Assembly (NCBI RefSeq): GCF_001644665.1
Contig: NZ_CP011393.1
Span: forward strand, 1,572,001 to 1,636,000
DNA: 64,000 bases
Source of the DNA: Fervidobacterium pennivorans
Lineage (GTDB): Bacteria; Thermotogota; Thermotogae; Thermotogales; Fervidobacteriaceae
Direction: 5' to 3'
Shown: positions 1 through 64,000 of the stretch, one piece after another
How the letters are laid out: each line of letters starts with the position of its first letter
Numbering within the stretch: position 1 is the first letter of the stretch
The notes under the pieces: generated by a model
What the model was told of the DNA's origin: nothing
The model's database searches: none
Seen by the model: the letters and a program-made list of their open reading frames with translations, nothing else
Made by a program: the position numbers and the translations under genes

Positions 1-33
1 ATCTGAACATTGAACTTTGTGAAGCAAATAATA

Positions 34-63
34 AAAAATCAGGGCATTTAGCCCTGATTTTTT
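34..63 (-). terminator. Rho-independent terminator of tRNA-Pro
   Basis: A perfect stem (ATCAGGGC with GCCCTGAT) with a 5-nt loop is flanked by A and T runs on both sides, so it can act in either direction. It starts right after the CCA end of the minus-strand tRNA-Pro gene, which it most likely ends. Confidence 0.85.
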
Positions 64-140
64 TGGTCGGGGTGACTGGACTTGAACCAGCGACCTCTTG
101 CGCCCCATGCAAGCGCGCTAGCCACCTGCGCTACACCCCG
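64..140 (-). tRNA. tRNA-Pro (anticodon GGG)
   Basis: Read on the minus strand, the segment folds into a full cloverleaf. The 7-bp acceptor stem is CGGGGTG/CACCCCG, the anticodon stem is CTTGC/GCAAG, the 7-nt anticodon loop is ATGGGGC and the T arm is GCTGG/CCAGT with TTCAAGT. U33 is followed by GGG, and G37 is normal for proline tRNAs. The discriminator is A and the 3' CCA is encoded. The CAT-like look of the loop start is not the anticodon, because the stem fixes the register. Confidence 0.95.
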
Positions 141-162
141 AACATTTTTATCGGCAAAATAA

Positions 163-191
163 ATTTTACCATATAGGTTCTCAAAAATCAA
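163..191 (-). promoter_or_regulatory. Promoter of tRNA-Pro
   Basis: On the minus strand, TTGATT is followed after 17 bases by TAAAAT. The -10 is preceded by TGG (an extended -10), and it lies about 22 bases upstream of the mature tRNA 5' end. Confidence 0.6.
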
Positions 192-234
192 GAAGATTAG
201 GAAATTGTGAGTTCCATAAGAATGTTTAGAAATT

Positions 235-262
235 TTGGAAATTTAGAACAAGGTGATATAAT
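235..262 (+). promoter_or_regulatory. Promoter of the peptide-binding protein gene
   Basis: TTGGAA and a consensus TATAAT are separated by 16 bases, and TGA precedes the -10, giving the extended form TGnTATAAT. The predicted start is near 268-270. That is inside the 8-bp sequence duplicated by the transposon remnant, so the element now sits between this promoter and the gene at 687. Confidence 0.65.
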
Positions 263-266
263 AAAA

Positions 267-671
267 TGAAACCGGATAGTGTTAACTTGTAGTGATGAAA
301 GAGTGTAAGTGTGAAAGAATGAGATTGATATTACCATTGTGCGTTTTCCAAAGATTCTTCACTACACAAAAACCTTAGATTTACCACAAGAAGTGCATTT
401 GGGATAAGGGAAAGGGAAGTTTTTGTGTTTGTGAGAATGGGAAAGTTTGAAAGAATGATGGCAGGCTTTGCAAAGGAATTGTTGGTTACCGTATTTGTCA
501 TGACCGTTTTTGTACAAGCTGGTGGAACCGCATTTGGGACAAGAGAGTGTTGAGTTGTTCATATCGGGATACCTCCTTTGTCGAGAGTTGGTTGGGGGGT
601 GTCCCCTCTTTATAAGGATAATGCGGTTTTTGGAAAGTTTCAATACTTTTAGTTAACATTATCTGAAACCG
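267..671. mobile_element. Internally deleted zinc-ribbon transposon (IS1/IS1595-like) with 8-bp target duplication
   Basis: The element proper is about 275-663 (389 bp). Its ends form imperfect inverted repeats of about 26 bp: 275-300 begins GATAGTGTTAAC, and the right end read inward from 663 begins GATAATGTTAAC, with further matches to GAAA. The same 8 bases, TGAAACCG, lie directly outside both ends (267-274 and 664-671), as expected for a target-site duplication. Inside, only the zinc-ribbon start of a transposase remains, on the minus strand. Eight-base duplications occur in the IS1 and IS1595 families; I cannot decide between them. It is probably non-autonomous. Confidence 0.8.
362..562 (-). 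pseudogene. Truncated transposase, N-terminal zinc-ribbon part only
   Basis: About 66 residues are readable from an ATG at 562 that is preceded by AAAGGAGG nine bases upstream. The protein has a CPKC...CKAC zinc ribbon of the kind that starts InsA/IS1595-type transposases, and then begins a second ribbon (KCTSCGKS). It stops a few residues later, with no DDE catalytic domain. The second ribbon and everything after it appear to have been removed by an internal deletion, because both transposon ends are still present. The reading frame also runs open upstream to 643, but no good ribosome site supports an earlier start. The fragment might still bind DNA or the element ends, but it cannot catalyse transposition. 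Confidence 0.75.
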
Positions 672-686
672 AAAGGGGGGATTGCT

Positions 687-2534
687 GTGAAGTATGTAAT
701 GTCTATACTGGTGAGTCTGTTAGTTCTTGCGGTTGTTAGTTTTGCATTTGACCCAACTATCTATGTTTCAGCAGGTGTTGGTGAACCAGATACACTTGAT
801 ATTCACCAAGCGTATGATACTGTCAGCGGAGAAGTTATTTACAACGTCTACGAAAGCCTTATCGCTTATAAAGGTAGTAGTTTGACAGAATTCGAACCAA
901 GGTTAGCGACACAAGTTCCAAGCGTTAAGAACGGACTTATAAGAGACGGTGGAAAGACGTACGTGTTTCCTATAAGGAAAGGAGTTAAGTTTCATAACGG
1001 TGCAACGTTGACACCAGAAGATGTTGAATACTCTTTTGAAAGGGGATTGCTTTACGATCCTGCTGGTGGTCCAATGTGGATGCTTTGGAACGCTATTTTC
1101 GGTGTTAACTCACTCAACGAGATGATACAAAAGTATGTTGGAAAACCTGTTTCTGAGGTATTCAAAGATGGTGAGCCACTGCCCGAATACAAGGACAAGA
1201 TAGTTCAAATGTACAAAGAAGTTATAGACCCAGCTATCGAGGTTGAAGGGGACAATGTAGTGTTCAGACTTGCAAGACCATATGGTCCATTCCTCACAAT
1301 AATGGCACACACAGTTGGATGGTCGGCTGTGCTTGACAAAGAAACATCTATTAAGATGGGACTCTGGGATGGAAAACCGGATACTTGGTGGAAGTACAGA
1401 AACATAGCTAAAGAAAAGTCACCATTGTACGCGATAGCGATTGGAACAGGTCCATACAGACTTGTGGAATGGGACAGAACAAACAGAAAAGTTGTTCTTG
1501 AAGCATTCAAAGACTACTGGCGTGGCGAACCAAGACTTAAGAAGGTTATTCTTCTCACTGTTAGTGAGTGGGGTACAAGAAAACTTATGCTTGAAAAAGG
1601 CGATGCTGACGATATTGCCGTTGTTCTTGAATATCTTGACCAGATAAGAGGGAACAAGGACATACAAATTATAGACAATATTCCATCTATGTCAGTCACC
1701 GTTGTGGGATTCTCCTGGTCAGTTTCGCCAAACAGCAAATACATAGGTAGTGGAAAATGGGACGGGAACGGAATGCCTCCAGACTTTTTCAGCAACATCA
1801 ACGCGAGAAAAGCGATATCCTATGTCATCAACTATGATGCAGTGATTAGGGATGTTCTAAAAGGATACGGAACAAGAATTCCCGCGGCATTGCCCAATGG
1901 ACTCTTAGGATTTGACCCAACATTGCCACTTTACAAATTCAACTTAACTGAGGCAAGAAAAGCACTTGAAAAAGCATGGGACGGGAAAGCCTTAAAGATA
2001 GGCCTTAAGTTTACGATAGCATACAACACTGGAAACTTGATGAGGCAAAGAATAGCTGAAATGATTAAGACGTATCTTGAGATGATAGCTCCTGGCAAAA
2101 TCAAAGTTGATATAGCAGCACTTAACTGGCCAAGTTACCTCGATGCCATGAGAAAAGCTGAACTTCCAATGCCAATCTTCAACTGGCTTGCTGATTTCCC
2201 AGACCCGGATAACTTCATATTCACGTTCTACCACTCTGCTGGAACGTATGCACCAAGGCAGGGAGATAACTTTAAGAAATTTGTCAGTACACCAAGAAAA
2301 GAGCTTGGAGGTAAGAGCTTGGATGAGCTCATAGAAATGGCGAGAAATTCATCTGACCCAGAAGAGCGAGCGAAGCTGTATGTGCAGATACAAAAATTCG
2401 CTATAGATAACTACATCAGTATCCCTGTTTATCAGCCAGTTGGTGTAAGGGCTCAGAGGGCTTGGGTCAAAGGTTGGTATCCAAATCCGATGAGGCCCGG
2501 TAACGATTACTTCGAACTTTACAAACAGCAATAA
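687..2534 (+). CDS. ABC transporter substrate-binding protein, peptide/nickel family 5
   Basis: This 615-residue secreted protein has a signal peptide (a hydrophobic stretch after MKYVMS, ending near SFAFD). The mature part looks like family 5 extracellular solute-binding proteins (OppA/DppA type), with the usual start GEPDTLDIHQAYD and a FRKGVKFHNG-like segment (here RKGVKFHNGA). Such proteins capture oligopeptides, and in Thermotogota often oligosaccharides, for a membrane permease. The GTG start has AAAGGGGGG seven bases upstream. No permease or ATPase gene follows; the gene ends at a terminator, so its partner transporter must be encoded elsewhere. The ligand cannot be told from sequence alone. 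The 5' leader was lengthened by the transposon at 275-663. Confidence 0.9.
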   Translation: MKYVMSILVSLLVLAVVSFAFDPTIYVSAGVGEPDTLDIHQAYDTVSGEVIYNVYESLIAYKGSSLTEFEPRLATQVPSVKNGLIRDGGKTYVFPIRKGVKFHNGATLTPEDVEYSFERGLLYDPAGGPMWMLWNAIFGVNSLNEMIQKYVGKPVSEVFKDGEPLPEYKDKIVQMYKEVIDPAIEVEGDNVVFRLARPYGPFLTIMAHTVGWSAVLDKETSIKMGLWDGKPDTWWKYRNIAKEKSPLYAIAIGTGPYRLVEWDRTNRKVVLEAFKDYWRGEPRLKKVILLTVSEWGTRKLMLEKGDADDIAVVLEYLDQIRGNKDIQIIDNIPSMSVTVVGFSWSVSPNSKYIGSGKWDGNGMPPDFFSNINARKAISYVINYDAVIRDVLKGYGTRIPAALPNGLLGFDPTLPLYKFNLTEARKALEKAWDGKALKIGLKFTIAYNTGNLMRQRIAEMIKTYLEMIAPGKIKVDIAALNWPSYLDAMRKAELPMPIFNWLADFPDPDNFIFTFYHSAGTYAPRQGDNFKKFVSTPRKELGGKSLDELIEMARNSSDPEERAKLYVQIQKFAIDNYISIPVYQPVGVRAQRAWVKGWYPNPMRPGNDYFELYKQQ

Positions 2535-2591
2535 GTAAAAGCATTAAAAGCGCAATAATTGCTCTCATGCAACACAAATTCATAAATTCAC

Positions 2592-2624
2592 ATGGCTCCG
2601 GTTCACCGGAGCCATGTTGTTTAA
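2592..2624 (+). terminator. Terminator of the substrate-binding protein gene
   Basis: A 10-bp GC-rich stem (ATGGCTCCGG with CCGGAGCCAT) closes a TTCA loop and is followed by a short, imperfect T-rich tract. It overlaps the stop codon of the convergent glycosylase gene. Confidence 0.75.
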
Positions 2625-3268
2625 TCTTTAGCATTTTTGTATCGGCAAGAGTCAATAGGACATAATTCACACAAAGGTTTGGTTCTACAAAACATCTTGG
2701 CGTGTTCAACTATAAGCCCATGGAATTCTCGATAGAGTGCAACATCTTTGGGATATGTTGTTTCAAAAAGTAATCTGTACTGGTCGTATTCTTTTAATTT
2801 GATGCCTAAAAGCCTGTTAAGTAACCTTTTTGTGTAAGCGTCTATAACGAAAATGGGTAACTCTAATGCGTAAAGTATTATAGAATCCGCAGTTTCCTTC
2901 CCAATTCCTTTTATGGACAGAAGCTCCTTTCTTATCTCTTCGATGTTTTTTGTTTTGATTTTCTCTAAATCAAAATCGTAGTTTTTTAGCCACGTTAAAA
3001 GGTTTTTCAATCTTTGGGCTTTAATATTGAAAAAGCCTGCAGGTTTTATCAAAAAAGATATCTGCTGGGTGCTCATTTTTGCCAGGCAATGTAGAATATT
3101 GTTTTTACAATCTTTTTTAATGTTCTCAAGTGCCTTTTCAACATTCTTCCAATTAGTATTCTGCGTCAGTACTGCCGAAACTATAATTTCTTCTTCTGAG
3201 CCTGGCCACCATTTGCCTTGAGGACCGTGTATGTTTCTTAGCGTTTCATACATATTCTCCAATTTCAT
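2621..3268 (-). CDS. Endonuclease III-like DNA glycosylase (MagIII type) with Fe-S loop
   Basis: This 215-residue HhH-GPD superfamily protein probably removes damaged bases in base-excision repair. Visible features are an N-terminal WWPGSEEEI...AVLTQNT segment typical of MagIII-like enzymes and the hairpin LLSIKGIGKETADS. FVIDAYTKR holds the catalytic aspartate, and the C-terminal four-cysteine loop (CRTKPLCELCPIDSC) suits a [4Fe-4S] cluster. In endonuclease III the hairpin reads GVGRKTA with the catalytic lysine before TA; here that place is glutamate (GIGKETA). I therefore expect a monofunctional glycosylase without lyase activity, with 3-methyladenine a plausible substrate. The ATG start has AAGGAGAG eight bases upstream. 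Confidence 0.85.
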   Translation of the reverse strand: MKLENMYETLRNIHGPQGKWWPGSEEEIIVSAVLTQNTNWKNVEKALENIKKDCKNNILHCLAKMSTQQISFLIKPAGFFNIKAQRLKNLLTWLKNYDFDLEKIKTKNIEEIRKELLSIKGIGKETADSIILYALELPIFVIDAYTKRLLNRLLGIKLKEYDQYRLLFETTYPKDVALYREFHGLIVEHAKMFCRTKPLCELCPIDSCRYKNAKD

Positions 3269-3324
3269 ACAGCAAACTCTCCTTGCTATATTTGGATGTT
3301 TCTACAGGTTTTTTCCAAATAACG

Positions 3325-3330
3325 ATTATA
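3325..3330 (-). promoter_or_regulatory. Extended -10 promoter of the glycosylase gene
   Basis: TGTTATAAT on the minus strand is a consensus -10 with the TGn extension, about 57 bases upstream of the ATG. The -35 place is only a T-rich tract, which belongs to the terminator at 3353-3383, so promoter and terminator abut. Confidence 0.55.
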
Positions 3331-3352
3331 ACACATTTCTTCACTTGCGAAA

Positions 3353-3383
3353 AACAAAAAGCGGAGGGTGAACCTCCGCTTTT
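3353..3383 (-). terminator. Terminator of the liv operon
   Basis: An inverted repeat (AAAAGCGGAGG with CCTCCGCTTTT) lies just past the livF stop. On the minus strand it is followed by TTTTTGTTTTT. Confidence 0.85.
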
Positions 3384-3416
3384 CACTTGTGCCAATGGCT
3401 TAATAATTTTCTTTTA

Positions 3417-4121
3417 TTACCCTCCAAGGTATGCCTTTCTCACTCTCTCGTCTTCCAACAGTTCTTTACCTGTGCCTTGCAAAACAATTCGACCTGTTTC
3501 AAGTACATAGCCATAATCGCATAGCTTCAATGCTTCATAGGCATTTTGTTCAACAAGCAGTATAGTAACCCCTTCGCTGTGTATTTTTTTAATCATTTGG
3601 AAAACTTCCTTAACCAATACTGGTGCGAGACCTAGGGATGGTTCGTCCAATAGGAGTAATTTTGGGCGCGACATTAAGGCTCTACCTATTGCAAGCATCT
3701 GTTGCTCCCCACCAGATAGTGTTCCTGCACGCTGGTTGATTCTTTCTCTTAATCTTGGGAAGAGGTCAAAGACGTATTCGATGTCCTTTTTTATACCCTC
3801 TTTATCTTTTCTTAGGTAAGCACCAGCAAGCAAATTTTCGTAAACAGTTAGATTTGAGAACACGCGTCTTCCTTCTGGAACCATCGTTACCCCGAGTTTA
3901 ACGATTTCACTTGTATCAAGCTTTGTAAGTTCAACACCTTTGTACTTGATACTGCCCCTCGTTGCCTCTTTTAGACCGCAAATAGTTCTTAACGTTGTTG
4001 ACTTACCGGCTCCGTTAGCGCCGATAAGCGATATAATTTGACCTTCCTCAACTTTCATCGAAATTCCTTTTATCGCATGGATACCACCGTAATGGACATG
4101 GAGGTCTAATATCTCAAGCAT
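3417..4121 (-). CDS. livF: Branched-chain amino-acid ABC transporter ATPase LivF
   Basis: This ATP-binding subunit of about 234 residues energises branched-chain amino-acid uptake at the inner face of the membrane. It shows Walker A (GANGAGKST), the signature LSGGEQQ, Walker B (LLLLDEPSLGLAP) and the switch histidine replaced in the usual LivF way (LLVEQNA). I chose the ATG at 4121 because AGGTG lies six bases before it; the frame is open for five more codons upstream. It overlaps the end of livG by 8 bases, so the two are translationally coupled. It is the last gene of the operon and ends at the 3353-3383 terminator. Confidence 0.93.
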   Translation of the reverse strand: MLEILDLHVHYGGIHAIKGISMKVEEGQIISLIGANGAGKSTTLRTICGLKEATRGSIKYKGVELTKLDTSEIVKLGVTMVPEGRRVFSNLTVYENLLAGAYLRKDKEGIKKDIEYVFDLFPRLRERINQRAGTLSGGEQQMLAIGRALMSRPKLLLLDEPSLGLAPVLVKEVFQMIKKIHSEGVTILLVEQNAYEALKLCDYGYVLETGRIVLQGTGKELLEDERVRKAYLGG

Positions 4122-4929
4122 CTTCATCACCTGCACCTAAGTAAGCCTTTATAACAACTGGATTTTTCTGTATTTCTTCAGGTGTTCCTTCAGCAATGGT
4201 TACACCGTGATCAAGCACAATGATTCTCTCACAAATGTTCATTATAACTTTCATGTCATGCTCAATAACTATAATTGTTAGTTTGAACTTTTCTCGGATA
4301 TCGAGTATCAATTTGTTCAGTTCAAGTGTTTCATCTGGGTTCATACCTGCGGCTGGTTCGTCAAGCAAGAGTAACTTAGGATTAGTTGCCAGAGCGCGTG
4401 CAATTTCAAGCTTTCTTTGTAAACCATACGGCAAGGAAGTTGCTTTATAGTCAGCCAAATGCTCAATTCCAACTTCTTTCATTAGTTCCCAGGTCATGCT
4501 ATGGATGTACTCTTCCTCTCTTTGATAGTTTGGAAGAAATGCGACTGCGGAGAATAAATCAGACTTCAAGTGCGCATGAAAAGCTGTCATTATATTTTCT
4601 TTGACTGTCATGCTTCCAAATAATCTTATGTTCTGAAATGTTCGTGCAATACCTAGTCTTATAATTTTGTCAGTTTTCAACTTTGTGATGTCTCGTCCCA
4701 TAAATTCGATTTTGCCTTCGGTGACTGGGAACACGTGGGTAATCAGGTTGAATATTGTGGTTTTACCTGCTCCATTGGGACCTATGAGACCTAATAGTTC
4801 TCCTTCTTTGAGGTCTAAATTGAAATCAGAAACTGCTACAAGACCCCCGAAACGTTTCGTTACATGCTCCATTCTTAAAATTGTTTTCTTCTCACTAGTT
4901 GGTTGTTGAATAGTCTGGGTTGCTATCAT
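4114..4929 (-). CDS. livG: Branched-chain amino-acid ABC transporter ATPase LivG
   Basis: The second ATPase of the transporter has 271 residues. Walker A is GPNGAGKTT, Walker B is LLLLDEPAAGMNP (the AAGMNP form is characteristic of LivG), and the switch region is VIEHDM. The ABC signature is the degenerate LPYGLQRKLEIARAL, also normal for LivG. The start ATG overlaps the livM stop as ATGA, and AAGGAAGGTG lies eight bases upstream. About 17 residues precede the ATPase fold proper (first strand near ILRMEHVTKRF). Confidence 0.93.
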   Translation of the reverse strand: MIATQTIQQPTSEKKTILRMEHVTKRFGGLVAVSDFNLDLKEGELLGLIGPNGAGKTTIFNLITHVFPVTEGKIEFMGRDITKLKTDKIIRLGIARTFQNIRLFGSMTVKENIMTAFHAHLKSDLFSAVAFLPNYQREEEYIHSMTWELMKEVGIEHLADYKATSLPYGLQRKLEIARALATNPKLLLLDEPAAGMNPDETLELNKLILDIREKFKLTIIVIEHDMKVIMNICERIIVLDHGVTIAEGTPEEIQKNPVVIKAYLGAGDEDA

Positions 4930-5972
4930 TGTTGGTTCACCTTCCTTTTAGTAAACAAACGAACAAATCCTTCCCATGTGAATTCTCTCTCTCCAAATAG
5001 TCCTTTTCTGAAGAAAAGGATTGTAATCATAAGCAGTATTGAGAATATGAGCATACGCATACCGAGTATTCCAGGGATTGTAATACCAAAGATTTTCATA
5101 GGCATTTCTACGAATCTTAGTGCTTCCATGAGGAATGCAAAGCCGATCGCAACAACAACGCTACCTGTTATATTACCAAGACCGCCCAAGAGTATTATTG
5201 TTATTATTTGATATGTGAAGAGTATACTAAACGAGTTAGGATCGATAGTCATGAGAAGACTTCCGAGTAATCCACCCGCAACTCCTGCAAAGAATGCACC
5301 GACTACAAATGCGAGAACTTTGTGTTTGAAAAGGTTAATTCCAAGATTTTCTGCGGCAACCTCGTCATCTCTTATAGCCTTCAAAGCCCTTCCATAAGAG
5401 CTGTCGACTATTCTTCGGACAACTATCACGGTTATGATAGCCCAACTAACAGTCCACCAAAGGTTGGTGTAAGTTGGAAGACCTTTTAGACCAAGAGGTC
5501 CGTTTGTGATATTTTGAAGGTTGTTGAAAAGAGAGCGAATAATCTCAGAAAAACCATACGTTACTATGGCAAGGTAATCTCCACGAACTCTCAGAGAAGG
5601 AGCACCAACTATAAAACCTGCAAGCGCTGCCATTAATCCACCAACGATTATAGCCCAGAAAAATGGTATTTGGATTCTGTCTAATGGAGATATTAGAGGC
5701 TCCATGAAAAAGTTTGACATTTTACTTTCTGGCGACATGTAAAGTAATGCCGATGTATATGCACCAATTGCCATGAACCCTGCATGACCGAGAGAAAATT
5801 GCCCTGTGAATCCGTTTATTAAATTCAGACTAACTGCGAGAATGACGTATATGAACCCTGTGTTTAGTATCCTTTTAATGAATGGGTCCATGTGTTTTTC
5901 GGCAAAGAAGACAAACACGTAGATCAAGATTATAAACAAGATACTAAGCAGAACTCTCGTTGAACGTTTCAT
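4926..5972 (-). CDS. livM: Branched-chain amino-acid ABC permease LivM
   Basis: This 348-residue integral membrane permease has about eight to ten hydrophobic segments. The family stretches NLINGFTGQFSLGHAGFMAI and RVRGDYLAIVTYGFSEIIR identify LivM, together with the conserved ALKAIRDDEVAAENLGI cytoplasmic loop that contacts the ATPase. With LivH it forms the membrane channel. The start overlaps the livH stop (ATGA), and the stop overlaps the livG start, so the operon is tightly coupled. Confidence 0.93.
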   Translation of the reverse strand: MKRSTRVLLSILFIILIYVFVFFAEKHMDPFIKRILNTGFIYVILAVSLNLINGFTGQFSLGHAGFMAIGAYTSALLYMSPESKMSNFFMEPLISPLDRIQIPFFWAIIVGGLMAALAGFIVGAPSLRVRGDYLAIVTYGFSEIIRSLFNNLQNITNGPLGLKGLPTYTNLWWTVSWAIITVIVVRRIVDSSYGRALKAIRDDEVAAENLGINLFKHKVLAFVVGAFFAGVAGGLLGSLLMTIDPNSFSILFTYQIITIILLGGLGNITGSVVVAIGFAFLMEALRFVEMPMKIFGITIPGILGMRMLIFSILLMITILFFRKGLFGEREFTWEGFVRLFTKRKVNQQ

Positions 5973-6862
5973 ACTTTCTCACCAACCTCTTGACCAAAGA
6001 GCCCATTTGGTTTGAAAATTAAGACAAGCACCAAAAGCAAGAATATGAACGCTTCTCGGTAACCAGAATATTCGGGGAAGAAAGCAGGTATCAAAACCGT
6101 TAGTAAGCCTAAGACGAAACCACCGATAAGAGCTCCTTTAAGACTACCAATACCACCCACCACAGCAGCTATAAATGCTCTACTGCCCGGATATTGTCCC
6201 ATAAACGGGAAAATCTGGGGATACCTGAGCGCCCAGAATACGGCGCTGACTGCAGCAAGAGCGGAACCAAGAGCGAAAGTGAAAGATATAGTTCTGTTTA
6301 CATTTATTCCCATTAGCCTGGCTGTGTCGAAATCTCTTGAGAGAATTCGCATGGCAAGTCCTATTTTCGTTTTTTGTAATATGAACGTCAGTATGAGCAC
6401 AACTATAATGGAAAAGATGATAGTGTAAATTGAAACTGCTTGAACCCTTATTTCGCCAAACACAAGTGTTTTTTTCATCGGTTCAGGAACTGGAAATGAC
6501 CTTTGAATACCTCCGAAAACCACAACAGCGAAGTTTTGCAGTAAGAAGGACATTCCTATCGATGAAACAAGTGAATTTATCCTTGGATACTTTCTTAAAG
6601 GTTTGTAAGCAACTTTCTCGATACCAACACCCAATAATGAAGTGAGAACGATACCTAATATAACAGCACTTAGCCATGGTGCACCGAATATGAGCGAAGT
6701 GTAAAACATGAAATAAGCAGCCATCATGAACACATCACCGTGTGCAAAATTAACCAGCTTAACAACACCATAGACAAGAGCATATCCAACAGCTACCAAA
6801 CCGAAGACGAAACCAAGAGAAATAGCGTTAACAAGATGTTGTAAAAACAAGCTTATATCCAT
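5969..6862 (-). CDS. livH: Branched-chain amino-acid ABC permease LivH
   Basis: This permease subunit of about 297 residues carries the family motif YGVVKLVNFAHGDVFMMAAY near its start and the ATPase-contacting loop MRILSRDFDTARLMGINV. I place the start at ATG 6862, which has GGGGGTG about seven bases upstream and begins MDISLFLQHLVNAI. The frame is open to 6961, but that extension runs through the intercistronic hairpin and would encode a non-hydrophobic, unfamiliar stretch. It lies downstream of livK and is separated from it by a strong hairpin that may lower permease expression. Confidence 0.92.
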   Translation of the reverse strand: MDISLFLQHLVNAISLGFVFGLVAVGYALVYGVVKLVNFAHGDVFMMAAYFMFYTSLIFGAPWLSAVILGIVLTSLLGVGIEKVAYKPLRKYPRINSLVSSIGMSFLLQNFAVVVFGGIQRSFPVPEPMKKTLVFGEIRVQAVSIYTIIFSIIVVLILTFILQKTKIGLAMRILSRDFDTARLMGINVNRTISFTFALGSALAAVSAVFWALRYPQIFPFMGQYPGSRAFIAAVVGGIGSLKGALIGGFVLGLLTVLIPAFFPEYSGYREAFIFLLLVLVLIFKPNGLFGQEVGEKV

Positions 6863-6933
6863 TATGACAGCACCCCCAAGATTTGTGAAATCTACTTGTA
6901 AATCTTTGAACCTGAAGCATTGGTTATTTAAAA

Positions 6934-6962
6934 CGTGGGAATGGCAGAAAGCCATTCCCACG
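6934..6962 (-). terminator. Intercistronic hairpin between livK and livH
   Basis: A perfect 12-bp stem (CGTGGGAATGGC with GCCATTCCCACG) with a 5-nt loop lies 19 bases after the livK stop. On the minus strand it is followed by TTTTAAATAA. It could terminate part of the transcripts, or protect the 3' end of the binding-protein mRNA. Confidence 0.7.
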
Positions 6963-6981
6963 CAACAAGCTGATGATAGTA

Positions 6982-8106
6982 TTACTCACCTTTAATAACT
7001 GTCACAAACTCGAATTTTCCATTCTTGATGGTTTTAATGACGGCATCTTTTATTGCGTCGCGATTTTGGTCAAATCTTATTCTTCCGGAAACACCTATAA
7101 AGTCTGTTGTAAGTAATGCTCTTCTGATTTTTTCCGGATCGTCTGACCCAGCCCTTTTTATAGCGGCTACCAATACCATGTAAGCATCGTAAGCAAGAGC
7201 AGGTAAGTAACCTGGGTCTTCGTTGTATTTCTTTCTGTATTTTTCCACAAACGGTTTTGTTTTGTCTGAAAGTTCCGCTTTAACATCGAACATAGTACTG
7301 TAGTATGCTCCTTCAACGGCGCTCCCACCAATTTCAATCAACTGTGGTAAATCCCACGTGTCTCCACCAAGTAGAGGTTGTTTGAGTCCGAGTTCTCGAG
7401 CTTGCTTAGCGATAAGTGCGGCATCACCAACTATGCCAGCAGGTATGAATATAACATCAGGGTTCGCTTTTTTAATCGCTGTTAACTGTGCTGTGAAGTC
7501 TTGGTCTCCGCCTTGGTAGGCGATGTAAACTTTGACAGATTTTGGGTCACCTGTGAGTTTTACAAAAGCGTCTCGGAAGTAGTATGCAAGACCAACTGAA
7601 TAGTCATTTGAAACGTCGTAGATTACTGCCGCTGTCTTTGCTTTCAAGTGTTGAACTGCAAACTTTGCCATCACTGTTCCTTGGAAAGGATCAATGAAAC
7701 ATACTCTGAATACGAAAGGTTTATCCTTTGTCACAAGTGGGTTTGTATTCGACGGTGCAATGTATACTACCTTATTCTTGTTGGCAATTTCCGCACCGGG
7801 AATGCCAAGTGCACTTGAGTATGTGCCTATTATAGCAGATACTTTGAACTGCTCTATCAACCTTGTAACAACGTTTGCGGCCTCTATCTTGTCGCTTTTG
7901 TTATCGAGAACAACTAATTTGATGGGTCTGCCTAGAACACTAGGAACTTCTTCGTAAGCCATTTCTATGCCTCGTAGTCCTAGTTGCCCACCCATTGCAT
8001 AGTTTCCCGTGAGTGGTTGCGTGACACCGATAACTATTTCATTAGCTGCAAAAATAGCAGAGAAGATTAATAAGATTCCCAGAATAGTAAATAAACGCTT
8101 TAACAT
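6982..8106 (-). CDS. livK: Branched-chain amino-acid binding protein (LivK-like), copy 1
   Basis: This periplasmic receptor of about 374 residues delivers amino acids to LivHMGF. It has a signal peptide (hydrophobic core IFSAIFAANEI) and the ligand-binding fold starting IVIGVTQPLTGNYAMGGQ. It is clearly paralogous to the next gene: both carry the segments VTKDKPFVFRVCFIDPFQG or VTKDKEYVFRVCFIDPFQG, the SSDYSVGLAYYF type, and YQGGDQDFTAQL. I prefer the ATG at 8106 because GGAAGGAG lies eight bases before it; two other starts, 3 and 9 bases upstream, are possible. Confidence 0.92.
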   Translation of the reverse strand: MLKRLFTILGILLIFSAIFAANEIVIGVTQPLTGNYAMGGQLGLRGIEMAYEEVPSVLGRPIKLVVLDNKSDKIEAANVVTRLIEQFKVSAIIGTYSSALGIPGAEIANKNKVVYIAPSNTNPLVTKDKPFVFRVCFIDPFQGTVMAKFAVQHLKAKTAAVIYDVSNDYSVGLAYYFRDAFVKLTGDPKSVKVYIAYQGGDQDFTAQLTAIKKANPDVIFIPAGIVGDAALIAKQARELGLKQPLLGGDTWDLPQLIEIGGSAVEGAYYSTMFDVKAELSDKTKPFVEKYRKKYNEDPGYLPALAYDAYMVLVAAIKRAGSDDPEKIRRALLTTDFIGVSGRIRFDQNRDAIKDAVIKTIKNGKFEFVTVIKGE

Positions 8107-8140
8107 ACGCATCACTCCTTCCCTCTAATAAAGCTAACAA

Positions 8141-9253
8141 TTATGGTTTAACGATACTTACGAGTTTGAATTTCCCATTTTCAATTTTCTTTACTATTGC
8201 ATCCTTAATAGCATCACCGTTTTCGTCAAAGGTGATTGAACCAGTCGCACCTTGGAAGTTCTTGGTTTGTGCAAGAGCGTTCTTTATATCTTCAGGTTTC
8301 GCCGATTTCGCCCTATTTATCGCGTCAATAATTACAAGGTAAGCATCGAAACCAAGAGCGGCAAATGCGCTTGGTTCTTCATTGTATTTCTTCCTATAAG
8401 CCTCTACGAATTTCTTTGTCATCTCAGTTGTCATAGCCTTTTCGTCGAAATGTGTGCTGAAATAGGCACCCTCAACGGCATTACCGCCAACTTCTATGAT
8501 TTCTGGTACTTCCCAAGTGTCTCCACCAAGGAATATCGACTTTATTCCCATTTCGCGAGCTTGTTTCATAATAAGAGCCGCATCTCCGTATGAACCTGCT
8601 GGGATGAAAAGAACATCTGGGTTTTTGGATTTTGCAAGAGTGAGTTGAGCAGTGAAATCTTGGTCACCACCTTGGTATGAAGCTACTCCAACCACTGATT
8701 TAGAGTTCTTTGTGAACTCTATAAACGCATTTCTGAAATAATGCGCTAACCCTACTGAGTAGTCGGATGAGATATCCTGTATAATGAAAGCAGTCTTGGC
8801 ACCAAGGGTTTCAACTGCGAACTTTGCCATGACTCTTCCCTGGAACGGATCGATGAAACATACCCTAAAAACATACTCTTTGTCCTTTGTCACCAGTGGA
8901 TTTGTTGGTGAACATCCGACCATTGGAACTTTCATCTTATTTGCTACTTCACTACCTGGGATTGCCAGCGAGCTACCGTAACTACCAATGATGGCACTCA
9001 CGTTATAAACTTGAATCAGTCTTGTGACTGCGTTAGCAGCTTCAACCTTGTCGGTCTTGTTGTCAAGCACTATTAGTTCAACCTTCTGGTTTAGAACAGT
9101 CCGGTACATTTCGTTAGCGAGTCTGATGCCTTTCAATGTGAGCTGACCGCCTGCAGCAAAAGCACCAGTAAGTGGTTCAAAGACACCTATCCTAATTGCC
9201 GAAAGCGCGACGACCGCAAGAAGCATCAGTGAAACCAACAAAATCTTCCTCAC
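8141..9253 (-). CDS. livK: Branched-chain amino-acid binding protein (LivK-like), copy 2
   Basis: This first gene of the operon encodes 370 residues with a signal peptide ending near VVALSAIRI. It is a paralogue of the following gene, collinear along its whole length. The start is GTG, with GGGAGGGA five bases upstream. Two binding proteins feeding one permease usually widen or sharpen ligand choice, as with LivJ and LivK in enterics; which amino acid each prefers is not visible. The promoter lies about 105 bases upstream. Confidence 0.92.
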   Translation of the reverse strand: MRKILLVSLMLLAVVALSAIRIGVFEPLTGAFAAGGQLTLKGIRLANEMYRTVLNQKVELIVLDNKTDKVEAANAVTRLIQVYNVSAIIGSYGSSLAIPGSEVANKMKVPMVGCSPTNPLVTKDKEYVFRVCFIDPFQGRVMAKFAVETLGAKTAFIIQDISSDYSVGLAHYFRNAFIEFTKNSKSVVGVASYQGGDQDFTAQLTLAKSKNPDVLFIPAGSYGDAALIMKQAREMGIKSIFLGGDTWEVPEIIEVGGNAVEGAYFSTHFDEKAMTTEMTKKFVEAYRKKYNEEPSAFAALGFDAYLVIIDAINRAKSAKPEDIKNALAQTKNFQGATGSITFDENGDAIKDAIVKKIENGKFKLVSIVKP

Positions 9254-9357
9254 AACTATCCCTCCCTTTCAAGAGTTGAGAAACCAACAAGCAGTTCTTA
9301 GAAGCCCGATATATGCTTTACTAAGCTTGATGTAACAATTTTCTGTTCTTTTGTCAC

Positions 9358-9386
9358 ATTATACAAAAAAGAGTTAAAATTTTGAA
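9358..9386 (-). promoter_or_regulatory. Promoter of the liv operon
   Basis: On the minus strand TTCAAA (9381-9386) is followed after 17 bases by a consensus TATAAT (9358-9363). The predicted leader is about 100 bases. The rest of the gap, 9254-9480, is AT-rich and shows no other structure that I can support. Confidence 0.6.
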
Positions 9387-9480
9387 AGCTTAAAACGGTC
9401 ATTAAAAGCATATTTAAGGACAAATGTTACTGAATATTTGCATAATCTCAATAGGTTCTCATGTTTTCAACCTGATGTAT

Positions 9481-9507
9481 AAAAAACCGGGGACATTTCG
9501 TCCCCGG
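9481..9507 (-). terminator. Terminator after the ferritin-like gene
   Basis: The stem CCGGGGA with TCCCCGG is followed on the minus strand by six T residues. It ends the Mrp-Mbx operon and its downstream ferritin-like gene. Confidence 0.85.
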
Positions 9508-9536
9508 CTAATTGTTCAATGCTATTGTTTTGTCTA

Positions 9537-10022
9537 TTAGAAAGGATAAAATCCAAGCTCAAGATTGTTTCTTTCAATTATTGCTTTGATTTGTTCCTCG
9601 ATTATCTTTTTGTGTCCTTCTTCCCAGTCCCTCAAGATTGTCAAAATGCTCTTCACTTTCTCGTTTGTCTCTTTCTCAGCTGCCTTACCGTAAAATTCCA
9701 TGAAGTCTTTTTCAATCAAGTAAGCCATTCTTAAAACAGAAAGGTCTGCGATGTCATCTTCTGGTGATGTTTCTGAAATTTTCTGCCCTTCGTATCGTGA
9801 TTTGAAATAGCTTGCGCTTTGACTGGGGATTTCGGGTATTTCTCTACCTTCTTCAAGAGATTTCATAAGGTTTCGGATGAATTCAGTGTGTTCTTTTTCC
9901 ATTTGTGCAAGGTATTCAAAAATCTCAGCGACAGATTTGTTTTTAACTTCCTGCTTTTTCGATGTGTAGAATTTGTAGCCCTCGATTTCGAATTGTTCCG
10001 CTAATTTAAGAACATCGTACAT
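9537..10022 (-). CDS. Ferritin-like (rubrerythrin-type) diiron protein
   Basis: This protein of about 161 residues appears to be a four-helix bundle with carboxylate motifs spaced as in rubrerythrins: EQFEIEGYKFY, MEKEHTEFI, EKDFMEFYGKAAEKE and WEEGHKKII. There is no C-terminal rubredoxin domain. Such proteins commonly reduce peroxide or handle iron in anaerobes. The ATG at 10022 has AGGAGGT seven bases upstream. It lies 43 bases after the last Mbx gene with no terminator between, so it is probably co-transcribed with it. Its electron donor could be the neighbouring flavoprotein or a free rubredoxin; this is inference. Confidence 0.85.
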   Translation of the reverse strand: MYDVLKLAEQFEIEGYKFYTSKKQEVKNKSVAEIFEYLAQMEKEHTEFIRNLMKSLEEGREIPEIPSQSASYFKSRYEGQKISETSPEDDIADLSVLRMAYLIEKDFMEFYGKAAEKETNEKVKSILTILRDWEEGHKKIIEEQIKAIIERNNLELGFYPF

Positions 10023-10065
10023 GTAGTTCACCTCCTAAAATAAGGATAAGATGTGATTATCTTTT

Positions 10066-11943
10066 TTATTTTTGTTCCCTCAGATACTGGTCAATACCCC
10101 TTGCTGCCCAATATCCGTCCGCAACACCATGGATTATATCTGGTCCATTAACTATGTCTCCACCAGCGAACAACCATGGAATTTGAGTCTGCCTAAGGTT
10201 GTTTGTCAGTATCCTTGGACCAACAAATTGGAGCTTGGATTTCCATTCCTCTGGTAGATATGAATAATCCGGTGCTTGACCAATAGCTTCAATTATCATA
10301 TCACCATCGTAGTACTGGACTGTCGATTCGTCAAATTTTGGGTTAAACCTTCTGTTTTCATCGAATACTTCGACACATTTGACACATTCAATACCTTTGA
10401 TGTTATCTTTGTCGTCAAAGACTACCCTTCGTGGACCCCAACCCGGGCAGATTTTGACGCCTTCCTCAATAGCTTCTTCGATTTCTTCCATGTCAGCAGG
10501 CATTTCGTCGTGTGTTCTTTCAAGACAAGTGACAGTTACGTTTACCTCTCCGTATTTCATCTTTTGTAACCTTGCCATGCTCCTTGCAATATCCATTGCA
10601 ACATTTCCACCACCAATGACTACGACACGTTTTGGTATTTTCGGCTCAGGACCTTCACCACGTAGGTAATCTCTGATAGCTCTTAGCAGTGGCAGAGCTT
10701 GGACAACATCTGGATGGTCCGAACCTGGTATCTTCGTTGACCTACCGAGTGTCAAACCTGTTGCCAAAAAGATTGCGTCGTATTTGTTTTTCAATTCATC
10801 AAAAGTGATGTCTTTCCCGACAGCGACACCTGTGAAAATCCTTACACCAAGTGATTCGATGAATGCGATGTCTCTATCAAGAGCCTCATCTGGAAGCCTG
10901 TATCTAGGGATACCGTATCTCATTACACCACCAGGACGGTTAAGCGCTTCGTAAATATCAACCTCGTAGCCCATCGTCGCTAAAAAGTAAGCTGCAGACA
11001 ATCCAGCAGGTCCACTACCTACGATAGCAACCTTTTTGGGTTGTTTCTTGACATCGAAGGTCACAATCTCATGCCATTTCTCAGCCGGAACACTATCTGT
11101 TATGTATCTCTTCAGCCATCTAATGGCGATTGGTTCTCCCCTGTGACTAATTGCACAGACTTCTTCACAGCGATGCGTACAGACTCTGCCACAGACACCG
11201 GAAAGTGGGTTCGCACCAAAATTGTTTTGGTCCTCCACGCCCTTAAGGAGCCATTTTAGTGCGTCTTGCAAATTATCTTTCCAGATAGCCTTTATGTATT
11301 GTGGAATTTGCATGTGCTCAGGACACCTGTCAACACATATACCGCATTCTACACATCTTGCCGCTTCCGCTATAGCTTGTTCTTTGCTATATGCTTTTAC
11401 AAATTCGACAAAGGAATTTACGCGTTCTTCTGCTGATAACATTTCCGGCATTACTCTGTCAAGGTCGAGAAGTTCACTATTCTCATCCCTGGTCCAGCCA
11501 ATTTTGATTTCCTCTGGGTTTTTCTTGAGCAACCCCTTTTCAGTTGGTGCAAAGTAGAAATCTTCGGGGTTAGGAGAAACGAAGATGTATTCCCTGGTCA
11601 TTTTCAGCGAACCTGTTGTACAAATGTCAACACACATCGCACAGAAACTGCAGCGTCCGTAGTCTATAGTTGGTCTCTGCGGTTTCATACCGTATTCTTG
11701 TTTCATATCCGGTACTTCGACCATCGTTATTGCGTCTGTCGGACATATCTTCGCACAGGTCCCACAACCAATGCATTTTTCCCAATCGTTCACATGGAAG
11801 CCCCTGTATCTTGGTGCTGCTTCTCTCTGTTCTTTCGGAACACGGATGGTAACCGGTTTTTCGAAAAGGTTCTTCCAAGCAATCAAGGGCGCGAAGAAAC
11901 TTTTCTTTGGGGTTTCTGTTCTATTTTCTTTTATTTCCATCAT
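10066..11943 (-). CDS. MbxN/NuoI-like ferredoxin subunit fused to a GltD/NfnB-like flavoprotein
   Basis: The protein has about 625 residues in two parts. Residues 1-150 resemble NuoI/MbxN, with two 4Fe-4S motifs (CIGCGTCAKICP near 59-70 and CSFCAMCVDIC near 100-110). From about 190 on it resembles glutamate-synthase small subunit and NfnB. That part has a cysteine-rich Fe-S region (CVECGICVDRCP, then CGRVCTHRCEEVC), an FAD fold (VAIVGSGPAGLSAAYF near 307-322), a nucleotide fold (VVVIGGGNVAMDIARSM near 442-458) and the final FAD motif GGDIVNGPDIIHGVADG. I infer that it passes electrons between ferredoxin, the membrane arm and NAD(P)H. The start ATG 11943 has GGGAGG five bases upstream; 11940 is also possible. 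Confidence 0.88.
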   Translation of the reverse strand: MMEIKENRTETPKKSFFAPLIAWKNLFEKPVTIRVPKEQREAAPRYRGFHVNDWEKCIGCGTCAKICPTDAITMVEVPDMKQEYGMKPQRPTIDYGRCSFCAMCVDICTTGSLKMTREYIFVSPNPEDFYFAPTEKGLLKKNPEEIKIGWTRDENSELLDLDRVMPEMLSAEERVNSFVEFVKAYSKEQAIAEAARCVECGICVDRCPEHMQIPQYIKAIWKDNLQDALKWLLKGVEDQNNFGANPLSGVCGRVCTHRCEEVCAISHRGEPIAIRWLKRYITDSVPAEKWHEIVTFDVKKQPKKVAIVGSGPAGLSAAYFLATMGYEVDIYEALNRPGGVMRYGIPRYRLPDEALDRDIAFIESLGVRIFTGVAVGKDITFDELKNKYDAIFLATGLTLGRSTKIPGSDHPDVVQALPLLRAIRDYLRGEGPEPKIPKRVVVIGGGNVAMDIARSMARLQKMKYGEVNVTVTCLERTHDEMPADMEEIEEAIEEGVKICPGWGPRRVVFDDKDNIKGIECVKCVEVFDENRRFNPKFDESTVQYYDGDMIIEAIGQAPDYSYLPEEWKSKLQFVGPRILTNNLRQTQIPWLFAGGDIVNGPDIIHGVADGYWAARGIDQYLREQK

Positions 11944-11955
11944 TGGCACCTCCCA

Positions 11956-13059
11956 TTACCTATCAATTTCTGGTGCACAAACGCCCATTGTATCAAGCCA
12001 GATAGGTACATCGTCTATCCTTGTTCCAGGTAGTAGATGTTCAACGCCATACAAGCCTTGCGGATAGGAAGCGCCTCTGACTGCCACTCTGTAAGGTGTC
12101 TCCCCACCGTTGGATACGACAAGATAGCCATATTCTCCACGCGTAGATTCAACACGCGCATATGCCATTCCTTTCGGAACCCTAATTCTTAAACCGTTTC
12201 CATCACCGATTTTTGTGTTCACAGGACCAGATGGCATCTTCTCAAGTGCTTGCCTGATTATCCTGATACTCTGCCTTATTTCCTTTGGTTTTAGGCTTAT
12301 TCTTGCTAGTGCGTCACCTTCTGTAGCAGTCGGGATTTCGAATTCTACCTTGTCATAGAATAAGTAGGGGTCAATCTTTCTGATGTCGTATGGAACTCCG
12401 GTTGCCCTCAGGCCTATACCTGTTACGCCAAGTTTCAAACAGGTTTCTGTATCTATCTTTGCAATACCTTTGAGCCTTGTATGGAGTATTCTATTTTTAA
12501 GGATGAACGTTTCGTATTCTGGCATTCTTTGTTCCAAGTAATCCATGAGTTTCATAATCTTTTCCTCAAGTTTTGGTGGTAAATCTTTTCTTACCCCACC
12601 AGGTATGATGTACATATGGTAAACCCTTGCTCCTGTCAATTCTTCAAAGATGTCAAGTACTTTGTCCCTATCAGCAACGCTCCAAAACATACTTGTATAC
12701 ATTCCTAAAGGTCCTCCGATACCTCCAAAGGACCATAGATGGTTTGCAATTCGTGCAAGTTCAAGAACTATCATCCTTATCCATTGTGCCCTCTCAGGTA
12801 CTTCCACTTTGGCTATCTTTTCAATTGCCATTGCATAACAAGCTTCATTTATATCAGGCTCAGGCACACATATTCTTGGTATCAATGCAAGATTCTGATA
12901 CCAAAGTCTTCTTTCCATCAATTTCTCAAACCCACGGTGTAAAAAACCTGGTAGTGGTCTTGCCTTAACAACGATATCTCCTTCGACGTACATGTGAACA
13001 CTGAAGTTACCGTGCATTCCAGGGTGATTTGGACCAAAGAACAGTTTGACCTCACCCAT
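11956..13059 (-). CDS. NuoD/MbxL-like (hydrogenase large-subunit related) protein
   Basis: This 367-residue homologue of complex I NuoD and the large subunit of group 4 NiFe hydrogenases forms the base of the quinone/hydrogenase-site cavity. The family start FFGPNHPGMHGNFSVHM and GFLHRGFEKLMERR are clear. NiFe enzymes need two CxxC pairs. Here the first is reduced to C64 with glutamate at 67 (ICVPEP), and the last to C361 with glutamate at 364 (VCAPEID). A NiFe centre is therefore not expected, as in the archaeal Mbx/Mbs complexes. The start overlaps the end of the NuoC-like gene. Confidence 0.92.
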   Translation of the reverse strand: MGEVKLFFGPNHPGMHGNFSVHMYVEGDIVVKARPLPGFLHRGFEKLMERRLWYQNLALIPRICVPEPDINEACYAMAIEKIAKVEVPERAQWIRMIVLELARIANHLWSFGGIGGPLGMYTSMFWSVADRDKVLDIFEELTGARVYHMYIIPGGVRKDLPPKLEEKIMKLMDYLEQRMPEYETFILKNRILHTRLKGIAKIDTETCLKLGVTGIGLRATGVPYDIRKIDPYLFYDKVEFEIPTATEGDALARISLKPKEIRQSIRIIRQALEKMPSGPVNTKIGDGNGLRIRVPKGMAYARVESTRGEYGYLVVSNGGETPYRVAVRGASYPQGLYGVEHLLPGTRIDDVPIWLDTMGVCAPEIDR

Positions 13060-13615
13060 TTATATCACCCCTCGTATTTTCCAAATCTGCTCTTATTATC
13101 TTTGCTTCATGTATGGCATCTTTCTCGTATTCTCTGTCAGGGAAGTGTTCCTTAGAATATTTCAATGGGTCGAAATCTTTCCTCAATGGTGGTAAATCGT
13201 TCCAGAGTTCAAGAATGAGCGGTAGCTTGCATCTTTCGTTTCCTTCAAACTCTACACCAAAGAATTCATGGACATCGCGTTCATAATACTCAGCCGTTGG
13301 CCACATATCTTTCACAGTATAGAACACAGGTTTGTCTCTATCGATAAACGTCGAGACAAGGAAGGTCACACCGTTGGACCAATTAAAGAGTATGTAGACA
13401 AGTTCAAACTTTTTCTCTTCAATCCAGTCAACGCAAGTAAGAATTGACAAGTGTGAATAACCTGATTCTTTTAGAAAAGCAAGCAGAGGAATAGCCTTGT
13501 CTTTTTCTGCTATAAGTTTGTATTGCCTTTCTGCAATGTCTTCGACTTTGACATTGAAAAGTTCTTTAGCCTTCCCAAGTACTTCAGTAACAGGTTTATT
13601 CGTGGAATTCGTCAT
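13052..13615 (-). CDS. NuoC/MbxK-like subunit
   Basis: This protein of about 187 residues belongs to the 30-kDa complex I subunit family, which scaffolds the Fe-S subunits. The signature is YYERDVHEFFGVEFEGN, followed by LPPLRKDFDP. I use ATG 13615 because GAGGTGA lies six bases upstream; this gives a 20-base overlap with the preceding NuoB-like gene. The C-terminus overlaps the NuoD-like start. Confidence 0.92.
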   Translation of the reverse strand: MTNSTNKPVTEVLGKAKELFNVKVEDIAERQYKLIAEKDKAIPLLAFLKESGYSHLSILTCVDWIEEKKFELVYILFNWSNGVTFLVSTFIDRDKPVFYTVKDMWPTAEYYERDVHEFFGVEFEGNERCKLPLILELWNDLPPLRKDFDPLKYSKEHFPDREYEKDAIHEAKIIRADLENTRGDING

Positions 13616-14141
13616 GGACAATCACCTCGCCGAGGCTTCTAATTTGATTTTGCTTGTACCATTCGTAATTTTCTTTGTAGCGCTTCCAACCGTTAGCCTC
13701 ACCTTTTCTAATCATTTCCATCAGGGTATTAAAAGCATTCAATATTGCCTCTGGTCTTGGCATACAGCCAGCGATGTAAAGGTCAACAGGTATATAATAG
13801 TCGAGTCTGTTGATTGTGGAGTAGGAATCATAGTAAATTCCTCCGTTTATGGTGCAAGAGCCAAAACCGATAACATATTTTGGGTCAGCCATTTTTTCGT
13901 ATGTATATATAACCCTTCTTAATGTCTTTGCGCTAAGGTATCCGGTTATAAGGAATATATCAGCTTGCCTTGGGGTTGCCATAGGTCCCATTCCAAGACG
14001 TTCCATATCGAATCGTGAAGTCATTGATGGTGGTAGTTCTACCGCACCACACCCGGTACAGTAATGCAACATCCACATTGACCTACTTCTTAGTTGGTCA
14101 GCAATCTTTTCCCACACACTTCTTTCGTCTATCTGAGCCAT
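13596..14141 (-). CDS. NuoB/MbxJ-like Fe-S subunit
   Basis: This 181-residue homologue of NuoB and the hydrogenase small subunit holds the proximal N2-type 4Fe-4S cluster. The ligand pattern is visible: YCTGCGAVE (two cysteines), FGSCTINGG and AGCMPRPE. It hands electrons from the ferredoxin subunit to the NuoD-like cavity. The ATG has GGAGGTG six bases upstream. Confidence 0.93.
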   Translation of the reverse strand: MAQIDERSVWEKIADQLRSRSMWMLHYCTGCGAVELPPSMTSRFDMERLGMGPMATPRQADIFLITGYLSAKTLRRVIYTYEKMADPKYVIGFGSCTINGGIYYDSYSTINRLDYYIPVDLYIAGCMPRPEAILNAFNTLMEMIRKGEANGWKRYKENYEWYKQNQIRSLGEVIVHDEFHE

Positions 14142-14170
14142 CTATTTCACCTCCGCATTATCCATTTTTC

Positions 14171-15070
14171 TTAAAATACCCAACCATTTACAACGAAGAA
14201 CGCTTGCACGAAAGCAAGTAATATCGGAACCGTCCAGTAGAACGCAACTGCTTGTTCTATTCTGAACCTTGGTAAAACTGCTGAAACCATTACTGCAAAT
14301 ATCCAAACTAAGAAATATTTGAGCAAGAACACAAAATATGTTCCTCCGCCAAGGAAGAAGTTTACAAAAAGGCTTATTTCGATGAATTCCATAAAGGTGT
14401 TCATGAGGATCAGTAATCCCATATATTTCGCAGAAAGTTCAACCATGGGACCAGATGCAATTTCGGCTGGTGCAATAGGTGCTTCAAATGGCTCTTTACC
14501 GAGCATACCCTGGAGCGAAATGAGAGCAACAAGCGCACCTATTGGGAATTTAACTATATTCCATTGACCAGACTGTGCTTGCGCCATTATTATGTTGGAA
14601 ATGTTCCCCGTTTTGTGATAGAACAATAATGTGGTTATCACTATCAGATATGGTACTTCGTAGCCAAGCATAAGGGTTAAGGCCCTAGCAACACCTATAG
14701 ATGCCCAAGGGTTTCCAGTTCCAACCATACCCATTGCCATACCAAGCGCGCCGACTGTGAAAAGGTATGCGATAACGAAGAAATTATCAAGACCTGGGAA
14801 TGCAACAAGATTACCAAGAGGCACGAACGAAAGCGTTGCAATTACTCCTCCGAGTGCCATAAGCACACCGAAGTCGAAAATCCAACCGTGCGTCCAACCA
14901 TGTTTTGTTAATGTTTTGAAAACATCAATGAAATTCTGATACCAAGGTGGACCGTATCTTTTTTGGATACGTGCGGTTATCTTTCTACCTAGTCCTTCAA
15001 ATGTTAATCCAAAGAAGAATGCAGTCAATAAAACAGCGGTCACTCTTCCAACAGTTGCCAATGTCGTCAT
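14171..15070 (-). CDS. NuoH/MbxM-like membrane subunit
   Basis: This 299-residue membrane protein connects the peripheral arm to the antiporter-like arm. It has about eight hydrophobic helices and the NuoH-type loops: RITARIQKRYGPPWYQN near the N-terminus, and EAPIAPAEIASGPMVELSAKYMG, whose acidic residues are part of the E-channel. It starts four bases after the preceding stop. In the canonical complex I it lines the quinone chamber; here the acceptor is unknown. Confidence 0.9.
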   Translation of the reverse strand: MTTLATVGRVTAVLLTAFFFGLTFEGLGRKITARIQKRYGPPWYQNFIDVFKTLTKHGWTHGWIFDFGVLMALGGVIATLSFVPLGNLVAFPGLDNFFVIAYLFTVGALGMAMGMVGTGNPWASIGVARALTLMLGYEVPYLIVITTLLFYHKTGNISNIIMAQAQSGQWNIVKFPIGALVALISLQGMLGKEPFEAPIAPAEIASGPMVELSAKYMGLLILMNTFMEFIEISLFVNFFLGGGTYFVFLLKYFLVWIFAVMVSAVLPRFRIEQAVAFYWTVPILLAFVQAFFVVNGWVF

Positions 15071-15073
15071 CGC

Positions 15074-16897
15074 TTACCACCTCACCCACATGATTAACGC
15101 AAGAACTATTGCTGCCCAGAAGATGTAAGCCGAAGCTGTTCTGCGAGCTAAATAGTCGACAAATTTCCCGAAGGCTTTCAGGGCGTTCACAATGGATAAG
15201 TACCAGTCTTCGAACGATGGATGACCTTCATATTCTCTTTCAAGGAAAGCATAGAACTTAGTTGCATAGTGGTAAAGGTCATAATTATGCAGGAATTCTC
15301 CTGATGTGTACTGGTCCTCCAAAGGTATCTTCTTTCCCTTTGGCATGAGCATATAAATAACTGCTGCGATTGTAAAACCAACTGCGAACATGACAAAGAC
15401 TATCCATGTGTCCCAATAGCCCATGCTTGTTTTTAACACGGTGCCTTCGAATTCAAATGGTTTCATGCCGAATTCTTTTTGGACATTGGTAATCCATACG
15501 AGCACTTGCTGCGGAAATACACCCCAAAGAACTGTTAATGCAACAAGGATTATCATTGGAATTTGCATAATTATAGGTACTTCTTTAACTTCTTTGTGTT
15601 TGCTCTTTAGCTGACCAAGGAAGACACCAGCAAGTGGTCTGAAGACATAGAGGAATGAACCGATACTTCCTATGAACACAAACATTTCTGTAACGAACAT
15701 GCCTTTTGATACGAGAGCCTGGAAAATCATCCACTTTGAGATAAATCCACTTGTCGGTGGAATTCCAGCTAGCGAGATAATGCCAACAAGGTATGTGACA
15801 AATGTTACAGGCATTCTATGAATAAGTCCACCCATTTCGTCAATCTTTGTCGTTCCCGTTCTGTAAACAACCGCTGCGAATGAAAGGAATATCATCGTTG
15901 CGGCAAGCGCGTGATTGATTACATGGAACAAACCACCTGCGTAACCAACCTGGTGAAGCATAGCCAAACCTATAAGTATATAGCCACCGTTTGCAACAGT
16001 AGAGTATGCTATCAACATTTTCATATCGTTTTGCTTTATTGCCATCAACGTTCCAACAAGGATGGAGATATTACCAAGCCATATAAGTATGTAGGAAAGG
16101 ATATTTACTCCGTTGTAGAACTCTGAAAACATGTTTGCTATTGGAAAAACACTCAAAATTAGCGCGATTAAGTAAGACCCCATCTTCACAAGTTGACCAG
16201 AAAGGACTGCACTGAACGTATCTGGCGCGTTGCCATGGACGTTTCTGAGCCACACGTGGAGTGGGAATATACCGCTTTTTGCTATACCTGCCGCAAGCAA
16301 CAGTAGAACGACAGCCCATCTAAATCCAGTCGAAGCGTTTTGAATATGTTGAGCGATTTCGAATATATCAAATGTTCCATATCTTTCGTAGAGCATGAAG
16401 ACACCGTATAGGAACAGATAAGTACCTATCGAGCTTATGACTACGTACCAAATTGTCGCTTTTCTTGACTCTTCTTTCCCCATAGGAACTATAAAGAGAG
16501 ATGCAAGAACAGCAATTTCCCAGAATATGTAAAGCACTATTAAATGAGCAGAGAAGAACACACCAAGTGTACCGAGCAATGTTAATATAGAAAGTGCATT
16601 GAACGCTGCTGGACGTTTCGCTTTTGAAATCCACGAAATGTTGAAAAAGCCATAACATGCAAATACTATCAGGGTGACAATTGAAAGGTATTTAGATAGT
16701 GCTGTGAATTTTAGAACACCTTCAAAACCGAATAGTGACTCTGTCACTCCTGTCGGCATTCCCCAAAGAGCGTAAAGTCCGAAAATGGATAATGCAAAAA
16801 GCACAATAGGTCCCAGATGCTTATTTATCTTCGACAGGAAGTAACCGATAAGCGTTCCTACTGCAAGATAGATTATAAGACTTTGCAGACTTTGCAT
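15074..16897 (-). CDS. MrpD/NuoL-family antiporter-like subunit (long form, MbxH-like)
   Basis: This membrane protein of about 607 residues has some fourteen hydrophobic segments and the proton-conducting antiporter fold. Visible functional residues include the helix-5 glutamate (YIFWEIAVLASLF) and the helix-7 lysine in AAGIAKSGIFPLHVWLRN. The C-terminal extension after GKKIPLEDQYTSGE ends in one more helix, as in MbhH/MbxH-type subunits. The ATG at 16897 lies two bases after the upstream stop and eight bases after GGGGG. It probably transports Na+ or H+ across the membrane, driven by electron transfer. Confidence 0.88.
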   Translation of the reverse strand: MQSLQSLIIYLAVGTLIGYFLSKINKHLGPIVLFALSIFGLYALWGMPTGVTESLFGFEGVLKFTALSKYLSIVTLIVFACYGFFNISWISKAKRPAAFNALSILTLLGTLGVFFSAHLIVLYIFWEIAVLASLFIVPMGKEESRKATIWYVVISSIGTYLFLYGVFMLYERYGTFDIFEIAQHIQNASTGFRWAVVLLLLAAGIAKSGIFPLHVWLRNVHGNAPDTFSAVLSGQLVKMGSYLIALILSVFPIANMFSEFYNGVNILSYILIWLGNISILVGTLMAIKQNDMKMLIAYSTVANGGYILIGLAMLHQVGYAGGLFHVINHALAATMIFLSFAAVVYRTGTTKIDEMGGLIHRMPVTFVTYLVGIISLAGIPPTSGFISKWMIFQALVSKGMFVTEMFVFIGSIGSFLYVFRPLAGVFLGQLKSKHKEVKEVPIIMQIPMIILVALTVLWGVFPQQVLVWITNVQKEFGMKPFEFEGTVLKTSMGYWDTWIVFVMFAVGFTIAAVIYMLMPKGKKIPLEDQYTSGEFLHNYDLYHYATKFYAFLEREYEGHPSFEDWYLSIVNALKAFGKFVDYLARRTASAYIFWAAIVLALIMWVRW

Positions 16898-16899
16898 TA

Positions 16900-18276
16900 T
16901 CACATACCCCCTTTCAGTATCGTGTCGAAGTATGTTTTGAAATCAAAGATGTGAGATGCTATCTTGTCTGTGTAGGCAGTGATTAAATCTGGCATAAAAC
17001 CTGCTATAACGAGTGCGAGAGCAAATAACAAAACAACGACTTGCGCTCCGAATGGAAGTTCCATTTCTTCATTTTCGCTATCGTCATCGACATACCAGAG
17101 GTCAACGTTCCATTTAATTAAGTATCCTGCTTCAATAACTGTTGCAACAAGTAGTATGGCCGGGAGTATGTAATCCCCTGCCTCAAAAAGCGCAGTGAGT
17201 AAGTTAATCTTAGCCCAAAAACCAGCAGTTAGCGGGAATCCAATGAGTGATATTGAAGCAAGCGAGAACGCAATACCTGCAACTGAATTGTTTTTGAAAC
17301 CTTTGTGGTTGAGGTAACCATAAATTGTAAAAAGAATGAACATGGAGATTGCTTCGTTGAAAAGGTATAGATAAGCTGCGGATGCAATTTTTTCTACTCC
17401 AAGTGCACCGGAAGAGAGCGCTGCCATAACCGTACTTGCTCCTGCAATCGATGCGTATGCAACGGTCCTGCCCAATGTTTTTTGTTTCATTGCTGCAAGC
17501 TGAGCAAATACTATCGATATCAGCGAGAGTACATAGACCGGCATGGACTTGACAGGTTCCAAAATATTAAAGAATATCCTAGAGAACAAGTAAAAGATAG
17601 CAACTGTTACCGCACTGCCAAGAGCAACGGGTGTAACTGTTGAACCGTTAGAATAAACATCAGGAGCCCAAAGTCCCAGTGGTAGTATCTTTAACTCAAC
17701 AAGGAGGGCTATAACAATCAAAATACCTGCAACTTGAACATATTCTGGTGAAGCGATGAAACCTGCATATGCCATATTGAGTGTCCCAGCATAGACATAC
17801 ATCGAAACAACACCTATAAGGTAAAGTATCCCGGCAACAGAACCGAAGATAAGGTATTTAAACGCAGCGTAAGAATTCTTGTTCTGAGACGCCAACACAT
17901 AAGCAACTGCTGCGATGATTTCAAGGAAGACGAACGAGTTGAAGAAATCGCCTGTTAAGAGCAAGCCATTCAACGCAGCCGTTAAAACAAGCAAAAGTAC
18001 GCCAAGTTTGTCTTCATACGTTGCTGAGATGGAGAGTGCTAATAACATTAAGTTAACAAAAATAAGGAACGGATAGCTAACATTATCAAGTACAAGAACA
18101 ATACCGTACGCCGCTGGCCATTTGCCTATTTCTGTAACCTGACCTGGATGAACAAAACCAAGCAAAAGCACTAGGTTGAAAAGTGCAACGAATGGGAGAA
18201 TATATCTACTCAGTTTTGGAAATGCAACAGTTGCAAACCCAAATGCAAGAGGAACAGCAACGAGCAACGCTATCAT
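16900..18276 (-). CDS. MrpD/NuoN-family antiporter-like subunit (short form)
   Basis: This second antiporter-like protein has 458 residues and about twelve to fourteen helices. It keeps the key ionisable residues: the glutamate in FNSFVFLEIIAAVAYVL and the lysine in LVELKILPLGLWAPDVY. Two unequal MrpD-like subunits side by side are the arrangement seen in Mbx/Mbs complexes (H and H'). A short acidic linker (DDDSENEEMELP) precedes the last two helices. The start overlaps the MrpC-like stop by four bases. Confidence 0.88.
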   Translation of the reverse strand: MIALLVAVPLAFGFATVAFPKLSRYILPFVALFNLVLLLGFVHPGQVTEIGKWPAAYGIVLVLDNVSYPFLIFVNLMLLALSISATYEDKLGVLLLVLTAALNGLLLTGDFFNSFVFLEIIAAVAYVLASQNKNSYAAFKYLIFGSVAGILYLIGVVSMYVYAGTLNMAYAGFIASPEYVQVAGILIVIALLVELKILPLGLWAPDVYSNGSTVTPVALGSAVTVAIFYLFSRIFFNILEPVKSMPVYVLSLISIVFAQLAAMKQKTLGRTVAYASIAGASTVMAALSSGALGVEKIASAAYLYLFNEAISMFILFTIYGYLNHKGFKNNSVAGIAFSLASISLIGFPLTAGFWAKINLLTALFEAGDYILPAILLVATVIEAGYLIKWNVDLWYVDDDSENEEMELPFGAQVVVLLFALALVIAGFMPDLITAYTDKIASHIFDFKTYFDTILKGGM

Positions 18277-18617
18277 TCTATCACTTCCTTTGCTGCACGA
18301 ATTTCATCAGCGTCAACTGAGCCATGCTCTTCGTGTATGTGTACCAATAGCATAGCAGCAACTGCCAATGTTCCAACGCTTATAACAATTGCTGTGAGAA
18401 CGAGAGCTTGTGGGAGCGGGTCAACGAAATTAGCTAAGGGAGTTACAGAAGAATAGATAGGCGCTTCCGCACCGTGTAAATACCCAAGTGACACGATGAA
18501 GATGTTTACTGCAGTGTCTATTATTGTTAACGAGACAAGTTGTTTAAACAGATTTTTCTGGGAGACTATTCCATACAAGCCGATACCGAAGAGAATAAAG
18601 GCAATGTAGTATATCAT
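18273..18617 (-). CDS. mrpC: MrpC/NuoK-like subunit
   Basis: This 114-residue protein has three transmembrane helices. The family signature DPLPQALVLTAIVIS precedes the third helix, as in MrpC and NuoK. It should sit between the MrpB-like and MrpD-like subunits of the sodium/proton module. It overlaps both neighbours by four bases. The polar tail with HIHEEHGSVDADEIRAAKEV is cytoplasmic. Confidence 0.9.
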   Translation of the reverse strand: MIYYIAFILFGIGLYGIVSQKNLFKQLVSLTIIDTAVNIFIVSLGYLHGAEAPIYSSVTPLANFVDPLPQALVLTAIVISVGTLAVAAMLLVHIHEEHGSVDADEIRAAKEVIE

Positions 18618-19342
18618 GCTTTATCCCCCTCCCTCATATCAGATACAAGACTCGACAACTCGGCTCCAACTTTGAAACCAATAAGCGAGTAGACAATAGG
18701 CACTACACCTGCACTAAAGAGATTTCCGATAGTTCCTGTTGGGAGGAAGTTTGCGAGGAAAACACCAACAACTGCCATACCAATAAGCCCAACGAGCACA
18801 TAGCCAGAACCAGCGATTTGTTCTGTGTGTTTTGCAACATCTGTGACTTTAAACTCGTTTTTGGCAAGCATTAATAACAAAACACCTAAAGCGATAACAG
18901 TACCTCCTGGGAATCCGCCACCTGGAGTAAGGTGACCGTGGATGAATATATAAGCACCAAAGAGTAGTATCAGAGGGAAAATTATACCCGTTGCGACGGA
19001 TAAGACCTTGTGTTCTTCGAATTCAATTCTTCGCTTTTTGATATTTGCGAGAATTCCTACTCCAAGTGCCGCTGCAAAGAGGACTGTAACTTCTCCAAGC
19101 GTGTCGAATGAACGGTAATTCACAACGATAGATGTAACAACATTTGCACTGCCATCTTCTAACCCTTTGGATTTTTTATACTCAACAGGTTGGTAGCTTG
19201 TTGTCGTTGATTTGCTGATGTAGTCGAATGATACCCTTCTGTACATATCGATGTTTCCAAATTTCGGTAGCGTTGGAAAGTAAGTTCCTAAAAAGAAGTA
19301 AAGAAATACAACACTTATAAGTACTGCCCAAATTCTTCTCAT
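18614..19342 (-). CDS. MrpA C-terminal segment fused to MrpB (MbhE-MbhF-like)
   Basis: This 242-residue membrane protein combines two parts. Residues 1-105 include a first helix and NVVTSIVVNYRSFDTLGE, the end of MrpA (MbhE-like). Residues 110-242 are MrpB-like, with the motif HGHLTPGGGFPGG. In Mrp antiporters the first part is the C-terminus of the large MrpA; group 4 hydrogenases and Mbx keep it as separate small genes or as this fusion. Four-base overlaps tie it to its neighbours. Confidence 0.85.
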   Translation of the reverse strand: MRRIWAVLISVVFLYFFLGTYFPTLPKFGNIDMYRRVSFDYISKSTTTSYQPVEYKKSKGLEDGSANVVTSIVVNYRSFDTLGEVTVLFAAALGVGILANIKKRRIEFEEHKVLSVATGIIFPLILLFGAYIFIHGHLTPGGGFPGGTVIALGVLLLMLAKNEFKVTDVAKHTEQIAGSGYVLVGLIGMAVVGVFLANFLPTGTIGNLFSAGVVPIVYSLIGFKVGAELSSLVSDMREGDKA

Positions 19343-19620
19343 TTCTTTTCACCTGCCTTCATTCTGAAAAGGGCGAAAATCATAACGGCGCTCGCGAGAC
19401 CAGAGCCCACGGCAGCTTCAGTAATAGCAACATCTGGAGCTTTCAAGACAATGAAAAGCAAAACCGAAAGAAGACTTACAGCTGAAAGAGCAAGAACCGA
19501 ATCAAAGATTCTCCTTGCTTCGACTGCAAATATCGAGAAAACAACCATAAGCCCACCTACTAGGTAAAATATCCAGTCGATAAGTTCAAGATTGGTAAAG
19601 AATTCTACGAGTTTACTCAT
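19339..19620 (-). CDS. MrpA C-terminal domain protein (MbhD-like, DUF4040)
   Basis: This small protein of about 93 residues has three helices and the stretch RIFDSVLALSAVSLLSVLLF...KAPDVAITEAAVGSGL, typical of the MrpA domain that contacts MrpG and MrpB. The start at ATG 19620 lies inside the end of mrpG (8-base overlap). The longer frame to 19680 has no ribosome site. It belongs to the ion-translocating half of the complex. Confidence 0.85.
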   Translation of the reverse strand: MSKLVEFFTNLELIDWIFYLVGGLMVVFSIFAVEARRIFDSVLALSAVSLLSVLLFIVLKAPDVAITEAAVGSGLASAVMIFALFRMKAGEKK

Positions 19621-19984
19621 GATTCTCACCACCGTTTCTTTGACTTTCTTGATTTGTAAGTATCGGAGCAATTTCATCAACTGTTGTTTCTTTACAGACA
19701 GGTACTTTGTTTTTGTATGCAGCTCTAATCATAACGGAAGAGGCAACCGGGTTTGTGAGCGCCACAAAAACAATCAGCAACAAAGATTTACCAAGGAAAG
19801 ATGGGTTTAGTATTCCAACTCCAAGCACAACTGAGAATGTACCGAGTGTTGTTGCTTTCGTTGATGCTTGCAATTTAGTGTAGAAATCAGGCATTCTCAA
19901 AAGACCGAGCCCAGCGTAAAAATAGAAAAGTGCACCGAGCCCTGTCAATGTGTAGCCTATTATTTGCTGGGTTAATTCTGTCAT
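19613..19984 (-). CDS. mrpG: MrpG subunit
   Basis: This 123-residue protein has three helices and the diagnostic LGLLRMPDFYTKLQASTKATTLG. MrpG belongs to the minimal Mrp module shared by cation/proton antiporters and Mbh/Mbx complexes. It overlaps mrpF by four bases. Confidence 0.92.
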   Translation of the reverse strand: MTELTQQIIGYTLTGLGALFYFYAGLGLLRMPDFYTKLQASTKATTLGTFSVVLGVGILNPSFLGKSLLLIVFVALTNPVASSVMIRAAYKNKVPVCKETTVDEIAPILTNQESQRNGGENHE

Positions 19985-20298
19985 TTCGCATCACCATCCA
20001 TAGATTTTGTTTCAGCACAATTGCTGGGTGTGTTCGCTTGATTTTCCAAATACCTTGCGAAGACTATGGTTTCTATGAACCCAAGCAATCCGTAGAGTAT
20101 TGCGATATCCATGTACATATTGTTCTTAAACATATATGCCAAAAGTGAAATGAGCCCAATTATCATTACATTCATCATGTCAATTGCCATAAGTCTATCG
20201 AAACTCGTTGGTCCTATAAGAAACCGCAAAAGTGAGAAGAAAACTCCAAGACCTGTAAGACCGAAGACGATAAGATCGATTAAGAGGCTTCCACTCAT
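19981..20298 (-). CDS. mrpF: MrpF subunit
   Basis: This 105-residue protein has three helices and the MrpF signature FLIGPTSFDRLMAIDMMNV after the first helix. It overlaps mrpE and mrpG by four bases on either side. With MrpE and MrpG it forms the part of the complex thought to handle sodium. Confidence 0.92.
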   Translation of the reverse strand: MSGSLLIDLIVFGLTGLGVFFSLLRFLIGPTSFDRLMAIDMMNVMIIGLISLLAYMFKNNMYMDIAILYGLLGFIETIVFARYLENQANTPSNCAETKSMDGDAK

Positions 20299-20774
20299 TC
20301 GTACACCCCCTTCAGTATGCGTTCAAACCTTCCATAGAACTCTTTCTTAGACTCCTCATCGGTTCCCTTAACATCAATCCAGTGAACATAGAGTTCATCA
20401 TCTTTAATATCAACAGTAATCGTTCCAGGAGTGAGCGTTATAGAATTCGCGAGCGTCAGCTTTGCAACATCGCCCTTTAAACCTGTTTTAATTCGAACAA
20501 AGCCGGGTTTCACCCTTACTTTAGGTTCAACAACCCTTGAAGCTACGTCAAGGTTTGCTTTCAACATCTCCCAAACAAAGACCGGAACGTAAATGAAAAG
20601 AAATTTGAACAACCCAGGAATAAACTTCCCGTTGAGCTTGATGTTGTAGTACTTTTTGAATATCAATGAGACAACAAACGAGACGATGAGACCTACAATG
20701 ATTTCCTGAGGGTCAATCGTCCAGGTGAGAATCAACCAAGTGAAAAATGTCACAATAAAAACTGAAAAACTCAC
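20295..20774 (-). CDS. mrpE: MrpE subunit, first gene of the Mrp-Mbx operon
   Basis: The protein has about 159 residues, two N-terminal helices and a soluble domain. WTIDPQEIIVGLIVSFVVS and the C-terminal NSITLTPGTITVDIKDDELYVHWI are typical of MrpE. The start is uncertain. I take GTG 20774, seven bases after GGGAGG; ATG 20780 is too close to that site, and GTG 20789 lies upstream of it. The promoter lies about 130 bases upstream and has the repeats described separately. Confidence 0.88.
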   Translation of the reverse strand: MSFSVFIVTFFTWLILTWTIDPQEIIVGLIVSFVVSLIFKKYYNIKLNGKFIPGLFKFLFIYVPVFVWEMLKANLDVASRVVEPKVRVKPGFVRIKTGLKGDVAKLTLANSITLTPGTITVDIKDDELYVHWIDVKGTDEESKKEFYGRFERILKGVYE

Positions 20775-20873
20775 AAACATCCCTCCCACTCAGGATTAAG
20801 ATATTTTTCACAAGATACCCAAAAACGAAAAATGAGACTTTTAAGTAGTTTTATAGTCTTTCTTTGTGAAATG

Positions 20874-20898
20874 AAATTAGACAACAATACTCTAATTT
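20874..20898. promoter_or_regulatory. Inverted repeat at the start of the Mrp-Mbx leader
   Basis: AAATTAGA (20874-20881) and TCTAATTT (20891-20898) form an 8-bp inverted repeat with a 9-base gap, just downstream of the predicted start. A third copy of AAATTAGA lies at 20942-20949. It could be an operator or a weak hairpin. The 20775-21100 gap holds no gene; apart from the promoters and repeats listed I see only AT-rich sequence. Confidence 0.4.
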
Positions 20899-20906
20899 TC
20901 AGGCAT

Positions 20907-20935
20907 ATTTTAACCGCGTATTTTAAAAGTGTCAA
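20907..20935 (-). promoter_or_regulatory. Main promoter of the Mrp-Mbx operon
   Basis: On the minus strand a perfect TTGACA (20930-20935) is followed after exactly 17 bases by TAAAAT (20907-20912), the best promoter match in the window. The leader would be about 125 bases. Confidence 0.7.
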
Positions 20936-20977
20936 ATACGAAAATTAGATAAAAAGTGTCCAAAATGTTAGATATCT
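20925..20977. repeat. Two imperfect direct repeats over the -35 of the Mrp-Mbx promoter
   Basis: AAAAGTGTC occurs at 20925-20933 and 20952-20960, 27 bases apart start to start. Each copy is followed by an A-rich stretch and then TTAGAT. The first copy overlaps the -35 box; the second lies directly upstream. An AGATATCT palindrome (20970-20977) closes the second unit. The spacing suits a regulator binding one face of the helix. Confidence 0.5.
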
Positions 20978-21041
20978 ATCTCATTCTCTGGTTTTTGTTG
21001 TTAGGGTTTTTGATTTCAAATTGTGAATAATTTTCAAGCGT

Positions 21042-21069
21042 ATTATACCAAATTTCTTTTTTTAAACAA
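21042..21069 (-). promoter_or_regulatory. Possible second, upstream promoter of the Mrp-Mbx operon
   Basis: TTGTTT (21064-21069) lies 16 bases before TATAAT (21042-21047), which carries the TGG extension. It lies between the pdxT terminator and the main promoter and would give a leader of about 260 bases. Confidence 0.45.
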
Positions 21070-21100
21070 AATTGAGAAGGTGGAACTTTAATTTAAAGAA

Positions 21101-21126
21101 CAAAAAACGCCGCCGTGTGGCGGCGT
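21101..21126 (-). terminator. Terminator of pdxST
   Basis: The stem ACGCCGCC with GGCGGCGT closes a GTGT loop and is followed on the minus strand by a run of T residues. Confidence 0.85.
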
Positions 21127-21145
21127 CTTAATGATTTTAGAATTG

Positions 21146-21724
21146 TCATTTTTTACTGTATTGTTTTACCATCTCGACGAAATATTCATGTATGCGTGTG
21201 TCATCTGTCAATTCTGGATGGAAAGATGTAACGAGCACGTTGTTCTGTCTTAGCATGATAGGATGGTTATCAAGGAATGCGAGAGTTTCTACCCCTTCTC
21301 CCCAAGCTTCGACACGTGGCGCACGGATGAAAATAGCTTTGAAAGGTCTGTCAAATCCTTTGATTTCTACGTATTCTTCAAAGCTGTCGACTTGTCTTCC
21401 ATATGCATTCCTGCGCACCTTTATGTCTATAACCCCCAACGACTCTTGCGGGTAATTCTCAATTTCTTTTGCAAGAACGATAAGTCCTGCACAAGTTCCG
21501 TAAACTGGAAATCCATTGAGAATTTTTTCCTTTAGCGCGTCAAATAAGCCTATGCGTTTCATTATTCGAATCATTGTTGTTGATTCACCACCGGGAATAA
21601 TTAGTCCATCGACTTTCTCCAAGTCTTCCGGTGTTCTGACAACGTGGGTTCCTATTCCGAGCTTCTCTATCATCCATTTGTGTTCTCTGAAATCACCTTG
21701 TATACCAGAAACTCCGATTACCAT
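21146..21724 (-). CDS. pdxT: Pyridoxal 5'-phosphate synthase glutaminase subunit PdxT
   Basis: This 192-residue class I glutaminase releases ammonia from glutamine and channels it to PdxS for vitamin B6 formation. Visible are GGEST near residue 48, the nucleophile cysteine in [11 protein letters not shown], and the His-Glu pair in SFHPELTDD. Length and motifs are normal for the family. It follows pdxS by three bases and ends at the 21101-21126 terminator. Confidence 0.96.
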
Positions 21725-21727
21725 TTT

Positions 21728-22603
21728 TCACCAACCTCTCTCTTGCAATCTTACTTCGAGTGTTTCGATTTCCAAGCCCTCCATTGGTTCTCCGATATCT
21801 TCAGAAATCTTCAAAAGCATTTCCGGGTCGTTCCAGTATGTAACTGCCATAACGATAGCCTTTGCCATTTTCATTGGGTCTTTTGATTTGAATATACCGC
21901 TTCCTACGAAGACACCATCTGCTCCAAGCATCATCATAAGTGCAGCATCTGCTGGTGTTGCAATGCCACCTGCTGCGAAGTTGACAACGGGAAGTCTACC
22001 AAGTTCTTTTACTTGTTGAACAAGTTCAACAGGAGCGCCTATTTCTTTTGCATAAGTAACTATTTCTTCATATGGCATGTTTTGAACTTTTCTGATTTCA
22101 GCCATAACTGTTCTCATGTGTTTGACAGCTTCAACAACATTTCCTGTTCCTGCCTCACCTTTTGTTCTTATCATTGCGGCACCTTCTGCGATTCTTCTCA
22201 GTGCTTCCCCAAGGTTTCTTGCACCACAAACGAACGGAACTTTGAATTCGTGTTTGTTTATGTGGTATTTGTCATCGGCTGGTGTGAGGACTTCCGATTC
22301 ATCAATAAAGTCTACACCAAGGGCTTCAAGAATTCTGGCTTCTGCAATGTGCCCGATTCTGACTTTTGCCATAACTGGTATAGAAACAGCCTCCATGATT
22401 TCCTTAATCTTTGCAATACTAGCCATCCTCGCAACTCCACCAGCTTTTCTTATATCTGCTGGCACTCTCTCAAGTGCCATAACGGCAACAGCACCTGCTT
22501 CTTCTGCAATCTTAGCTTGCTCTGCTGTGGTAACGTCCATAATAACGCCACCTTTAAACATTTCAGCAAAACCTTTCTTGATTTCCCATGTTCCCTTTTC
22601 CAT
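21728..22603 (-). CDS. pdxS: Pyridoxal 5'-phosphate synthase subunit PdxS
   Basis: This protein of about 291 residues is the (beta/alpha)8 synthase that builds PLP from ribose 5-phosphate, glyceraldehyde 3-phosphate and ammonia. The family stretches [40 protein letters not shown] and [18 protein letters not shown] are present. I start it at ATG 22603 ([11 protein letters not shown]), ten bases after AAGGGAGG; the frame is open seven codons further, through the ribosome site. It forms a 24-subunit complex with PdxT. Confidence 0.96.
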
Positions 22604-22678
22604 ATATATCAATCCTCCCTTCAAATATATTAAACTACCTTTGTCAACATTTTCAAGACCACCAACTTTTGAAGGCAG

Positions 22679-24343
22679 CTAGATTATCACTGTTTCTGTG
22701 TATTCACCAAAAACTTCTCGCAGAGCATTACTGATTTCTCCAACCGTTGCGTAAGCTTTGACCGCCTCAAGCACGTACGGGAAGAGGTTCTCATCTGTAG
22801 CGGCAACTTCTTTGATTTTGTTAAGTAACTTTTTCACTTTTTCGTTGTCTCTTCGTTCTTTGAGTTTCTTTAACCTTTCTTTTTGTTTCTTTTCAAGCTC
22901 GGGGTCTACTTTAAGAATTTGTGTTTGTTTCAAGTCTTCTTCTATCTGGAACTTGTTAACTCCCACGATTATTTCCTCGCCCTTTTCAACAGCAAGCTGG
23001 TGTTTGTACGCACTTTCGTGAATCTCTTTTTGCACGTATCCTGACTCTATCGCTTTTACCATACCGCCCATTTGGTCTATTTTTTCTATGTATTCCATCG
23101 CACGTTTTTCAATTTCGTTCGTCATCGCTTCCACTACATAGGAACCGCCCAATGGGTCTATTGTGTCAGCAACGCCAGATTCATATGCAATTATCTGTTG
23201 AGTTCTAAGTGCGATTCTTGCAGATTCTTCCGTAGGTAGACCGAGCGCTTCATCGTAGCTGTTGGTATGCAATGATTGAGTTCCACCAAGCACGGCCGCA
23301 AGCGCTTGAATTGTTACACGGATGATATTGTTAAGCGGTTGTTGGGCAGTTAATGTGGAACCTCCTGTTTGTGTGTGGAATCGGAGTTTCATTGCCTCTG
23401 GGTCTGTGACACCGAATCTGTTCTTCATTATCTTTGCCCACAATCGTCTTGCTGCGCGGAATTTTGCGATTTCTTCTAAGAAGTTGTTGTGTGCTGCAAA
23501 GAAGAACGAAAGCCTCTTACCAAAGACGTTTGGATCAAGTCCTTTTTTTATCGCAGCTTCAACGTATGCAATACCATCGGCGAGAGTGAATGCAACTTCT
23601 TGAACAGCTGTAGAACCTGCTTCTCTAATATGGTAACCGCTGATACTGATAGGATTCCACTTTGGCATATACTTTGAGCAGTATTCAAAAATGTCTGTGA
23701 TAAGTCTCATAGAAGGTTCGGGTGGATATATGTACGTTCCACGTGCGATGTATTCTTTAAGTATATCGTTTTGAATTGTTCCACTGAGTTTGTCTTGTGA
23801 TACGCCTTGTTTTTCAGCTACGGCAATGTACATGGCAAGCAGAATCATGGCAGTGCTGTTGATGGTCATTGACGTGCTGACTTGGTCGAGGGGTATGCCG
23901 TCAAAGAGTATTTCCATATCTTCAAGAGAATCTATCGCGACTCCAACCCTTCCAACTTCTCCTTCCGCCATTGGGTCATCTGAGTCATATCCTATTTGTG
24001 TTGGGAGGTCGAAAGCAACTGAAAGTCCTGTTTGCCCTTGTTGTAAAAGGTATTTATATCTTTTGTTCGATTCTTCTGCGGTTCCAAAACCTGCGTATTG
24101 GCGCATTGTCCAGAATCTTGCGCGGTACATTGTGGGCTGGACACCACGTGTATATGGATAATCTCCGGGAAATCCGAGGTCTTCTACGTAATCCAGGTCC
24201 TGAATATCCTCTGGCGTGTAAACACGCTTGATTTCGTAGCCTGATGTGGACATGAACGGAGATTTTCTTTCAGGGACTTTAGCTATCGACTTTGCAACAA
24301 CCTCTTCGTATTTTGCTTTTGCCTTTTGGTATCTTTCGTCCAT
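22679..24343 (-). CDS. Methylmalonyl-CoA mutase, large (catalytic) subunit
   Basis: This 554-residue protein covers the substrate-binding barrel of adenosylcobalamin-dependent methylmalonyl-CoA mutase. It has [20 protein letters not shown] near the N-terminus, [12 protein letters not shown], and [18 protein letters not shown]. The cobalamin-binding domain (DxHxxG) is absent, as in the split archaeal and bacterial enzymes, so a small subunit must come from elsewhere. The reaction interconverts methylmalonyl-CoA and succinyl-CoA. The nearby carboxyltransferase gene suggests a carbon-flux link between pyruvate/oxaloacetate and the propionyl branch. The start has GGGGGAG seven bases upstream. Confidence 0.93.
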
Positions 24344-24416
24344 TTGTGTTCTCCCCCTTCACTTAAAATAACTGAATATTATCCTTTTATTTCGCCTTTG
24401 TACCTTTATTCAATAT

Positions 24417-24716
24417 TTAACCACGTCGGTCTATTTCTTGACCCTTGTCTTCTGTTTGAATGTAAGACTGGACCATCTTTTTCCCTGTTTCTGTTTTTAA
24501 CGCTATATTCTTAAATTCCTTCATTTTTTCTCCAAGTACTCTCATACGGAGCTGGTCGCGTTCATAGATTTCCCTTAGCTCATTTTCCGTAAGTTTTGGA
24601 AGCAGCTTTTCACGCTCATCGAGCAAGGTATTCAATTTTTCGTAATCTTCATTTTCAATAGCTTCGTCGATTTCCTTTTCGATAGCTAATATATCACGTT
24701 CTGTTTGATTTTCCAT
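24417..24716 (-). CDS. Small helical protein, FliT-like
   Basis: This 99-residue protein is highly charged and predicted to be all-helical, with no membrane segment. The arrangement LLDEREKLLPKL, a run of helix with ERDQLRMRVLGEKMKEF, and the end GKKMVQSY resembles the FliT/FlgN pattern of flagellar export chaperones (a REKLL turn, and GKKAxxAY near the end). I rate this a tentative likeness, since short helical proteins look alike. It lies between the AcpS-FolK and mutase genes, which say nothing about flagella. The ATG has TTGGAGTG seven bases upstream. Confidence 0.6.
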   Translation of the reverse strand: MENQTERDILAIEKEIDEAIENEDYEKLNTLLDEREKLLPKLTENELREIYERDQLRMRVLGEKMKEFKNIALKTETGKKMVQSYIQTEDKGQEIDRRG

Positions 24717-24737
24717 AGTGAATCACTCCAAATTGTC

Positions 24738-25580
24738 TTAAAATTCCCAACTGTTTAATGGGTGCATGTTATTATTTAAACTTTTGCTTTTTAACTCATC
24801 AAATATCTCACTCATAGTTTTCAAAGAAATGGGGTGGACAAAATCAGGCGCTATTTCAAGCATTGGTTTTACGAAGAATATCCTGTTTTCAAAATCATAG
24901 TGCGGAACGGTTAAATTTTCATTTTTGAGAACTAAGTTTCCATAAAACAGGATGTCTAAATCAATAACCCTCGGTCCCCACTTTTCAATGCGTATCCTTC
25001 CCATTTCCTTTTCTATTCTAAGCAGTTCTTCCAAAAGTGCGTTTGGTGTTAAGTTAGTGTCTATTTCTACTACACAGTTCAAAAATGTTGGTTGGTCTGT
25101 CTTTCCATACGGTTCGGTTTCTATTATATTCGAAACTGATACTATCTTTGAAATCTCTGTAAGTTTTTCAAGAGCTTTTTGTATATTCTCTTCTCGCTTC
25201 CCAAGGTTCGTCCCTATACCAATAAATACCTTTCCTTCTATCTTCTCGAGCAATACAGTGGCATATGCAAACGAATCGTGCGAAAGCGATGCGTAAACAA
25301 AGTTGTAAATACCATTTTTCGAAGGTTTGTATTTATGAAGCATTAAAAACACACTGCCGTCTCTTCTGTTAAGAAATGAAATGTCTTGAAAAGAATTACC
25401 AGATATACCAGTGTAGAGAGCCTTAAAATAACTTTCTTTCAATGCAAATCTACCAGCTATGTATTCTTTCGTTATCTTTCCATCCTTGTTTTCCCTTTCT
25501 TCTTCGGTTAGAATTCGTTTTTCGAGCCTTTCATCAACACGAGAGATATCAACAATGTCGTTTCCCAAACCAACTATCAA
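24738..25580 (-). CDS. Fusion of holo-ACP synthase (AcpS) and HPPK (FolK)
   Basis: The protein has 280 residues in two domains. Residues 1-118 are AcpS, with the Mg-binding aspartate in IVGLGNDIVDISRV and the glutamate in GRFALKESYFKAL. It transfers 4'-phosphopantetheine to acyl carrier protein. From about 119 it is 6-hydroxymethyl-7,8-dihydropterin pyrophosphokinase (FolK), with IGIGTNLGKREENI, ETEPYGKTDQPTFLNCV and KWGPRVIDLDILFYG, a folate enzyme. I see no stop or frameshift between the parts, and each is near full length. The start overlaps the stop of the carboxyltransferase gene by four bases. Confidence 0.88.
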   Translation of the reverse strand: MIVGLGNDIVDISRVDERLEKRILTEEERENKDGKITKEYIAGRFALKESYFKALYTGISGNSFQDISFLNRRDGSVFLMLHKYKPSKNGIYNFVYASLSHDSFAYATVLLEKIEGKVFIGIGTNLGKREENIQKALEKLTEISKIVSVSNIIETEPYGKTDQPTFLNCVVEIDTNLTPNALLEELLRIEKEMGRIRIEKWGPRVIDLDILFYGNLVLKNENLTVPHYDFENRIFFVKPMLEIAPDFVHPISLKTMSEIFDELKSKSLNNNMHPLNSWEF

Positions 25581-26968
25581 ACTGGATAGCCTCCTTCGTA
25601 TTCATTTACAAGCGACCAGTCGACGCGTATTTTTTCATCATACCGTTTTTTTAGATACTGCCTACCAACTTCTCCCAAAATTGCGTAGATGAGCAAATCC
25701 TCGTCTGTTTCAGCTAAAAGACCTATCTCTTTTTTTCTTTTTTCTAACTCTGGCTCAATGTAATCAGCCGGTCTTCCTTCTATAGGTTTTTCATCCCCCA
25801 GTATTTTCTTTACAAGTTCGGGGTCAATGGGTGCAGGTGGTCTTCCGTACAACCCACGCACATAATCTTTGACTTCTCTTGTTACTTTCAAGTAGCGTTC
25901 ACCTGTTAAAACGTTTAAAACAGCTTGAACGCCAACTATTTGACTAGTTGGAGTGACCAATGGGGGATATCCTAAATCCTTTCTTACACGTGGAATTTCC
26001 TCAAGAACAGCGTCAAGTTTATTGAGCATCTTTTGTTCTGCAAGTTGCTTGACAAGGTTTGAATACATACCGCCTGGGACCTGTGAGGTTATTATCCTGT
26101 GGTCTATAGTATACATCTTTACGTCGTATTCTTCGTATTTCTTCCTTACTTCAGTTAGATACTTTACAATCTTATCGACTCTTTTCCAATCTATCTCCGG
26201 AAGCGGTTTATATTCTGACCAAGCATAGTAGATGGGTTCAAAAGCGGGTTGGCTTGTCGTCATTCCGAATGGTGAAAATGCTGTGTCAAGAATGTCCGCA
26301 CCTGCTTCGATTGCTGCAAGATAAGCAAGTTCTCCAAGCCCTGCTGTCGCATGCGAATGGACTTCGATTGGCAAATCAAACTTTTGTTTTAACTTTCTAA
26401 CTAATTCGCCAGCAACTTTTGGTGTTAATAATCCTGCCATGTCTTTGATGCATATCGAATGAACTCCACGTTCGACAAGTTGTTTAGCGTAGTCTAAGTA
26501 ATATTCAATGGTATGGACAGGGCTAACAGTGTAAGATATGGCTCCTTGAACATGTGCGCCACATTTTAGAGCAACCTCTATGCTTTTTTCTAAATTCCTG
26601 ATGTCGTTAAGTGCATCGAATATCCTAATTATCTGTATACCATTTTCAATCGCTTTTTTGACAAATAGTTCTACAACATCGTCGGCGTAGTGTCTGTATC
26701 CGACAAGATTTTGACCACGCAGAAGCATCTGTGCTTTTGCATTTTTCAGTTTTGAGCTTATGAGTCTTAAACGTTCCCATGGGTCCTCATTTAGATACCT
26801 GACGCAAACGTCAAACGTTGCACCACCCCATACTTCCAATGCTTGAAAACCCAAACTGTCCACTTCATCTATTATTCCTAATATGTCTTTTGTTCGAATT
26901 CGGGTAGCTATTAAAGATTGATGACCATCACGAAAAGTCGTATCTGTAAACATGTTCAAGATTGCCAA
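25577..26968 (-). CDS. Carboxyltransferase subunit (pyruvate carboxylase B / oxaloacetate decarboxylase alpha type)
   Basis: This TIM-barrel enzyme of about 463 residues moves a carboxyl group between biotin and a 2-oxo acid. Visible are the metal-site start TDTTFRDGHQSLIATR, the lysine in CIKDMAGLLTP that becomes carbamylated, and EVHSHATAGLG with the metal histidines. The PYC/OADA conserved domain follows (VPGGMYSNL). There is no C-terminal biotinyl domain (no MKM motif), so the carrier protein is separate. I choose TTG 26968, about five bases after GAGGTGA; ATG 26953 is an alternative. It heads the operon with AcpS-FolK, the mutase and pdxST. Confidence 0.88.
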   Translation of the reverse strand: MAILNMFTDTTFRDGHQSLIATRIRTKDILGIIDEVDSLGFQALEVWGGATFDVCVRYLNEDPWERLRLISSKLKNAKAQMLLRGQNLVGYRHYADDVVELFVKKAIENGIQIIRIFDALNDIRNLEKSIEVALKCGAHVQGAISYTVSPVHTIEYYLDYAKQLVERGVHSICIKDMAGLLTPKVAGELVRKLKQKFDLPIEVHSHATAGLGELAYLAAIEAGADILDTAFSPFGMTTSQPAFEPIYYAWSEYKPLPEIDWKRVDKIVKYLTEVRKKYEEYDVKMYTIDHRIITSQVPGGMYSNLVKQLAEQKMLNKLDAVLEEIPRVRKDLGYPPLVTPTSQIVGVQAVLNVLTGERYLKVTREVKDYVRGLYGRPPAPIDPELVKKILGDEKPIEGRPADYIEPELEKRKKEIGLLAETDEDLLIYAILGEVGRQYLKKRYDEKIRVDWSLVNEYEGGYPV

Positions 26969-27008
26969 CGAAATCACCTCTTTTTTTTGAAAAGCTCTGT
27001 CAAAAATA

Positions 27009-27014
27009 ATTATA
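27009..27014 (-). promoter_or_regulatory. Extended -10 promoter of the carboxyltransferase operon
   Basis: TGTTATAAT on the minus strand lies about 40 bases upstream of the TTG start. No good -35 is visible, which fits reliance on the TGn extension. Confidence 0.5.
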
Positions 27015-27093
27015 ACACCTTATTCGGAAGTATAAAGTCATATGTTGCTAAGCAAACAAAAGAAAAGAAAAGCTCCGACTATGTTTGTTTAAA

Positions 27094-27122
27094 TAGACCT
27101 AATTGTAAAAATCTGGTATAAT
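27094..27122 (+). promoter_or_regulatory. Promoter of the 27163 gene and downstream genes
   Basis: TAGACC and TATAAT are separated by 17 bases, and the -10 is preceded by TGG. It diverges from the minus-strand promoter at 27009. Confidence 0.6.
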
Positions 27123-27162
27123 TTAAAACGAAATGAGCGTGAGTTAGAAGGAGGTCGTTAAA

Positions 27163-27708
27163 ATGAGCCAGGAGAATTTTAGTACGAATGTTCAAGGGGA
27201 GCGTCACTCAAGATATTCTGGAAGTGTTCGATTTTTCAGTAAAGAGCGATCGAAACTACCGAAATGGGAGTTTTACTTAATAATCCTTGTGGGATTCATA
27301 ACTTTTGTCTTTGGATTTATATCCACAGCCGTTTATTTTGCTGTTATGTACGTTTCACCAATTGTATCGAACCTCACAGGGTTCACGTTCTTAGGTTCGA
27401 GGTTTTTACTTTTCACACTAGCGATGATAACGTTAAGTGGGTTTTTTTTGGCAGTTTATCCTTATTCAAGAGCCGTTGATGGAAATTCTTCTTTATTTAT
27501 AATCCTCTCGTTTATAGCTTCCGGTATTGCGTTAGGCGTTCAGGTCTACAAACTGGCATTTAATGGACCGACGTGGATAGGATTGGATTTGCTTGGCGAA
27601 CATGGAAATACTGCTGAAATGATGTACCTGGGCGCTGTGTATTTTGTGTATAATTTGATACTCTTTGTTTTGATATACACGATTATGAAAAGGGAGTTTG
27701 AGGAGTAA
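27163..27708 (+). CDS. Membrane protein of unknown function
   Basis: I do not recognise this 181-residue protein. After a polar N-terminal stretch of about 33 residues there are four predicted transmembrane helices. They centre near FYLIILVGFITFVFGF, FLLFTLAMITLSGFFLAV, SLFIILSFIASGIALGV and YFVYNLILFVLIYTI. Both ends should face the cytoplasm. It has a strong ribosome site (AAGGAGG) and lies six bases before tmcAL, so the two are probably co-transcribed. Confidence 0.8.
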   Translation: MSQENFSTNVQGERHSRYSGSVRFFSKERSKLPKWEFYLIILVGFITFVFGFISTAVYFAVMYVSPIVSNLTGFTFLGSRFLLFTLAMITLSGFFLAVYPYSRAVDGNSSLFIILSFIASGIALGVQVYKLAFNGPTWIGLDLLGEHGNTAEMMYLGAVYFVYNLILFVLIYTIMKREFEE

Positions 27709-27713
27709 GGAAT

Positions 27714-28985
27714 ATGAAAGTGCTTGGAATTGTTGTAGAGTATAACCCGTTTCACTACGGTCATCTGCATCATTTGAAAGAATCGATAAAGCTTGTCAAC
27801 CCAGATTATGTGATTGCCGTTATGAGTGGCAACTTCTGCCAACGTGGGGAACCCGCGATTGTGAATAAATACGCGCGTGCTAAGATAGCTTTACTAAACG
27901 GTGTAGACCTTGTTTTAGAACTACCAACTGTTTATGCGATTCAAGATGCCGGAGGATTCGCGCTAGGTTCCGTTGGCATACTCCACAAGACTGGGGTTGT
28001 TACAGATATCGTTTTTGGAAGCGAAAGCGGAGATATAGAGTTTTTAAAGAAAGTCGCTCATATACTCGTTAACCAAACACCCGAATTTCAAACGGAGTTC
28101 AAAAAGCAACTGAAGATGGGCTTTTCTTATCCAAACGCACGAAAATATGCCCTTATGGGGATTTTGAGCGAGGAAGTGGCAAAACTTTCCAAGTCCAACG
28201 ATATCCTAGGAGTTGAATACGTAAAAGCTTTGATGAAATTCAATAGTTCAATAGAACCACACATTATAAAGAGAATAGGTGCAGACGACAATGACCCAGA
28301 GTTCAAAGGAAAGTTGTCATCAGCAACGGCTATTAGAAAAGTCATTAGAGCAGGGCAGTTTGAGACGGCAAAAGATGCAATTCCTCCTACGACCTATGAA
28401 ATACTAAAAGAAGAGTTTAGCAAAGGTAGAGGACCTATCTTTTGGGAATATCTGGAATTTGTGATTGCTATGTTTAGAAAGATGAAAAGGGAAGATTTTG
28501 AGAAGATATACAGTTTCAACGAGGGGCTTGACCTTAGATTTTGGGAAGCTGCAAGGCAAACAGGTGATTTGCAACAGTTTGTAGAATTAGTAAAAGCCAA
28601 AAGGTTCACATATTCAAGAATTAGACGCGCCATCTTGCATGTGTTATTTGATTTAGAAAAAGAAAAGATGGAAAAATCTAACGTATCGGGTCCACAGTAT
28701 TTGAGAATCTTGGGATTTAACAACAAAGGAAGAGAATTGCTCAAGGAGATAAAGAAAAAATCAGAAATACCTTTAATTGCCACGGCATCACTTTACAAAC
28801 AGATTTTGGAAGAGGTTGAAAAACAAAGAGATGAAGGAAAACGAGAGTGGAAAGTGGACCGTGAGTTATACTTGTGGCAATTTGAAAAGGATATCCTTGC
28901 TAGCGATATATACGCATTCCTTTACCCTGATAAGTCAGTTCGCTCAGCGGGTATGGATTTCGAGCAACAACCAATAATGATGTGA
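27714..28985 (+). CDS. tmcAL: tRNA(Met) cytidine acetate ligase TmcAL
   Basis: This 423-residue protein belongs to the YlbM/TmcAL family, which uses acetate and ATP to make N4-acetylcytidine at the wobble position of elongator tRNA-Met. The nucleotidyltransferase fold begins GIVVEYNPFHYGHLHHL and continues with AVMSGNFCQRGEPAIVNKYARAK, with both HxGH-like and RGEPA motifs intact. Its length is typical. A bacterial homologue was shown in Bacillus subtilis; here function is by family. It is followed after 45 bases by mfd. Confidence 0.9.
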   Translation: MKVLGIVVEYNPFHYGHLHHLKESIKLVNPDYVIAVMSGNFCQRGEPAIVNKYARAKIALLNGVDLVLELPTVYAIQDAGGFALGSVGILHKTGVVTDIVFGSESGDIEFLKKVAHILVNQTPEFQTEFKKQLKMGFSYPNARKYALMGILSEEVAKLSKSNDILGVEYVKALMKFNSSIEPHIIKRIGADDNDPEFKGKLSSATAIRKVIRAGQFETAKDAIPPTTYEILKEEFSKGRGPIFWEYLEFVIAMFRKMKREDFEKIYSFNEGLDLRFWEAARQTGDLQQFVELVKAKRFTYSRIRRAILHVLFDLEKEKMEKSNVSGPQYLRILGFNNKGRELLKEIKKKSEIPLIATASLYKQILEEVEKQRDEGKREWKVDRELYLWQFEKDILASDIYAFLYPDKSVRSAGMDFEQQPIMM

Positions 28986-29063
28986 ACTGTAAATAACTAA
29001 TGAAAGAGACTGACTTGATGGAACGTGTAAGTGTTTAAATGGAGGTGTTTATTTAATAAAGCG

Positions 29064-31838
29064 ATGAATGAAATCATCATAGTTCCTACGGAAAAAGATT
29101 GTGAGATAGATGGTTATTATTATATACCAGACTATGATGTGCTTCCTTACGAGAATCTAAGCCCCTCTTGGTATGTGAGAGCTCGCCGAGTATTTGCACT
29201 CTATCTTGCGACACAAGGAAAATTAAAGGGAGTCTGTACACTGCGTTCAATTCTCCACTACGTAATGCCCCCGGAGACGTTGAAAGAGAATACGTATCTT
29301 CTCAAATTAGGAGACAGGTTTTCGGAACCTGAAAAACTGTTCGCAAAACTTGGTTATGAAAGAGTTTTTAACGTTCGCGAGGGCGGGACGTTTTCTATAA
29401 GAGGAGAGATTATTGATTATTTAGGACCCGATGGTGTACCGGTTAGAATTGAGTTATTTGGTAACGTCGTCGAGGATATACGAAAGTTTAATCTAAAGAC
29501 CCAGCGTAGTGAGGAAAGTTTACAAAATGCACTTTTGCTTCCTGCACGTGAGTTCATACTTAAAGAAGAACATTTTAAATCAAATGACGAAGAGTTTTTA
29601 GAGCCTATAGAGAACCAGTTCACTGGTAAGTTTGTGAACGGAACGATACTTGATTACGGAGTAGAACTTTATATAAAAGACAAAAAGAGTGTGCTCGAAC
29701 ATTTCACACGCTTCGAACGAGAACTGCGCAAGTCCATGGAAGAGATGGGCCAAGATAATAGACTGAGGGATTACAAGCGCTTCGGGGTATTAGACTATGA
29801 AACGATTCTATCGAACGCCAAGGAGTTACCCTCGGAAAAAGCGTTCTTTGTTGTAAAGAAAGTTCAGGAAGAAGAATACATACCTTCGGAACCTATAATT
29901 TCAGAAGAAGAACTGCAAATAGGGGACATTGTTGTCCACAAAAAATACGGAATTGCTCGGTTCAGCGAAATCAAGAAAGTAGAGGTGAACGGTGCTCAGA
30001 GAGAGTTCTTAGTGTTGAATTTTGCGGATTCAGTTTTGTACGTGCCTATCGAAAGGATAGATTTGGTAGAAAAATATGTCGGTGATGAGGTAAATGTAAA
30101 GCTTGATTCACTTAAAAAAGGAACTTGGGCACGCAAAGTGGAGAAAGCAAGGAAAAATATAGAGCAACTTGTTCGCGAACTTGTGCTGATACACCATGCA
30201 CGAAGCAACATCAAAGGGCTTTCGTTACCGGGAGATGCGGAGTTGGAGGGAGAATTTGCAAAGACGTTCCCATTTGTGGAAACACCAGACCAGTTGAATG
30301 CCATAAATGAGGTGCTTGAAGACCTTGCCAGCGAAAAACCGATGGATAGGTTACTTGTTGGGGATGCTGGCTATGGTAAAACAGAAGTAGCTATTCGCGC
30401 AATATTTAGAACAATTGTCTCCGGTAAACAAGCTGTTCTTCTCGCACCGACAACCATTTTAGCAAAGCAACATTACGATAATCTTGTAGCGAGGTTCAAA
30501 CCATTTGGTATAAATGTAGCCCTCTTGAACAGGTTTTCGACAAAAAAAGAACGTGAGGAGATTTTGGAAGGTGTAAAATCAGGAAAAATTGATTTACTTG
30601 TGGGAACACACAGTGTACTCCGTGATGTGAAATTTGCAGACCTCGGTTTGGTTGTTATCGATGAAGAGCAAAAGTTTGGAGTTGAACAAAAAGAGAAATT
30701 CAAAAAGTTGCGTGTGAACGTCAATGTGCTCTCTATGAGTGCAACGCCCATTCCGAGGACCTTGCATATGGCTTTGTCTAACTTGAAAGATTTGTCTGAA
30801 ATAAAAACTCCGCCACTTGGGAGAAAAGAAATACAGGTCCATATTGGCCCATTCGATGAAAGAATAGTAAGACTTGCGATACTGAGGGAGATAGGACGAG
30901 GAGGCCAGGTTATCTACGTTCATAACCGTGTTAATTCGATATACGAAGTTTATGAAAGGTTGAAGAAGTTAGTTCCCGAAGCAAATATCGTTATCGCACA
31001 CGGGCAACAACCAAAGAGCGAGATGAAAAAAGCGATAGATGCGTTTTATCACAAGCATGCGGATGTGCTACTTTGCACAACGATAGTTGAAAACGGAGTA
31101 GATGTTCCCGACGCGAATACACTTATCGTAGACGATGCGCACAGATATGGACTTGCGCAGTTGTATCAACTACGTGGTAGGGTGGGCAGAAGTGATAAGA
31201 TAGCCTTTGCGTACTTTTTCCATGCAAGGAACGTCAACGATAAGGTTTTAGAAAGACTTTATGCAATAAAATCATACCAAGGTCCCGGAAGCGGTATGAA
31301 GATAGCGATGAAGGATATGGAGATAAGAGGCGTAGGTGCCATCTTCGGTGTTGAACAGCACGGATTTGTGAATGACCTTGGACTTAAATACTATCTTGAC
31401 CTGTTGAACGAAACGGTCATGGAATACACTGGGAAAGTCCAAAGTAAAATCGATACAGAACTCGAAGGTATTCCTGGGAGTATCGTGATACCGGAATTTT
31501 ACATATACGACCCATTCGAACGTATGAGGTTTTACAGAAGAATCGCCTCGGCGACGAGTGAACAAGAGATACAAGAAATCTACGACGAGCTTGTTGATAG
31601 GTTTGGTAAAACGCCTGAAAGTGTCGAGAACCTTTTAAAATATGCACTCTTACGAATAATCTTATGGAGAAAGAACGTTGCAAAAGCTACAATCTCGGAC
31701 GTAGGGCTTGTTGTTAAATTCAAAAACGGCTCCTTTGAGGAGATATCCGCAAATTACATATACAACGAGAAAGATGATGTTTACTTGTTCTTTGTTAATA
31801 TAGATGAATTGATAGAACAGTCAAAGGTGGTTGTATAG
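29064..31838 (+). CDS. mfd: Transcription-repair coupling factor Mfd
   Basis: This protein of about 924 residues removes stalled RNA polymerase at lesions and recruits UvrA. The order is a UvrB-like N-terminal part (GTFSIRGEIIDYLGPDG), the RNA-polymerase-interaction domain (IGDIVVHKKYGIARFSEI), then the RecG-like motor. The motor has Walker A GDAGYGKTEVA, DEEQKFGV, SATPIPRTLHMAL and RGRVGRSD. It ends with a TRCF C-terminal domain. The N-terminal part is shorter than in E. coli Mfd (1148 residues). The start is unclear: ATG 29064 lacks a well-spaced ribosome site (GGAGGTG is 16 bases away), and GTG 29031 lies before that site. Confidence 0.92.
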   Translation: MNEIIIVPTEKDCEIDGYYYIPDYDVLPYENLSPSWYVRARRVFALYLATQGKLKGVCTLRSILHYVMPPETLKENTYLLKLGDRFSEPEKLFAKLGYERVFNVREGGTFSIRGEIIDYLGPDGVPVRIELFGNVVEDIRKFNLKTQRSEESLQNALLLPAREFILKEEHFKSNDEEFLEPIENQFTGKFVNGTILDYGVELYIKDKKSVLEHFTRFERELRKSMEEMGQDNRLRDYKRFGVLDYETILSNAKELPSEKAFFVVKKVQEEEYIPSEPIISEEELQIGDIVVHKKYGIARFSEIKKVEVNGAQREFLVLNFADSVLYVPIERIDLVEKYVGDEVNVKLDSLKKGTWARKVEKARKNIEQLVRELVLIHHARSNIKGLSLPGDAELEGEFAKTFPFVETPDQLNAINEVLEDLASEKPMDRLLVGDAGYGKTEVAIRAIFRTIVSGKQAVLLAPTTILAKQHYDNLVARFKPFGINVALLNRFSTKKEREEILEGVKSGKIDLLVGTHSVLRDVKFADLGLVVIDEEQKFGVEQKEKFKKLRVNVNVLSMSATPIPRTLHMALSNLKDLSEIKTPPLGRKEIQVHIGPFDERIVRLAILREIGRGGQVIYVHNRVNSIYEVYERLKKLVPEANIVIAHGQQPKSEMKKAIDAFYHKHADVLLCTTIVENGVDVPDANTLIVDDAHRYGLAQLYQLRGRVGRSDKIAFAYFFHARNVNDKVLERLYAIKSYQGPGSGMKIAMKDMEIRGVGAIFGVEQHGFVNDLGLKYYLDLLNETVMEYTGKVQSKIDTELEGIPGSIVIPEFYIYDPFERMRFYRRIASATSEQEIQEIYDELVDRFGKTPESVENLLKYALLRIILWRKNVAKATISDVGLVVKFKNGSFEEISANYIYNEKDDVYLFFVNIDELIEQSKVVV

Positions 31839-31841
31839 GGT

Positions 31842-32546
31842 GTGAAGATTTTTGGGTTTGTCGTGGAGTCTTATGGGAAATACGTAAAGGTCAAAACATC
31901 CGATGGCGAGTACATAATCAAAAGTGGAAAGAAAGCACCTAAAGAAGGTGCAAAAATTGAATTGAAAGATTTCGGCATAGGTGATTACGTAGCAAAGGTT
32001 TTGGCGAAAAAACCATACAACTTTCGGGAATTGCCTAGCGTCAGGTTTGTTCAGCTTGCTGAAGAGTTGGTCGAAGGGTTAGACGTTTTGTCTAAAGAGC
32101 GTCTCATTGTTGCCATCGCGCTATTTTTAGAGGAGATTTCTAAACGAAGAGAAATAGATAAATCAATCCTTCAAAGGCTTAGAAAAGCTTTAAGACAATC
32201 CCAAGCTGTGGATTCGGCACAACAAAGCATGGAAAAGAAGGAAAGCAATGATGACCGTCAAGAATTAGAGGATTTTTTGAATTATCTGAACATTTTGTCT
32301 GGTAGATATGGTCTAATTATTAATGAAGGGATAGTATTTCTTGACAGAGAGGGTGGAACTTTTGAGGTTTTTTTGAAAGATAACCGTATCTACGGGGTGA
32401 CTCAACAAAACGCAATGAGGTCGAGTGTGACGCTTTACTTTGAAAAGATTCCTGAAAACGTAACGGAGTTAGAAAAGCGTCTGAGGAATAATTTCGACGT
32501 CGTGTCTATAAAACTCGAGGCGATGCGTGATGGAACGTACGTATGA
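31842..32546 (+). CDS. Conserved-looking protein of unknown function, possibly FliK/YlqG-like
   Basis: This 234-residue protein has no signal or membrane segment. The N-terminal 60 residues look like a small beta-barrel (FGFVVESYGKYVKVKTSDGEY). The middle is helical and charged. The end (GTFEVFLKDNRIYGVTQQ...LEKRLRNNFDVVSIKLE) alternates strands and one helix, in the style of FliK C-terminal domains. Its start lies four bases after mfd, and its end overlaps an FlhB-like gene. In Firmicutes an FliK-like gene and an FlhB-like gene form a similar pair (ylqG-ylqH). I offer the FliK-like reading as inference only. Confidence 0.7.
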   Translation: MKIFGFVVESYGKYVKVKTSDGEYIIKSGKKAPKEGAKIELKDFGIGDYVAKVLAKKPYNFRELPSVRFVQLAEELVEGLDVLSKERLIVAIALFLEEISKRREIDKSILQRLRKALRQSQAVDSAQQSMEKKESNDDRQELEDFLNYLNILSGRYGLIINEGIVFLDREGGTFEVFLKDNRIYGVTQQNAMRSSVTLYFEKIPENVTELEKRLRNNFDVVSIKLEAMRDGTYV

Positions 32547-32823
32547 TTATGAAAAATACGATGAAGATTGCACACAGAAGTTGGCTGTTGCTTTGAGATA
32601 CAAACCAAAAGAAGACTATGTGCCCTTTGTTGTTGCAAAGGGCAAATGTCATTTGGCAGAAATGATAATAAAGAAGGCGATGGAAAGTAACGTGCCGATA
32701 GTGAAATCAGAAGAATTGGTCAAAGAGCTTTTCAAGCTAGATTTATTGGAGCCTATACCAGTGAAACTCTACGTTGCTGTGGCAGAGGTACTTGCATTTA
32801 TCCAGCTTGGTTTGAACAAGTGA
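32530..32823 (+). CDS. FlhB C-terminal-domain-like protein (YlqH/EscU type)
   Basis: This 97-residue protein matches only the cytoplasmic domain of FlhB/YscU. It has KLAVALRYKP, the strand PFVVAKGKCHLAEMIIKKA, VPIVKSEELVKELFKLDL, and PVKLYVAVAEVLAFI. The autocleavage NPTH site of true FlhB is missing; the aligned place reads TQKL. Stand-alone forms exist in many bacteria (YlqH, FlhX), with an unclear role near flagellar export. The ATG at 32530 has GAGG nine bases upstream and overlaps the end of the preceding gene by 17 bases. I first considered RNA polymerase omega but found no support. Confidence 0.85.
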   Translation: MERTYDYEKYDEDCTQKLAVALRYKPKEDYVPFVVAKGKCHLAEMIIKKAMESNVPIVKSEELVKELFKLDLLEPIPVKLYVAVAEVLAFIQLGLNK

Positions 32824-32848
32824 AGCGTTTTTGAGGAGGTGCGCAACC

Positions 32849-33829
32849 ATGAGGATTACAGGTGGAAGTCCTGTCAATCTTTTGATGTTTGGAGTAGCGG
32901 TGTTTCTAATATTGACAACAGTGATATCAGTCTCTGTGTTTTCTGAACTTTCCTTTCAAATAATCATAGGCATAGGAAATGTGCCTAATATTTCTCTTGA
33001 TAGTTTACCTGATTATTCGGTCTTACTCTACACAGATGAACCATTTGCTGCTGTATACATCGATGGAAAATATGCGGGTAATACCGATGTTTTTGGAAGG
33101 ATTGTCGTAAAATTTGATGCAGAAGGTTATCATTCGGTTTGGATTGTTAGCTCGAACAAGTATGTTTCGTTTGACAAGATAGTGTTCTATGTTGAGAAAC
33201 AACCTAAGATAGTCTATATACCTTCAACACGCTTGGGTGAACTTACGATTTTTTCAAATGTCTACCCTGTTTCCGTGTATTCCCCTAAGGGTTTTCTCTA
33301 TGGTGTTGTAAAAAAAGATGGTGAAAAAGTCTTGGCACCAGTTGGACTCCAAGAACTGGTTTTTTCTTCGCCTGGATTTGAAGATATAAAGCAAAGTGTC
33401 AACGTCCAGTATGGAAAAGAGAGTCCTGTTTGGTTGAAATTCAGCCCTGTCCCATTTAATTTGGAGCTTATCGTGTCTGATAAATTCTCACCGAATGGGG
33501 ATTGGACTGACGATGAGTGCATTATCAAAATATACTCATCAAGGCCAGCAAGCGGAAGTATTCAAATTGTGGATAATTCTGGTATAATTGTATATGAAAA
33601 GCCTTTAAAAATTGATGCCGGCACAACACAACTAAAATGGGATGGAAAGGGTTATCCAGACGGTGTTTATACCGTCAAAGTTTCGTTATCAGATGGTTTG
33701 ACAACAATTCAAAAAGAGGCAAGAACGATTATAGATAATTCTGTCTACACCTATGCAAAGGAGATCACAATAACAATACTACTTCTTATGACAGCGCTCA
33801 TTACTTACCTCACGTTGATTGGAAAATAA
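32849..33829 (+). CDS. Membrane-anchored protein with PEGA-like and FlgD-type Ig-like domains
   Basis: This protein of about 326 residues has a hydrophobic segment at each end. After the N-terminal helix comes a PEGA-like beta domain (LLYTDEPFAAVYIDGKYAGNTD) and a second similar one (LGELTIFSNVYPVSVYSP). Then comes an Ig-like fold of the FlgD/gliding-motility type (FSPNGDWTDDE...LKWDGKGYPDGVYTVKVSL). A C-terminal helix (ITITILLLMTALITYL) may anchor it. The start ATG 32849 follows GAGGAGGTG; the longer frame runs through that site. It is probably exposed in the periplasm; the role is unknown. Confidence 0.8.
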   Translation: MRITGGSPVNLLMFGVAVFLILTTVISVSVFSELSFQIIIGIGNVPNISLDSLPDYSVLLYTDEPFAAVYIDGKYAGNTDVFGRIVVKFDAEGYHSVWIVSSNKYVSFDKIVFYVEKQPKIVYIPSTRLGELTIFSNVYPVSVYSPKGFLYGVVKKDGEKVLAPVGLQELVFSSPGFEDIKQSVNVQYGKESPVWLKFSPVPFNLELIVSDKFSPNGDWTDDECIIKIYSSRPASGSIQIVDNSGIIVYEKPLKIDAGTTQLKWDGKGYPDGVYTVKVSLSDGLTTIQKEARTIIDNSVYTYAKEITITILLLMTALITYLTLIGK

Positions 33830-33868
33830 TAGTTAAGAAGTAAAATTTGCAAGGAGAGGTGTATAAGT

Positions 33869-34978
33869 GTGATAACATACGAGCAAAAACAACGAATCGA
33901 AGAACTTAAGAAAAAGTTCGACGATATTATTGAGGTCTTCCACCCCGAGGATAAAAAAGCGAAACTTAAAGAACTAGAAGAAGAGAGTTTAAAACCTGAT
34001 TTTTGGAATGACCAAAAAAGGGCACAACAAGTCAATAGAGAGATACAAAGGACAAGGAAGATAATCGAAGATATGGAGCGTATCAAAGCGCTTTTCGAAG
34101 ACATAGAAGTGGGTATAGAACTTTCCGAAGAAGACCCATCGATGCAGGAACACTTAGAAGATATGATAGAAGAAGTAGCAAAAAAAATAAGGGAATTCGA
34201 GCTTGAGATGATTCTCAACGGGAAATTCGATGCTTCGAATGCATACCTTTCTATTCACCCAGGTGCCGGTGGAACTGAGTCTCAGGACTGGGCCTCTATG
34301 TTGTTGAGAATGTATATGCGCTGGGCTGAAAGGAAAGGCTATGATGTGGAGATAGTCGATTATCAAGAAGGTGAGGAAGCGGGAATAAAGAGTGCAACAC
34401 TATACATTAAGGGCGATTTCGCATACGGATATTTGAAGTACGAGCGTGGAGTACATAGGCTTGTGAGGATTTCACCGTTTGATGCTAACAAAAGAAGACA
34501 CACATCATTTGCTTCTGTTAACGTGCTTCCAGAAATAGAAGATGATATTGACATCGAGATTAAACCAGAAGATTTAAGGATTGACACATACAGAGCAAGT
34601 GGTGCTGGTGGTCAGTATGTAAACAAGACTGAATCTGCCGTAAGAATTACACACTTACCAACAGGTATCGTTGTAACATGTCAAACGGAAAGGTCACAGC
34701 TCCAAAATAGAGAAACTGCAATGAAGATGTTGAAAGCTAGGTTGTACCAACTTGAGCTTGAAAAAAGAAGAAAGCAGATAGAACAAATTCAGGGCGAATT
34801 GAAAGACATTAGCTGGGGTAACCAAATTAGATCCTACGTCTTCCATCCATACACTATGGTGAAAGACCACAGAACAGATGTAGAAACGGGAAACATTGAA
34901 GCTGTGATGGATGGAGATATTGACATGTTCATAGAAGCTGAGTTGGTTTATTATGCAAAATTGGGTTTGAACGAATAG
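33869..34978 (+). CDS. prfB: Peptide chain release factor 2
   Basis: This 369-residue factor recognises UGA and UAA. The SPF tripeptide that reads the stop codon is present (RISPFDANKRRHTS), as is the catalytic GGQ (GAGGQYVNKTESAVRI). The N-terminus is a continuous frame across the place where many bacteria have the autoregulatory UGA frameshift site; no such site exists here. The GTG start has AAGGAGAGG about eight bases upstream. The next gene, minD, starts 38 bases downstream. Confidence 0.95.
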   Translation: MITYEQKQRIEELKKKFDDIIEVFHPEDKKAKLKELEEESLKPDFWNDQKRAQQVNREIQRTRKIIEDMERIKALFEDIEVGIELSEEDPSMQEHLEDMIEEVAKKIREFELEMILNGKFDASNAYLSIHPGAGGTESQDWASMLLRMYMRWAERKGYDVEIVDYQEGEEAGIKSATLYIKGDFAYGYLKYERGVHRLVRISPFDANKRRHTSFASVNVLPEIEDDIDIEIKPEDLRIDTYRASGAGGQYVNKTESAVRITHLPTGIVVTCQTERSQLQNRETAMKMLKARLYQLELEKRRKQIEQIQGELKDISWGNQIRSYVFHPYTMVKDHRTDVETGNIEAVMDGDIDMFIEAELVYYAKLGLNE

Positions 34979-35016
34979 TGAAGTTTTCTCTTAATAAGAC
35001 CAAAGGGGTGGGGCAT

Positions 35017-35829
35017 GTGAACAGACCTAAGGTGTTTGTTGTTACATCAGGGAAAGGTGGTGTGGGCAAAACAACCTTCACCGCAAATCTTGGTTGTACA
35101 TTAGCCAAGATGGGAGAAAGAGTGTGCTTGATTGATGCTGACATAGGTTTGAAGAACCTGGATGTAGTCTTAGGACTGGAAAATAGGATTATTTACACAT
35201 CTTTTGATGTCGTAAACGGGACTGTTTCAGCCAAGGAAGCGCTCGTCAAACACAAGCAATTGAAAAACCTCTATTTACTTGCAGCTTCTCAAGTTGCTAC
35301 AAAAGAGATGATGTCACCAGAAGACATGAAGCGAATAGTTCAAGAGTTGTACGATGACTTCGATTTCATACTCATCGATTCGCCTGCTGGTATAGAACGG
35401 GGTTTCAGGAATTCTGTTGCACCAGCTGAGGCAGCATTCATTGTGACCACGCCGGAGCTACCAGCGATTTCGGATGCAGACAGAGTTATCGGATTGCTTG
35501 AAAACTATGGATTTTCTGAAGACAAGATGTACATCGTCCTGAACAAATTTAAACCTCACATGGCTAAACGTGGTGAGATGCTCGATAAGAGTGATGTTGA
35601 AAAAGCTTTGGCAATGAGGATAATAGGCGTAATACCTGACTCCGAAGAGGTAATCATAGCAACAAACAAAGGTATACCAGTTGTTCTTGAAGATGGTGTT
35701 GTTATAGGTAGAAGTTTTGAAAATATCGTCAAGAGAATCAAGGGGGAAGAGGTACCTATAGAGGAAGATCTCAAAGGTGCCTCTAAGGGGTTCTTAGCTT
35801 CATTACTTTCTGTGTTTAAGAAGAGGTGA
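35017..35829 (+). CDS. minD: Septum site-determining ATPase MinD
   Basis: This ATPase of about 270 residues binds the membrane and keeps division at mid-cell. It has the deviant Walker A SGKGGVGKTT, DADIGLKNLDVVLGLE, DSPAGIERGF, and a C-terminal amphipathic membrane-targeting helix (GFLASLLSVFKKR). I start it at GTG 35017, since GGGGTGGGG is just upstream; the frame is open for 13 more codons. minE follows with a short gap. No minC lies in this window. Confidence 0.95.
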   Translation: MNRPKVFVVTSGKGGVGKTTFTANLGCTLAKMGERVCLIDADIGLKNLDVVLGLENRIIYTSFDVVNGTVSAKEALVKHKQLKNLYLLAASQVATKEMMSPEDMKRIVQELYDDFDFILIDSPAGIERGFRNSVAPAEAAFIVTTPELPAISDADRVIGLLENYGFSEDKMYIVLNKFKPHMAKRGEMLDKSDVEKALAMRIIGVIPDSEEVIIATNKGIPVVLEDGVVIGRSFENIVKRIKGEEVPIEEDLKGASKGFLASLLSVFKKR

Positions 35830-35834
35830 TTGTG

Positions 35835-36110
35835 ATGTGGATTATCGATATATTCAGAAAGAAAAAGCACAAAAATACAAAATCACCTAAAGAGGAAGCG
35901 GCAGAAAGACTCGAAACAATGCTCACAAGAAGAAGAGAGATTGTCAAGATGATACCTGTGGAAGAGTTTGAGGCAAACTCTGAAGAAATTAAATATGCCG
36001 TTATTGAAACGATTTCAAGGAAGTTCAACATACCACCGGAGAAGGTAAAAGTGGATTATCACGAGCAGAATGGATATATTGTGATCGTGACGAATGTTAA
36101 TTTCAAATAG
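35835..36110 (+). CDS. minE: Cell division topological specificity factor MinE
   Basis: This protein of about 91 residues stimulates MinD ATPase. The family features are EEAAERLETMLTRRREI (MinD-contact helix) and NIPPEKVKVDYHEQNG at the C-terminal dimer domain. The ATG at 35835 has GAGGTG six bases upstream. With minD, it is evidence of an oscillating or gradient Min system rather than a DivIVA type. Confidence 0.92.
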   Translation: MWIIDIFRKKKHKNTKSPKEEAAERLETMLTRRREIVKMIPVEEFEANSEEIKYAVIETISRKFNIPPEKVKVDYHEQNGYIVIVTNVNFK

Positions 36111-36144
36111 TTCAAAAGTTAGCAACCAAGCGAGGCGAAATGGC

Positions 36145-36885
36145 TTGAAAAGGGCAGTATTGGTTTCTGTAATAGTTGCCATGGTACTTATCTTATCTAG
36201 CTGTGCTTATCTGCTCAGCAATTTTCTGTCTGGAACAGGTAAGCAGGTCTATACGTTTTATTTTTACGTTAATGGGCTTCCAAAAGAGGTTTTGGGGATG
36301 CTACAGGATATAGACTCCGCAGGTGGTCTGGTTATATCATCGATTGAACATGAAGCAACGATGACTCTTGAAAATCCTTTCAAAGTCTCAAAATTGTCTT
36401 CGTACATTTTTGGTGATACGCTTGGTAAGTATGATATACCTACAACATCAAAAGAAAATTTGGATTTTTCATCAAAACTAGCGATAACTTTTTCCACAGA
36501 TACAACTCTTCCTGCCACTACAGTTGCTATAAACTTTCCAAACAGAAGTTACGACATAAGGGGAGCTAACGAATTTTACATAATTTACGATTTCACTAGT
36601 GAGAGTTCTGAAGTTAAATTCTTGAAAAAAGTTAACGGTTACATCTTTGAAATTCGAACAAAGGCTCGTGAGTTTGTTGAAGTTTACGATATCAACTCTG
36701 GGAGAAGTTACAAGATGTTCACAGAAAATGTTTCGGGGACATTCAAGGCATTTTTCGTTGCTGAAAGGGGTAAGACTTACACATTCAAAGCTGTCGAACG
36801 GGGGCTACAACAGACAAAAGATGCACCTTCCTATTCTGATAAGGACACTGAAGTTGTTGATTTAACTGGAACAAGCTCTATGTAA
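36145..36885 (+). CDS. Lipoprotein of unknown function
   Basis: This protein of about 246 residues begins with a lipoprotein signal (KRAVLVSVIVAMVLILSSC) whose cysteine would be lipidated. The rest is beta-rich, with no family that I recognise. I prefer TTG 36145, nine bases after GAGG; an in-frame ATG at 36094 overlaps minE but would put 17 polar residues before the signal. Close placement behind minDE suggests co-expression, but nothing in the sequence ties it to division. Confidence 0.75.
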   Translation: MKRAVLVSVIVAMVLILSSCAYLLSNFLSGTGKQVYTFYFYVNGLPKEVLGMLQDIDSAGGLVISSIEHEATMTLENPFKVSKLSSYIFGDTLGKYDIPTTSKENLDFSSKLAITFSTDTTLPATTVAINFPNRSYDIRGANEFYIIYDFTSESSEVKFLKKVNGYIFEIRTKAREFVEVYDINSGRSYKMFTENVSGTFKAFFVAERGKTYTFKAVERGLQQTKDAPSYSDKDTEVVDLTGTSSM

Positions 36886-36936
36886 ATGTCTAAGTGTGTA
36901 ACTTTTTTCAATCCGTTTCTTCCGAGGTGTTGGCAT

Positions 36937-37221
36937 TTGAAAGTAAAAAGTAGGAAAGAAAAGAGAGAAGATAACATACTCCTTGTGCTTTTCATTATTA
37001 TATTCATCATTTTCCTAGCGTATTTTCTAACTAGTCTTTTACGCTATATAATGATATCGAAAGAACTTCGAGAATTAAAGCGTGCTTACGAGGCTGAGAA
37101 AGAGCAGATTGCTGATAAAGAAAGGACATTACAAAAGTTGAAAGATTTGGTAGAAGCAAGTGATACCACCAACAACAAGATTTCCGGTAATAAGTCAAGA
37201 GGAGAAAAAATAGAAAAATAA
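36937..37221 (+). CDS. FtsL/DivIC-like small membrane protein
   Basis: This protein of about 94 residues has a short basic N-terminus (KVKSRKEKRED), one transmembrane helix (ILLVLFIIIFIIFLAYFL) and a coiled coil (LRELKRAYEAEKEQIADKERTLQKLKDL). That is the layout of FtsL, FtsB and DivIC, which act with FtsQ at the septum. The start TTG 36937 has GAGGTG seven bases upstream; the longer frame from 36886 lacks a ribosome site. It is the last gene of the prfB-minDE run before the IS110 element. A true FtsL-like protein is also present at 62318. Confidence 0.7.
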   Translation: MKVKSRKEKREDNILLVLFIIIFIIFLAYFLTSLLRYIMISKELRELKRAYEAEKEQIADKERTLQKLKDLVEASDTTNNKISGNKSRGEKIEK

Positions 37222-37301
37222 AAAACCTAGTCAACACTTTGACTTTCAATAACTTAATATTTCACTTTCATTCTTCACATACTTGATTTCGTTCTTTTTA
37301 C

Positions 37302-38450
37302 CTATTTCATCGGTACATACGGTACGTTGTTCTTTAGTAAATAATACACTAAATTTACTAATTTCCTTGCAGTTAATATTAGCGCTCTCATGTGTTTGTG
37401 TGTTGTTGCTTCTGCGTACTTTTTGCGATAATATTCTTTGTATACAGGATCGTATGTCTTTACTCCGTTCGCTGCCATTACTAGGTATGTTCTTAGATAC
37501 TTGTTCCCTTTTTTCGTTAGTTGGTTGTTTTCTGATTTGTAATTTCCACTTTGATTGATTGTCCATACAAGCCCTGCGTATGATGCTAACGCTGAGGCTT
37601 TTTCGAAACGATTGATGTCTCCTATTTCGGCTATAATTCCAGCTGCAGTTATTTCTCCTATCCCTTTGACTGTTGTTAGTGTGTTCGAAATTACTTTAAG
37701 TAATTTACTTATTTCTTTCTTTACTAGTTCGATTTGTTTTTCATAGTGCTGTATCAAATCGATAGTGGAAACAATAGATATTCTCAGAGTGTTTGAAGGA
37801 TTAACAGACAACCTCAAGGCATCTTTAGCAAGAGTTTGGAGTTTTTCTGCTAAGACTTGTGAAGAGACATTGTGTCTGGAAATTTTCGCAATATATTCAA
37901 ATAACTCTTCAATTGGCATGTTTGCGATTTCTTCGATTGTATAATCTTTAAGCAGGCATTCGAAAGTCTTATTTAGTTTAAAGTCAAGTTTAGGGAAATA
38001 AAGAGAAACATACGAATAGAGCCTAAGTTTCAATCGAGCGATATCTTCGTTGAACTTTAAATAAAGTCTGGTGAGATTACGAAGCTCAGAGATGATATAT
38101 GAGTTATTGACAAAAGGGACTAAAGACTCAGGAAATTTAGAAGCGATAGAGAAAATAAGTTCAGCATCGATTTTGTCAGTTTTAGGACGATTGAGAATTT
38201 TGCGATAGAGCTTAATGTTATCAGTTTTAACCCAAAAGACAGGTACGTTGTTTTGAAAGAAGAAGTTAGCGACATTAAAAGAAAAAACACCAGTTGATTC
38301 AAGGACAAGAGAAAAATCGGAAGAAGAAGCAAAAGCTTTGTTAAAAAGTTCAACAATACCTTGAGGAGAGTTCTCAACAGTCCCACTACCGATGAAATCA
38401 GAAAAGAAAGAAAGATAGTTCTTTGAGACATCAATAGCTAAAATAGCCAA
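37302..38450 (-). CDS. IS110-family transposase (bridge-RNA-guided recombinase family)
   Basis: This protein of about 382 residues has the two family domains. The N-terminal RuvC-like DEDD domain carries D7 (AILAIDVSK), E51 (LVLESTGVF) and D92/D95 (PKTDKIDAELI). The C-terminal Tnp domain has GIGEITAAGIIAEIGDINRF and the serine in INQSGNY, the residue type used as nucleophile. It looks complete, with no frameshift. The start is TTG 38450, six to seven bases after GGAGG; an upstream GTG lies inside that site. Known relatives (IS621) cut and join DNA guided by an element-encoded RNA. The gene is opposite in orientation to its neighbours. Confidence 0.9.
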   Translation of the reverse strand: MAILAIDVSKNYLSFFSDFIGSGTVENSPQGIVELFNKAFASSSDFSLVLESTGVFSFNVANFFFQNNVPVFWVKTDNIKLYRKILNRPKTDKIDAELIFSIASKFPESLVPFVNNSYIISELRNLTRLYLKFNEDIARLKLRLYSYVSLYFPKLDFKLNKTFECLLKDYTIEEIANMPIEELFEYIAKISRHNVSSQVLAEKLQTLAKDALRLSVNPSNTLRISIVSTIDLIQHYEKQIELVKKEISKLLKVISNTLTTVKGIGEITAAGIIAEIGDINRFEKASALASYAGLVWTINQSGNYKSENNQLTKKGNKYLRTYLVMAANGVKTYDPVYKEYYRKKYAEATTHKHMRALILTARKLVNLVYYLLKNNVPYVPMK

Positions 38451-38460
38451 AGGAATCACC

Positions 38461-38600
38461 TCCGGATTGAGTACAGCCTTACAACCTCGCGGTACATAAG
38501 AAAACGAGGCAAAACATTTTCCGGCAAGTAAAAAGCTGTACTCTAGTTAGGCAATCTTATTTAAGAGAACAAAGTCTCAAGGAGGGGCAACCTGAAACTA
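38461..38600 (-). ncRNA. Candidate bridge RNA of the IS110 element
   Basis: The non-coding left end, upstream of the transposase, is where IS110-group bridge RNAs lie. A 9-bp long-range stem (GAGTACAGC at 38535-38543 read on the minus strand, with GCTGTACTC at 38469-38477) encloses an inner hairpin. Its stem is CCTCG/CGAGG (38485-38489 and 38505-38509), with a 15-base loop. One strand inside the big stem, TTTTTACT (38527-38534), can pair with the first seven bases after the CT core of the left end (GGTAAAA, one G-U). That makes it a candidate donor guide. A second, weaker structure lies nearer 38560-38600. The target guides are not resolved. Confidence 0.55.
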
Positions 38601-38696
38601 TTTTACCAGAGGTGTTAAAAAATATGCATTCAATTTTCAAAGACCAATTTTAATTTTTACCGAACTTATTATACGAGGAGGTTGACGAAACACAGA

Positions 38697-39539
38697 ATGG
38701 TCAGTGACAATTCAATGGACATAGTAAGTCGAGAACGAAACGAGTCCAAAAACGAAGATTATGCAGTAGTAATCACTACTTCACATACCCCATCAAAAGA
38801 GGCTGTGGAGTTAGCAAAGAAACTTTCGCAAGATTTTGGTATCCCTTATTACAACCGAAGGCATTTGTCTGAAAGGGTAAAGGAAGGTAAGGTAAAAGTT
38901 TACTACGTTGTTGACAACAATCTCCAGCTTTCAGTAGTTACACCAACTGGTAGGTTATTTTTCCATCCAGGAATGGCGAAGATAAGGATGGAAAATTACA
39001 AAAGAGATGGGAAAGACTTACTTTTGGAAGCATTAAAGCCTTCTTCGGAAGATATCATTTACGACGCAACGTTTGGATTAGGAATGGATGCAGTATTTAT
39101 GGCACATTTTGTTAAACAAGTTATTGGAACAGAAGTGTCAGCGCATATTTACAGAGTGGTTTCCTACGGACTTAGCAAATATCAATCAAAAGAAGAATGG
39201 ATAAACATAGCGATAAAGAAGATAGTTTTGTTCAACGAAGATATGAAAAGCTTTATGAAAAAGCAATCCGATAAGTCCTTTGATATAGTTTACTGTGACC
39301 CAATGTTTGAAAACCCTGTGTATGAAAGTTCGGCCCTCAATCCGCTTAGACCGTTAGCAAGTTACGATACGTTAGACACATCGACTGTTAAAGAGATGGT
39401 AAGGATTGCAAGAAAAAGAATAGTTATCAAAACTCTTATAAAAGATAGTTTATTGGAAAGACTTGCCGTGAAGTTTGATAGGGTAATCACTAGCAAGCGA
39501 AGTGGATTAGTATATGCATGTGTCGATTTGGACAAATAA
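38697..39539 (+). CDS. Class I SAM-dependent methyltransferase, RsmJ-like
   Basis: This protein of about 280 residues resembles the RsmJ/DUF548 family (16S rRNA m2G1516 in E. coli). The SAM motif is YDATFGLGMDAVFMAHF and the catalytic motif is VYCDPMFENP. The first 100 residues form a separate domain (KKLSQDFGIPYYNRR), as in that family. The start is uncertain: ATG 38697 lies 15 bases after GAGGAGG, and TTG 38682 lies directly after it. Its original upstream region was separated from minDE by the IS110 insertion. Confidence 0.8.
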   Translation: MVSDNSMDIVSRERNESKNEDYAVVITTSHTPSKEAVELAKKLSQDFGIPYYNRRHLSERVKEGKVKVYYVVDNNLQLSVVTPTGRLFFHPGMAKIRMENYKRDGKDLLLEALKPSSEDIIYDATFGLGMDAVFMAHFVKQVIGTEVSAHIYRVVSYGLSKYQSKEEWINIAIKKIVLFNEDMKSFMKKQSDKSFDIVYCDPMFENPVYESSALNPLRPLASYDTLDTSTVKEMVRIARKRIVIKTLIKDSLLERLAVKFDRVITSKRSGLVYACVDLDK

Positions 39540-39578
39540 AACAAAAGCTTTAAGAAAGTGAGGAGGTCACAGATTGCT

Positions 39579-40499
39579 ATGGGATTTTTCGACAAGCTAA
39601 AAGAAGGCCTTAAAAAAAGTAGAGAGGCATTTTTTAATAAAATAGGTCAGATACTAAAGACAAAGAGATTTGACAGAGAGACACGTGATGAAATCGAAGA
39701 GTTGTTGATTCTTGCAGATGTAGGAGTGGAAGCTACTGAATATATCCTTGAAAGACTCGAAGAGATGAAACCAGAAGATGCTTTTGAAGCTTTAAAGGAA
39801 ATTTTAATTGAAATTCTTTCAAAGGACAACAAACTCTATATTCCTTATGAAAAGCCTTTTGTGATAAGCATGGTTGGAGTAAATGGTTCAGGAAAGACAA
39901 CAACGTGCGGAAAACTGGCGTATATGTTTAGAAGCGAAGGTAAACAAGTTGTGCTCGGTGCGTGTGATACGTTCAGGGCAGCTGCTATAGACCAACTGAA
40001 GGTTTGGGCGGAAAGAAGTGGAGCAACGTTTATTGCACATATGGAAGGTGCCGATGCAGGCGCTGTAGCATACGATGCTGTTAATCATGCTATTTCTAAA
40101 GGAAAAGATGTGGTCATTCTCGACACAGCGGGTAGATTACACAACAAAAAGCACCTTATGGACGAACTCCAAAAAGTTCACAGAGTAGTTCAAAAGCTTG
40201 TTCCGGCGGCACCACATGAAGTGCTCTTGGTTATGGATGCTGTAACTGGGCAAAATGGATTACAGCAAGCGAAAATATTTAAAGAAGTTGTTAACGTCAC
40301 GGGTATCGTACTCACAAAACTTGATGGAACAGCAAAAGGTGGAATTGCAATAGCCATCGCAAAGGAACTTGGAATACCCATTAAATTCATAGGTATAGGT
40401 GAAAGGATTGAAGATTTGAAGCCATTTAATGCAAAAGATTTCGTGGAGGCTTTGTTGGCAGGAGATGAAATCAGTGAATCAACTCCCGCAAGTGTATGA
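39579..40499 (+). CDS. ftsY: Signal recognition particle receptor FtsY
   Basis: This GTPase of about 306 residues docks SRP-ribosome complexes at the membrane. The N-terminal helical N domain starts directly (GFFDKLKEGLKKS) with no acidic A domain. The G domain shows GVNGSGKTTTCGKLA, DTFRAAAIDQL, LDTAGRLHNK and TKLDGTAKGG. The ATG at 39579 follows GAGGAGG by 12 bases. The next gene begins inside its end. Confidence 0.95.
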   Translation: MGFFDKLKEGLKKSREAFFNKIGQILKTKRFDRETRDEIEELLILADVGVEATEYILERLEEMKPEDAFEALKEILIEILSKDNKLYIPYEKPFVISMVGVNGSGKTTTCGKLAYMFRSEGKQVVLGACDTFRAAAIDQLKVWAERSGATFIAHMEGADAGAVAYDAVNHAISKGKDVVILDTAGRLHNKKHLMDELQKVHRVVQKLVPAAPHEVLLVMDAVTGQNGLQQAKIFKEVVNVTGIVLTKLDGTAKGGIAIAIAKELGIPIKFIGIGERIEDLKPFNAKDFVEALLAGDEISESTPASV

Positions 40500-41148
40500 C
40501 AAAAGGTACAAGTGTCCCATTTGTTCAAATATCACAGTTTCAAAAAAAGTCTTTACAGACAGGATAAAGATAAAAAGTTACGACGAGGATATGAAGCCAA
40601 ACTATGAGGGTGTTAATCCTCTCTTGTATTCTGTAGTCGTTTGTTCTGGATGCTTTTATGCCGCGTTAGAACAAGATTTTGAACATCAGGTATCTCCTAT
40701 TTACATGGATGAAGTAAGAAAGGTTCAAAATGAAATCAAAATACCAGAAGGTATTTCATTTTCACAAGAGCGTGACCACAAAACTGCAATATTTGCTTAT
40801 GCACTTGCAACCTTGTTTTATAACGCGAAAAAACAGCCTTGCCGAGTAGCAGAGATGTATTTAAGAATGGCTTGGCTTTACCGGGAGATTTCAGACAAAG
40901 ATAATGAGTTAAAAGCGCTTGCAAGAGCTTTGGTGTATTTTGAGGAGTGCTACACAAAAACAAATCTTGATACTGAAAAAGAACCTATGGTACTGTTCTA
41001 CCTGGGAGAGATATCGTATAAGCTTGGAAAAATTGAAGATGCTACAAAATGGTTTTCAACGCTTGTTACAAACCATAGGAACGTAAACTCTTTTTATGTC
41101 AAGGCAGGGAGAGATAGATGGCAGAGTATAAGAGGAGAAATAAAATAA
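40474..41148 (+). CDS. DUF2225-like protein with zinc ribbon and helical repeats
   Basis: This protein of about 224 residues begins with a metal site (KCPICSN near the start, and CSGC about 50 residues later). A TPR-like helical region follows (AEMYLRMAWLYREISDKDNELKALARALVYFEE...LFYLGEISYKLG). This is the DUF2225 layout; the molecular role is unknown. The GTG start at 40474 is nine bases after GGAG and overlaps ftsY by 26 bases. It is followed by a 31-base overlap with the LysM gene. Confidence 0.8.
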   Translation: MNQLPQVYDKRYKCPICSNITVSKKVFTDRIKIKSYDEDMKPNYEGVNPLLYSVVVCSGCFYAALEQDFEHQVSPIYMDEVRKVQNEIKIPEGISFSQERDHKTAIFAYALATLFYNAKKQPCRVAEMYLRMAWLYREISDKDNELKALARALVYFEECYTKTNLDTEKEPMVLFYLGEISYKLGKIEDATKWFSTLVTNHRNVNSFYVKAGRDRWQSIRGEIK

Positions 41149-42608
41149 CATTAGATACGCGAAAGAGCACTTCTATATTTTTGTTTTTGCCACTCCTGTT
41201 GCTTTTGTTCTTGACACACTCGTGTATGCCTTTGGGAAATTATTTAGAGTTATCTTTGCAAGTTAAGAATATTGAGGAAAGGGTTGAGAAACTCGAAAAA
41301 TCAGGAATATCGCCGAATATTTCCGATTCACAAATACAACAAACTCAGCAATTGCAAACGCAGTTGTCTCAAGTCAAAAATTCGGTCGTTAGACTCGAAA
41401 AGTCTGTGACAGAGCTGCAAGCAAAGGTTACATCGATTGAAGGCGTTCAGGAGGTTTTGGAGAAGCTTTCAAAAAGGGTAGAAAAGGTAGAATCATCAAA
41501 CGCTAGTAACGCAAATTCTATAAATGATTTATCGAAGAAAATTGCCACCGTCGAGAAGAATAATAGTACTATTCAAGGAAAAATTGCTAGCTTTGAGAAT
41601 CAGTTGAAACAAATTGAAAACCTACAAAAAAGTGTAGATTCACTTGCCGCTCAAGTAAGAAATATTCAGCAGAATATGCCACAGAAAATAAGTCAGAGTG
41701 ATATTGAATTTTTAAGGCAGTTACAACAGCAAATAAACGAGATAAAAACAGCTATTCAGAACATAGACCCGGCAACACTTCTAAAATTAAACACAGGCTA
41801 TATCTACTATATTGTGAAAGCCGGAGACACGCTTTCATCGATTGCTTCTGCTTACAAAGTAGACTTGAATACACTTACAAGTATAAACAACTTAAAGGAT
41901 CCTTCGAAACTCTCTGTTGGGCAATTGATTAAGATTCCTGTTGATGATCCAAAAAACTATGTACGCGTTCCTGTAAAAATACAGCCTACGGATATACTCT
42001 CATACCATGGTCAGGAAAGAAACGGTGGCAAGACCATTGGGATGGATATCTACGCAAAAGGCAAGGACATATACCCAATTCTACCAGGTAAAGTCTTGAG
42101 CGTTAGCGATAACACAGTAACAATCGACCACGGAAATATGATATTGGCAGTATACGGAGGAATTAACACTTCACTAAAACCAGGTAGTTTCGTTACAATT
42201 GACAAACCCATCGGGCAGTGTATTGATGTCTTTCATTTCGAGCTCTACATAGAGGGTGAACCAAGAGATCCCCTAAGATTGTTCACGGAATACAAGGGAG
42301 TCTTTACTGTGACTTTTTACTCCGAGTGGGATGACGGCAAAGTTCCAACACATCCCACATTTAGGATTGCACGGAATGGAAGAGTGCCTCAGCAGTTCTT
42401 AACGATAGCAGTCGACCCTTCGGTAATCCCACTTGGCTCGCTTGTTTATATCCCAACGTTGGCTAATGTGGTTTTTATTGCTGAGGATACAGGCAGTGCA
42501 ATAAAAGGTAATAGAATAGATGTTTACGTGAGTGACGTAAGACTTGCGCTTAACAATGGAATTACTCCACATCCTGTTTATATAATCAGACCAGATTTGA
42601 ATAACTGA
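41118..42608 (+). CDS. Lipoprotein with coiled coil, LysM, degenerate M23-like and 3D domains
   Basis: The protein has 496 residues. The lipoprotein signal ends at C36 (FLTHSC). Residues 45-215 form a long coiled coil. LysM lies at about 230-275 (YIVKAGDTLSSIASAYKV), which should bind peptidoglycan. Residues 303-390 resemble LytM/M23 peptidases but have lost metal ligands: the HxGxD site is TIGMD (306-310), and the HxH site is VFHFE. A 3D domain follows at about 430-475 (IPLGSLVYIP...EDTGSAIKGNRIDVY), the lytic transglycosylase type with three aspartates. I infer an envelope protein that binds and possibly cleaves glycan strands, with a non-catalytic M23 module, perhaps an activator like EnvC or NlpD. 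Confidence 0.85.
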   Translation: MAEYKRRNKITLDTRKSTSIFLFLPLLLLLFLTHSCMPLGNYLELSLQVKNIEERVEKLEKSGISPNISDSQIQQTQQLQTQLSQVKNSVVRLEKSVTELQAKVTSIEGVQEVLEKLSKRVEKVESSNASNANSINDLSKKIATVEKNNSTIQGKIASFENQLKQIENLQKSVDSLAAQVRNIQQNMPQKISQSDIEFLRQLQQQINEIKTAIQNIDPATLLKLNTGYIYYIVKAGDTLSSIASAYKVDLNTLTSINNLKDPSKLSVGQLIKIPVDDPKNYVRVPVKIQPTDILSYHGQERNGGKTIGMDIYAKGKDIYPILPGKVLSVSDNTVTIDHGNMILAVYGGINTSLKPGSFVTIDKPIGQCIDVFHFELYIEGEPRDPLRLFTEYKGVFTVTFYSEWDDGKVPTHPTFRIARNGRVPQQFLTIAVDPSVIPLGSLVYIPTLANVVFIAEDTGSAIKGNRIDVYVSDVRLALNNGITPHPVYIIRPDLNN

Positions 42609-42648
42609 AAGAACTGAAAGAGCTGGAAGAACTGGAAGAACTGGATAT
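42604..42648 (+). repeat. Five-copy 9-bp tandem repeat at a gene junction
   Basis: The unit (A/G)CTG(A/G)AAGA runs five times, the last copy degenerate, across the stop codon of the LysM gene and the space before the Rrf2 gene. It is in frame with the Rrf2 gene, where it would read LKELKELEELEELD. However, a TAA just upstream and the lack of a start make translation unlikely. Confidence 0.75.
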
Positions 42649-42673
42649 ATTAAACAAGAGGAAGGGTGAGATA

Positions 42674-43099
42674 TTGGCCATCACAATGAAGAGTGAGTAC
42701 GCAATAAAGATAATGATACTAATCGGCTTGGAAAATAGACGTGTCTGTGCACGTGAGTTAGTGAAAAAATGCAGGGCAAAATTACCACTTGAATTTGCTG
42801 AAAAGATTTTGGCAGACCTTGCAAGGAATGGTATTCTGAAGGCTTACAGAGGCAGGGGCGGAGGCTACGAACTGGCAAGAGACACTGAAGAAATAACGGT
42901 TTACGATATAGTTACGGCAGTTGACAACCCGACCGATGCTATCAAGTGCTTTGTCGATGTAGTTCCAGAGCAAGAGAGTCCAGAGACTTGCACAGTTAGT
43001 AAAATATGGGAAATTGTTTTAGGAAAGATGGAAGATACGCTTAGAAGCATAAAACTCAAAGATTTGATAGAAGACTACAAAGCGAGGTGCAAAATTTGA
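42674..43099 (+). CDS. Rrf2-family transcription regulator
   Basis: This 141-residue winged-helix protein carries the Rrf2 pattern KSEYAIKIMILIGLE, ILADLARNGILKAYRGRGGGYELAR and ITVYDIVTAVD. Iron-sulfur sensors of this family (IscR, NsrR) use three cysteines after the recognition helix. Here C residues occur in AIKCFVD and PETCTVS, plus one near the C-terminus, so cluster binding is possible but not in the usual spacing. The TTG start has GGAAGGGTGAG upstream. It overlaps mnmA by four bases (TTGA), so it probably controls or senses sulfur delivery; this is inference. Confidence 0.88.
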   Translation: MAITMKSEYAIKIMILIGLENRRVCARELVKKCRAKLPLEFAEKILADLARNGILKAYRGRGGGYELARDTEEITVYDIVTAVDNPTDAIKCFVDVVPEQESPETCTVSKIWEIVLGKMEDTLRSIKLKDLIEDYKARCKI

Positions 43100-44184
43100 A
43101 CGTTGAAATAAAGAAAAAAGGTGTCAAAGTTGGCGTACTGCTCAGCGGAGGTGTTGATAGCGCAGTTGCTTTGTATTTGCTTTTAGAAGAAGGATACGAT
43201 GTTACAGCTTACCACATGAAGACTGTTAGAGATGAACTCTACATAACCAAACAGATAAAACACAAAGTTTGTTGTAGTCCTTCAGATACGTTCGATGCAC
43301 AGATGATAGCAAAAAAATTTGGAGTTCCGTTTAAAATAATTCATGTTGAAGATATTTTCAAAGAAAGGATAATTAATTATTTCATAAACGAAAATTTGAT
43401 AGGAAGAACCCCCAATCCGTGCTTTTTCTGCAATGAGTACATAAAATTCGGTGCAGTGATGGATGTTGCACTAAGTGATGGAATGGAATATGTAGCTTCC
43501 GGACACTACGCAAGGATAATAGATGGGAAACTTTACAAAGCCGTTGATGAAAGTAAAGACCAGTCGTACTTTTTAGCTTCAATAAAAAAAGAAAAGTTGA
43601 GAAGGATTATTCTTCCGAATGGGTATTACACGAAAGAAGAAATAAGAAAAATCGCTCAACAACAAGGCATACATGTGGCGCAGAAGATAGATTCCCAAGA
43701 TTTGTGCTTCTTACCGGATAACGATTTGAAAGGCTTCTTTAGGGATTTAGGCATAGACGTCAAACCGGGGAACATAATTACAACAGATGGCAGGATTATT
43801 GGAAAACACGAGGGATTACCATTTTACACAATAGGACAGAGAAAACTTGGTATAGCTGCTGGAAGCAAATTTTACGTGAGGGCAAAGAATGTTGACGGCA
43901 ATTTTATATTAGTTGCCCCTATTGATGAGTTATACGACAAACATATGGTTGTTTCCAATTTGAATGTCTATGACGATTATTTACCAAATGAATTCCGGGC
44001 TAGCGTAAAGATTCGCAAAAAGTTCAAGGAAGTTGGGTGTACAGTCCAATACAAAGATGAAAATGGTGGAAAACTATTTGTAACATTCGACGAACCTACA
44101 TTTGCTGTAACTCCAGGTCAAATTGCGGTTTTCTACGACGGACCAAGGGTTATCTGTGCAGGGGTAATTGAATCAGGAAAATAA
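43096..44184 (+). CDS. mnmA: tRNA 2-thiouridylase MnmA
   Basis: This protein of about 362 residues makes 2-thiouridine at the wobble base of tRNA-Lys, Glu and Gln. The PP-loop is VLLSGGVDSAVAL. The two catalytic cysteines are in RTPNPCFFCNEYIKF and DSQDLCFLPD, and GHYARI is conserved. The TTG start has GAGGTG six bases upstream. In many bacteria mnmA lies next to an Rrf2-type regulator and a cysteine desulfurase; here the regulator is present but no desulfurase is. Confidence 0.95.
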   Translation: MNVEIKKKGVKVGVLLSGGVDSAVALYLLLEEGYDVTAYHMKTVRDELYITKQIKHKVCCSPSDTFDAQMIAKKFGVPFKIIHVEDIFKERIINYFINENLIGRTPNPCFFCNEYIKFGAVMDVALSDGMEYVASGHYARIIDGKLYKAVDESKDQSYFLASIKKEKLRRIILPNGYYTKEEIRKIAQQQGIHVAQKIDSQDLCFLPDNDLKGFFRDLGIDVKPGNIITTDGRIIGKHEGLPFYTIGQRKLGIAAGSKFYVRAKNVDGNFILVAPIDELYDKHMVVSNLNVYDDYLPNEFRASVKIRKKFKEVGCTVQYKDENGGKLFVTFDEPTFAVTPGQIAVFYDGPRVICAGVIESGK

Positions 44185-44190
44185 AAACTT

Positions 44191-44210
44191 ATTTCTAACA
44201 AGTTAGAAAT
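44191..44210. repeat. Perfect inverted repeat between mnmA and hpt
   Basis: ATTTCTAAC and GTTAGAAAT form a 9-bp inverted repeat around AA, starting about seven bases after the mnmA stop. It is AT-rich and lacks a T tract, so it is either an operator or a weak hairpin. Confidence 0.5.
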
Positions 44211-44239
44211 CCAAAAAGCTAATGTAGGAGGGGATTTCC

Positions 44240-44761
44240 TTGATAGAGGTTATGATATCCAATGAACAAATCAGACAGCGTGTAAAAGAACTTGGAAAAG
44301 AAATTACGGACTACTACAAGGACAAAACCGATACATTGCATGCAGTTTGTGTTCTTAAGGGGTCTATACACTTTTTTAGCGAGTTAGTGCAGAACATAGA
44401 TATGAACGTAGAATATTCATTCATCCAGGTTTCAAGCTACTCTGGAGTTTCATCAACCGGACGTATCAGAGTGAAAAGCTGGATAGATGAACCAATAGAA
44501 GGTAGACACGTTATAGTAGTTGAGGACATTCTCGACACCGGGCTAACACTTTCATACATACTGGAGTATTTGAAAAGGTATCGCCCAGCCGATTTAAAAG
44601 TAGTGACCCTATTGAAAAAACTTGGTAGGACCCCTCAGGTTATTCCTGATTTTGTAGGCTTTGAAATCGAGGATAAATTTGTCATTGGTTATGGACTTGA
44701 TTACAACGAAAGATACAGAAACCTTCCATACATAGGTTGGGTCAAGGGAGATATAAAGTGA
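44240..44761 (+). CDS. hpt: Hypoxanthine phosphoribosyltransferase
   Basis: This 173-residue purine-salvage enzyme attaches ribose phosphate to hypoxanthine or guanine. The PRPP-binding motif VIVVEDILDTGLTLSYI and the family segments VCVLKGSIHFFSELV and FVIGYGLDYNERYRNLPYIG are intact. The TTG start has GGAGGGG seven bases upstream. The next gene starts two bases after the stop. Confidence 0.94.
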   Translation: MIEVMISNEQIRQRVKELGKEITDYYKDKTDTLHAVCVLKGSIHFFSELVQNIDMNVEYSFIQVSSYSGVSSTGRIRVKSWIDEPIEGRHVIVVEDILDTGLTLSYILEYLKRYRPADLKVVTLLKKLGRTPQVIPDFVGFEIEDKFVIGYGLDYNERYRNLPYIGWVKGDIK

Positions 44762-44762
44762 T

Positions 44763-45953
44763 ATGAAGAATGTCCTTTATGTTTTTGTAATATTCATAGG
44801 TGTAGCTGCCGCGCTCTTTGTTTCCACAATATGGATAGAAATGTTTTTGAGGATGTTTTTTATCCCCACTGAGGACCCTGTTAACATCTTAGTTCTTGGG
44901 TTGGATAAAGACATTGGTGGGACAAGACGAACCGATGTTATACTTGTAGCTAGTGTAGACCTTGAAAAAAAGAAGATGATAATTTCGAGTATTCCGAGGG
45001 ATTTGATGATTGATGGTAAGAAGATTAACTCCTACTATCAATCAGAAGGGCTAGAAAAGTTTAAAAAGAGAATCGAACAATTAACAGGAATAACAATAAA
45101 GAGGTATTTTATCGTTGATTACGACATTTTCAAATTCCTTGGCGACGAACTTGGACCAATTGAGATATTCGTCGATAGGCCCATGCATTACAAAGACGTA
45201 GCGCAAAATTTGGAAATCGACTTCACGCCTGGTTATTACAAAATGAAGGGAAAGGAATTACTCGCCTACCTGCGTTTCAGAAAAACAGCCGAAGGAGACA
45301 TAGGAAGGCTGGACAAACAGCGGGTAATAATAGAAAAGCTTGCCCAGAAAGCCTTACAGAAAAACGTATTTGCTTTAACGGAACTGTATAGAGAAATCAA
45401 AAAACGCACGGAATTCAATATGGAAATAGGGGAAGTTGTTTACATCTTTTCAAAAGTGAAAAACAACTTCCAAATTGAAAGCGTCCCATTTCCATTTTAC
45501 ATAGCAGAAGACGGTAATTTATACATCGATGAATCTAAGATAGAAGAATACCGAGCGAGTTTTGCAACTAGGCAAAAGAGGTTAGAGGAAAGATACAGGT
45601 ACTACGTTGTAAACAATACTAAGAACAGAACAGCCGGCTTTGGTGAGAAAATTGGGAATCTCTTCTCTTCGAAAGGTTACAAACCAAACAACATTTTTTA
45701 CGAAGGAGTAGACGTAGATATAAAGAAAAATGCGGTTTTGATATTAAGGAAAAACGAAGGACTGAAAAAATTTGTTGATAAACTTTTGACAGATGTATTC
45801 TCTGAAACGGAATTCGAAGTTGTATACGTCGAAGACAGGCTTGATTATATTTCTAAATACCTCGCGATTATAAGTGAATTAACAAAGACTGGTAAGAAAG
45901 TTGTCTTTCCAATAGATTTCATAATAATTTTAGCTGGAGATTTGAAAATTTAG
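44763..45953 (+). CDS. LytR-CpsA-Psr (LCP) family protein
   Basis: This 396-residue protein has one N-terminal membrane helix. The LCP domain shows ILVLGLDK, TRRTDVILVASV, ISSIPRDLMI and YLRFRKTAEGDIGRLDKQR, the arginine/aspartate set that binds a polyprenyl pyrophosphate substrate. The C-terminal part (AGFGEKIGNLFSSKGYKP) is LytR_C-like. LCP enzymes transfer glycopolymers from a lipid carrier to peptidoglycan or protein. Its acceptor here is unknown. Confidence 0.92.
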   Translation: MKNVLYVFVIFIGVAAALFVSTIWIEMFLRMFFIPTEDPVNILVLGLDKDIGGTRRTDVILVASVDLEKKKMIISSIPRDLMIDGKKINSYYQSEGLEKFKKRIEQLTGITIKRYFIVDYDIFKFLGDELGPIEIFVDRPMHYKDVAQNLEIDFTPGYYKMKGKELLAYLRFRKTAEGDIGRLDKQRVIIEKLAQKALQKNVFALTELYREIKKRTEFNMEIGEVVYIFSKVKNNFQIESVPFPFYIAEDGNLYIDESKIEEYRASFATRQKRLEERYRYYVVNNTKNRTAGFGEKIGNLFSSKGYKPNNIFYEGVDVDIKKNAVLILRKNEGLKKFVDKLLTDVFSETEFEVVYVEDRLDYISKYLAIISELTKTGKKVVFPIDFIIILAGDLKI

Positions 45954-45995
45954 CAAAGTTAAAAACTTTTTGACCCATTTGACGAGGTGAGGATT

Positions 45996-46637
45996 TTGTT
46001 CAAGTGTAGGAAAACTTTCTTTTTTGCAGCAATTGTGGGGCTGTTATTCATTCTCTTTACCAGCTCTGTATGTGCGCAGAATACTTCGCAATTGTCTCAA
46101 ACAAAAACGTCTGACGACGGCATAAGTGTTTACGGTTTCATCGAGAAGTTGGCTGGAAATCGTAATTTCAATATAAGCACGGTTCTAACCTTTGATGTTT
46201 TTGATGGCCAGCAACGTAAAAAAATTGCTTTCTCTTTCGATTTGGTTATCAAAAACTTGGAAAAATTTACATTTTATCTTAAATCCCCCGAGGTTGTCGA
46301 AGATATTGTCATTCAGTACGATATGATTTCCAGAAAAGTGGAATACGTGTACAAAAACTACAAAACGACGGAGAACGTTCTTCCAAATGTCTCGCAAGTA
46401 GGAGATATACTAACGTCAATAACAGATTTCCTTTCAACACCACTTTTCAACGCGACGTATGGAAGAGATTATGTTGAATTCAGACCAAAGAATGCGGCAA
46501 TTCTTGCGAGATTCGGTGTTCAACCGATAACAGTTAGGCTTTACATGGAAAGGGAACTTCCAAAAAAGATAGAGATACTTAACGATAAAACAAATGAAAA
46601 AGTAGTTTTGGAATTCACCAAATTTGTAATAGGGTAG
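45996..46637 (+). CDS. LolA-like secreted protein
   Basis: This protein of about 213 residues has a signal peptide (FFFAAIVGLLFILFTSSVCA). The mature part resembles the LolA/MucB open beta-barrel, with alternating strands such as FDLVIKNLEKFTFYLKSPEV and VEYVYKNYKT. LolA carries lipoproteins or lipids across the periplasm. Identity here is by fold pattern only. The start TTG 45996 is eight bases after GAGG; GTG 45987 overlaps that site. It lies next to a barrel-like outer-membrane candidate. Confidence 0.7.
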   Translation: MFKCRKTFFFAAIVGLLFILFTSSVCAQNTSQLSQTKTSDDGISVYGFIEKLAGNRNFNISTVLTFDVFDGQQRKKIAFSFDLVIKNLEKFTFYLKSPEVVEDIVIQYDMISRKVEYVYKNYKTTENVLPNVSQVGDILTSITDFLSTPLFNATYGRDYVEFRPKNAAILARFGVQPITVRLYMERELPKKIEILNDKTNEKVVLEFTKFVIG

Positions 46638-46677
46638 TTTTAACTATTTTTGAAGAGCAAAAAAGGGGGATAAAAAG

Positions 46678-47184
46678 ATGTTTAAAAGGTCGATTGTCTT
46701 TTGTTTTCTCGTGATAATCACTCTTGCTTACGCTTACTTCAACATAGGGATTGGATATAATTACGGAGAATTATCGAACTGGGTTTTGAGGGCTGGTTAC
46801 GAGTACATTGGTTTTAACCTGAATGCTGATTGGACCTTAAATAAACTATGGAATATTTACGCTAGCGTATACTTTGAAGCAGACCTTGGAATTTTAGTTG
46901 GACCTGCCATTTATGCGACGTACGATTACAATTCCTCTTCGAATGCTTTTTCTGTTGTATACGGTCCTATTTTGGGCTTTTCTAATAAACAACTCTTTGT
47001 TCAAGTTGGTTATTTCAGTGATTTTACTACTTTCACAGATGTATCAAACGCAATATTTGCAAGCTTGAGATTTTACGTTCCGGACCCACCGGGAATGAAA
47101 ATGGTTGATAAGCTTTACATCGAGGCACAATACTATAGAGGAAGCTTCAAAATACTTGTTGGTTTACTGGAACCATATTTTTAA
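46678..47184 (+). CDS. Small barrel-like outer-membrane (toga) protein candidate
   Basis: This 168-residue protein has a signal peptide (SIVFCFLVIITLAYA) followed by about eight amphipathic strands rich in Y, F, W and G, such as FNIGIGYNYGEL, WNIYASVYFEADLG and AFSVVYGPILGF. It ends in phenylalanine, as many outer-membrane barrels do. I recognise no family. The preceding LolA-like gene fits an envelope role. Confidence 0.65.
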   Translation: MFKRSIVFCFLVIITLAYAYFNIGIGYNYGELSNWVLRAGYEYIGFNLNADWTLNKLWNIYASVYFEADLGILVGPAIYATYDYNSSSNAFSVVYGPILGFSNKQLFVQVGYFSDFTTFTDVSNAIFASLRFYVPDPPGMKMVDKLYIEAQYYRGSFKILVGLLEPYF

Positions 47185-47217
47185 ATGTTTAAACTTCTCT
47201 ATCTGAGGGCCAGAGAC

Positions 47218-47245
47218 TTGAAAACTCTTGCTTATATGGTATAAT
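47218..47245 (+). promoter_or_regulatory. Promoter of tRNA-Leu
   Basis: TTGAAA and TATAAT are separated by 16 bases, and TGG precedes the -10. The predicted start is about 23 bases before the tRNA. Confidence 0.7.
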
Positions 47246-47274
47246 AAACCTTGCTGGTAGATAAAAATAGATTT

Positions 47275-47359
47275 GCCGAGGTGGCGGAATTGGCAGACGC
47301 GCATGACTCAGGATCATGTGGGGTTTCCCGTGCGGGTTCAAATCCCGCCCTCGGCACCA
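47275..47359 (+). tRNA. tRNA-Leu (anticodon CAG)
   Basis: This class II tRNA has acceptor stem GCCGAGG/CCTCGGC, anticodon stem CATGA/TCATG and loop CTCAGGA, which gives CAG. It has a variable arm and T loop TTCAAAT, discriminator A and an encoded CCA. Confidence 0.96.
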
Positions 47360-47375
47360 AACAGTAAGTCAGCAA

Positions 47376-47408
47376 GGGTCGGAGTAACCGACCCAAATTT
47401 TTTAATTT
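47376..47408 (+). terminator. Terminator after tRNA-Leu
   Basis: The stem GGGTCGG with CCGACCC is followed by AAATTTTTTAATTTT. Confidence 0.85.
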
Positions 47409-47431
47409 TCTAAAAGCTCGGTGGTGGTATT

Positions 47432-48163
47432 TTGACACAGGTTCAATTTTATGACTACAATGTCCTTTGCGGAAAAGCTGAAGATGTTAGAGGGTATCTT
47501 GTTGAGCTCATAGAGAAAGGTGAAAAGCTATTTGTGGTAACGTTGAATAGCCAGATATTTTTGAAGGCAGAGCAGATTTCTGATTACAAAGAAGCTTTAC
47601 GAAACGCCTCTTTTCATCTTCCAGACGGTGCAGGTGTTGTTTGGGCGATAAAAAGGCACTGCACGGTTCATACCGATAGGATACCAGGTATAGACACTAT
47701 GATATACCTTTGTAATGAGGCAGTAAACAGGAAGTGGAGTGTTTACTTGTTGGGGGCAAAGCCGGATGTTATACCAAAGACCGCCGAGAACTTAAGAAAA
47801 CGTGGAGTGAACGTTGTAGGTTACCATCATGGATATTTTGAAGACCAAACACCTGCTGAAGAGATTGAGAAACTAAAACCAGATCTTCTATTTGTTGGAA
47901 TGGGCACTCCAAGACAAGAACTTTGGATATACCAACATAGACATCTACCGTTCAAACTTGCCATGGGAGTTGGTGGAAGTTTTGATGTTATCGCAGGTGT
48001 GAAAAAACGAGCACCCGTTTTCTTTCAGAAACTGCGTCTTGAATGGTTTTATCGTTGGTTAAACGAACCCATAGCGCGTGCGCGTGTTCCTCTGGATGTT
48101 GCTAAATTCTTTTTCAAGGTGGTTCTCGATGGAAAAAATGGAACTTGTCAAAAAGTACGTTGA
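47432..48163 (+). CDS. WecG/TagA/CpsF-family glycosyltransferase
   Basis: This 243-residue protein is of the GT26 family, which adds ManNAc-type sugars to lipid-linked intermediates. VVTLNSQIF, LPDGAGVVWA, YLLGAKPDV and FVGMGTPRQELWI are the family motifs. The C-terminus (RLRLEWFYRWLNEPIARARV type) is the membrane-binding tail. The TTG start follows GGTGGTGG. It probably acts in surface polysaccharide synthesis. Its end overlaps the start of rsmG by 35 bases. Confidence 0.9.
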   Translation: MTQVQFYDYNVLCGKAEDVRGYLVELIEKGEKLFVVTLNSQIFLKAEQISDYKEALRNASFHLPDGAGVVWAIKRHCTVHTDRIPGIDTMIYLCNEAVNRKWSVYLLGAKPDVIPKTAENLRKRGVNVVGYHHGYFEDQTPAEEIEKLKPDLLFVGMGTPRQELWIYQHRHLPFKLAMGVGGSFDVIAGVKKRAPVFFQKLRLEWFYRWLNEPIARARVPLDVAKFFFKVVLDGKNGTCQKVR

Positions 48164-48770
48164 AGAACTTATAAACGCTCCAATAAATCTTGTTGGGTAC
48201 AGAGACTTCAACGAAGCTTTTCATTATCTATATATGGATTCCGTTCTTGCTGTGAAACCAGAAGACCTCGGGAATAATTTCTTAGATGTAGGAACAGGTG
48301 GTGGAGTTCCCGGTGTCTTTCTTTTAATAGAATTTGGCATCCATGGTTTCTTGATTGACAGCGTATGTAAAAAGATAGATTACGTGAAGAACTTGTGTGA
48401 AAGATTGGGGTTAAGTAATGTAGAATTGATGTGTGTCAGAGCTGAGGAGCTTAAAGACAAAGGAATGTTCAGAGAAAGATTTGACAGTGCAGTGTCCAGA
48501 GCTGTTTCCAGGATAGCAACAGTTTTGGAGCTTACGGCGCCGTACGTAAAAGTTGGTGGGAAGGTTCTTCTATACAAGGGTCCTGGATATAACGAGGAAT
48601 TAGGTCAGGCTGTGAACGCTATGAAAGAGCTGGGAGTAAAACTGGCAGAAATTAGAAAGTACAGCATTTTAGGGAAAGATAGATTTTTGGTCATCTTTGA
48701 GAAAATGTCGCCAACACCAGAAAAGTATCCACGAAAAGTTGGAATACCGGAGAAAAGACCTATCAGATAA
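48129..48770 (+). CDS. rsmG: 16S rRNA (guanine-527-N7)-methyltransferase RsmG
   Basis: This protein of about 213 residues modifies G527 in the decoding-site region of 16S rRNA. The SAM-binding FLDVGTGGGVPGVFLLIE and the downstream RAVSRIATVLELTAPYVKVGG are the RsmG signatures. The ATG at 48129 has AAGGTGG six bases upstream; the open frame further up overlaps the glycosyltransferase gene. The C-terminus ends EKRPIR, after a lysine/proline-rich tail. Confidence 0.94.
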   Translation: MEKMELVKKYVEELINAPINLVGYRDFNEAFHYLYMDSVLAVKPEDLGNNFLDVGTGGGVPGVFLLIEFGIHGFLIDSVCKKIDYVKNLCERLGLSNVELMCVRAEELKDKGMFRERFDSAVSRAVSRIATVLELTAPYVKVGGKVLLYKGPGYNEELGQAVNAMKELGVKLAEIRKYSILGKDRFLVIFEKMSPTPEKYPRKVGIPEKRPIR

Positions 48771-48780
48771 TTGAATTGCA

Positions 48781-48836
48781 AATCTCCGAGCAGTAAAGAA
48801 TGAAAAGTTCGTTCTTATTGCCTCGGAGATTTTTTT
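48781..48836 (+). terminator. Terminator of rsmG
   Basis: A long stem (AATCTCCGAG with CTCGGAGATT) encloses a second inner repeat (AAGAA...TTCTT) and is followed by seven T residues. Confidence 0.85.
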
Positions 48837-48846
48837 ATGATATAAT
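48818..48846 (+). promoter_or_regulatory. Promoter of the oxidoreductase-queD pair
   Basis: TTGCCT and TATAAT are 17 bases apart, with TGA before the -10. The -35 lies in the 3' arm of the rsmG terminator, so the two signals overlap. Confidence 0.6.
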
Positions 48847-48901
48847 GTAATTGCTTATGTTCATTCAATGAATGAATTGTTAAAAGGGGTGCGAGTGTAG
48901 A

Positions 48902-50008
48902 ATGAGCGAGAGAAAGCTGAAAATGGCGCTTATTGGGTGTGGAAGAATAGGTTCATCCAAACATGTGGAAGCGATAGTGAAGAATTCCGATGTTATCCAG
49001 GCGATTGCAGTTTGTGACATTGTTGTGGAAAAAGCAGAACGAGTTGCACAAAGTATAGAAGAACGGGCAGGTTACAAACCTAGGGTCTATCAAAAGTACG
49101 AGGATATAATAAAGAGCGAAGATATTGACTTTGTTGCAATTGCCACAGAAAGCGGTTATCATTATGAAATCTCTATGGACTTTTTGAGAGCAGGTGTCCA
49201 TGTTTTAGTTGAAAAACCTATGGCACTTTCAACGAAGCACATGGATGAGATGATAAAGACTGCTAAAGAAAAAAGTGTAAAATTGGGAGTTTGTTTCCAA
49301 AATAGATTTAATCCTCCAATAGTGGAACTGAGAAAGAAGATTGAGAGCGGTGCATTTGGCCGGATAAACTATGGAGTTGCGAATATCAGATGGAACAGGG
49401 ATAAGAATTACTACGAACAAGCACCTTGGCGTGGAACATGGCAGCTTGATGGCGGTTCACTCATGAATCAATGCACACACAACATTGACTTGCTTCAGTG
49501 GATGCTTGGAGGCGAGATAGAAGAAGTATATGGAGTAATTCGTAACTTCCAGCATCCTTACATTGAAGCGGAAGACTTTGGAGGAGCAATTGTGAAATTC
49601 AAGGACGGAAAAGTTGGTATCATTGAAGGTACATCAACGATTTATCCTAGGAATTTAGAAGAAACGCTTTCGATTTTTGGTGAACTGGGGACAGTAATTA
49701 TAGGTGGACTGGCTGTTAACAAGATTTTGGTTTGGAAATTCCCGGATGAAGATAGTCATCCATTTATGGAACTACCGGATCCTGATACCGTGTATGGATT
49801 CGGACATGTCCCTCTTTACAGAGATTTCTGCGAATCGATAATTTACGATAGAGCACCCAAAATCCCTGGTGAAGAAGGTAGAAAAGCGGTTGAAATCGTG
49901 CTTGCAATTTACAAGTCTGCGCTTGAGAACAAACCTGTCAAATTCCCGTTCGAGTTTGACTCCACACAGATGAAAGGATGGGAAGGTCATTATGTTATGC
50001 GTGGTTAA
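48902..50008 (+). CDS. Gfo/Idh/MocA-family oxidoreductase
   Basis: This 368-residue NAD(P)-dependent dehydrogenase has the N-terminal Rossmann fold ALIGCGRIGSSKHVEAI, then VLVEKPMALS with the conserved EKP. The catalytic region GGSLMNQCTHNIDLLQWMLGG resembles WlbA-type UDP-sugar 3-dehydrogenases. Sugar or sugar-nucleotide oxidation is likely; the exact substrate is not visible. AAGGGGTG lies 10 bases before the ATG. It overlaps queD. Confidence 0.88.
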   Translation: MSERKLKMALIGCGRIGSSKHVEAIVKNSDVIQAIAVCDIVVEKAERVAQSIEERAGYKPRVYQKYEDIIKSEDIDFVAIATESGYHYEISMDFLRAGVHVLVEKPMALSTKHMDEMIKTAKEKSVKLGVCFQNRFNPPIVELRKKIESGAFGRINYGVANIRWNRDKNYYEQAPWRGTWQLDGGSLMNQCTHNIDLLQWMLGGEIEEVYGVIRNFQHPYIEAEDFGGAIVKFKDGKVGIIEGTSTIYPRNLEETLSIFGELGTVIIGGLAVNKILVWKFPDEDSHPFMELPDPDTVYGFGHVPLYRDFCESIIYDRAPKIPGEEGRKAVEIVLAIYKSALENKPVKFPFEFDSTQMKGWEGHYVMRG

Positions 50009-50351
50009 AGAATTCACATTTGATGCTGCTCACAATTTAGTCCAGTATCATGGAAAGTGTGAAAAACTTCATGGGCATACTTACAAACTCCAAATTGTCG
50101 TTTGTGGAGAAAAAGACGAAGAGGGAATGGTCATCGATTTTGTTGAGTTAAAAGAGATAGTAAAAAGAGAAGTACTGAGTTACTTAGACCATGCCTACAT
50201 AAATGAAATAATACCTCAACCAAGTGCGGAAAACATCGCGGAGTGGATTTGGGATAAGTTGGAAAAGCATCTCACAACAGAAAGATATAAGCTTACAGAA
50301 GTAAGACTTTGGGAAACACCAACATCGTGGGTGGTCTATAGGAAAGATTGA
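49992..50351 (+). CDS. queD: 6-carboxytetrahydropterin synthase QueD
   Basis: This 119-residue enzyme makes 6-carboxy-5,6,7,8-tetrahydropterin in queuosine synthesis. The zinc histidines lie in FTFDAAHNL and LHGHTYKL, the catalytic cysteine is in GKCEKLHGH, and the DHAYIN region follows. The start is inside the preceding gene (17-base overlap). No other queuosine gene lies nearby. Confidence 0.92.
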   Translation: MLCVVKEFTFDAAHNLVQYHGKCEKLHGHTYKLQIVVCGEKDEEGMVIDFVELKEIVKREVLSYLDHAYINEIIPQPSAENIAEWIWDKLEKHLTTERYKLTEVRLWETPTSWVVYRKD

Positions 50352-50383
50352 AAGGGTAAGTAAAATCGAAAGCAAATAAAAAT

Positions 50384-50421
50384 AAGCGGCACCTTTTTCA
50401 GGTGCCGCTTTTCAATTTTTT
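50384..50421. terminator. Bidirectional terminator between queD and rpoC
   Basis: The 11-bp stem AAGCGGCACCT with AGGTGCCGCTT has T-rich sequence on both sides. It serves the plus-strand queD and the minus-strand rpoC, which converge here. Confidence 0.88.
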
Positions 50422-50429
50422 GTAATCGG

Positions 50430-53400
50430 TTATGCCAACTTTTCTTTTTCTTCGAGTGCATGTCTTGGCGTTTCTTCGTACTGAATGTTTGCAAATATTT
50501 CAAATCCTGTTCCAGCAGGTATGAGCTGTCCAACGATAACGTTTTCTTTCAAACCTTTGAGGTAATCGACCGCACCTTTGATTGCTGCGTCTGTTAATAC
50601 TTGTTGCGTTTGCTGGAAGCTTGCCGCGCTCAGCCAGCCTTCGTATTCAAGAGATGCCTGTGTAATTCTGAGTAGTTTTCTTCTGTATTTCACAGTTTCT
50701 TTTGGCATTATCTGGTAAACTTCTTTCTCCTTGCCATGGTTGATTACAAGGACATCTTTTACATTATACTTGATGAGTTGTTCCAAGAGTTCTTCTGTTA
50801 TTTCTTCCCCTTCTTTTGCAAGTTCTACAACTTGACCTTCTTCGTTCTTTATTAGGATATGCTTTGCGAGTACTTTTCCGATAACGCGTTTCCTGTTGAG
50901 CTCTATCTTCGCGTTGCCTTCCATTATTTCTCTATTAACTTTGTTGAGAATAGTGATTGGTACAAGGTCTCCTGGTAAGAAGTCGGTATCGCCTGGTTCA
51001 ATGACTTCGGCTTTGTTAAGCATCTGCCTAATTATCAGTTCAAAATGCTTATCATGGATATCGACACCTTGCTGTACGTAGACTTTCTTAATTTCTCTTA
51101 GTAGGTACATCGCAGTGTCTTCTACTCCAAGTTCCTCGAGAATCTTTCTCACTTTGAGAGAACCTGTTGTGAGCGACTGACCGGGTAAGACTTTTTGACC
51201 AACGGATACGTTTACTCTCACCCTTGATGGAACAACGTATTCGTGCATGGTTCCAAGCTCGTCTTGTACGTAAATCTTCTTTGGTTCGTCTTGAGAGATA
51301 TCAACTACAACGCCTTTAACTTTGGAGAATATACCTTCTGGATCTTTTGTCTTTTTCCTTGCTTCGAAGAGTTCCTCAACTCTTGGCAAACCTTGTGTGA
51401 TGTCAGCAGTTGTAGCGATACCACCTGTGTGGAACGTCCTCATTGTGAGCTGTGTACCCGGTTCGCCGATAGATTGAGCTGCCACGATACCTACAGATTC
51501 ACCAACGCTTACAACTTTATGGTTCGATAGGTCAAGACCGTAACATTTCGCGCATACACCGTGTTCAGCTTCGCATGTGAGTGGTGAGCGAACATAGATT
51601 TCCGGTCTAACTACAATGCTGTCTATGTTATTTTCCTCTAGCATTTTTGCAACTGTTACATCTATTTGTTCTTCTTCTACGGCAAGTTGTTTTTTCCGCT
51701 CTTTGTCCCAAACAACTTCCTCTGCTACTACGTTTCCAACGATTGGGTAGAGTTTTACTTTTACAGATTTAACACGCGCGTCTCTTAACTTTTTAATGAT
51801 TTCCCAGTTGAGTTCACTTTCAGCTGGCAGAACTTCTGTGCCAAGGTCGACATCTTCAGCAAGTTCCGTGTAAACCTCAGGAATGTTAATATCACTCAAA
51901 TCGAGAACTTTTTCTTCAACAACAGGGACTCTCTTTTTGTAATTTGACAAGAACTTAGCATCATCGTCAAGTATCACTGTATCTCTCTGGTAAACCTTTC
52001 CTGTTTCTGGGTTAACTAATATGCTGCCGCTTCCTGGTTCGTAGACGTCCTTTGCTAACACTCGACCGAATATGAAATCTTCTATTTTTTCAACAACGAA
52101 GTTGTCAGAACTCTTAAGTATCGCTGCCCTAACACCTTCGTGCGTTCCACAATCTGGTTGTGTGATTACAACGCTCTGAACAACGTCAACGAGCCTTCTT
52201 GTAAGGTATCCAGCAGAGCTTGTTCGCAACGCGGTATCGGCTGAACCTTTTCTCGCACCGTGTGTACTGATAAAGAATTCAAGGACTGAGAGTCCTTCTC
52301 GGAAGTTTGAAAGAATCGGAATTTCAATGGTTCTACCAGATGGGTCTGCCATAAGACCACGCATACCAGAAAGTTGTTTGAGCTGGTCTTTGTTACCCCT
52401 AGCTCCGGAATCAACCATTATGAACACCGGGTTGAATGGATTTTCACCGAGATATTTGTAGGTCTCTTCTTGGACCAAATCTGTGGCTTTGGTCCAAATC
52501 TTTATCGTCTCTTTGTATTTTTCTTCATCGCTCAGTAAACCTTCCTCGTAAAGTCTCTCTATCTCATCTATCTTTTTCATCGCTTCAGTGATGATTTCGT
52601 TTTTCTTCGGAGAAATGAGGAAGTCTTTCAAACTGACCGTTAAACCGGAAATCGTGGCGTAGTGGAATCCAAGCGTTTTTATATCATCAAGCAGGTCTGC
52701 TGTCCTATCAATACCGTGCTTTTTGAAAGTTTTGTAAACAACATCTTTGATTCCGTTCTTTCCGAACGTTTTGTTGTAATCTCTGAGTTCCTCTGGAAGA
52801 ATCGAGTTGAATATGACTCTACCGAATGTTGTTTTTATGACCTTATCGTCAATTTTGACAAGTATTGGTTCATGTAGCTTTATGTAACCAAATTCGTAAG
52901 CGATTTCCGCTTCCTCTGGGCTTGCGAATTTCCATTTGATATCTTCCGGTTGAACTTTATCGTAGTTCTTATCGACCATCGTTAGGTAGTAAATACCGGC
53001 AACAATATCCTTACCGGGCATCGATATAGGTTTTCCATGTGCCGGGGAGATTATGTTGTACCTTGATAACATTAGTAACCTTGCTTCCGCTTGCGCTGCT
53101 GGCGAAAGCGGTAGATGGACTGCCATCTGGTCACCATCGAAGTCTGCGTTGAACGGTGGACATACCAGTGGATGCAGTTGTATAGCGTTACCTTCTATAA
53201 GTTTTGGCTCGAAAGCTTGGATAGACATCCTGTGCAGTGTTGGAGCTCTGTTGAGTAAGACAACCCTTCCCTGAATAACCTTCTCAAGTTTTTCCCAAGC
53301 TTTCGGGTCTTCTCTTTGGAGTTCTTTTCTGTATTTTTTAACTTTTGTCTGTGTAGCTTCCGCATTTTCCTCTTTTGAAAGTTCGGCAATAACGAACGGT

Positions 53401-55382
53401 TCAAAGAGTTCAAGAGCCATCTTCTTTGGCAAACCACATTCGTGTATCTTCAGATGAGGACCAACGACAATAACGGCTCGACCTGAATAGTCAACACGTT
53501 TACCAAGTAGATTTCTTCTGAAGCGTCCTTTCTTTCCTCTAATGAGATCAGTAAGTGATTTCAAAGGTCTACCATTTCTATCTGTATAAGCTTTTCCAAT
53601 TTTTCCATTGTATATCAGATTATCAACGGCCTCTTGTAACATACGCTTTTCGTTTCTGATTATGACTTCAGGTGCATTCATTTCATACAATCTCTTGAGT
53701 CGATTGTTTCTCATTATGACCCTTCTGTAAAGGTCATTGAGGTCTGTTGTTGCGAAACGTCCACCATCTATCTGTATCATTGGTCTTATTTCTGGTGGAA
53801 CAACTGGCAAGACCTCCAGAACCATCCACTCAGGTTTTGTTCCACTTTCCATTAAATCTTTAACTATTCTTAGTTTTTTTAACAATTTCTTGGCTCTTAC
53901 GCTGCTTTTTGGAATTTTGTTAAGTTCGTTTTCCAGCTCGGTTTTCATAACTTCGAGATCAAGTTGTTGCAACAGCTTCTTGATTGCTGCAGCTCCAGTC
54001 TCAGCTTCAATCTTTCCTGGGTATATCATGCTGTAAGCTTCGTAATCTTGCTGAGTGATTATTTGACCTCTTGTGATACCAGTTTCTTCCGCAATCTGTG
54101 GGTCAATGTATGTGACCACCATTATTGGTTTATCGTTTTCAACTTGTTCTTCAACAACAAACATGCCATGGTAGTGCTGGCTGAAGATTTTGTACTCTTC
54201 AATAGATAGTTTCTCATCTTCGAAGAGGAATCTGTCGGCAATAACATCGCCAGCTTTTACCATTTCCCCGTCCTGAACATATATAGTCGCTCCTTCAAAA
54301 ACAGGATACGTTTTGGATGACTGGACATTCTCAATGTATATTGTTCCAGTTGTAATGACTTCGTAGCTTCCGTTTTCAAGAGGTCTCAGGTTAAGGTTCC
54401 TGCTAAACTTCACAGTTCCTGACAACGGTGCTATGATACGAGGCAATATAGTTTCTGTCGTCAATTGTTGCCCTTTCTTTATTTTATCTCCATTCTTCAC
54501 TAATGCTCTTACACCGTATGGTAGCGTGAATGTTATCGGTGTATTTTTACTTGTTGGGAGAGGATTAAGAGTAATAGTTTCTGAAACTTCGTCGACTTCT
54601 ACGGTTCCGTCAAATGGTGCGAAAATGGCATCGACCCTTTTTTCTGAGACTATTTCATCACCTTGGTTGACGAAATCTCCATCTTTAACCCTGAGTTCCA
54701 TTCCGCTGTAAACACGTAGTTCGGTTCTTATAATGTTCCTTATTGTTATCCAATAAATATCTCTGTCTGTGTGTGTTCTTTCATGCTTTATATGAACCTC
54801 ACCATCTATATCAGCTACAAGCGGAGTCCTTGGTTCTTTTACTATATATGCAGGTGACACTTCAAAATCCCATTTTTTCGCGTAGATTTCGTATTCAGTT
54901 TGGTTCAATATAGAGCCTTTCACAAAAGGTGTGTTCTTTGGGTCGGTGACTATAAGGACCCTTTCGTTTACCCTTCTACTACCAAAATAGACGATGTTTT
55001 CTATATCCTTTACTGTCATGTCAAGTAACGTGGCGATGACACTTGGAGTGTTTTTAAGATACCAGACATGCGTAACAGGAGCAGCCAATTCGATATGCCC
55101 AAATCGGCGCCTTCTTGCATCTCTTGATTCGACCCTAACTCCACATTTTTCACAAACTGTACCTTCGTACTTTTTACCACTGTACTTTCCACAAGCACAT
55201 TCATAGTCTTTTACAGGTCCAAATATTCTTTCGCAAAATAGTCCATCTCTTTCTGGTTTGAAGGTACGGTAGTTTATCGTTTCTGCTTTCTTCACTTCTC
55301 CACTTGACCAGCTTCTGATAACTTCGGGGGATGCCACCGCCACTTTTACTTTCGCAATTTTCCTTTTGAAAGAAGAACTCAT
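50430..55382 (-). CDS. rpoC: DNA-directed RNA polymerase beta' subunit
   Basis: This 1650-residue subunit carries the catalytic [12 protein letters not shown] loop with its three aspartates, and an N-terminal zinc site ([19 protein letters not shown]). It has a second zinc site ([11 protein letters not shown]), and [10 protein letters not shown] in the bridge/trigger region. It is longer than E. coli RpoC (1407 residues); the excess lies in a beta-rich insertion after about residue 150 (repeats of DGEHVKxGDxI type). Large insertions in this place are known in Thermotogota. The ATG has AGGAGGG seven bases upstream and follows rpoB by 53 bases. Confidence 0.97.
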
Positions 55383-55435
55383 TCATTTTCCCTCCTCTTA
55401 ACGTCGGGTAAAAGCCTTATAGAACTTACCAAACC

Positions 55436-58400
55436 TTACAGTTTTTCGATATCTATTTCATTACCGTGCTCGTCGTAAACGCGGACATCGAGTGCGAGAC
55501 CTTTCAACTCTCTAACAAGGACCTTGAAGCTCTCGGGTAGACCTGGTTCTGGTAAGTTCTTACCTTTCATGATAGCTTTGTAAACTTCGGTTCTACCCTT
55601 GATATCGTCACTTTTTACTGTAAGCATTTCATTCAATGTGTAGGAAGCACCGTATGCTTCAAGTGCCCAGACTTCCATTTCACCGAACCTTTGTCCACCA
55701 AACTGAGCTTTACCACCGAGTGGTTGTTGGTGTATCAATGAGTAAGGTCCTGTTGCCCTCGCGTGAATTTTGTCCCTTGCAATGTGAATGAGTTTCATAA
55801 TGTACATGTAACCAACGAGCACCGGTGAATCGAATTCCTTACCTGTTCTTCCATCTCTGAGAATAACCTTACCTGATGGATTTTCTGGGTCATCTCCAAG
55901 GTGCAAATTAAGTTTTTCGCGAACTTTGTATAGTTCTGGCAATATTTCGTCTTCTTTAGCACCATCGAAAACAGGTGTAGCAAAGTGTCTGTTTGTTAAC
56001 TTTGCGAGCCAACCAAGAGAGGTTTCGAGCACTTGACCAATGTTCATACGTGATGGAACACCCAATGGGCTTAAGACTACTTGGACCGGTGTTCCGTCTG
56101 GTAGGAACGGCATGTCTTCTTTTGGAAGAATCATTGATACGACACCCTTGTTACCGTGCCTACCGGCAAGTTTGTCACCAACTTCAAGAGGTTTTCTGGT
56201 TGCAAGATAGACTCGAACAAGTGTATTCACACCAGGACCAAGGTCTCCGACTTCTTCTTTGTGGAATACGTGTACACCGATGACCCTACCTTCAACACCG
56301 TGCGGAACTCTGAGTGACGAATCCTTGACGTCTTTACCTTTTTCTCCGAAGACGGATCTCATAATTTTTTCTTCCGGTGTTGCATCACTTTCACCTTTTG
56401 GTGTTACCTTACCAACAAGGATATCTTGCGAGGTGAAGTATTTTTGTTTACCAACGTAGGCACCTATTCGGATAATTCCGTTTTCATCGAGATTTCTCAA
56501 ATTTTCCTTCGAGACATTTGGTATTTCCGCAGTGATTTCCTCTGGACCAACCCTTGTTTCTCTTGCTGTTGTTTCATAGACTTCGATGTGTACAGATGTG
56601 AACGTTTCTTCTTCTAGTAGTTCTTCGCTTACCAGTATAGCGTCTTCGAAGTTGTAACCTTCCCATGGAAGGAACGCAACGAGCACGTTCTTACCGAGTG
56701 CAAGTTCTCCGTTATCTGTCGCTGGACCATCAGCAATTGGTGTACCTTTCTTTACAAAATCTCCAACATTAACAATAGGCTTTTGATTGATACAGGTATC
56801 TTGGTTTGACCTAACGTATTTCAAAAGTGTATATTCATCGAGTACTGGATTTCCTTTCTTGTCATAAAGTGGGGTGCCATTTTCGTCTGTTCTGTGGATG
56901 ACTATTTTTCTGGCATCGACCTTTTTGACAATTCCGTCGTGTTTTGCCAATACGACATGTCCAGAATAGATAGCAGCTGGGTATTCCATACCAGTTCCAA
57001 CAAGTGGAGCTTCAGATTTGATAAGTGGAACCGCTTGTCTTTGCATGTTAGAACCCATCAAAGCACGGTTAGCGTCGTCATGTTCGAGGAACGGTATCAG
57101 TGATGTTGTAACACTGACAATTTGTTTTGGTGATATATCGACAAAGTCGACTTCGTTTTTGTGCACGTAGACTACTTTTTCAAGATATCTAACTGGGACT
57201 TTTTCTTGCAATATGTTACCATTTTCATCTCTTGGTATTGTTGATGACGCAATTCTGTAGTTTTCTTCTTCATCTGCAGCAAGATAAACGACTTCGTCAG
57301 TTATTCTACCATTGACAACCTTTCTGTATGGTGTCACAAGGAAACCGAATTTATCGATTGTGGCATAAACAGCGAGAGAGGTGATAAGACCTATGTTACC
57401 ACCTTCTGGTGTTTCAATTGGACACATCCTTCCATAGTGAGAGTGGTGAACGTCACGAACTTCAAACCTTGCCCTTTCTCTCTTTAATCCGCCAGGTCCG
57501 ACAGCTGTAAGCCTTCGTTTGTGTGTTAATTCAGCGATTGGGTTGACCTGGTCCATAAATTGTGAAAGTGGGTTCGTTGCAAAGAAACTGTTAAGCGAAG
57601 CGACGACGTTTCTCAAATTAATCAAACTTGGAATCGATATCTTATCTAAGCTTGTATAGGTTGCAAGTTTTTCTTGAATTTGATGGACAGATTTTGAGAA
57701 CGCTCTTTCGAATTCTGAACCTATCAATTCACCAACTGTTTTGACCCGTTTATTTGAAAGGTGGTCTTTTGTATCAAGAGTTTCCGGGTGTTTTTCAACT
57801 TCAAGTAGCATTCTAACAACCAAGATTATATCCATCGGTGTAAGAGCATCGGAAGTCTCCATGTACTCAACATTCTCAACACTCTTTGGATTTCTTCCTT
57901 CTATTTCAACAAGGTATTTTCTGTACGTGTTTGTCAATTTTTTGTTCATTTTGTACCTACCGACTTCGGTAAGTTCGAAGCGTTCAGGATTAAAATAAAG
58001 ATTATTCCAGAAGGATTTTGCAGCGTTGTATCTAAACACCTCGCCAGGGCGCAGTTCTTTGTATATTTCCATGTAAGCCCTAAGCTCGCTGATATTCTCT
58101 TCAAGAGGCATTTTTAGCCTTTCCTTAAGCTTCAGATAGGTCTTATGTATGTATTTATTTGCAACTTTTATTCTATCAATCCCATGTTCTCTAAATATCT
58201 CAACAAGTGTGGGCGTTAATACTGAACCTTTTTCAGCGAGGACCTCTCCAGATTTTGAAACAACTTTTTCAAGAATTATAACCCCTTCTGCTTGTTTCAA
58301 TGAGTAATCATCTTCAACGTCTATGTAAGTTGGGAATAGAGAAAGGATATCGATATCGTTTTGATAACCAAGGGTTTTTAAGACCAAGAAAAGGTTCAGC

Positions 58401-58984
58401 TTTTTCCTTCTATCGATTCTTGCATACAAGGTTTCATCATTGAGATTGAGCAATATTTCAAGCCACACACCTCTGACTGGTAGGAAGTGTGCTACATATA
58501 TCGGCTTTGCTCCTATGTTTTTGGTTGGTTCCTCGACAAAATAGACTCCTGGGCTTCTTACGAGCTGACTGACGACAACTCTTTCAACACCGTTTATCAC
58601 GAACGTTTGATTTTCAGTCATGATAGGATAATTGCCAAGACTTACTTCTTCTTCGCGCATTTCTCCTGTTGACAAATCAGTAACTCTCACCGTTGCGTAA
58701 AACGGTGCGACATACGTGAGAAGACGCTGTTTACACTCTTCGACCGAGTGAAGAGGCTCACCTACACGAAATCCAACGAATTCGAGGCTGAAACCTTTGT
58801 CTCTTCTACCCTCGGTCTTCACTGACGTTATGGGGCTGAACTTCTTGAGGATACGCAAAATACCATGGTCCAATAACTCCTTGAAGGATTTATGCTGGAT
58901 TTCTACGAGGTCTGGGACGTTGAGAATCTCATCAACCTTTCCGAAGGAGTACCTTATCCTCTTGCCCACTTGATAAGTTTTCAA
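55436..58984 (-). CDS. rpoB: DNA-directed RNA polymerase beta subunit
   Basis: This subunit of about 1182 residues has the rifampicin-site region [20 protein letters not shown] followed by [10 protein letters not shown], then [17 protein letters not shown]. The active-site-side [18 protein letters not shown] and the C-terminal [17 protein letters not shown] are also present. The rifampicin cluster differs from E. coli at several places (V for N518, T for S531). I choose TTG 58984 as start, with GAGGTGA six bases upstream; the longer frame uses the GTG within that site. It probably belongs to an operon with rplL and rplJ, with a terminator-like hairpin between. Confidence 0.97.
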
Positions 58985-59201
58985 TCTGATCACCTCTTCC
59001 TAAAGTGTCGATACAGAATGGTTGGAAATTACGCACTGTGAGGGGCTAAAAGAGCTGAGTATATAAATAAAAAACGTAGGGTTCTAATGAACCTATTCGA
59101 TGCTGTAACTCTAGGGAATTTTTTAGAATGTTTATGCATGTTTATGTTCGTCATTTGGGTCATGTTAGACAATAATACCGCAATTATATATTAAATCATA
59201 A

Positions 59202-59234
59202 AAACCCCGCACTGTGTAGTACTGTGCGGGGTTT
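59202..59234 (-). terminator. Terminator or attenuator between rplL and rpoB
   Basis: The 11-bp stem AAACCCCGCAC with GTGCGGGGTTT is followed on the minus strand by TTTTTATGATTTAAT. In many bacteria a leaky hairpin here sets the ratio of ribosomal protein to polymerase. In the remaining gap (58985-59201) I see only a weak candidate TATACT box near 59085. Confidence 0.8.
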
Positions 59235-59266
59235 GATACACAATATTCTTTGTTTTGAAAAATATG

Positions 59267-59656
59267 TTACTTAATTTCAACTTCTCCGCCGACTTCTGCG
59301 ATCTTTTTCTTGATTTCTTCTGCTTCTTCCTTCTTAACTCCTTGTTTGATGAATGCATCTGGTGCGCCAGCTTTTTCAACAAGGTCTTTTGCTTCCTTGA
59401 GTCCGAGTCCTGTGATTTCTCTGACAACCTTGATGACTTCAACTTTCTTCTGACCAAAGCTCTTGAGGAGAACATCAAATGTGTCTTTTTCTTCTGCTGC
59501 CGCTGCTGGGGCTGCTGCTGCCGCTGCAACCGGCATTGCTGCCATGACTGGGGCTGCTGCGCTAACGCCGAATCTTTCTTCAAGCATCTTAACAAGTTCT
59601 GCAAGTTCCGCAACTGTTAATGACTCAATAGCTTTTACGAGTTCTTCCAATGTCAT
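59267..59656 (-). CDS. rplL: 50S ribosomal protein L7/L12
   Basis: This protein of about 129 residues forms the ribosomal stalk that recruits elongation factors. It has an N-terminal dimer helix region ([20 protein letters not shown]), an alanine-rich hinge, and the conserved C-terminal domain ([20 protein letters not shown]...[14 protein letters not shown]). The ATG at 59656 has GAGGTG six bases upstream. Confidence 0.97.
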
Positions 59657-59723
59657 AATATACACCTCCTGATAAGTTTACCTTATGTTTTTGTTCTAAC
59701 CAACTAGTACTAAATACTTAAAA

Positions 59724-60272
59724 TTACTGTTTTTCCTTTTGTTCCTTAATAGCGTTAAGAGCATACAATACACTTCTAAGCACACCTGCGAGAGAGTTGA
59801 CAAGGCCGCGAATAGGTGCTTGGATACCACCAACAACCATTGCAAGTAGTTGCTCTCTTGATGGGAGCTTGGACAAGTTTTCGAGTTGGTCTCCTGCAAA
59901 GAACTTTCTTTCCAGGTACAACCCTTTGCAAACAGGTGTTCCTTTGTTTTCTTTAACAAAGTTGTAGAATATCTTGATGGCCTCAACAGGGTCTGCTTTA
60001 GCATTCACGTAAAGAACTGCGGTTGGTCCAAAAAGCGCATTGTCGTGACCCTCGAGGTCATACTCTGCATTTTTGAGAGCCATCCTTAAGAGAGTGTTCT
60101 TAACAACCGTAAATCTTGCGTCGTTACCAAGCTTTTCTCTTAAACCTCTTCTAAGTTTTGTCATCTGTGCAACTGTAAGTCCGGTAAAGTCCGCGAAAAG
60201 TACCAATGAAGAATTCTTAAAAGTCTCTGTTAACTCGTTAACAAGTTGTTCCTTCTCAGGTCTCTTAAGCAC
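59724..60272 (-). CDS. rplJ: 50S ribosomal protein L10
   Basis: This 182-residue protein is the base of the L7/L12 stalk and, with L12, represses its own leader. The N-terminal domain (VLFADFTGLTVAQMTKLRRGL...FTVVKNTLLRMAL) and the C-terminal helix region (GLVNSLAGVLRSVLYALNAI) that binds L12 dimers are visible. The GTG start has GGGAGG about seven bases upstream, right after the attenuator. rplK and rplA, usual upstream partners, are not here; ftsI is the upstream gene. Confidence 0.97.
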   Translation of the reverse strand: MLKRPEKEQLVNELTETFKNSSLVLFADFTGLTVAQMTKLRRGLREKLGNDARFTVVKNTLLRMALKNAEYDLEGHDNALFGPTAVLYVNAKADPVEAIKIFYNFVKENKGTPVCKGLYLERKFFAGDQLENLSKLPSREQLLAMVVGGIQAPIRGLVNSLAGVLRSVLYALNAIKEQKEKQ

Positions 60273-60294
60273 GTCGTCACCTCCCTAATCAAAT

Positions 60295-60440
60295 AAAAAA
60301 TGCCTCTTTACGAGGCACAGCGGAGGGAAAATAGCACCAATACGTGTACGATAAAACGCCAAGTAGGTGCTTTTCTATCCCTTCCGTGCCTCCTGCAGGC
60401 GCCCTGGTTTGTTTAGGGCTTTATTTAACCTGCAATCTAC
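60295..60440 (-). promoter_or_regulatory. L10 leader with switchable attenuator
   Basis: On the minus strand GAGGCAC (60392-60386) can pair with GTGCCTC (60318-60312), closing a long structured region with a GCACC/GGTGC stem inside, as in known L10 leaders. The same TGCCTC (60317-60312) can instead pair with GAGGCA (60306-60301), forming a hairpin directly followed by six T residues. The two structures exclude each other, so the leader can switch between reading through and stopping. Binding of L10 (with L12) is the known trigger in this RNA family; here it is inferred. Confidence 0.8.
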
Positions 60441-60468
60441 GGCAATCACTTATTTTAGGACATCGTTT

Positions 60469-60474
60469 ATTTTA
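60469..60474 (-). promoter_or_regulatory. Candidate promoter of rplJL-rpoBC
   Basis: TGGTAAAAT on the minus strand is an extended -10 placed about 25 bases upstream of the leader structure. No good -35 is visible; a second TAAAAT lies at 60452-60457. Confidence 0.45.
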
Positions 60475-60530
60475 CCAAAGTTTTCTGTTCTGTAGTGAAC
60501 AATGAGTAACATCTGTGTAAAGAAATAAGC

Positions 60531-62321
60531 TTATTGAACGATATGTTTCAAAGTTATTGGGGTATCCGTCAGCCAGACTTCGACAACTGTTACATTTGTT
60601 GCGTCGGATGTTGTGGCTGTCGCATACTTCTCTACATACAAACCCGTTCCGTTTAATTTTAACACAACACTTGTTGATTCGGCAAGCTCTTTGAGTTGTG
60701 AGATATTCCAACCAGTGATATCAGGAAGAGTTGTATAAGATGGTTTCTTAGGATTTATCAAATCATCCTGATATTGTTTTAATTTCAAAACAACTTCCTT
60801 AAAGAACGGTGCAGCAACGATACTACTTAGTTTTTCGGTTTGGGGGGAATCAACCCAGACCATTATAGTGTAAGGCTTATCTAAGATAGCTTGCCCTACG
60901 AAAACAGCAGTGACATCCTTTTTCTGGTTCTTTTGCGCTGTACCAGTTTTTCCAAGTATTTTTACTCCGTCTATCTTTGCATTTATACCGGTTCCTCTTT
61001 CCACGACATCTTCGAGCATTTGTTTTACAATATCGGCAGTTGCTTTCGATATAACTCGTTTCTTTGTCACTTCTTTTCCCTCATCGATAGTAGGTGTAAC
61101 GTAGATTCCGTCATTCACTATAGTATTAAAAGCAGCTAGTAATTGGATGGGGGTGACCCCTATTGATTGCCCGATGCCCATAAATGCCCAGTCGGCTTTG
61201 TACCACTTATCTGGAGGGTTAAGTTTTCCTGGAATCTCCCCTTGTAATTCTATACCTGTCTCCCTACCGAAACCAAAAGACTGGAAAATTTCGTAAAGCT
61301 TTTCAATACCGAAAGAATCAATGATTTTCTTTGTCGTAAAGATGGAAACCACGTTGCAGGAGTGAACTAGCCCATCGTAAAGATTGATATCCTTATGAAC
61401 TTCAAGGTCCTTAATTGTCAAATTCAAATCTTCGATAGGTTTCACGTAACCAGGACAGTAATAATTAGTATTTGGTGTGACAAGGCCTAGTTCTAGTGCT
61501 GCTGAAAATATAATAGGTTTAATTGTGGAGCCCGGTTCAATATACCCCATATAATAGGTAGGCCAACTCTGGGTGGTTAAAGCGGCTCTCACTTTCCCTG
61601 TATTACTTTCCATTACCAGCACTCCGACTTCTGTTGCTTGTTTTTTCGCCTTGTAATCCTGTGCCAATAAGTAAAGTTGTCTTTGGAGTTCACTATCTAT
61701 CGTAATCCTGACATTTTTTCCATTTTCGGGCTCAATTTTTACATAGTTCAAAGGTCTGCCAATTATTCCTGAATAAGTTACTGAGACAACACCGTCTCTG
61801 ATAGGTCTCAGTATTTTATCGAAATAAGCTTCTACACCACTGATTCCGTGTCTTTGATCAGTTTTACCAACGATTGCAGAGAGACCAAAATCTGATAAGG
61901 AAATACGGCGTTCCTCTGGAACTATCGCAACAAATTTCAAAAATTGAGTTGGAATCTTTTTTATTGCTTCCTGTCTGCTATTGACGATACCGAGTCTGAG
62001 AATATTTTTTTTATCGAGTTCGCTTAGCTGTTCAGATGCTCCAAAAGCGTTTAACAACCTTAGGAAATCTGGTGATTTCTTGAACGCGTTGCCTGCGAAG
62101 CTCCGCAAGTAATTCAAATCCAAATAAACACCATAAACAATCTCACTTGTAGCGAGCAGACGCCCGCGAGAATCGTAAATATTACCACGCAGTGCAGGAA
62201 CGTAACTTTTAACCGCGTACCGGTTAGTATATATATTTGTATAAACCTTTACAAGTAAGATAATTATCAAGACCGAAACAGTTAATAATACTAGTCTATA
62301 GCGGTATTTACTTCTTCTCAA
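60531..62321 (-). CDS. ftsI: Penicillin-binding transpeptidase FtsI/SpoVD type
   Basis: This 596-residue septal peptidoglycan transpeptidase has one N-terminal membrane helix (LVLLTVSVLIIILLVKVY) and an N-terminal pedestal domain (LRGNIYDSRGRLLA). The catalytic motifs are S265-TIK (EPGSTIKP), S321-CN (HSCNVVS) and KTGT at 458-461. A single PASTA-like domain ends the protein (LPDITGWNISQLKELAE). The TTG start overlaps the ftsL stop (TTGA). The ribosome site is weak, which suggests coupling to ftsL translation. Confidence 0.93.
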   Translation of the reverse strand: MRRSKYRYRLVLLTVSVLIIILLVKVYTNIYTNRYAVKSYVPALRGNIYDSRGRLLATSEIVYGVYLDLNYLRSFAGNAFKKSPDFLRLLNAFGASEQLSELDKKNILRLGIVNSRQEAIKKIPTQFLKFVAIVPEERRISLSDFGLSAIVGKTDQRHGISGVEAYFDKILRPIRDGVVSVTYSGIIGRPLNYVKIEPENGKNVRITIDSELQRQLYLLAQDYKAKKQATEVGVLVMESNTGKVRAALTTQSWPTYYMGYIEPGSTIKPIIFSAALELGLVTPNTNYYCPGYVKPIEDLNLTIKDLEVHKDINLYDGLVHSCNVVSIFTTKKIIDSFGIEKLYEIFQSFGFGRETGIELQGEIPGKLNPPDKWYKADWAFMGIGQSIGVTPIQLLAAFNTIVNDGIYVTPTIDEGKEVTKKRVISKATADIVKQMLEDVVERGTGINAKIDGVKILGKTGTAQKNQKKDVTAVFVGQAILDKPYTIMVWVDSPQTEKLSSIVAAPFFKEVVLKLKQYQDDLINPKKPSYTTLPDITGWNISQLKELAESTSVVLKLNGTGLYVEKYATATTSDATNVTVVEVWLTDTPITLKHIVQ

Positions 62322-62587
62322 TTGATTACATCACGTCCTAATACCAGTTTCGCTATTTGAACATCTAAAACTTCGTTGTGTTGTCTCAAATTCGATAAAC
62401 TTTCTCTATACATCTCAACTTGCCTTAACATCTCCGCTGTTCTCAAGTTAAGGTGATACGCACCGAGAATCAGACCCGTGAACAAAGAAAATGCAAAGAT
62501 GTACTTCAATACACGAGAAAAGGTTTTATGCTGCTCTTGTAACCCTTCAAGCGCGACTTCTCTCCGCTTACTTCTTACGAGTGTCAT
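62318..62587 (-). CDS. ftsL: FtsL-like division protein
   Basis: This 89-residue protein has a basic N-terminus, one membrane helix (YIFAFSLFTGLILGAYHL) and a coiled-coil stretch (TAEMLRQVEMYRESLSNLRQHNEVL). Position between rsmH and ftsI, as in the standard division cluster, supports FtsL; the sequence itself is poorly conserved in this family. AAGGGGG lies about eight bases before the ATG. Confidence 0.8.
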   Translation of the reverse strand: MTLVRSKRREVALEGLQEQHKTFSRVLKYIFAFSLFTGLILGAYHLNLRTAEMLRQVEMYRESLSNLRQHNEVLDVQIAKLVLGRDVIN

Positions 62588-62698
62588 ACTCTATCCCCCT
62601 TCGCTCCGCTAAGTTATGAAAAAACTAAGATTGAGAACTTACTAACGGAAACGAAAACGTAAGCCTATGAACTACGGCTCTCCCCTGCTCCGCTAAGT

Positions 62699-62726
62699 AA
62701 AATATTGAACATTCGGAAAATGTAAA
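62699..62726 (-). promoter_or_regulatory. Candidate promoter of ftsL-ftsI
   Basis: TTTACA (62721-62726) lies 16 bases before TATTTT (62699-62704) on the minus strand. The predicted start falls in one of the GCTCCGCTA copies. The rest of the 231-base gap 62588-62818 is AT-rich and shows no gene. Confidence 0.45.
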
Positions 62727-62818
62727 AAGCAAAAGCAGAAAGTGTAACCTAACTTTCCAGAAAAATGCTAACTTTCTCCGCTTTGACTTGAATTAAGTTA
62801 TTATTTGTTCTCTAACAA

Positions 62819-63715
<897 letters not shown>

Positions 63716-63752
63716 TCACTCCGCTCCGCTAGTTTAGAAAAAGACTACTTAC

Positions 63753-63782
63753 ATTGTAGAACAAAATGTGTAAATTTTGCAA
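63753..63782 (-). promoter_or_regulatory. Candidate promoter of rsmH
   Basis: TTGCAA (63777-63782) lies 18 bases before TACAAT (63753-63758) on the minus strand. A second possible -10 (TATAAT, 63846-63851) lies upstream. Confidence 0.45.
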
Positions 63783-63849
63783 TTTTTTCCGAAAAAAATG
63801 ACGGTTGCAAAAACATCTATTTAAGCCAATTTTGGAATGATCGTGATTA

Positions 63850-63863
63850 TATACTTAAGTATA
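63850..63863. promoter_or_regulatory. Perfect 14-bp palindrome upstream of rsmH
   Basis: TATACTTAAGTATA is a perfect palindrome that overlaps the upstream TATAAT box. It could be an operator; no regulator is identified. Confidence 0.4.
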
Positions 63864-63880
63864 GTAAAATTTAACATTTC

Positions 63881-63914
63881 TCAAAAAACAAACAGGGGGG
63901 ACTCCCCTGTTTGT
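63881..63914 (-). terminator. Terminator of the gene entering from the right edge
   Basis: The 11-bp stem ACAAACAGGGG with CCCCTGTTTGT is followed on the minus strand by six T residues, about 40 bases past the stop codon of the partial gene at 63953. Confidence 0.85.
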
Positions 63915-63952
63915 TATTGACATACATGGTAAGAGTGAGATACTACTATTTT

Positions 63953-64000
63953 TTAAAGCGTTATTCTTGTTCCCGTAAGTCCTTTTAGTGCCTTATCGAG
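63953..64000 (-). CDS. C-terminal end of an unidentified protein (partial)
   Basis: The minus strand reads LDKALKGLTGTRITL and then a TAA stop, just before the terminator at 63881-63914. The spacing to the terminator supports a real gene end, but 15 residues are too few for identification. Confidence 0.55.
   Translation of the reverse strand, partial: LDKALKGLTGTRITL

Follow-up and report, generated by a model that had tools for sequence, protein, structure and literature searches.

An MbsN-like subunit fused to a GltD-type flavoprotein in the Mbx operon of Fervidobacterium pennivorans, a candidate entry point for NADH

The fusion gene and its operon

The window, a stretch of 64,000 nucleotides from the single-contig genome of Fervidobacterium pennivorans (2.06 Mb), contains a 13-gene Mbx operon on its minus strand, the last gene of which encodes an MbxN-GltD fusion of 625 amino acids (10066..11943). 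This open reading frame runs from an ATG at 11943 to a stop codon ending at 10066 with no internal stops, and is preceded, just downstream of mbxL, by the ribosome-binding site GGAGGTG. Its NuoI/MbsN-like N-terminal domain (residues 1-130; 11554..11943, minus strand) carries C57, 60, 63 and 67 and C98, 101, 104 and 108, for two [4Fe-4S] clusters. Among solved structures, residues 12-124 or thereabouts match MbsN/NuoI-type chains, best of all 6u8y_N (112 bits), while residues 161-625 match NfnL (5jca_L, 277 bits), GltD and dihydropyrimidine dehydrogenase. The latter region comprises a GltD/NfnL-type Fe-S domain (residues 171-290; 11074..11433, minus strand), with C197, 200, 203 and 207, C251, 255, 259 and 263, and K278 at 11110-11112, followed by Rossmann domains for the binding of FAD and nucleotide (residues 301-625; 10066..11043, minus strand), with Leu474-Glu475 at 10519-10524. 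Pfam detects the [4Fe-4S] dicluster, Fer4_20 and Pyr_redox_2 domains, and the protein belongs over its full length to NF010590/PRK13984 (1153.5 bits against a curated cut-off of 946, over residues 9-625), so that the fusion is an already catalogued family, named ‘putative oxidoreductase’. The first-pass annotation had described a NuoI-like domain continuing in one frame into a GltD/NfnB-like flavoprotein with Fe-S motifs, on which the open reading frame and the structure and family matches agree; the Pfam and structure matches likewise support its assignment of an FAD- and pyridine-nucleotide-binding Fe-S flavoprotein to an Mbx/Mbs-type NuoI-like subunit.

An assembly or frameshift artefact was ruled out, because the one-frame fusion recurs in many genomes: 25 further genomes have a matching 13-gene operon with this fusion as its last gene, and relatives up to 98% identical also have it. 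Across 26 fusions, all eight cysteines of the NuoI/MbsN-like domain are invariant, as are all 16 of the four [4Fe-4S] clusters together; the FAD and nucleotide motifs are invariant or nearly so.

The other twelve genes also lie on the minus strand. Preceding the fusion are those for the NuoD-like MbxL (11956..13059), with equivalents of MbsL C85/C385; the NuoC-like MbxK (13052..13621), identified by Pfam and structure matches; the NuoB-like MbxJ (13596..14141), with an MBS-type CTGC motif and proximal-cluster ligands; and the NuoH-like MbxM (14171..15070), with conserved acids including E203 and E211. Two antiporter subunits follow, one MbxH'-like with the full E/K/K/H/K set (15074..16903), the other MbxH-like without the lysine matching MbsH K250 (16900..18276). 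Pfam then identifies MrpC/NuoK-like MbxG (18273..18617), MbxE with MbhE and MnhB-like parts (18614..19342) and MbhD-like MbxD (19339..19680), and family profiles match MrpG-like MbxC (19613..19984), MrpF-like MbxB (19981..20298) and MrpE-like MbxA (20295..20789). All loci examined share the order MrpE-F-G-MbhD-E-MrpC-antiN-antiM-H-J-K-L-fusion, to the extent that their contigs cover it. Upstream of MbxA is a promoter-like TTGACA-17-TAAAAT (20907..20935, minus strand), a pattern match only, of a kind whose total count is near chance. At the other end, a rubrerythrin-like reading frame (9537-10031), which adjoins the fusion in several Thermotogota, separates it from a strong terminator-like hairpin (9485..9509, minus strand; again a pattern match only) that lies 3' of both.

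Catalytic site, membrane arm and distribution

Among structures of the complex I superfamily, the chains of P. furiosus MBS (6u8y) are the best solved match for J, K, L, M, H and H', as well as for the fused N-domain. Bit scores against the MBS chain, versus MBH or complex I, are 244 versus 121 for J, 372 versus 252 for L, 185 versus 78 for M, and 112 versus 63 for the N-domain. MbxJ aligns with 6u8y_J without gaps through the C25-TG-C28 motif; the proximal-cluster ligands C28, C93 and C123 (MbsJ numbering) are kept in all 26 loci, and the non-ligand C25 in 25 of them, as are the MbxL equivalents of C85/C385. A divergent complex (locus L066, 2031-4180) has lost the equivalents of MbsJ C25 and MbsL C85/C385 and retains the three cluster ligands. 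Judged by these residues, the proximal cluster of Mbx is of the MBS type, with three cysteine ligands and a shortened CTGC motif. With these three ligands, the MBS cluster keeps one open iron and is the site at which polysulfide is reduced, an activity shown for the P. furiosus enzyme (PMC7684303). Membership of complex I itself was rejected, as Mbx has CTGC in place of adjacent cysteines at N2, and no NuoEFG NADH module was found within the operon, which was the scope of that search.

The Mbx operon shares with MBS the 13 subunits (A-N) that include an Mrp-type module. MBS further has an intact E/K/H charged axis in two antiporter-like subunits, of which only one was found here: the proton-channel set is complete in all 25 MbxH'-like sequences, whereas in the MbxH-like subunit the TM8 lysine (MbsH K250) is gone from every one of the 24 aligned sequences of bacterial Mbx, and H330 from most. 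MbxM retains acids at 203 and 211, the positions listed as charged-axis acids of MbsM. With K250 lost from one antiporter-like subunit and the other intact, bacterial Mbx probably retains a single canonical H+ channel beside the Mrp-like module.

The host is a bacterium, the closest named relative found being Fervidobacterium sp. UBA5837 (82% identity), and the fusion is typical of its phylum, Thermotogota. Of 103 Thermotogota genomes, 55 have it above the family cut-off; the number rises to 69, about two thirds of the sample, when divergent or truncated matches are counted. MBS-type MbxJ was likewise found in 69 genomes of this sample; both occur in 68, and one without the other in two draft genomes. 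All 53 fusion sequences form a single clade in the tree (support 0.97). Among the named controls, the sole carrier was a genome we take to be T. maritima; Mbx is absent from the Thermotogota family f2 and from a genome that is presumably T. petrophila. A 2008 paper attributes the T. maritima mbx operon, given there as twelve genes, to horizontal acquisition from the Thermococcales (PMC2246101).

This distribution bears on whether the complex might reduce sulfane sulfur with ferredoxin, as P. furiosus MBS does, and exchange electrons with NADH through the flavoprotein only as an uncoupled side exit, or valve. The conserved MBS arm is compatible with such an arrangement, and T. maritima MBX has already been proposed as a ferredoxin:S0 enzyme (PMC9431562). 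Nevertheless, it seems quite improbable: of the 70 Thermotogota genomes that have the fusion or MbxJ, 68 keep the flavoprotein, and among 398 genomes sampled from another phylum, four carry the fusion and the identical four carry MbxJ. This retention alongside the partner genes, combined with the near-invariance of the 16 cysteines and of the FAD and nucleotide motifs, argues for the flavoprotein being a core part of the complex.

The flavoprotein and its nucleotide

Where NfnB has a Glu ligand to its FAD-proximal cluster, every fusion compared has a lysine (K278 in the window protein), which aligns with K170 of StnC. The FAD of StnC is non-bifurcating and passes electrons down a chain of clusters (PMC10482914). 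The same lysine in the fusions would imply plain two-to-one electron transfer, which suggests the flavoprotein serves simple electron delivery, not bifurcation. Were the enzyme instead confurcating or bifurcating, with NADH and reduced ferredoxin used jointly or split at the FAD, and with polysulfide or another acceptor at the chamber, the small gap between NADH and polysulfide would presumably be eased; the GltD/NfnL relatives include the bifurcating Nfn, and the equivalent of NfnL R201 is conserved in the fusions. This is very improbable, given both the StnC-like lysine and the absence from the Mbx operon of an NfnA partner with its [2Fe-2S] cluster and NAD site. The fusion was also rejected as an Nfn transhydrogenase, on the grounds of this missing NfnA, of Lys278 in place of the Glu ligand, and of Leu474-Glu475 in place of an arginine pair. 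NfnAB is encoded twice in the host genome, in separate operons (L099, 3798-6055; L100, 3428-5721).

In NfnB, the phosphate of NADP is held by two arginines (PMC6405883). We infer that these correspond to the YRR motif after beta-strand 2. Reading YRR as an NADP-phosphate motif is, we assume, consistent with adrenodoxin reductase. YRR is retained in both Nfn of the host genome and in the fusions of one early-branching family (f8), whereas 45 of the 53 fusion sequences (the window protein being counted twice) have Leu-Glu at this point, comprising all Thermotogota fusions outside f8 and three from another phylum. E. coli PreT, which is NAD-linked, has ARE and no YRR; four non-Thermotogota fusions (L010-L013) have GGGD...ARK for GGGN...LE, partly like PreT. 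NADH-specific GltD-type modules would be expected to have an acidic residue after beta-strand 2 and to lack a phosphate-binding arginine pair; in the window protein Leu474-Glu475 is directly followed by Arg476, a residue that varies among relatives. An AlphaFold2 model built from six sequences, of low confidence (mean pLDDT 54.5) and used solely for the strand positions of the nucleotide domain, places Leu474-Glu475 just past the strand 469-473. Hence the replacement of YRR by Leu-Glu predicts that the window protein uses NADH, having descended from an ancestral NADPH type, and NADPH would be the nucleotide of the f8 fusions. This narrows the first-pass annotation, which had left the nucleotide open. 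In f8 genomes (L068, 15190-17471; L069, 2081-4326; L070; L071), nfnA-nfnB lies directly downstream of the YRR-keeping Mbx fusion.

The same annotation had further suggested a ferredoxin:NAD(P)+ oxidoreductase activity to which ion pumping is coupled, with a function like that of Rnf. A ferredoxin-type input domain and a nucleotide flavoprotein are indeed joined in one chain, and the position of nfnAB next to the fusion, immediately after it, in one family hints at a link with the NADP pool. A ferredoxin:NAD(P)+ role was earlier proposed for archaeal mbx, as cited in PMC3608648, so the idea is already published; in Thermoanaerobacter, clade 3 is reported with mbx, and only clades 1 and 2, those without complete mbx, are listed with Rnf (PMC3608648). 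However, the flavoprotein sits on the electron-entry subunit, and therefore flow from ferredoxin to NAD(P) could bypass the proximal cluster and chamber, the coupling site of this superfamily; the residues kept there in 26 loci would then serve no purpose, and P. furiosus MBS reduces polysulfide (PMC7684303). The host genome also has a separate Rnf operon at another locus, and Rnf co-occurs with the fusion both within the phylum, where nearly every Thermotogota genome with the fusion has RnfC, and outside it, where six of six such genomes have RnfD. Hence, although a flavoprotein on an Mbx/Mbs NuoI-like subunit stands, an Rnf-like function is unlikely. The idea that Mbx substitutes for Rnf within Thermotogota was rejected on this co-occurrence, and the identity of the complex with Rnf was rejected because none of its 13 subunits is like RnfABCDGE.

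A proposed route for electrons, and related systems

The reading towards which we lean, with modest confidence, is that the fusion complex is an NADH-fed, and probably also ferredoxin-fed, polysulfide reductase that moves H+ or Na+. We infer the direction, substrates, nucleotide, pumping and ion of Mbx as follows. The fusion would be the subunit through which electrons enter a bacterial complex of the MBS type, its C-terminal FAD oxidising NADH in this clade, or NADPH in the one early-branching family. Electrons would then pass singly down the fused chain, first through its two GltD-type [4Fe-4S] clusters and next through its two MbsN-type ones, and reach the proximal [4Fe-4S] cluster of MbxJ, the open iron of which may reduce polysulfide or sulfane sulfur. 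The energy would be delivered to the one intact H+ channel, in the MbxH'-like subunit, and to the Mrp-type Na+/H+ module, with ferredoxin probably feeding the same cluster chain. This route is favoured as the only one that both uses all the conserved parts and crosses the coupling chamber. In T. maritima, mbxA is up 4.36-fold with S0 (PMC9431562), which fits a polysulfide reductase.

Several points weigh on the other side. The driving force from NADH to polysulfide is small, and NADH by itself may barely suffice for pumping; GltD-type modules can also work in either direction, which counts against a NADH-fed reductase. Sulfur reduction is reported generally for Thermotogota, and the inhibition of Fervidobacterium by H2 is not relieved by S0, which again counts against it (PMC7795431). 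As the Thermotogota without Mbx belong to this generally sulfur-reducing phylum, Mbx would be dispensable for sulfur reduction. This, together with the small driving force, makes ferredoxin a likely co-donor.

A tentative and rather doubtful history would have an NADPH-type GltD module joining the entry subunit of a sulfane-reducing ancestor and later switching to NADH, with one of two proton channels decaying to suit the smaller driving force, leaving a respiratory complex that now uses NADH, with ferredoxin, to reduce polysulfide. The NADH module was most likely acquired independently of that of complex I. If this is true, ion-pumping machines driven by NADH evolved on two or more occasions within the complex I superfamily, by way of NADH modules that are not related to each other, and Thermotogota, widely used as hydrogen producers, gain an energy-conserving path from NADH to polysulfide in addition to Rnf, Nfn and the soluble NAD(P)H sulfur reductase. 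Both the lysine at the cluster-ligand position and the switch from YRR to Leu-Glu make precise predictions, open to testing in proteins from thermophiles that can be cultured.

That the fusion is catalogued, that the complex is Mbx, and that it has a proposed sulfur role in T. maritima are already known. The open-access literature yielded no description of the role of the fused flavoprotein, nor of the NADH-input assignment, the StnC-like lysine, the YRR-to-LE switch or the decayed second channel.

Among known systems, the PRK13984/NF010590 family is identical to the window protein in full-length domain architecture, and is named only as a putative oxidoreductase. The 13-subunit MBX of T. maritima is encoded by an orthologous operon, fusion included, and is treated as ferredoxin:sulfur in PMC9431562, in the passages found of which the flavoprotein is unmentioned. 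P. furiosus MBS (PDB 6U8Y) has the same 13 subunit types, MbsJ/MbsL cysteines, chamber acids and Mrp-type Na+ module, but its MbsN lacks a flavoprotein, and the equivalent of K250 is lost from the window's MbsH-like subunit. StnC of the Sporomusa Stn transhydrogenase (PDB 8OH5) shares the GltD-type FAD input, the lysine at the FAD-proximal cluster and a long Fe-S chain, although Stn is a soluble, bifurcating complex that works with NADPH and has no membrane arm. NfnB/NfnL is alike in fold and in Fe-S and FAD motifs, at about 37-41% identity to the fusion flavoprotein, whereas the fusion has no NfnA partner, a lysine for the Glu ligand, and no NADP arginines. Rnf possibly has ferredoxin and NAD as common substrates, yet shares no homologous subunit and has its own locus in the host genome. 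Respiratory complex I has homologous membrane and peripheral arms and, we suggest, a comparable NADH module feeding NuoI; that of Mbx is of the GltD type rather than NuoEFG, its proximal site has CTGC rather than adjacent cysteines, and its membrane arm includes an Mrp-type Na+ module.
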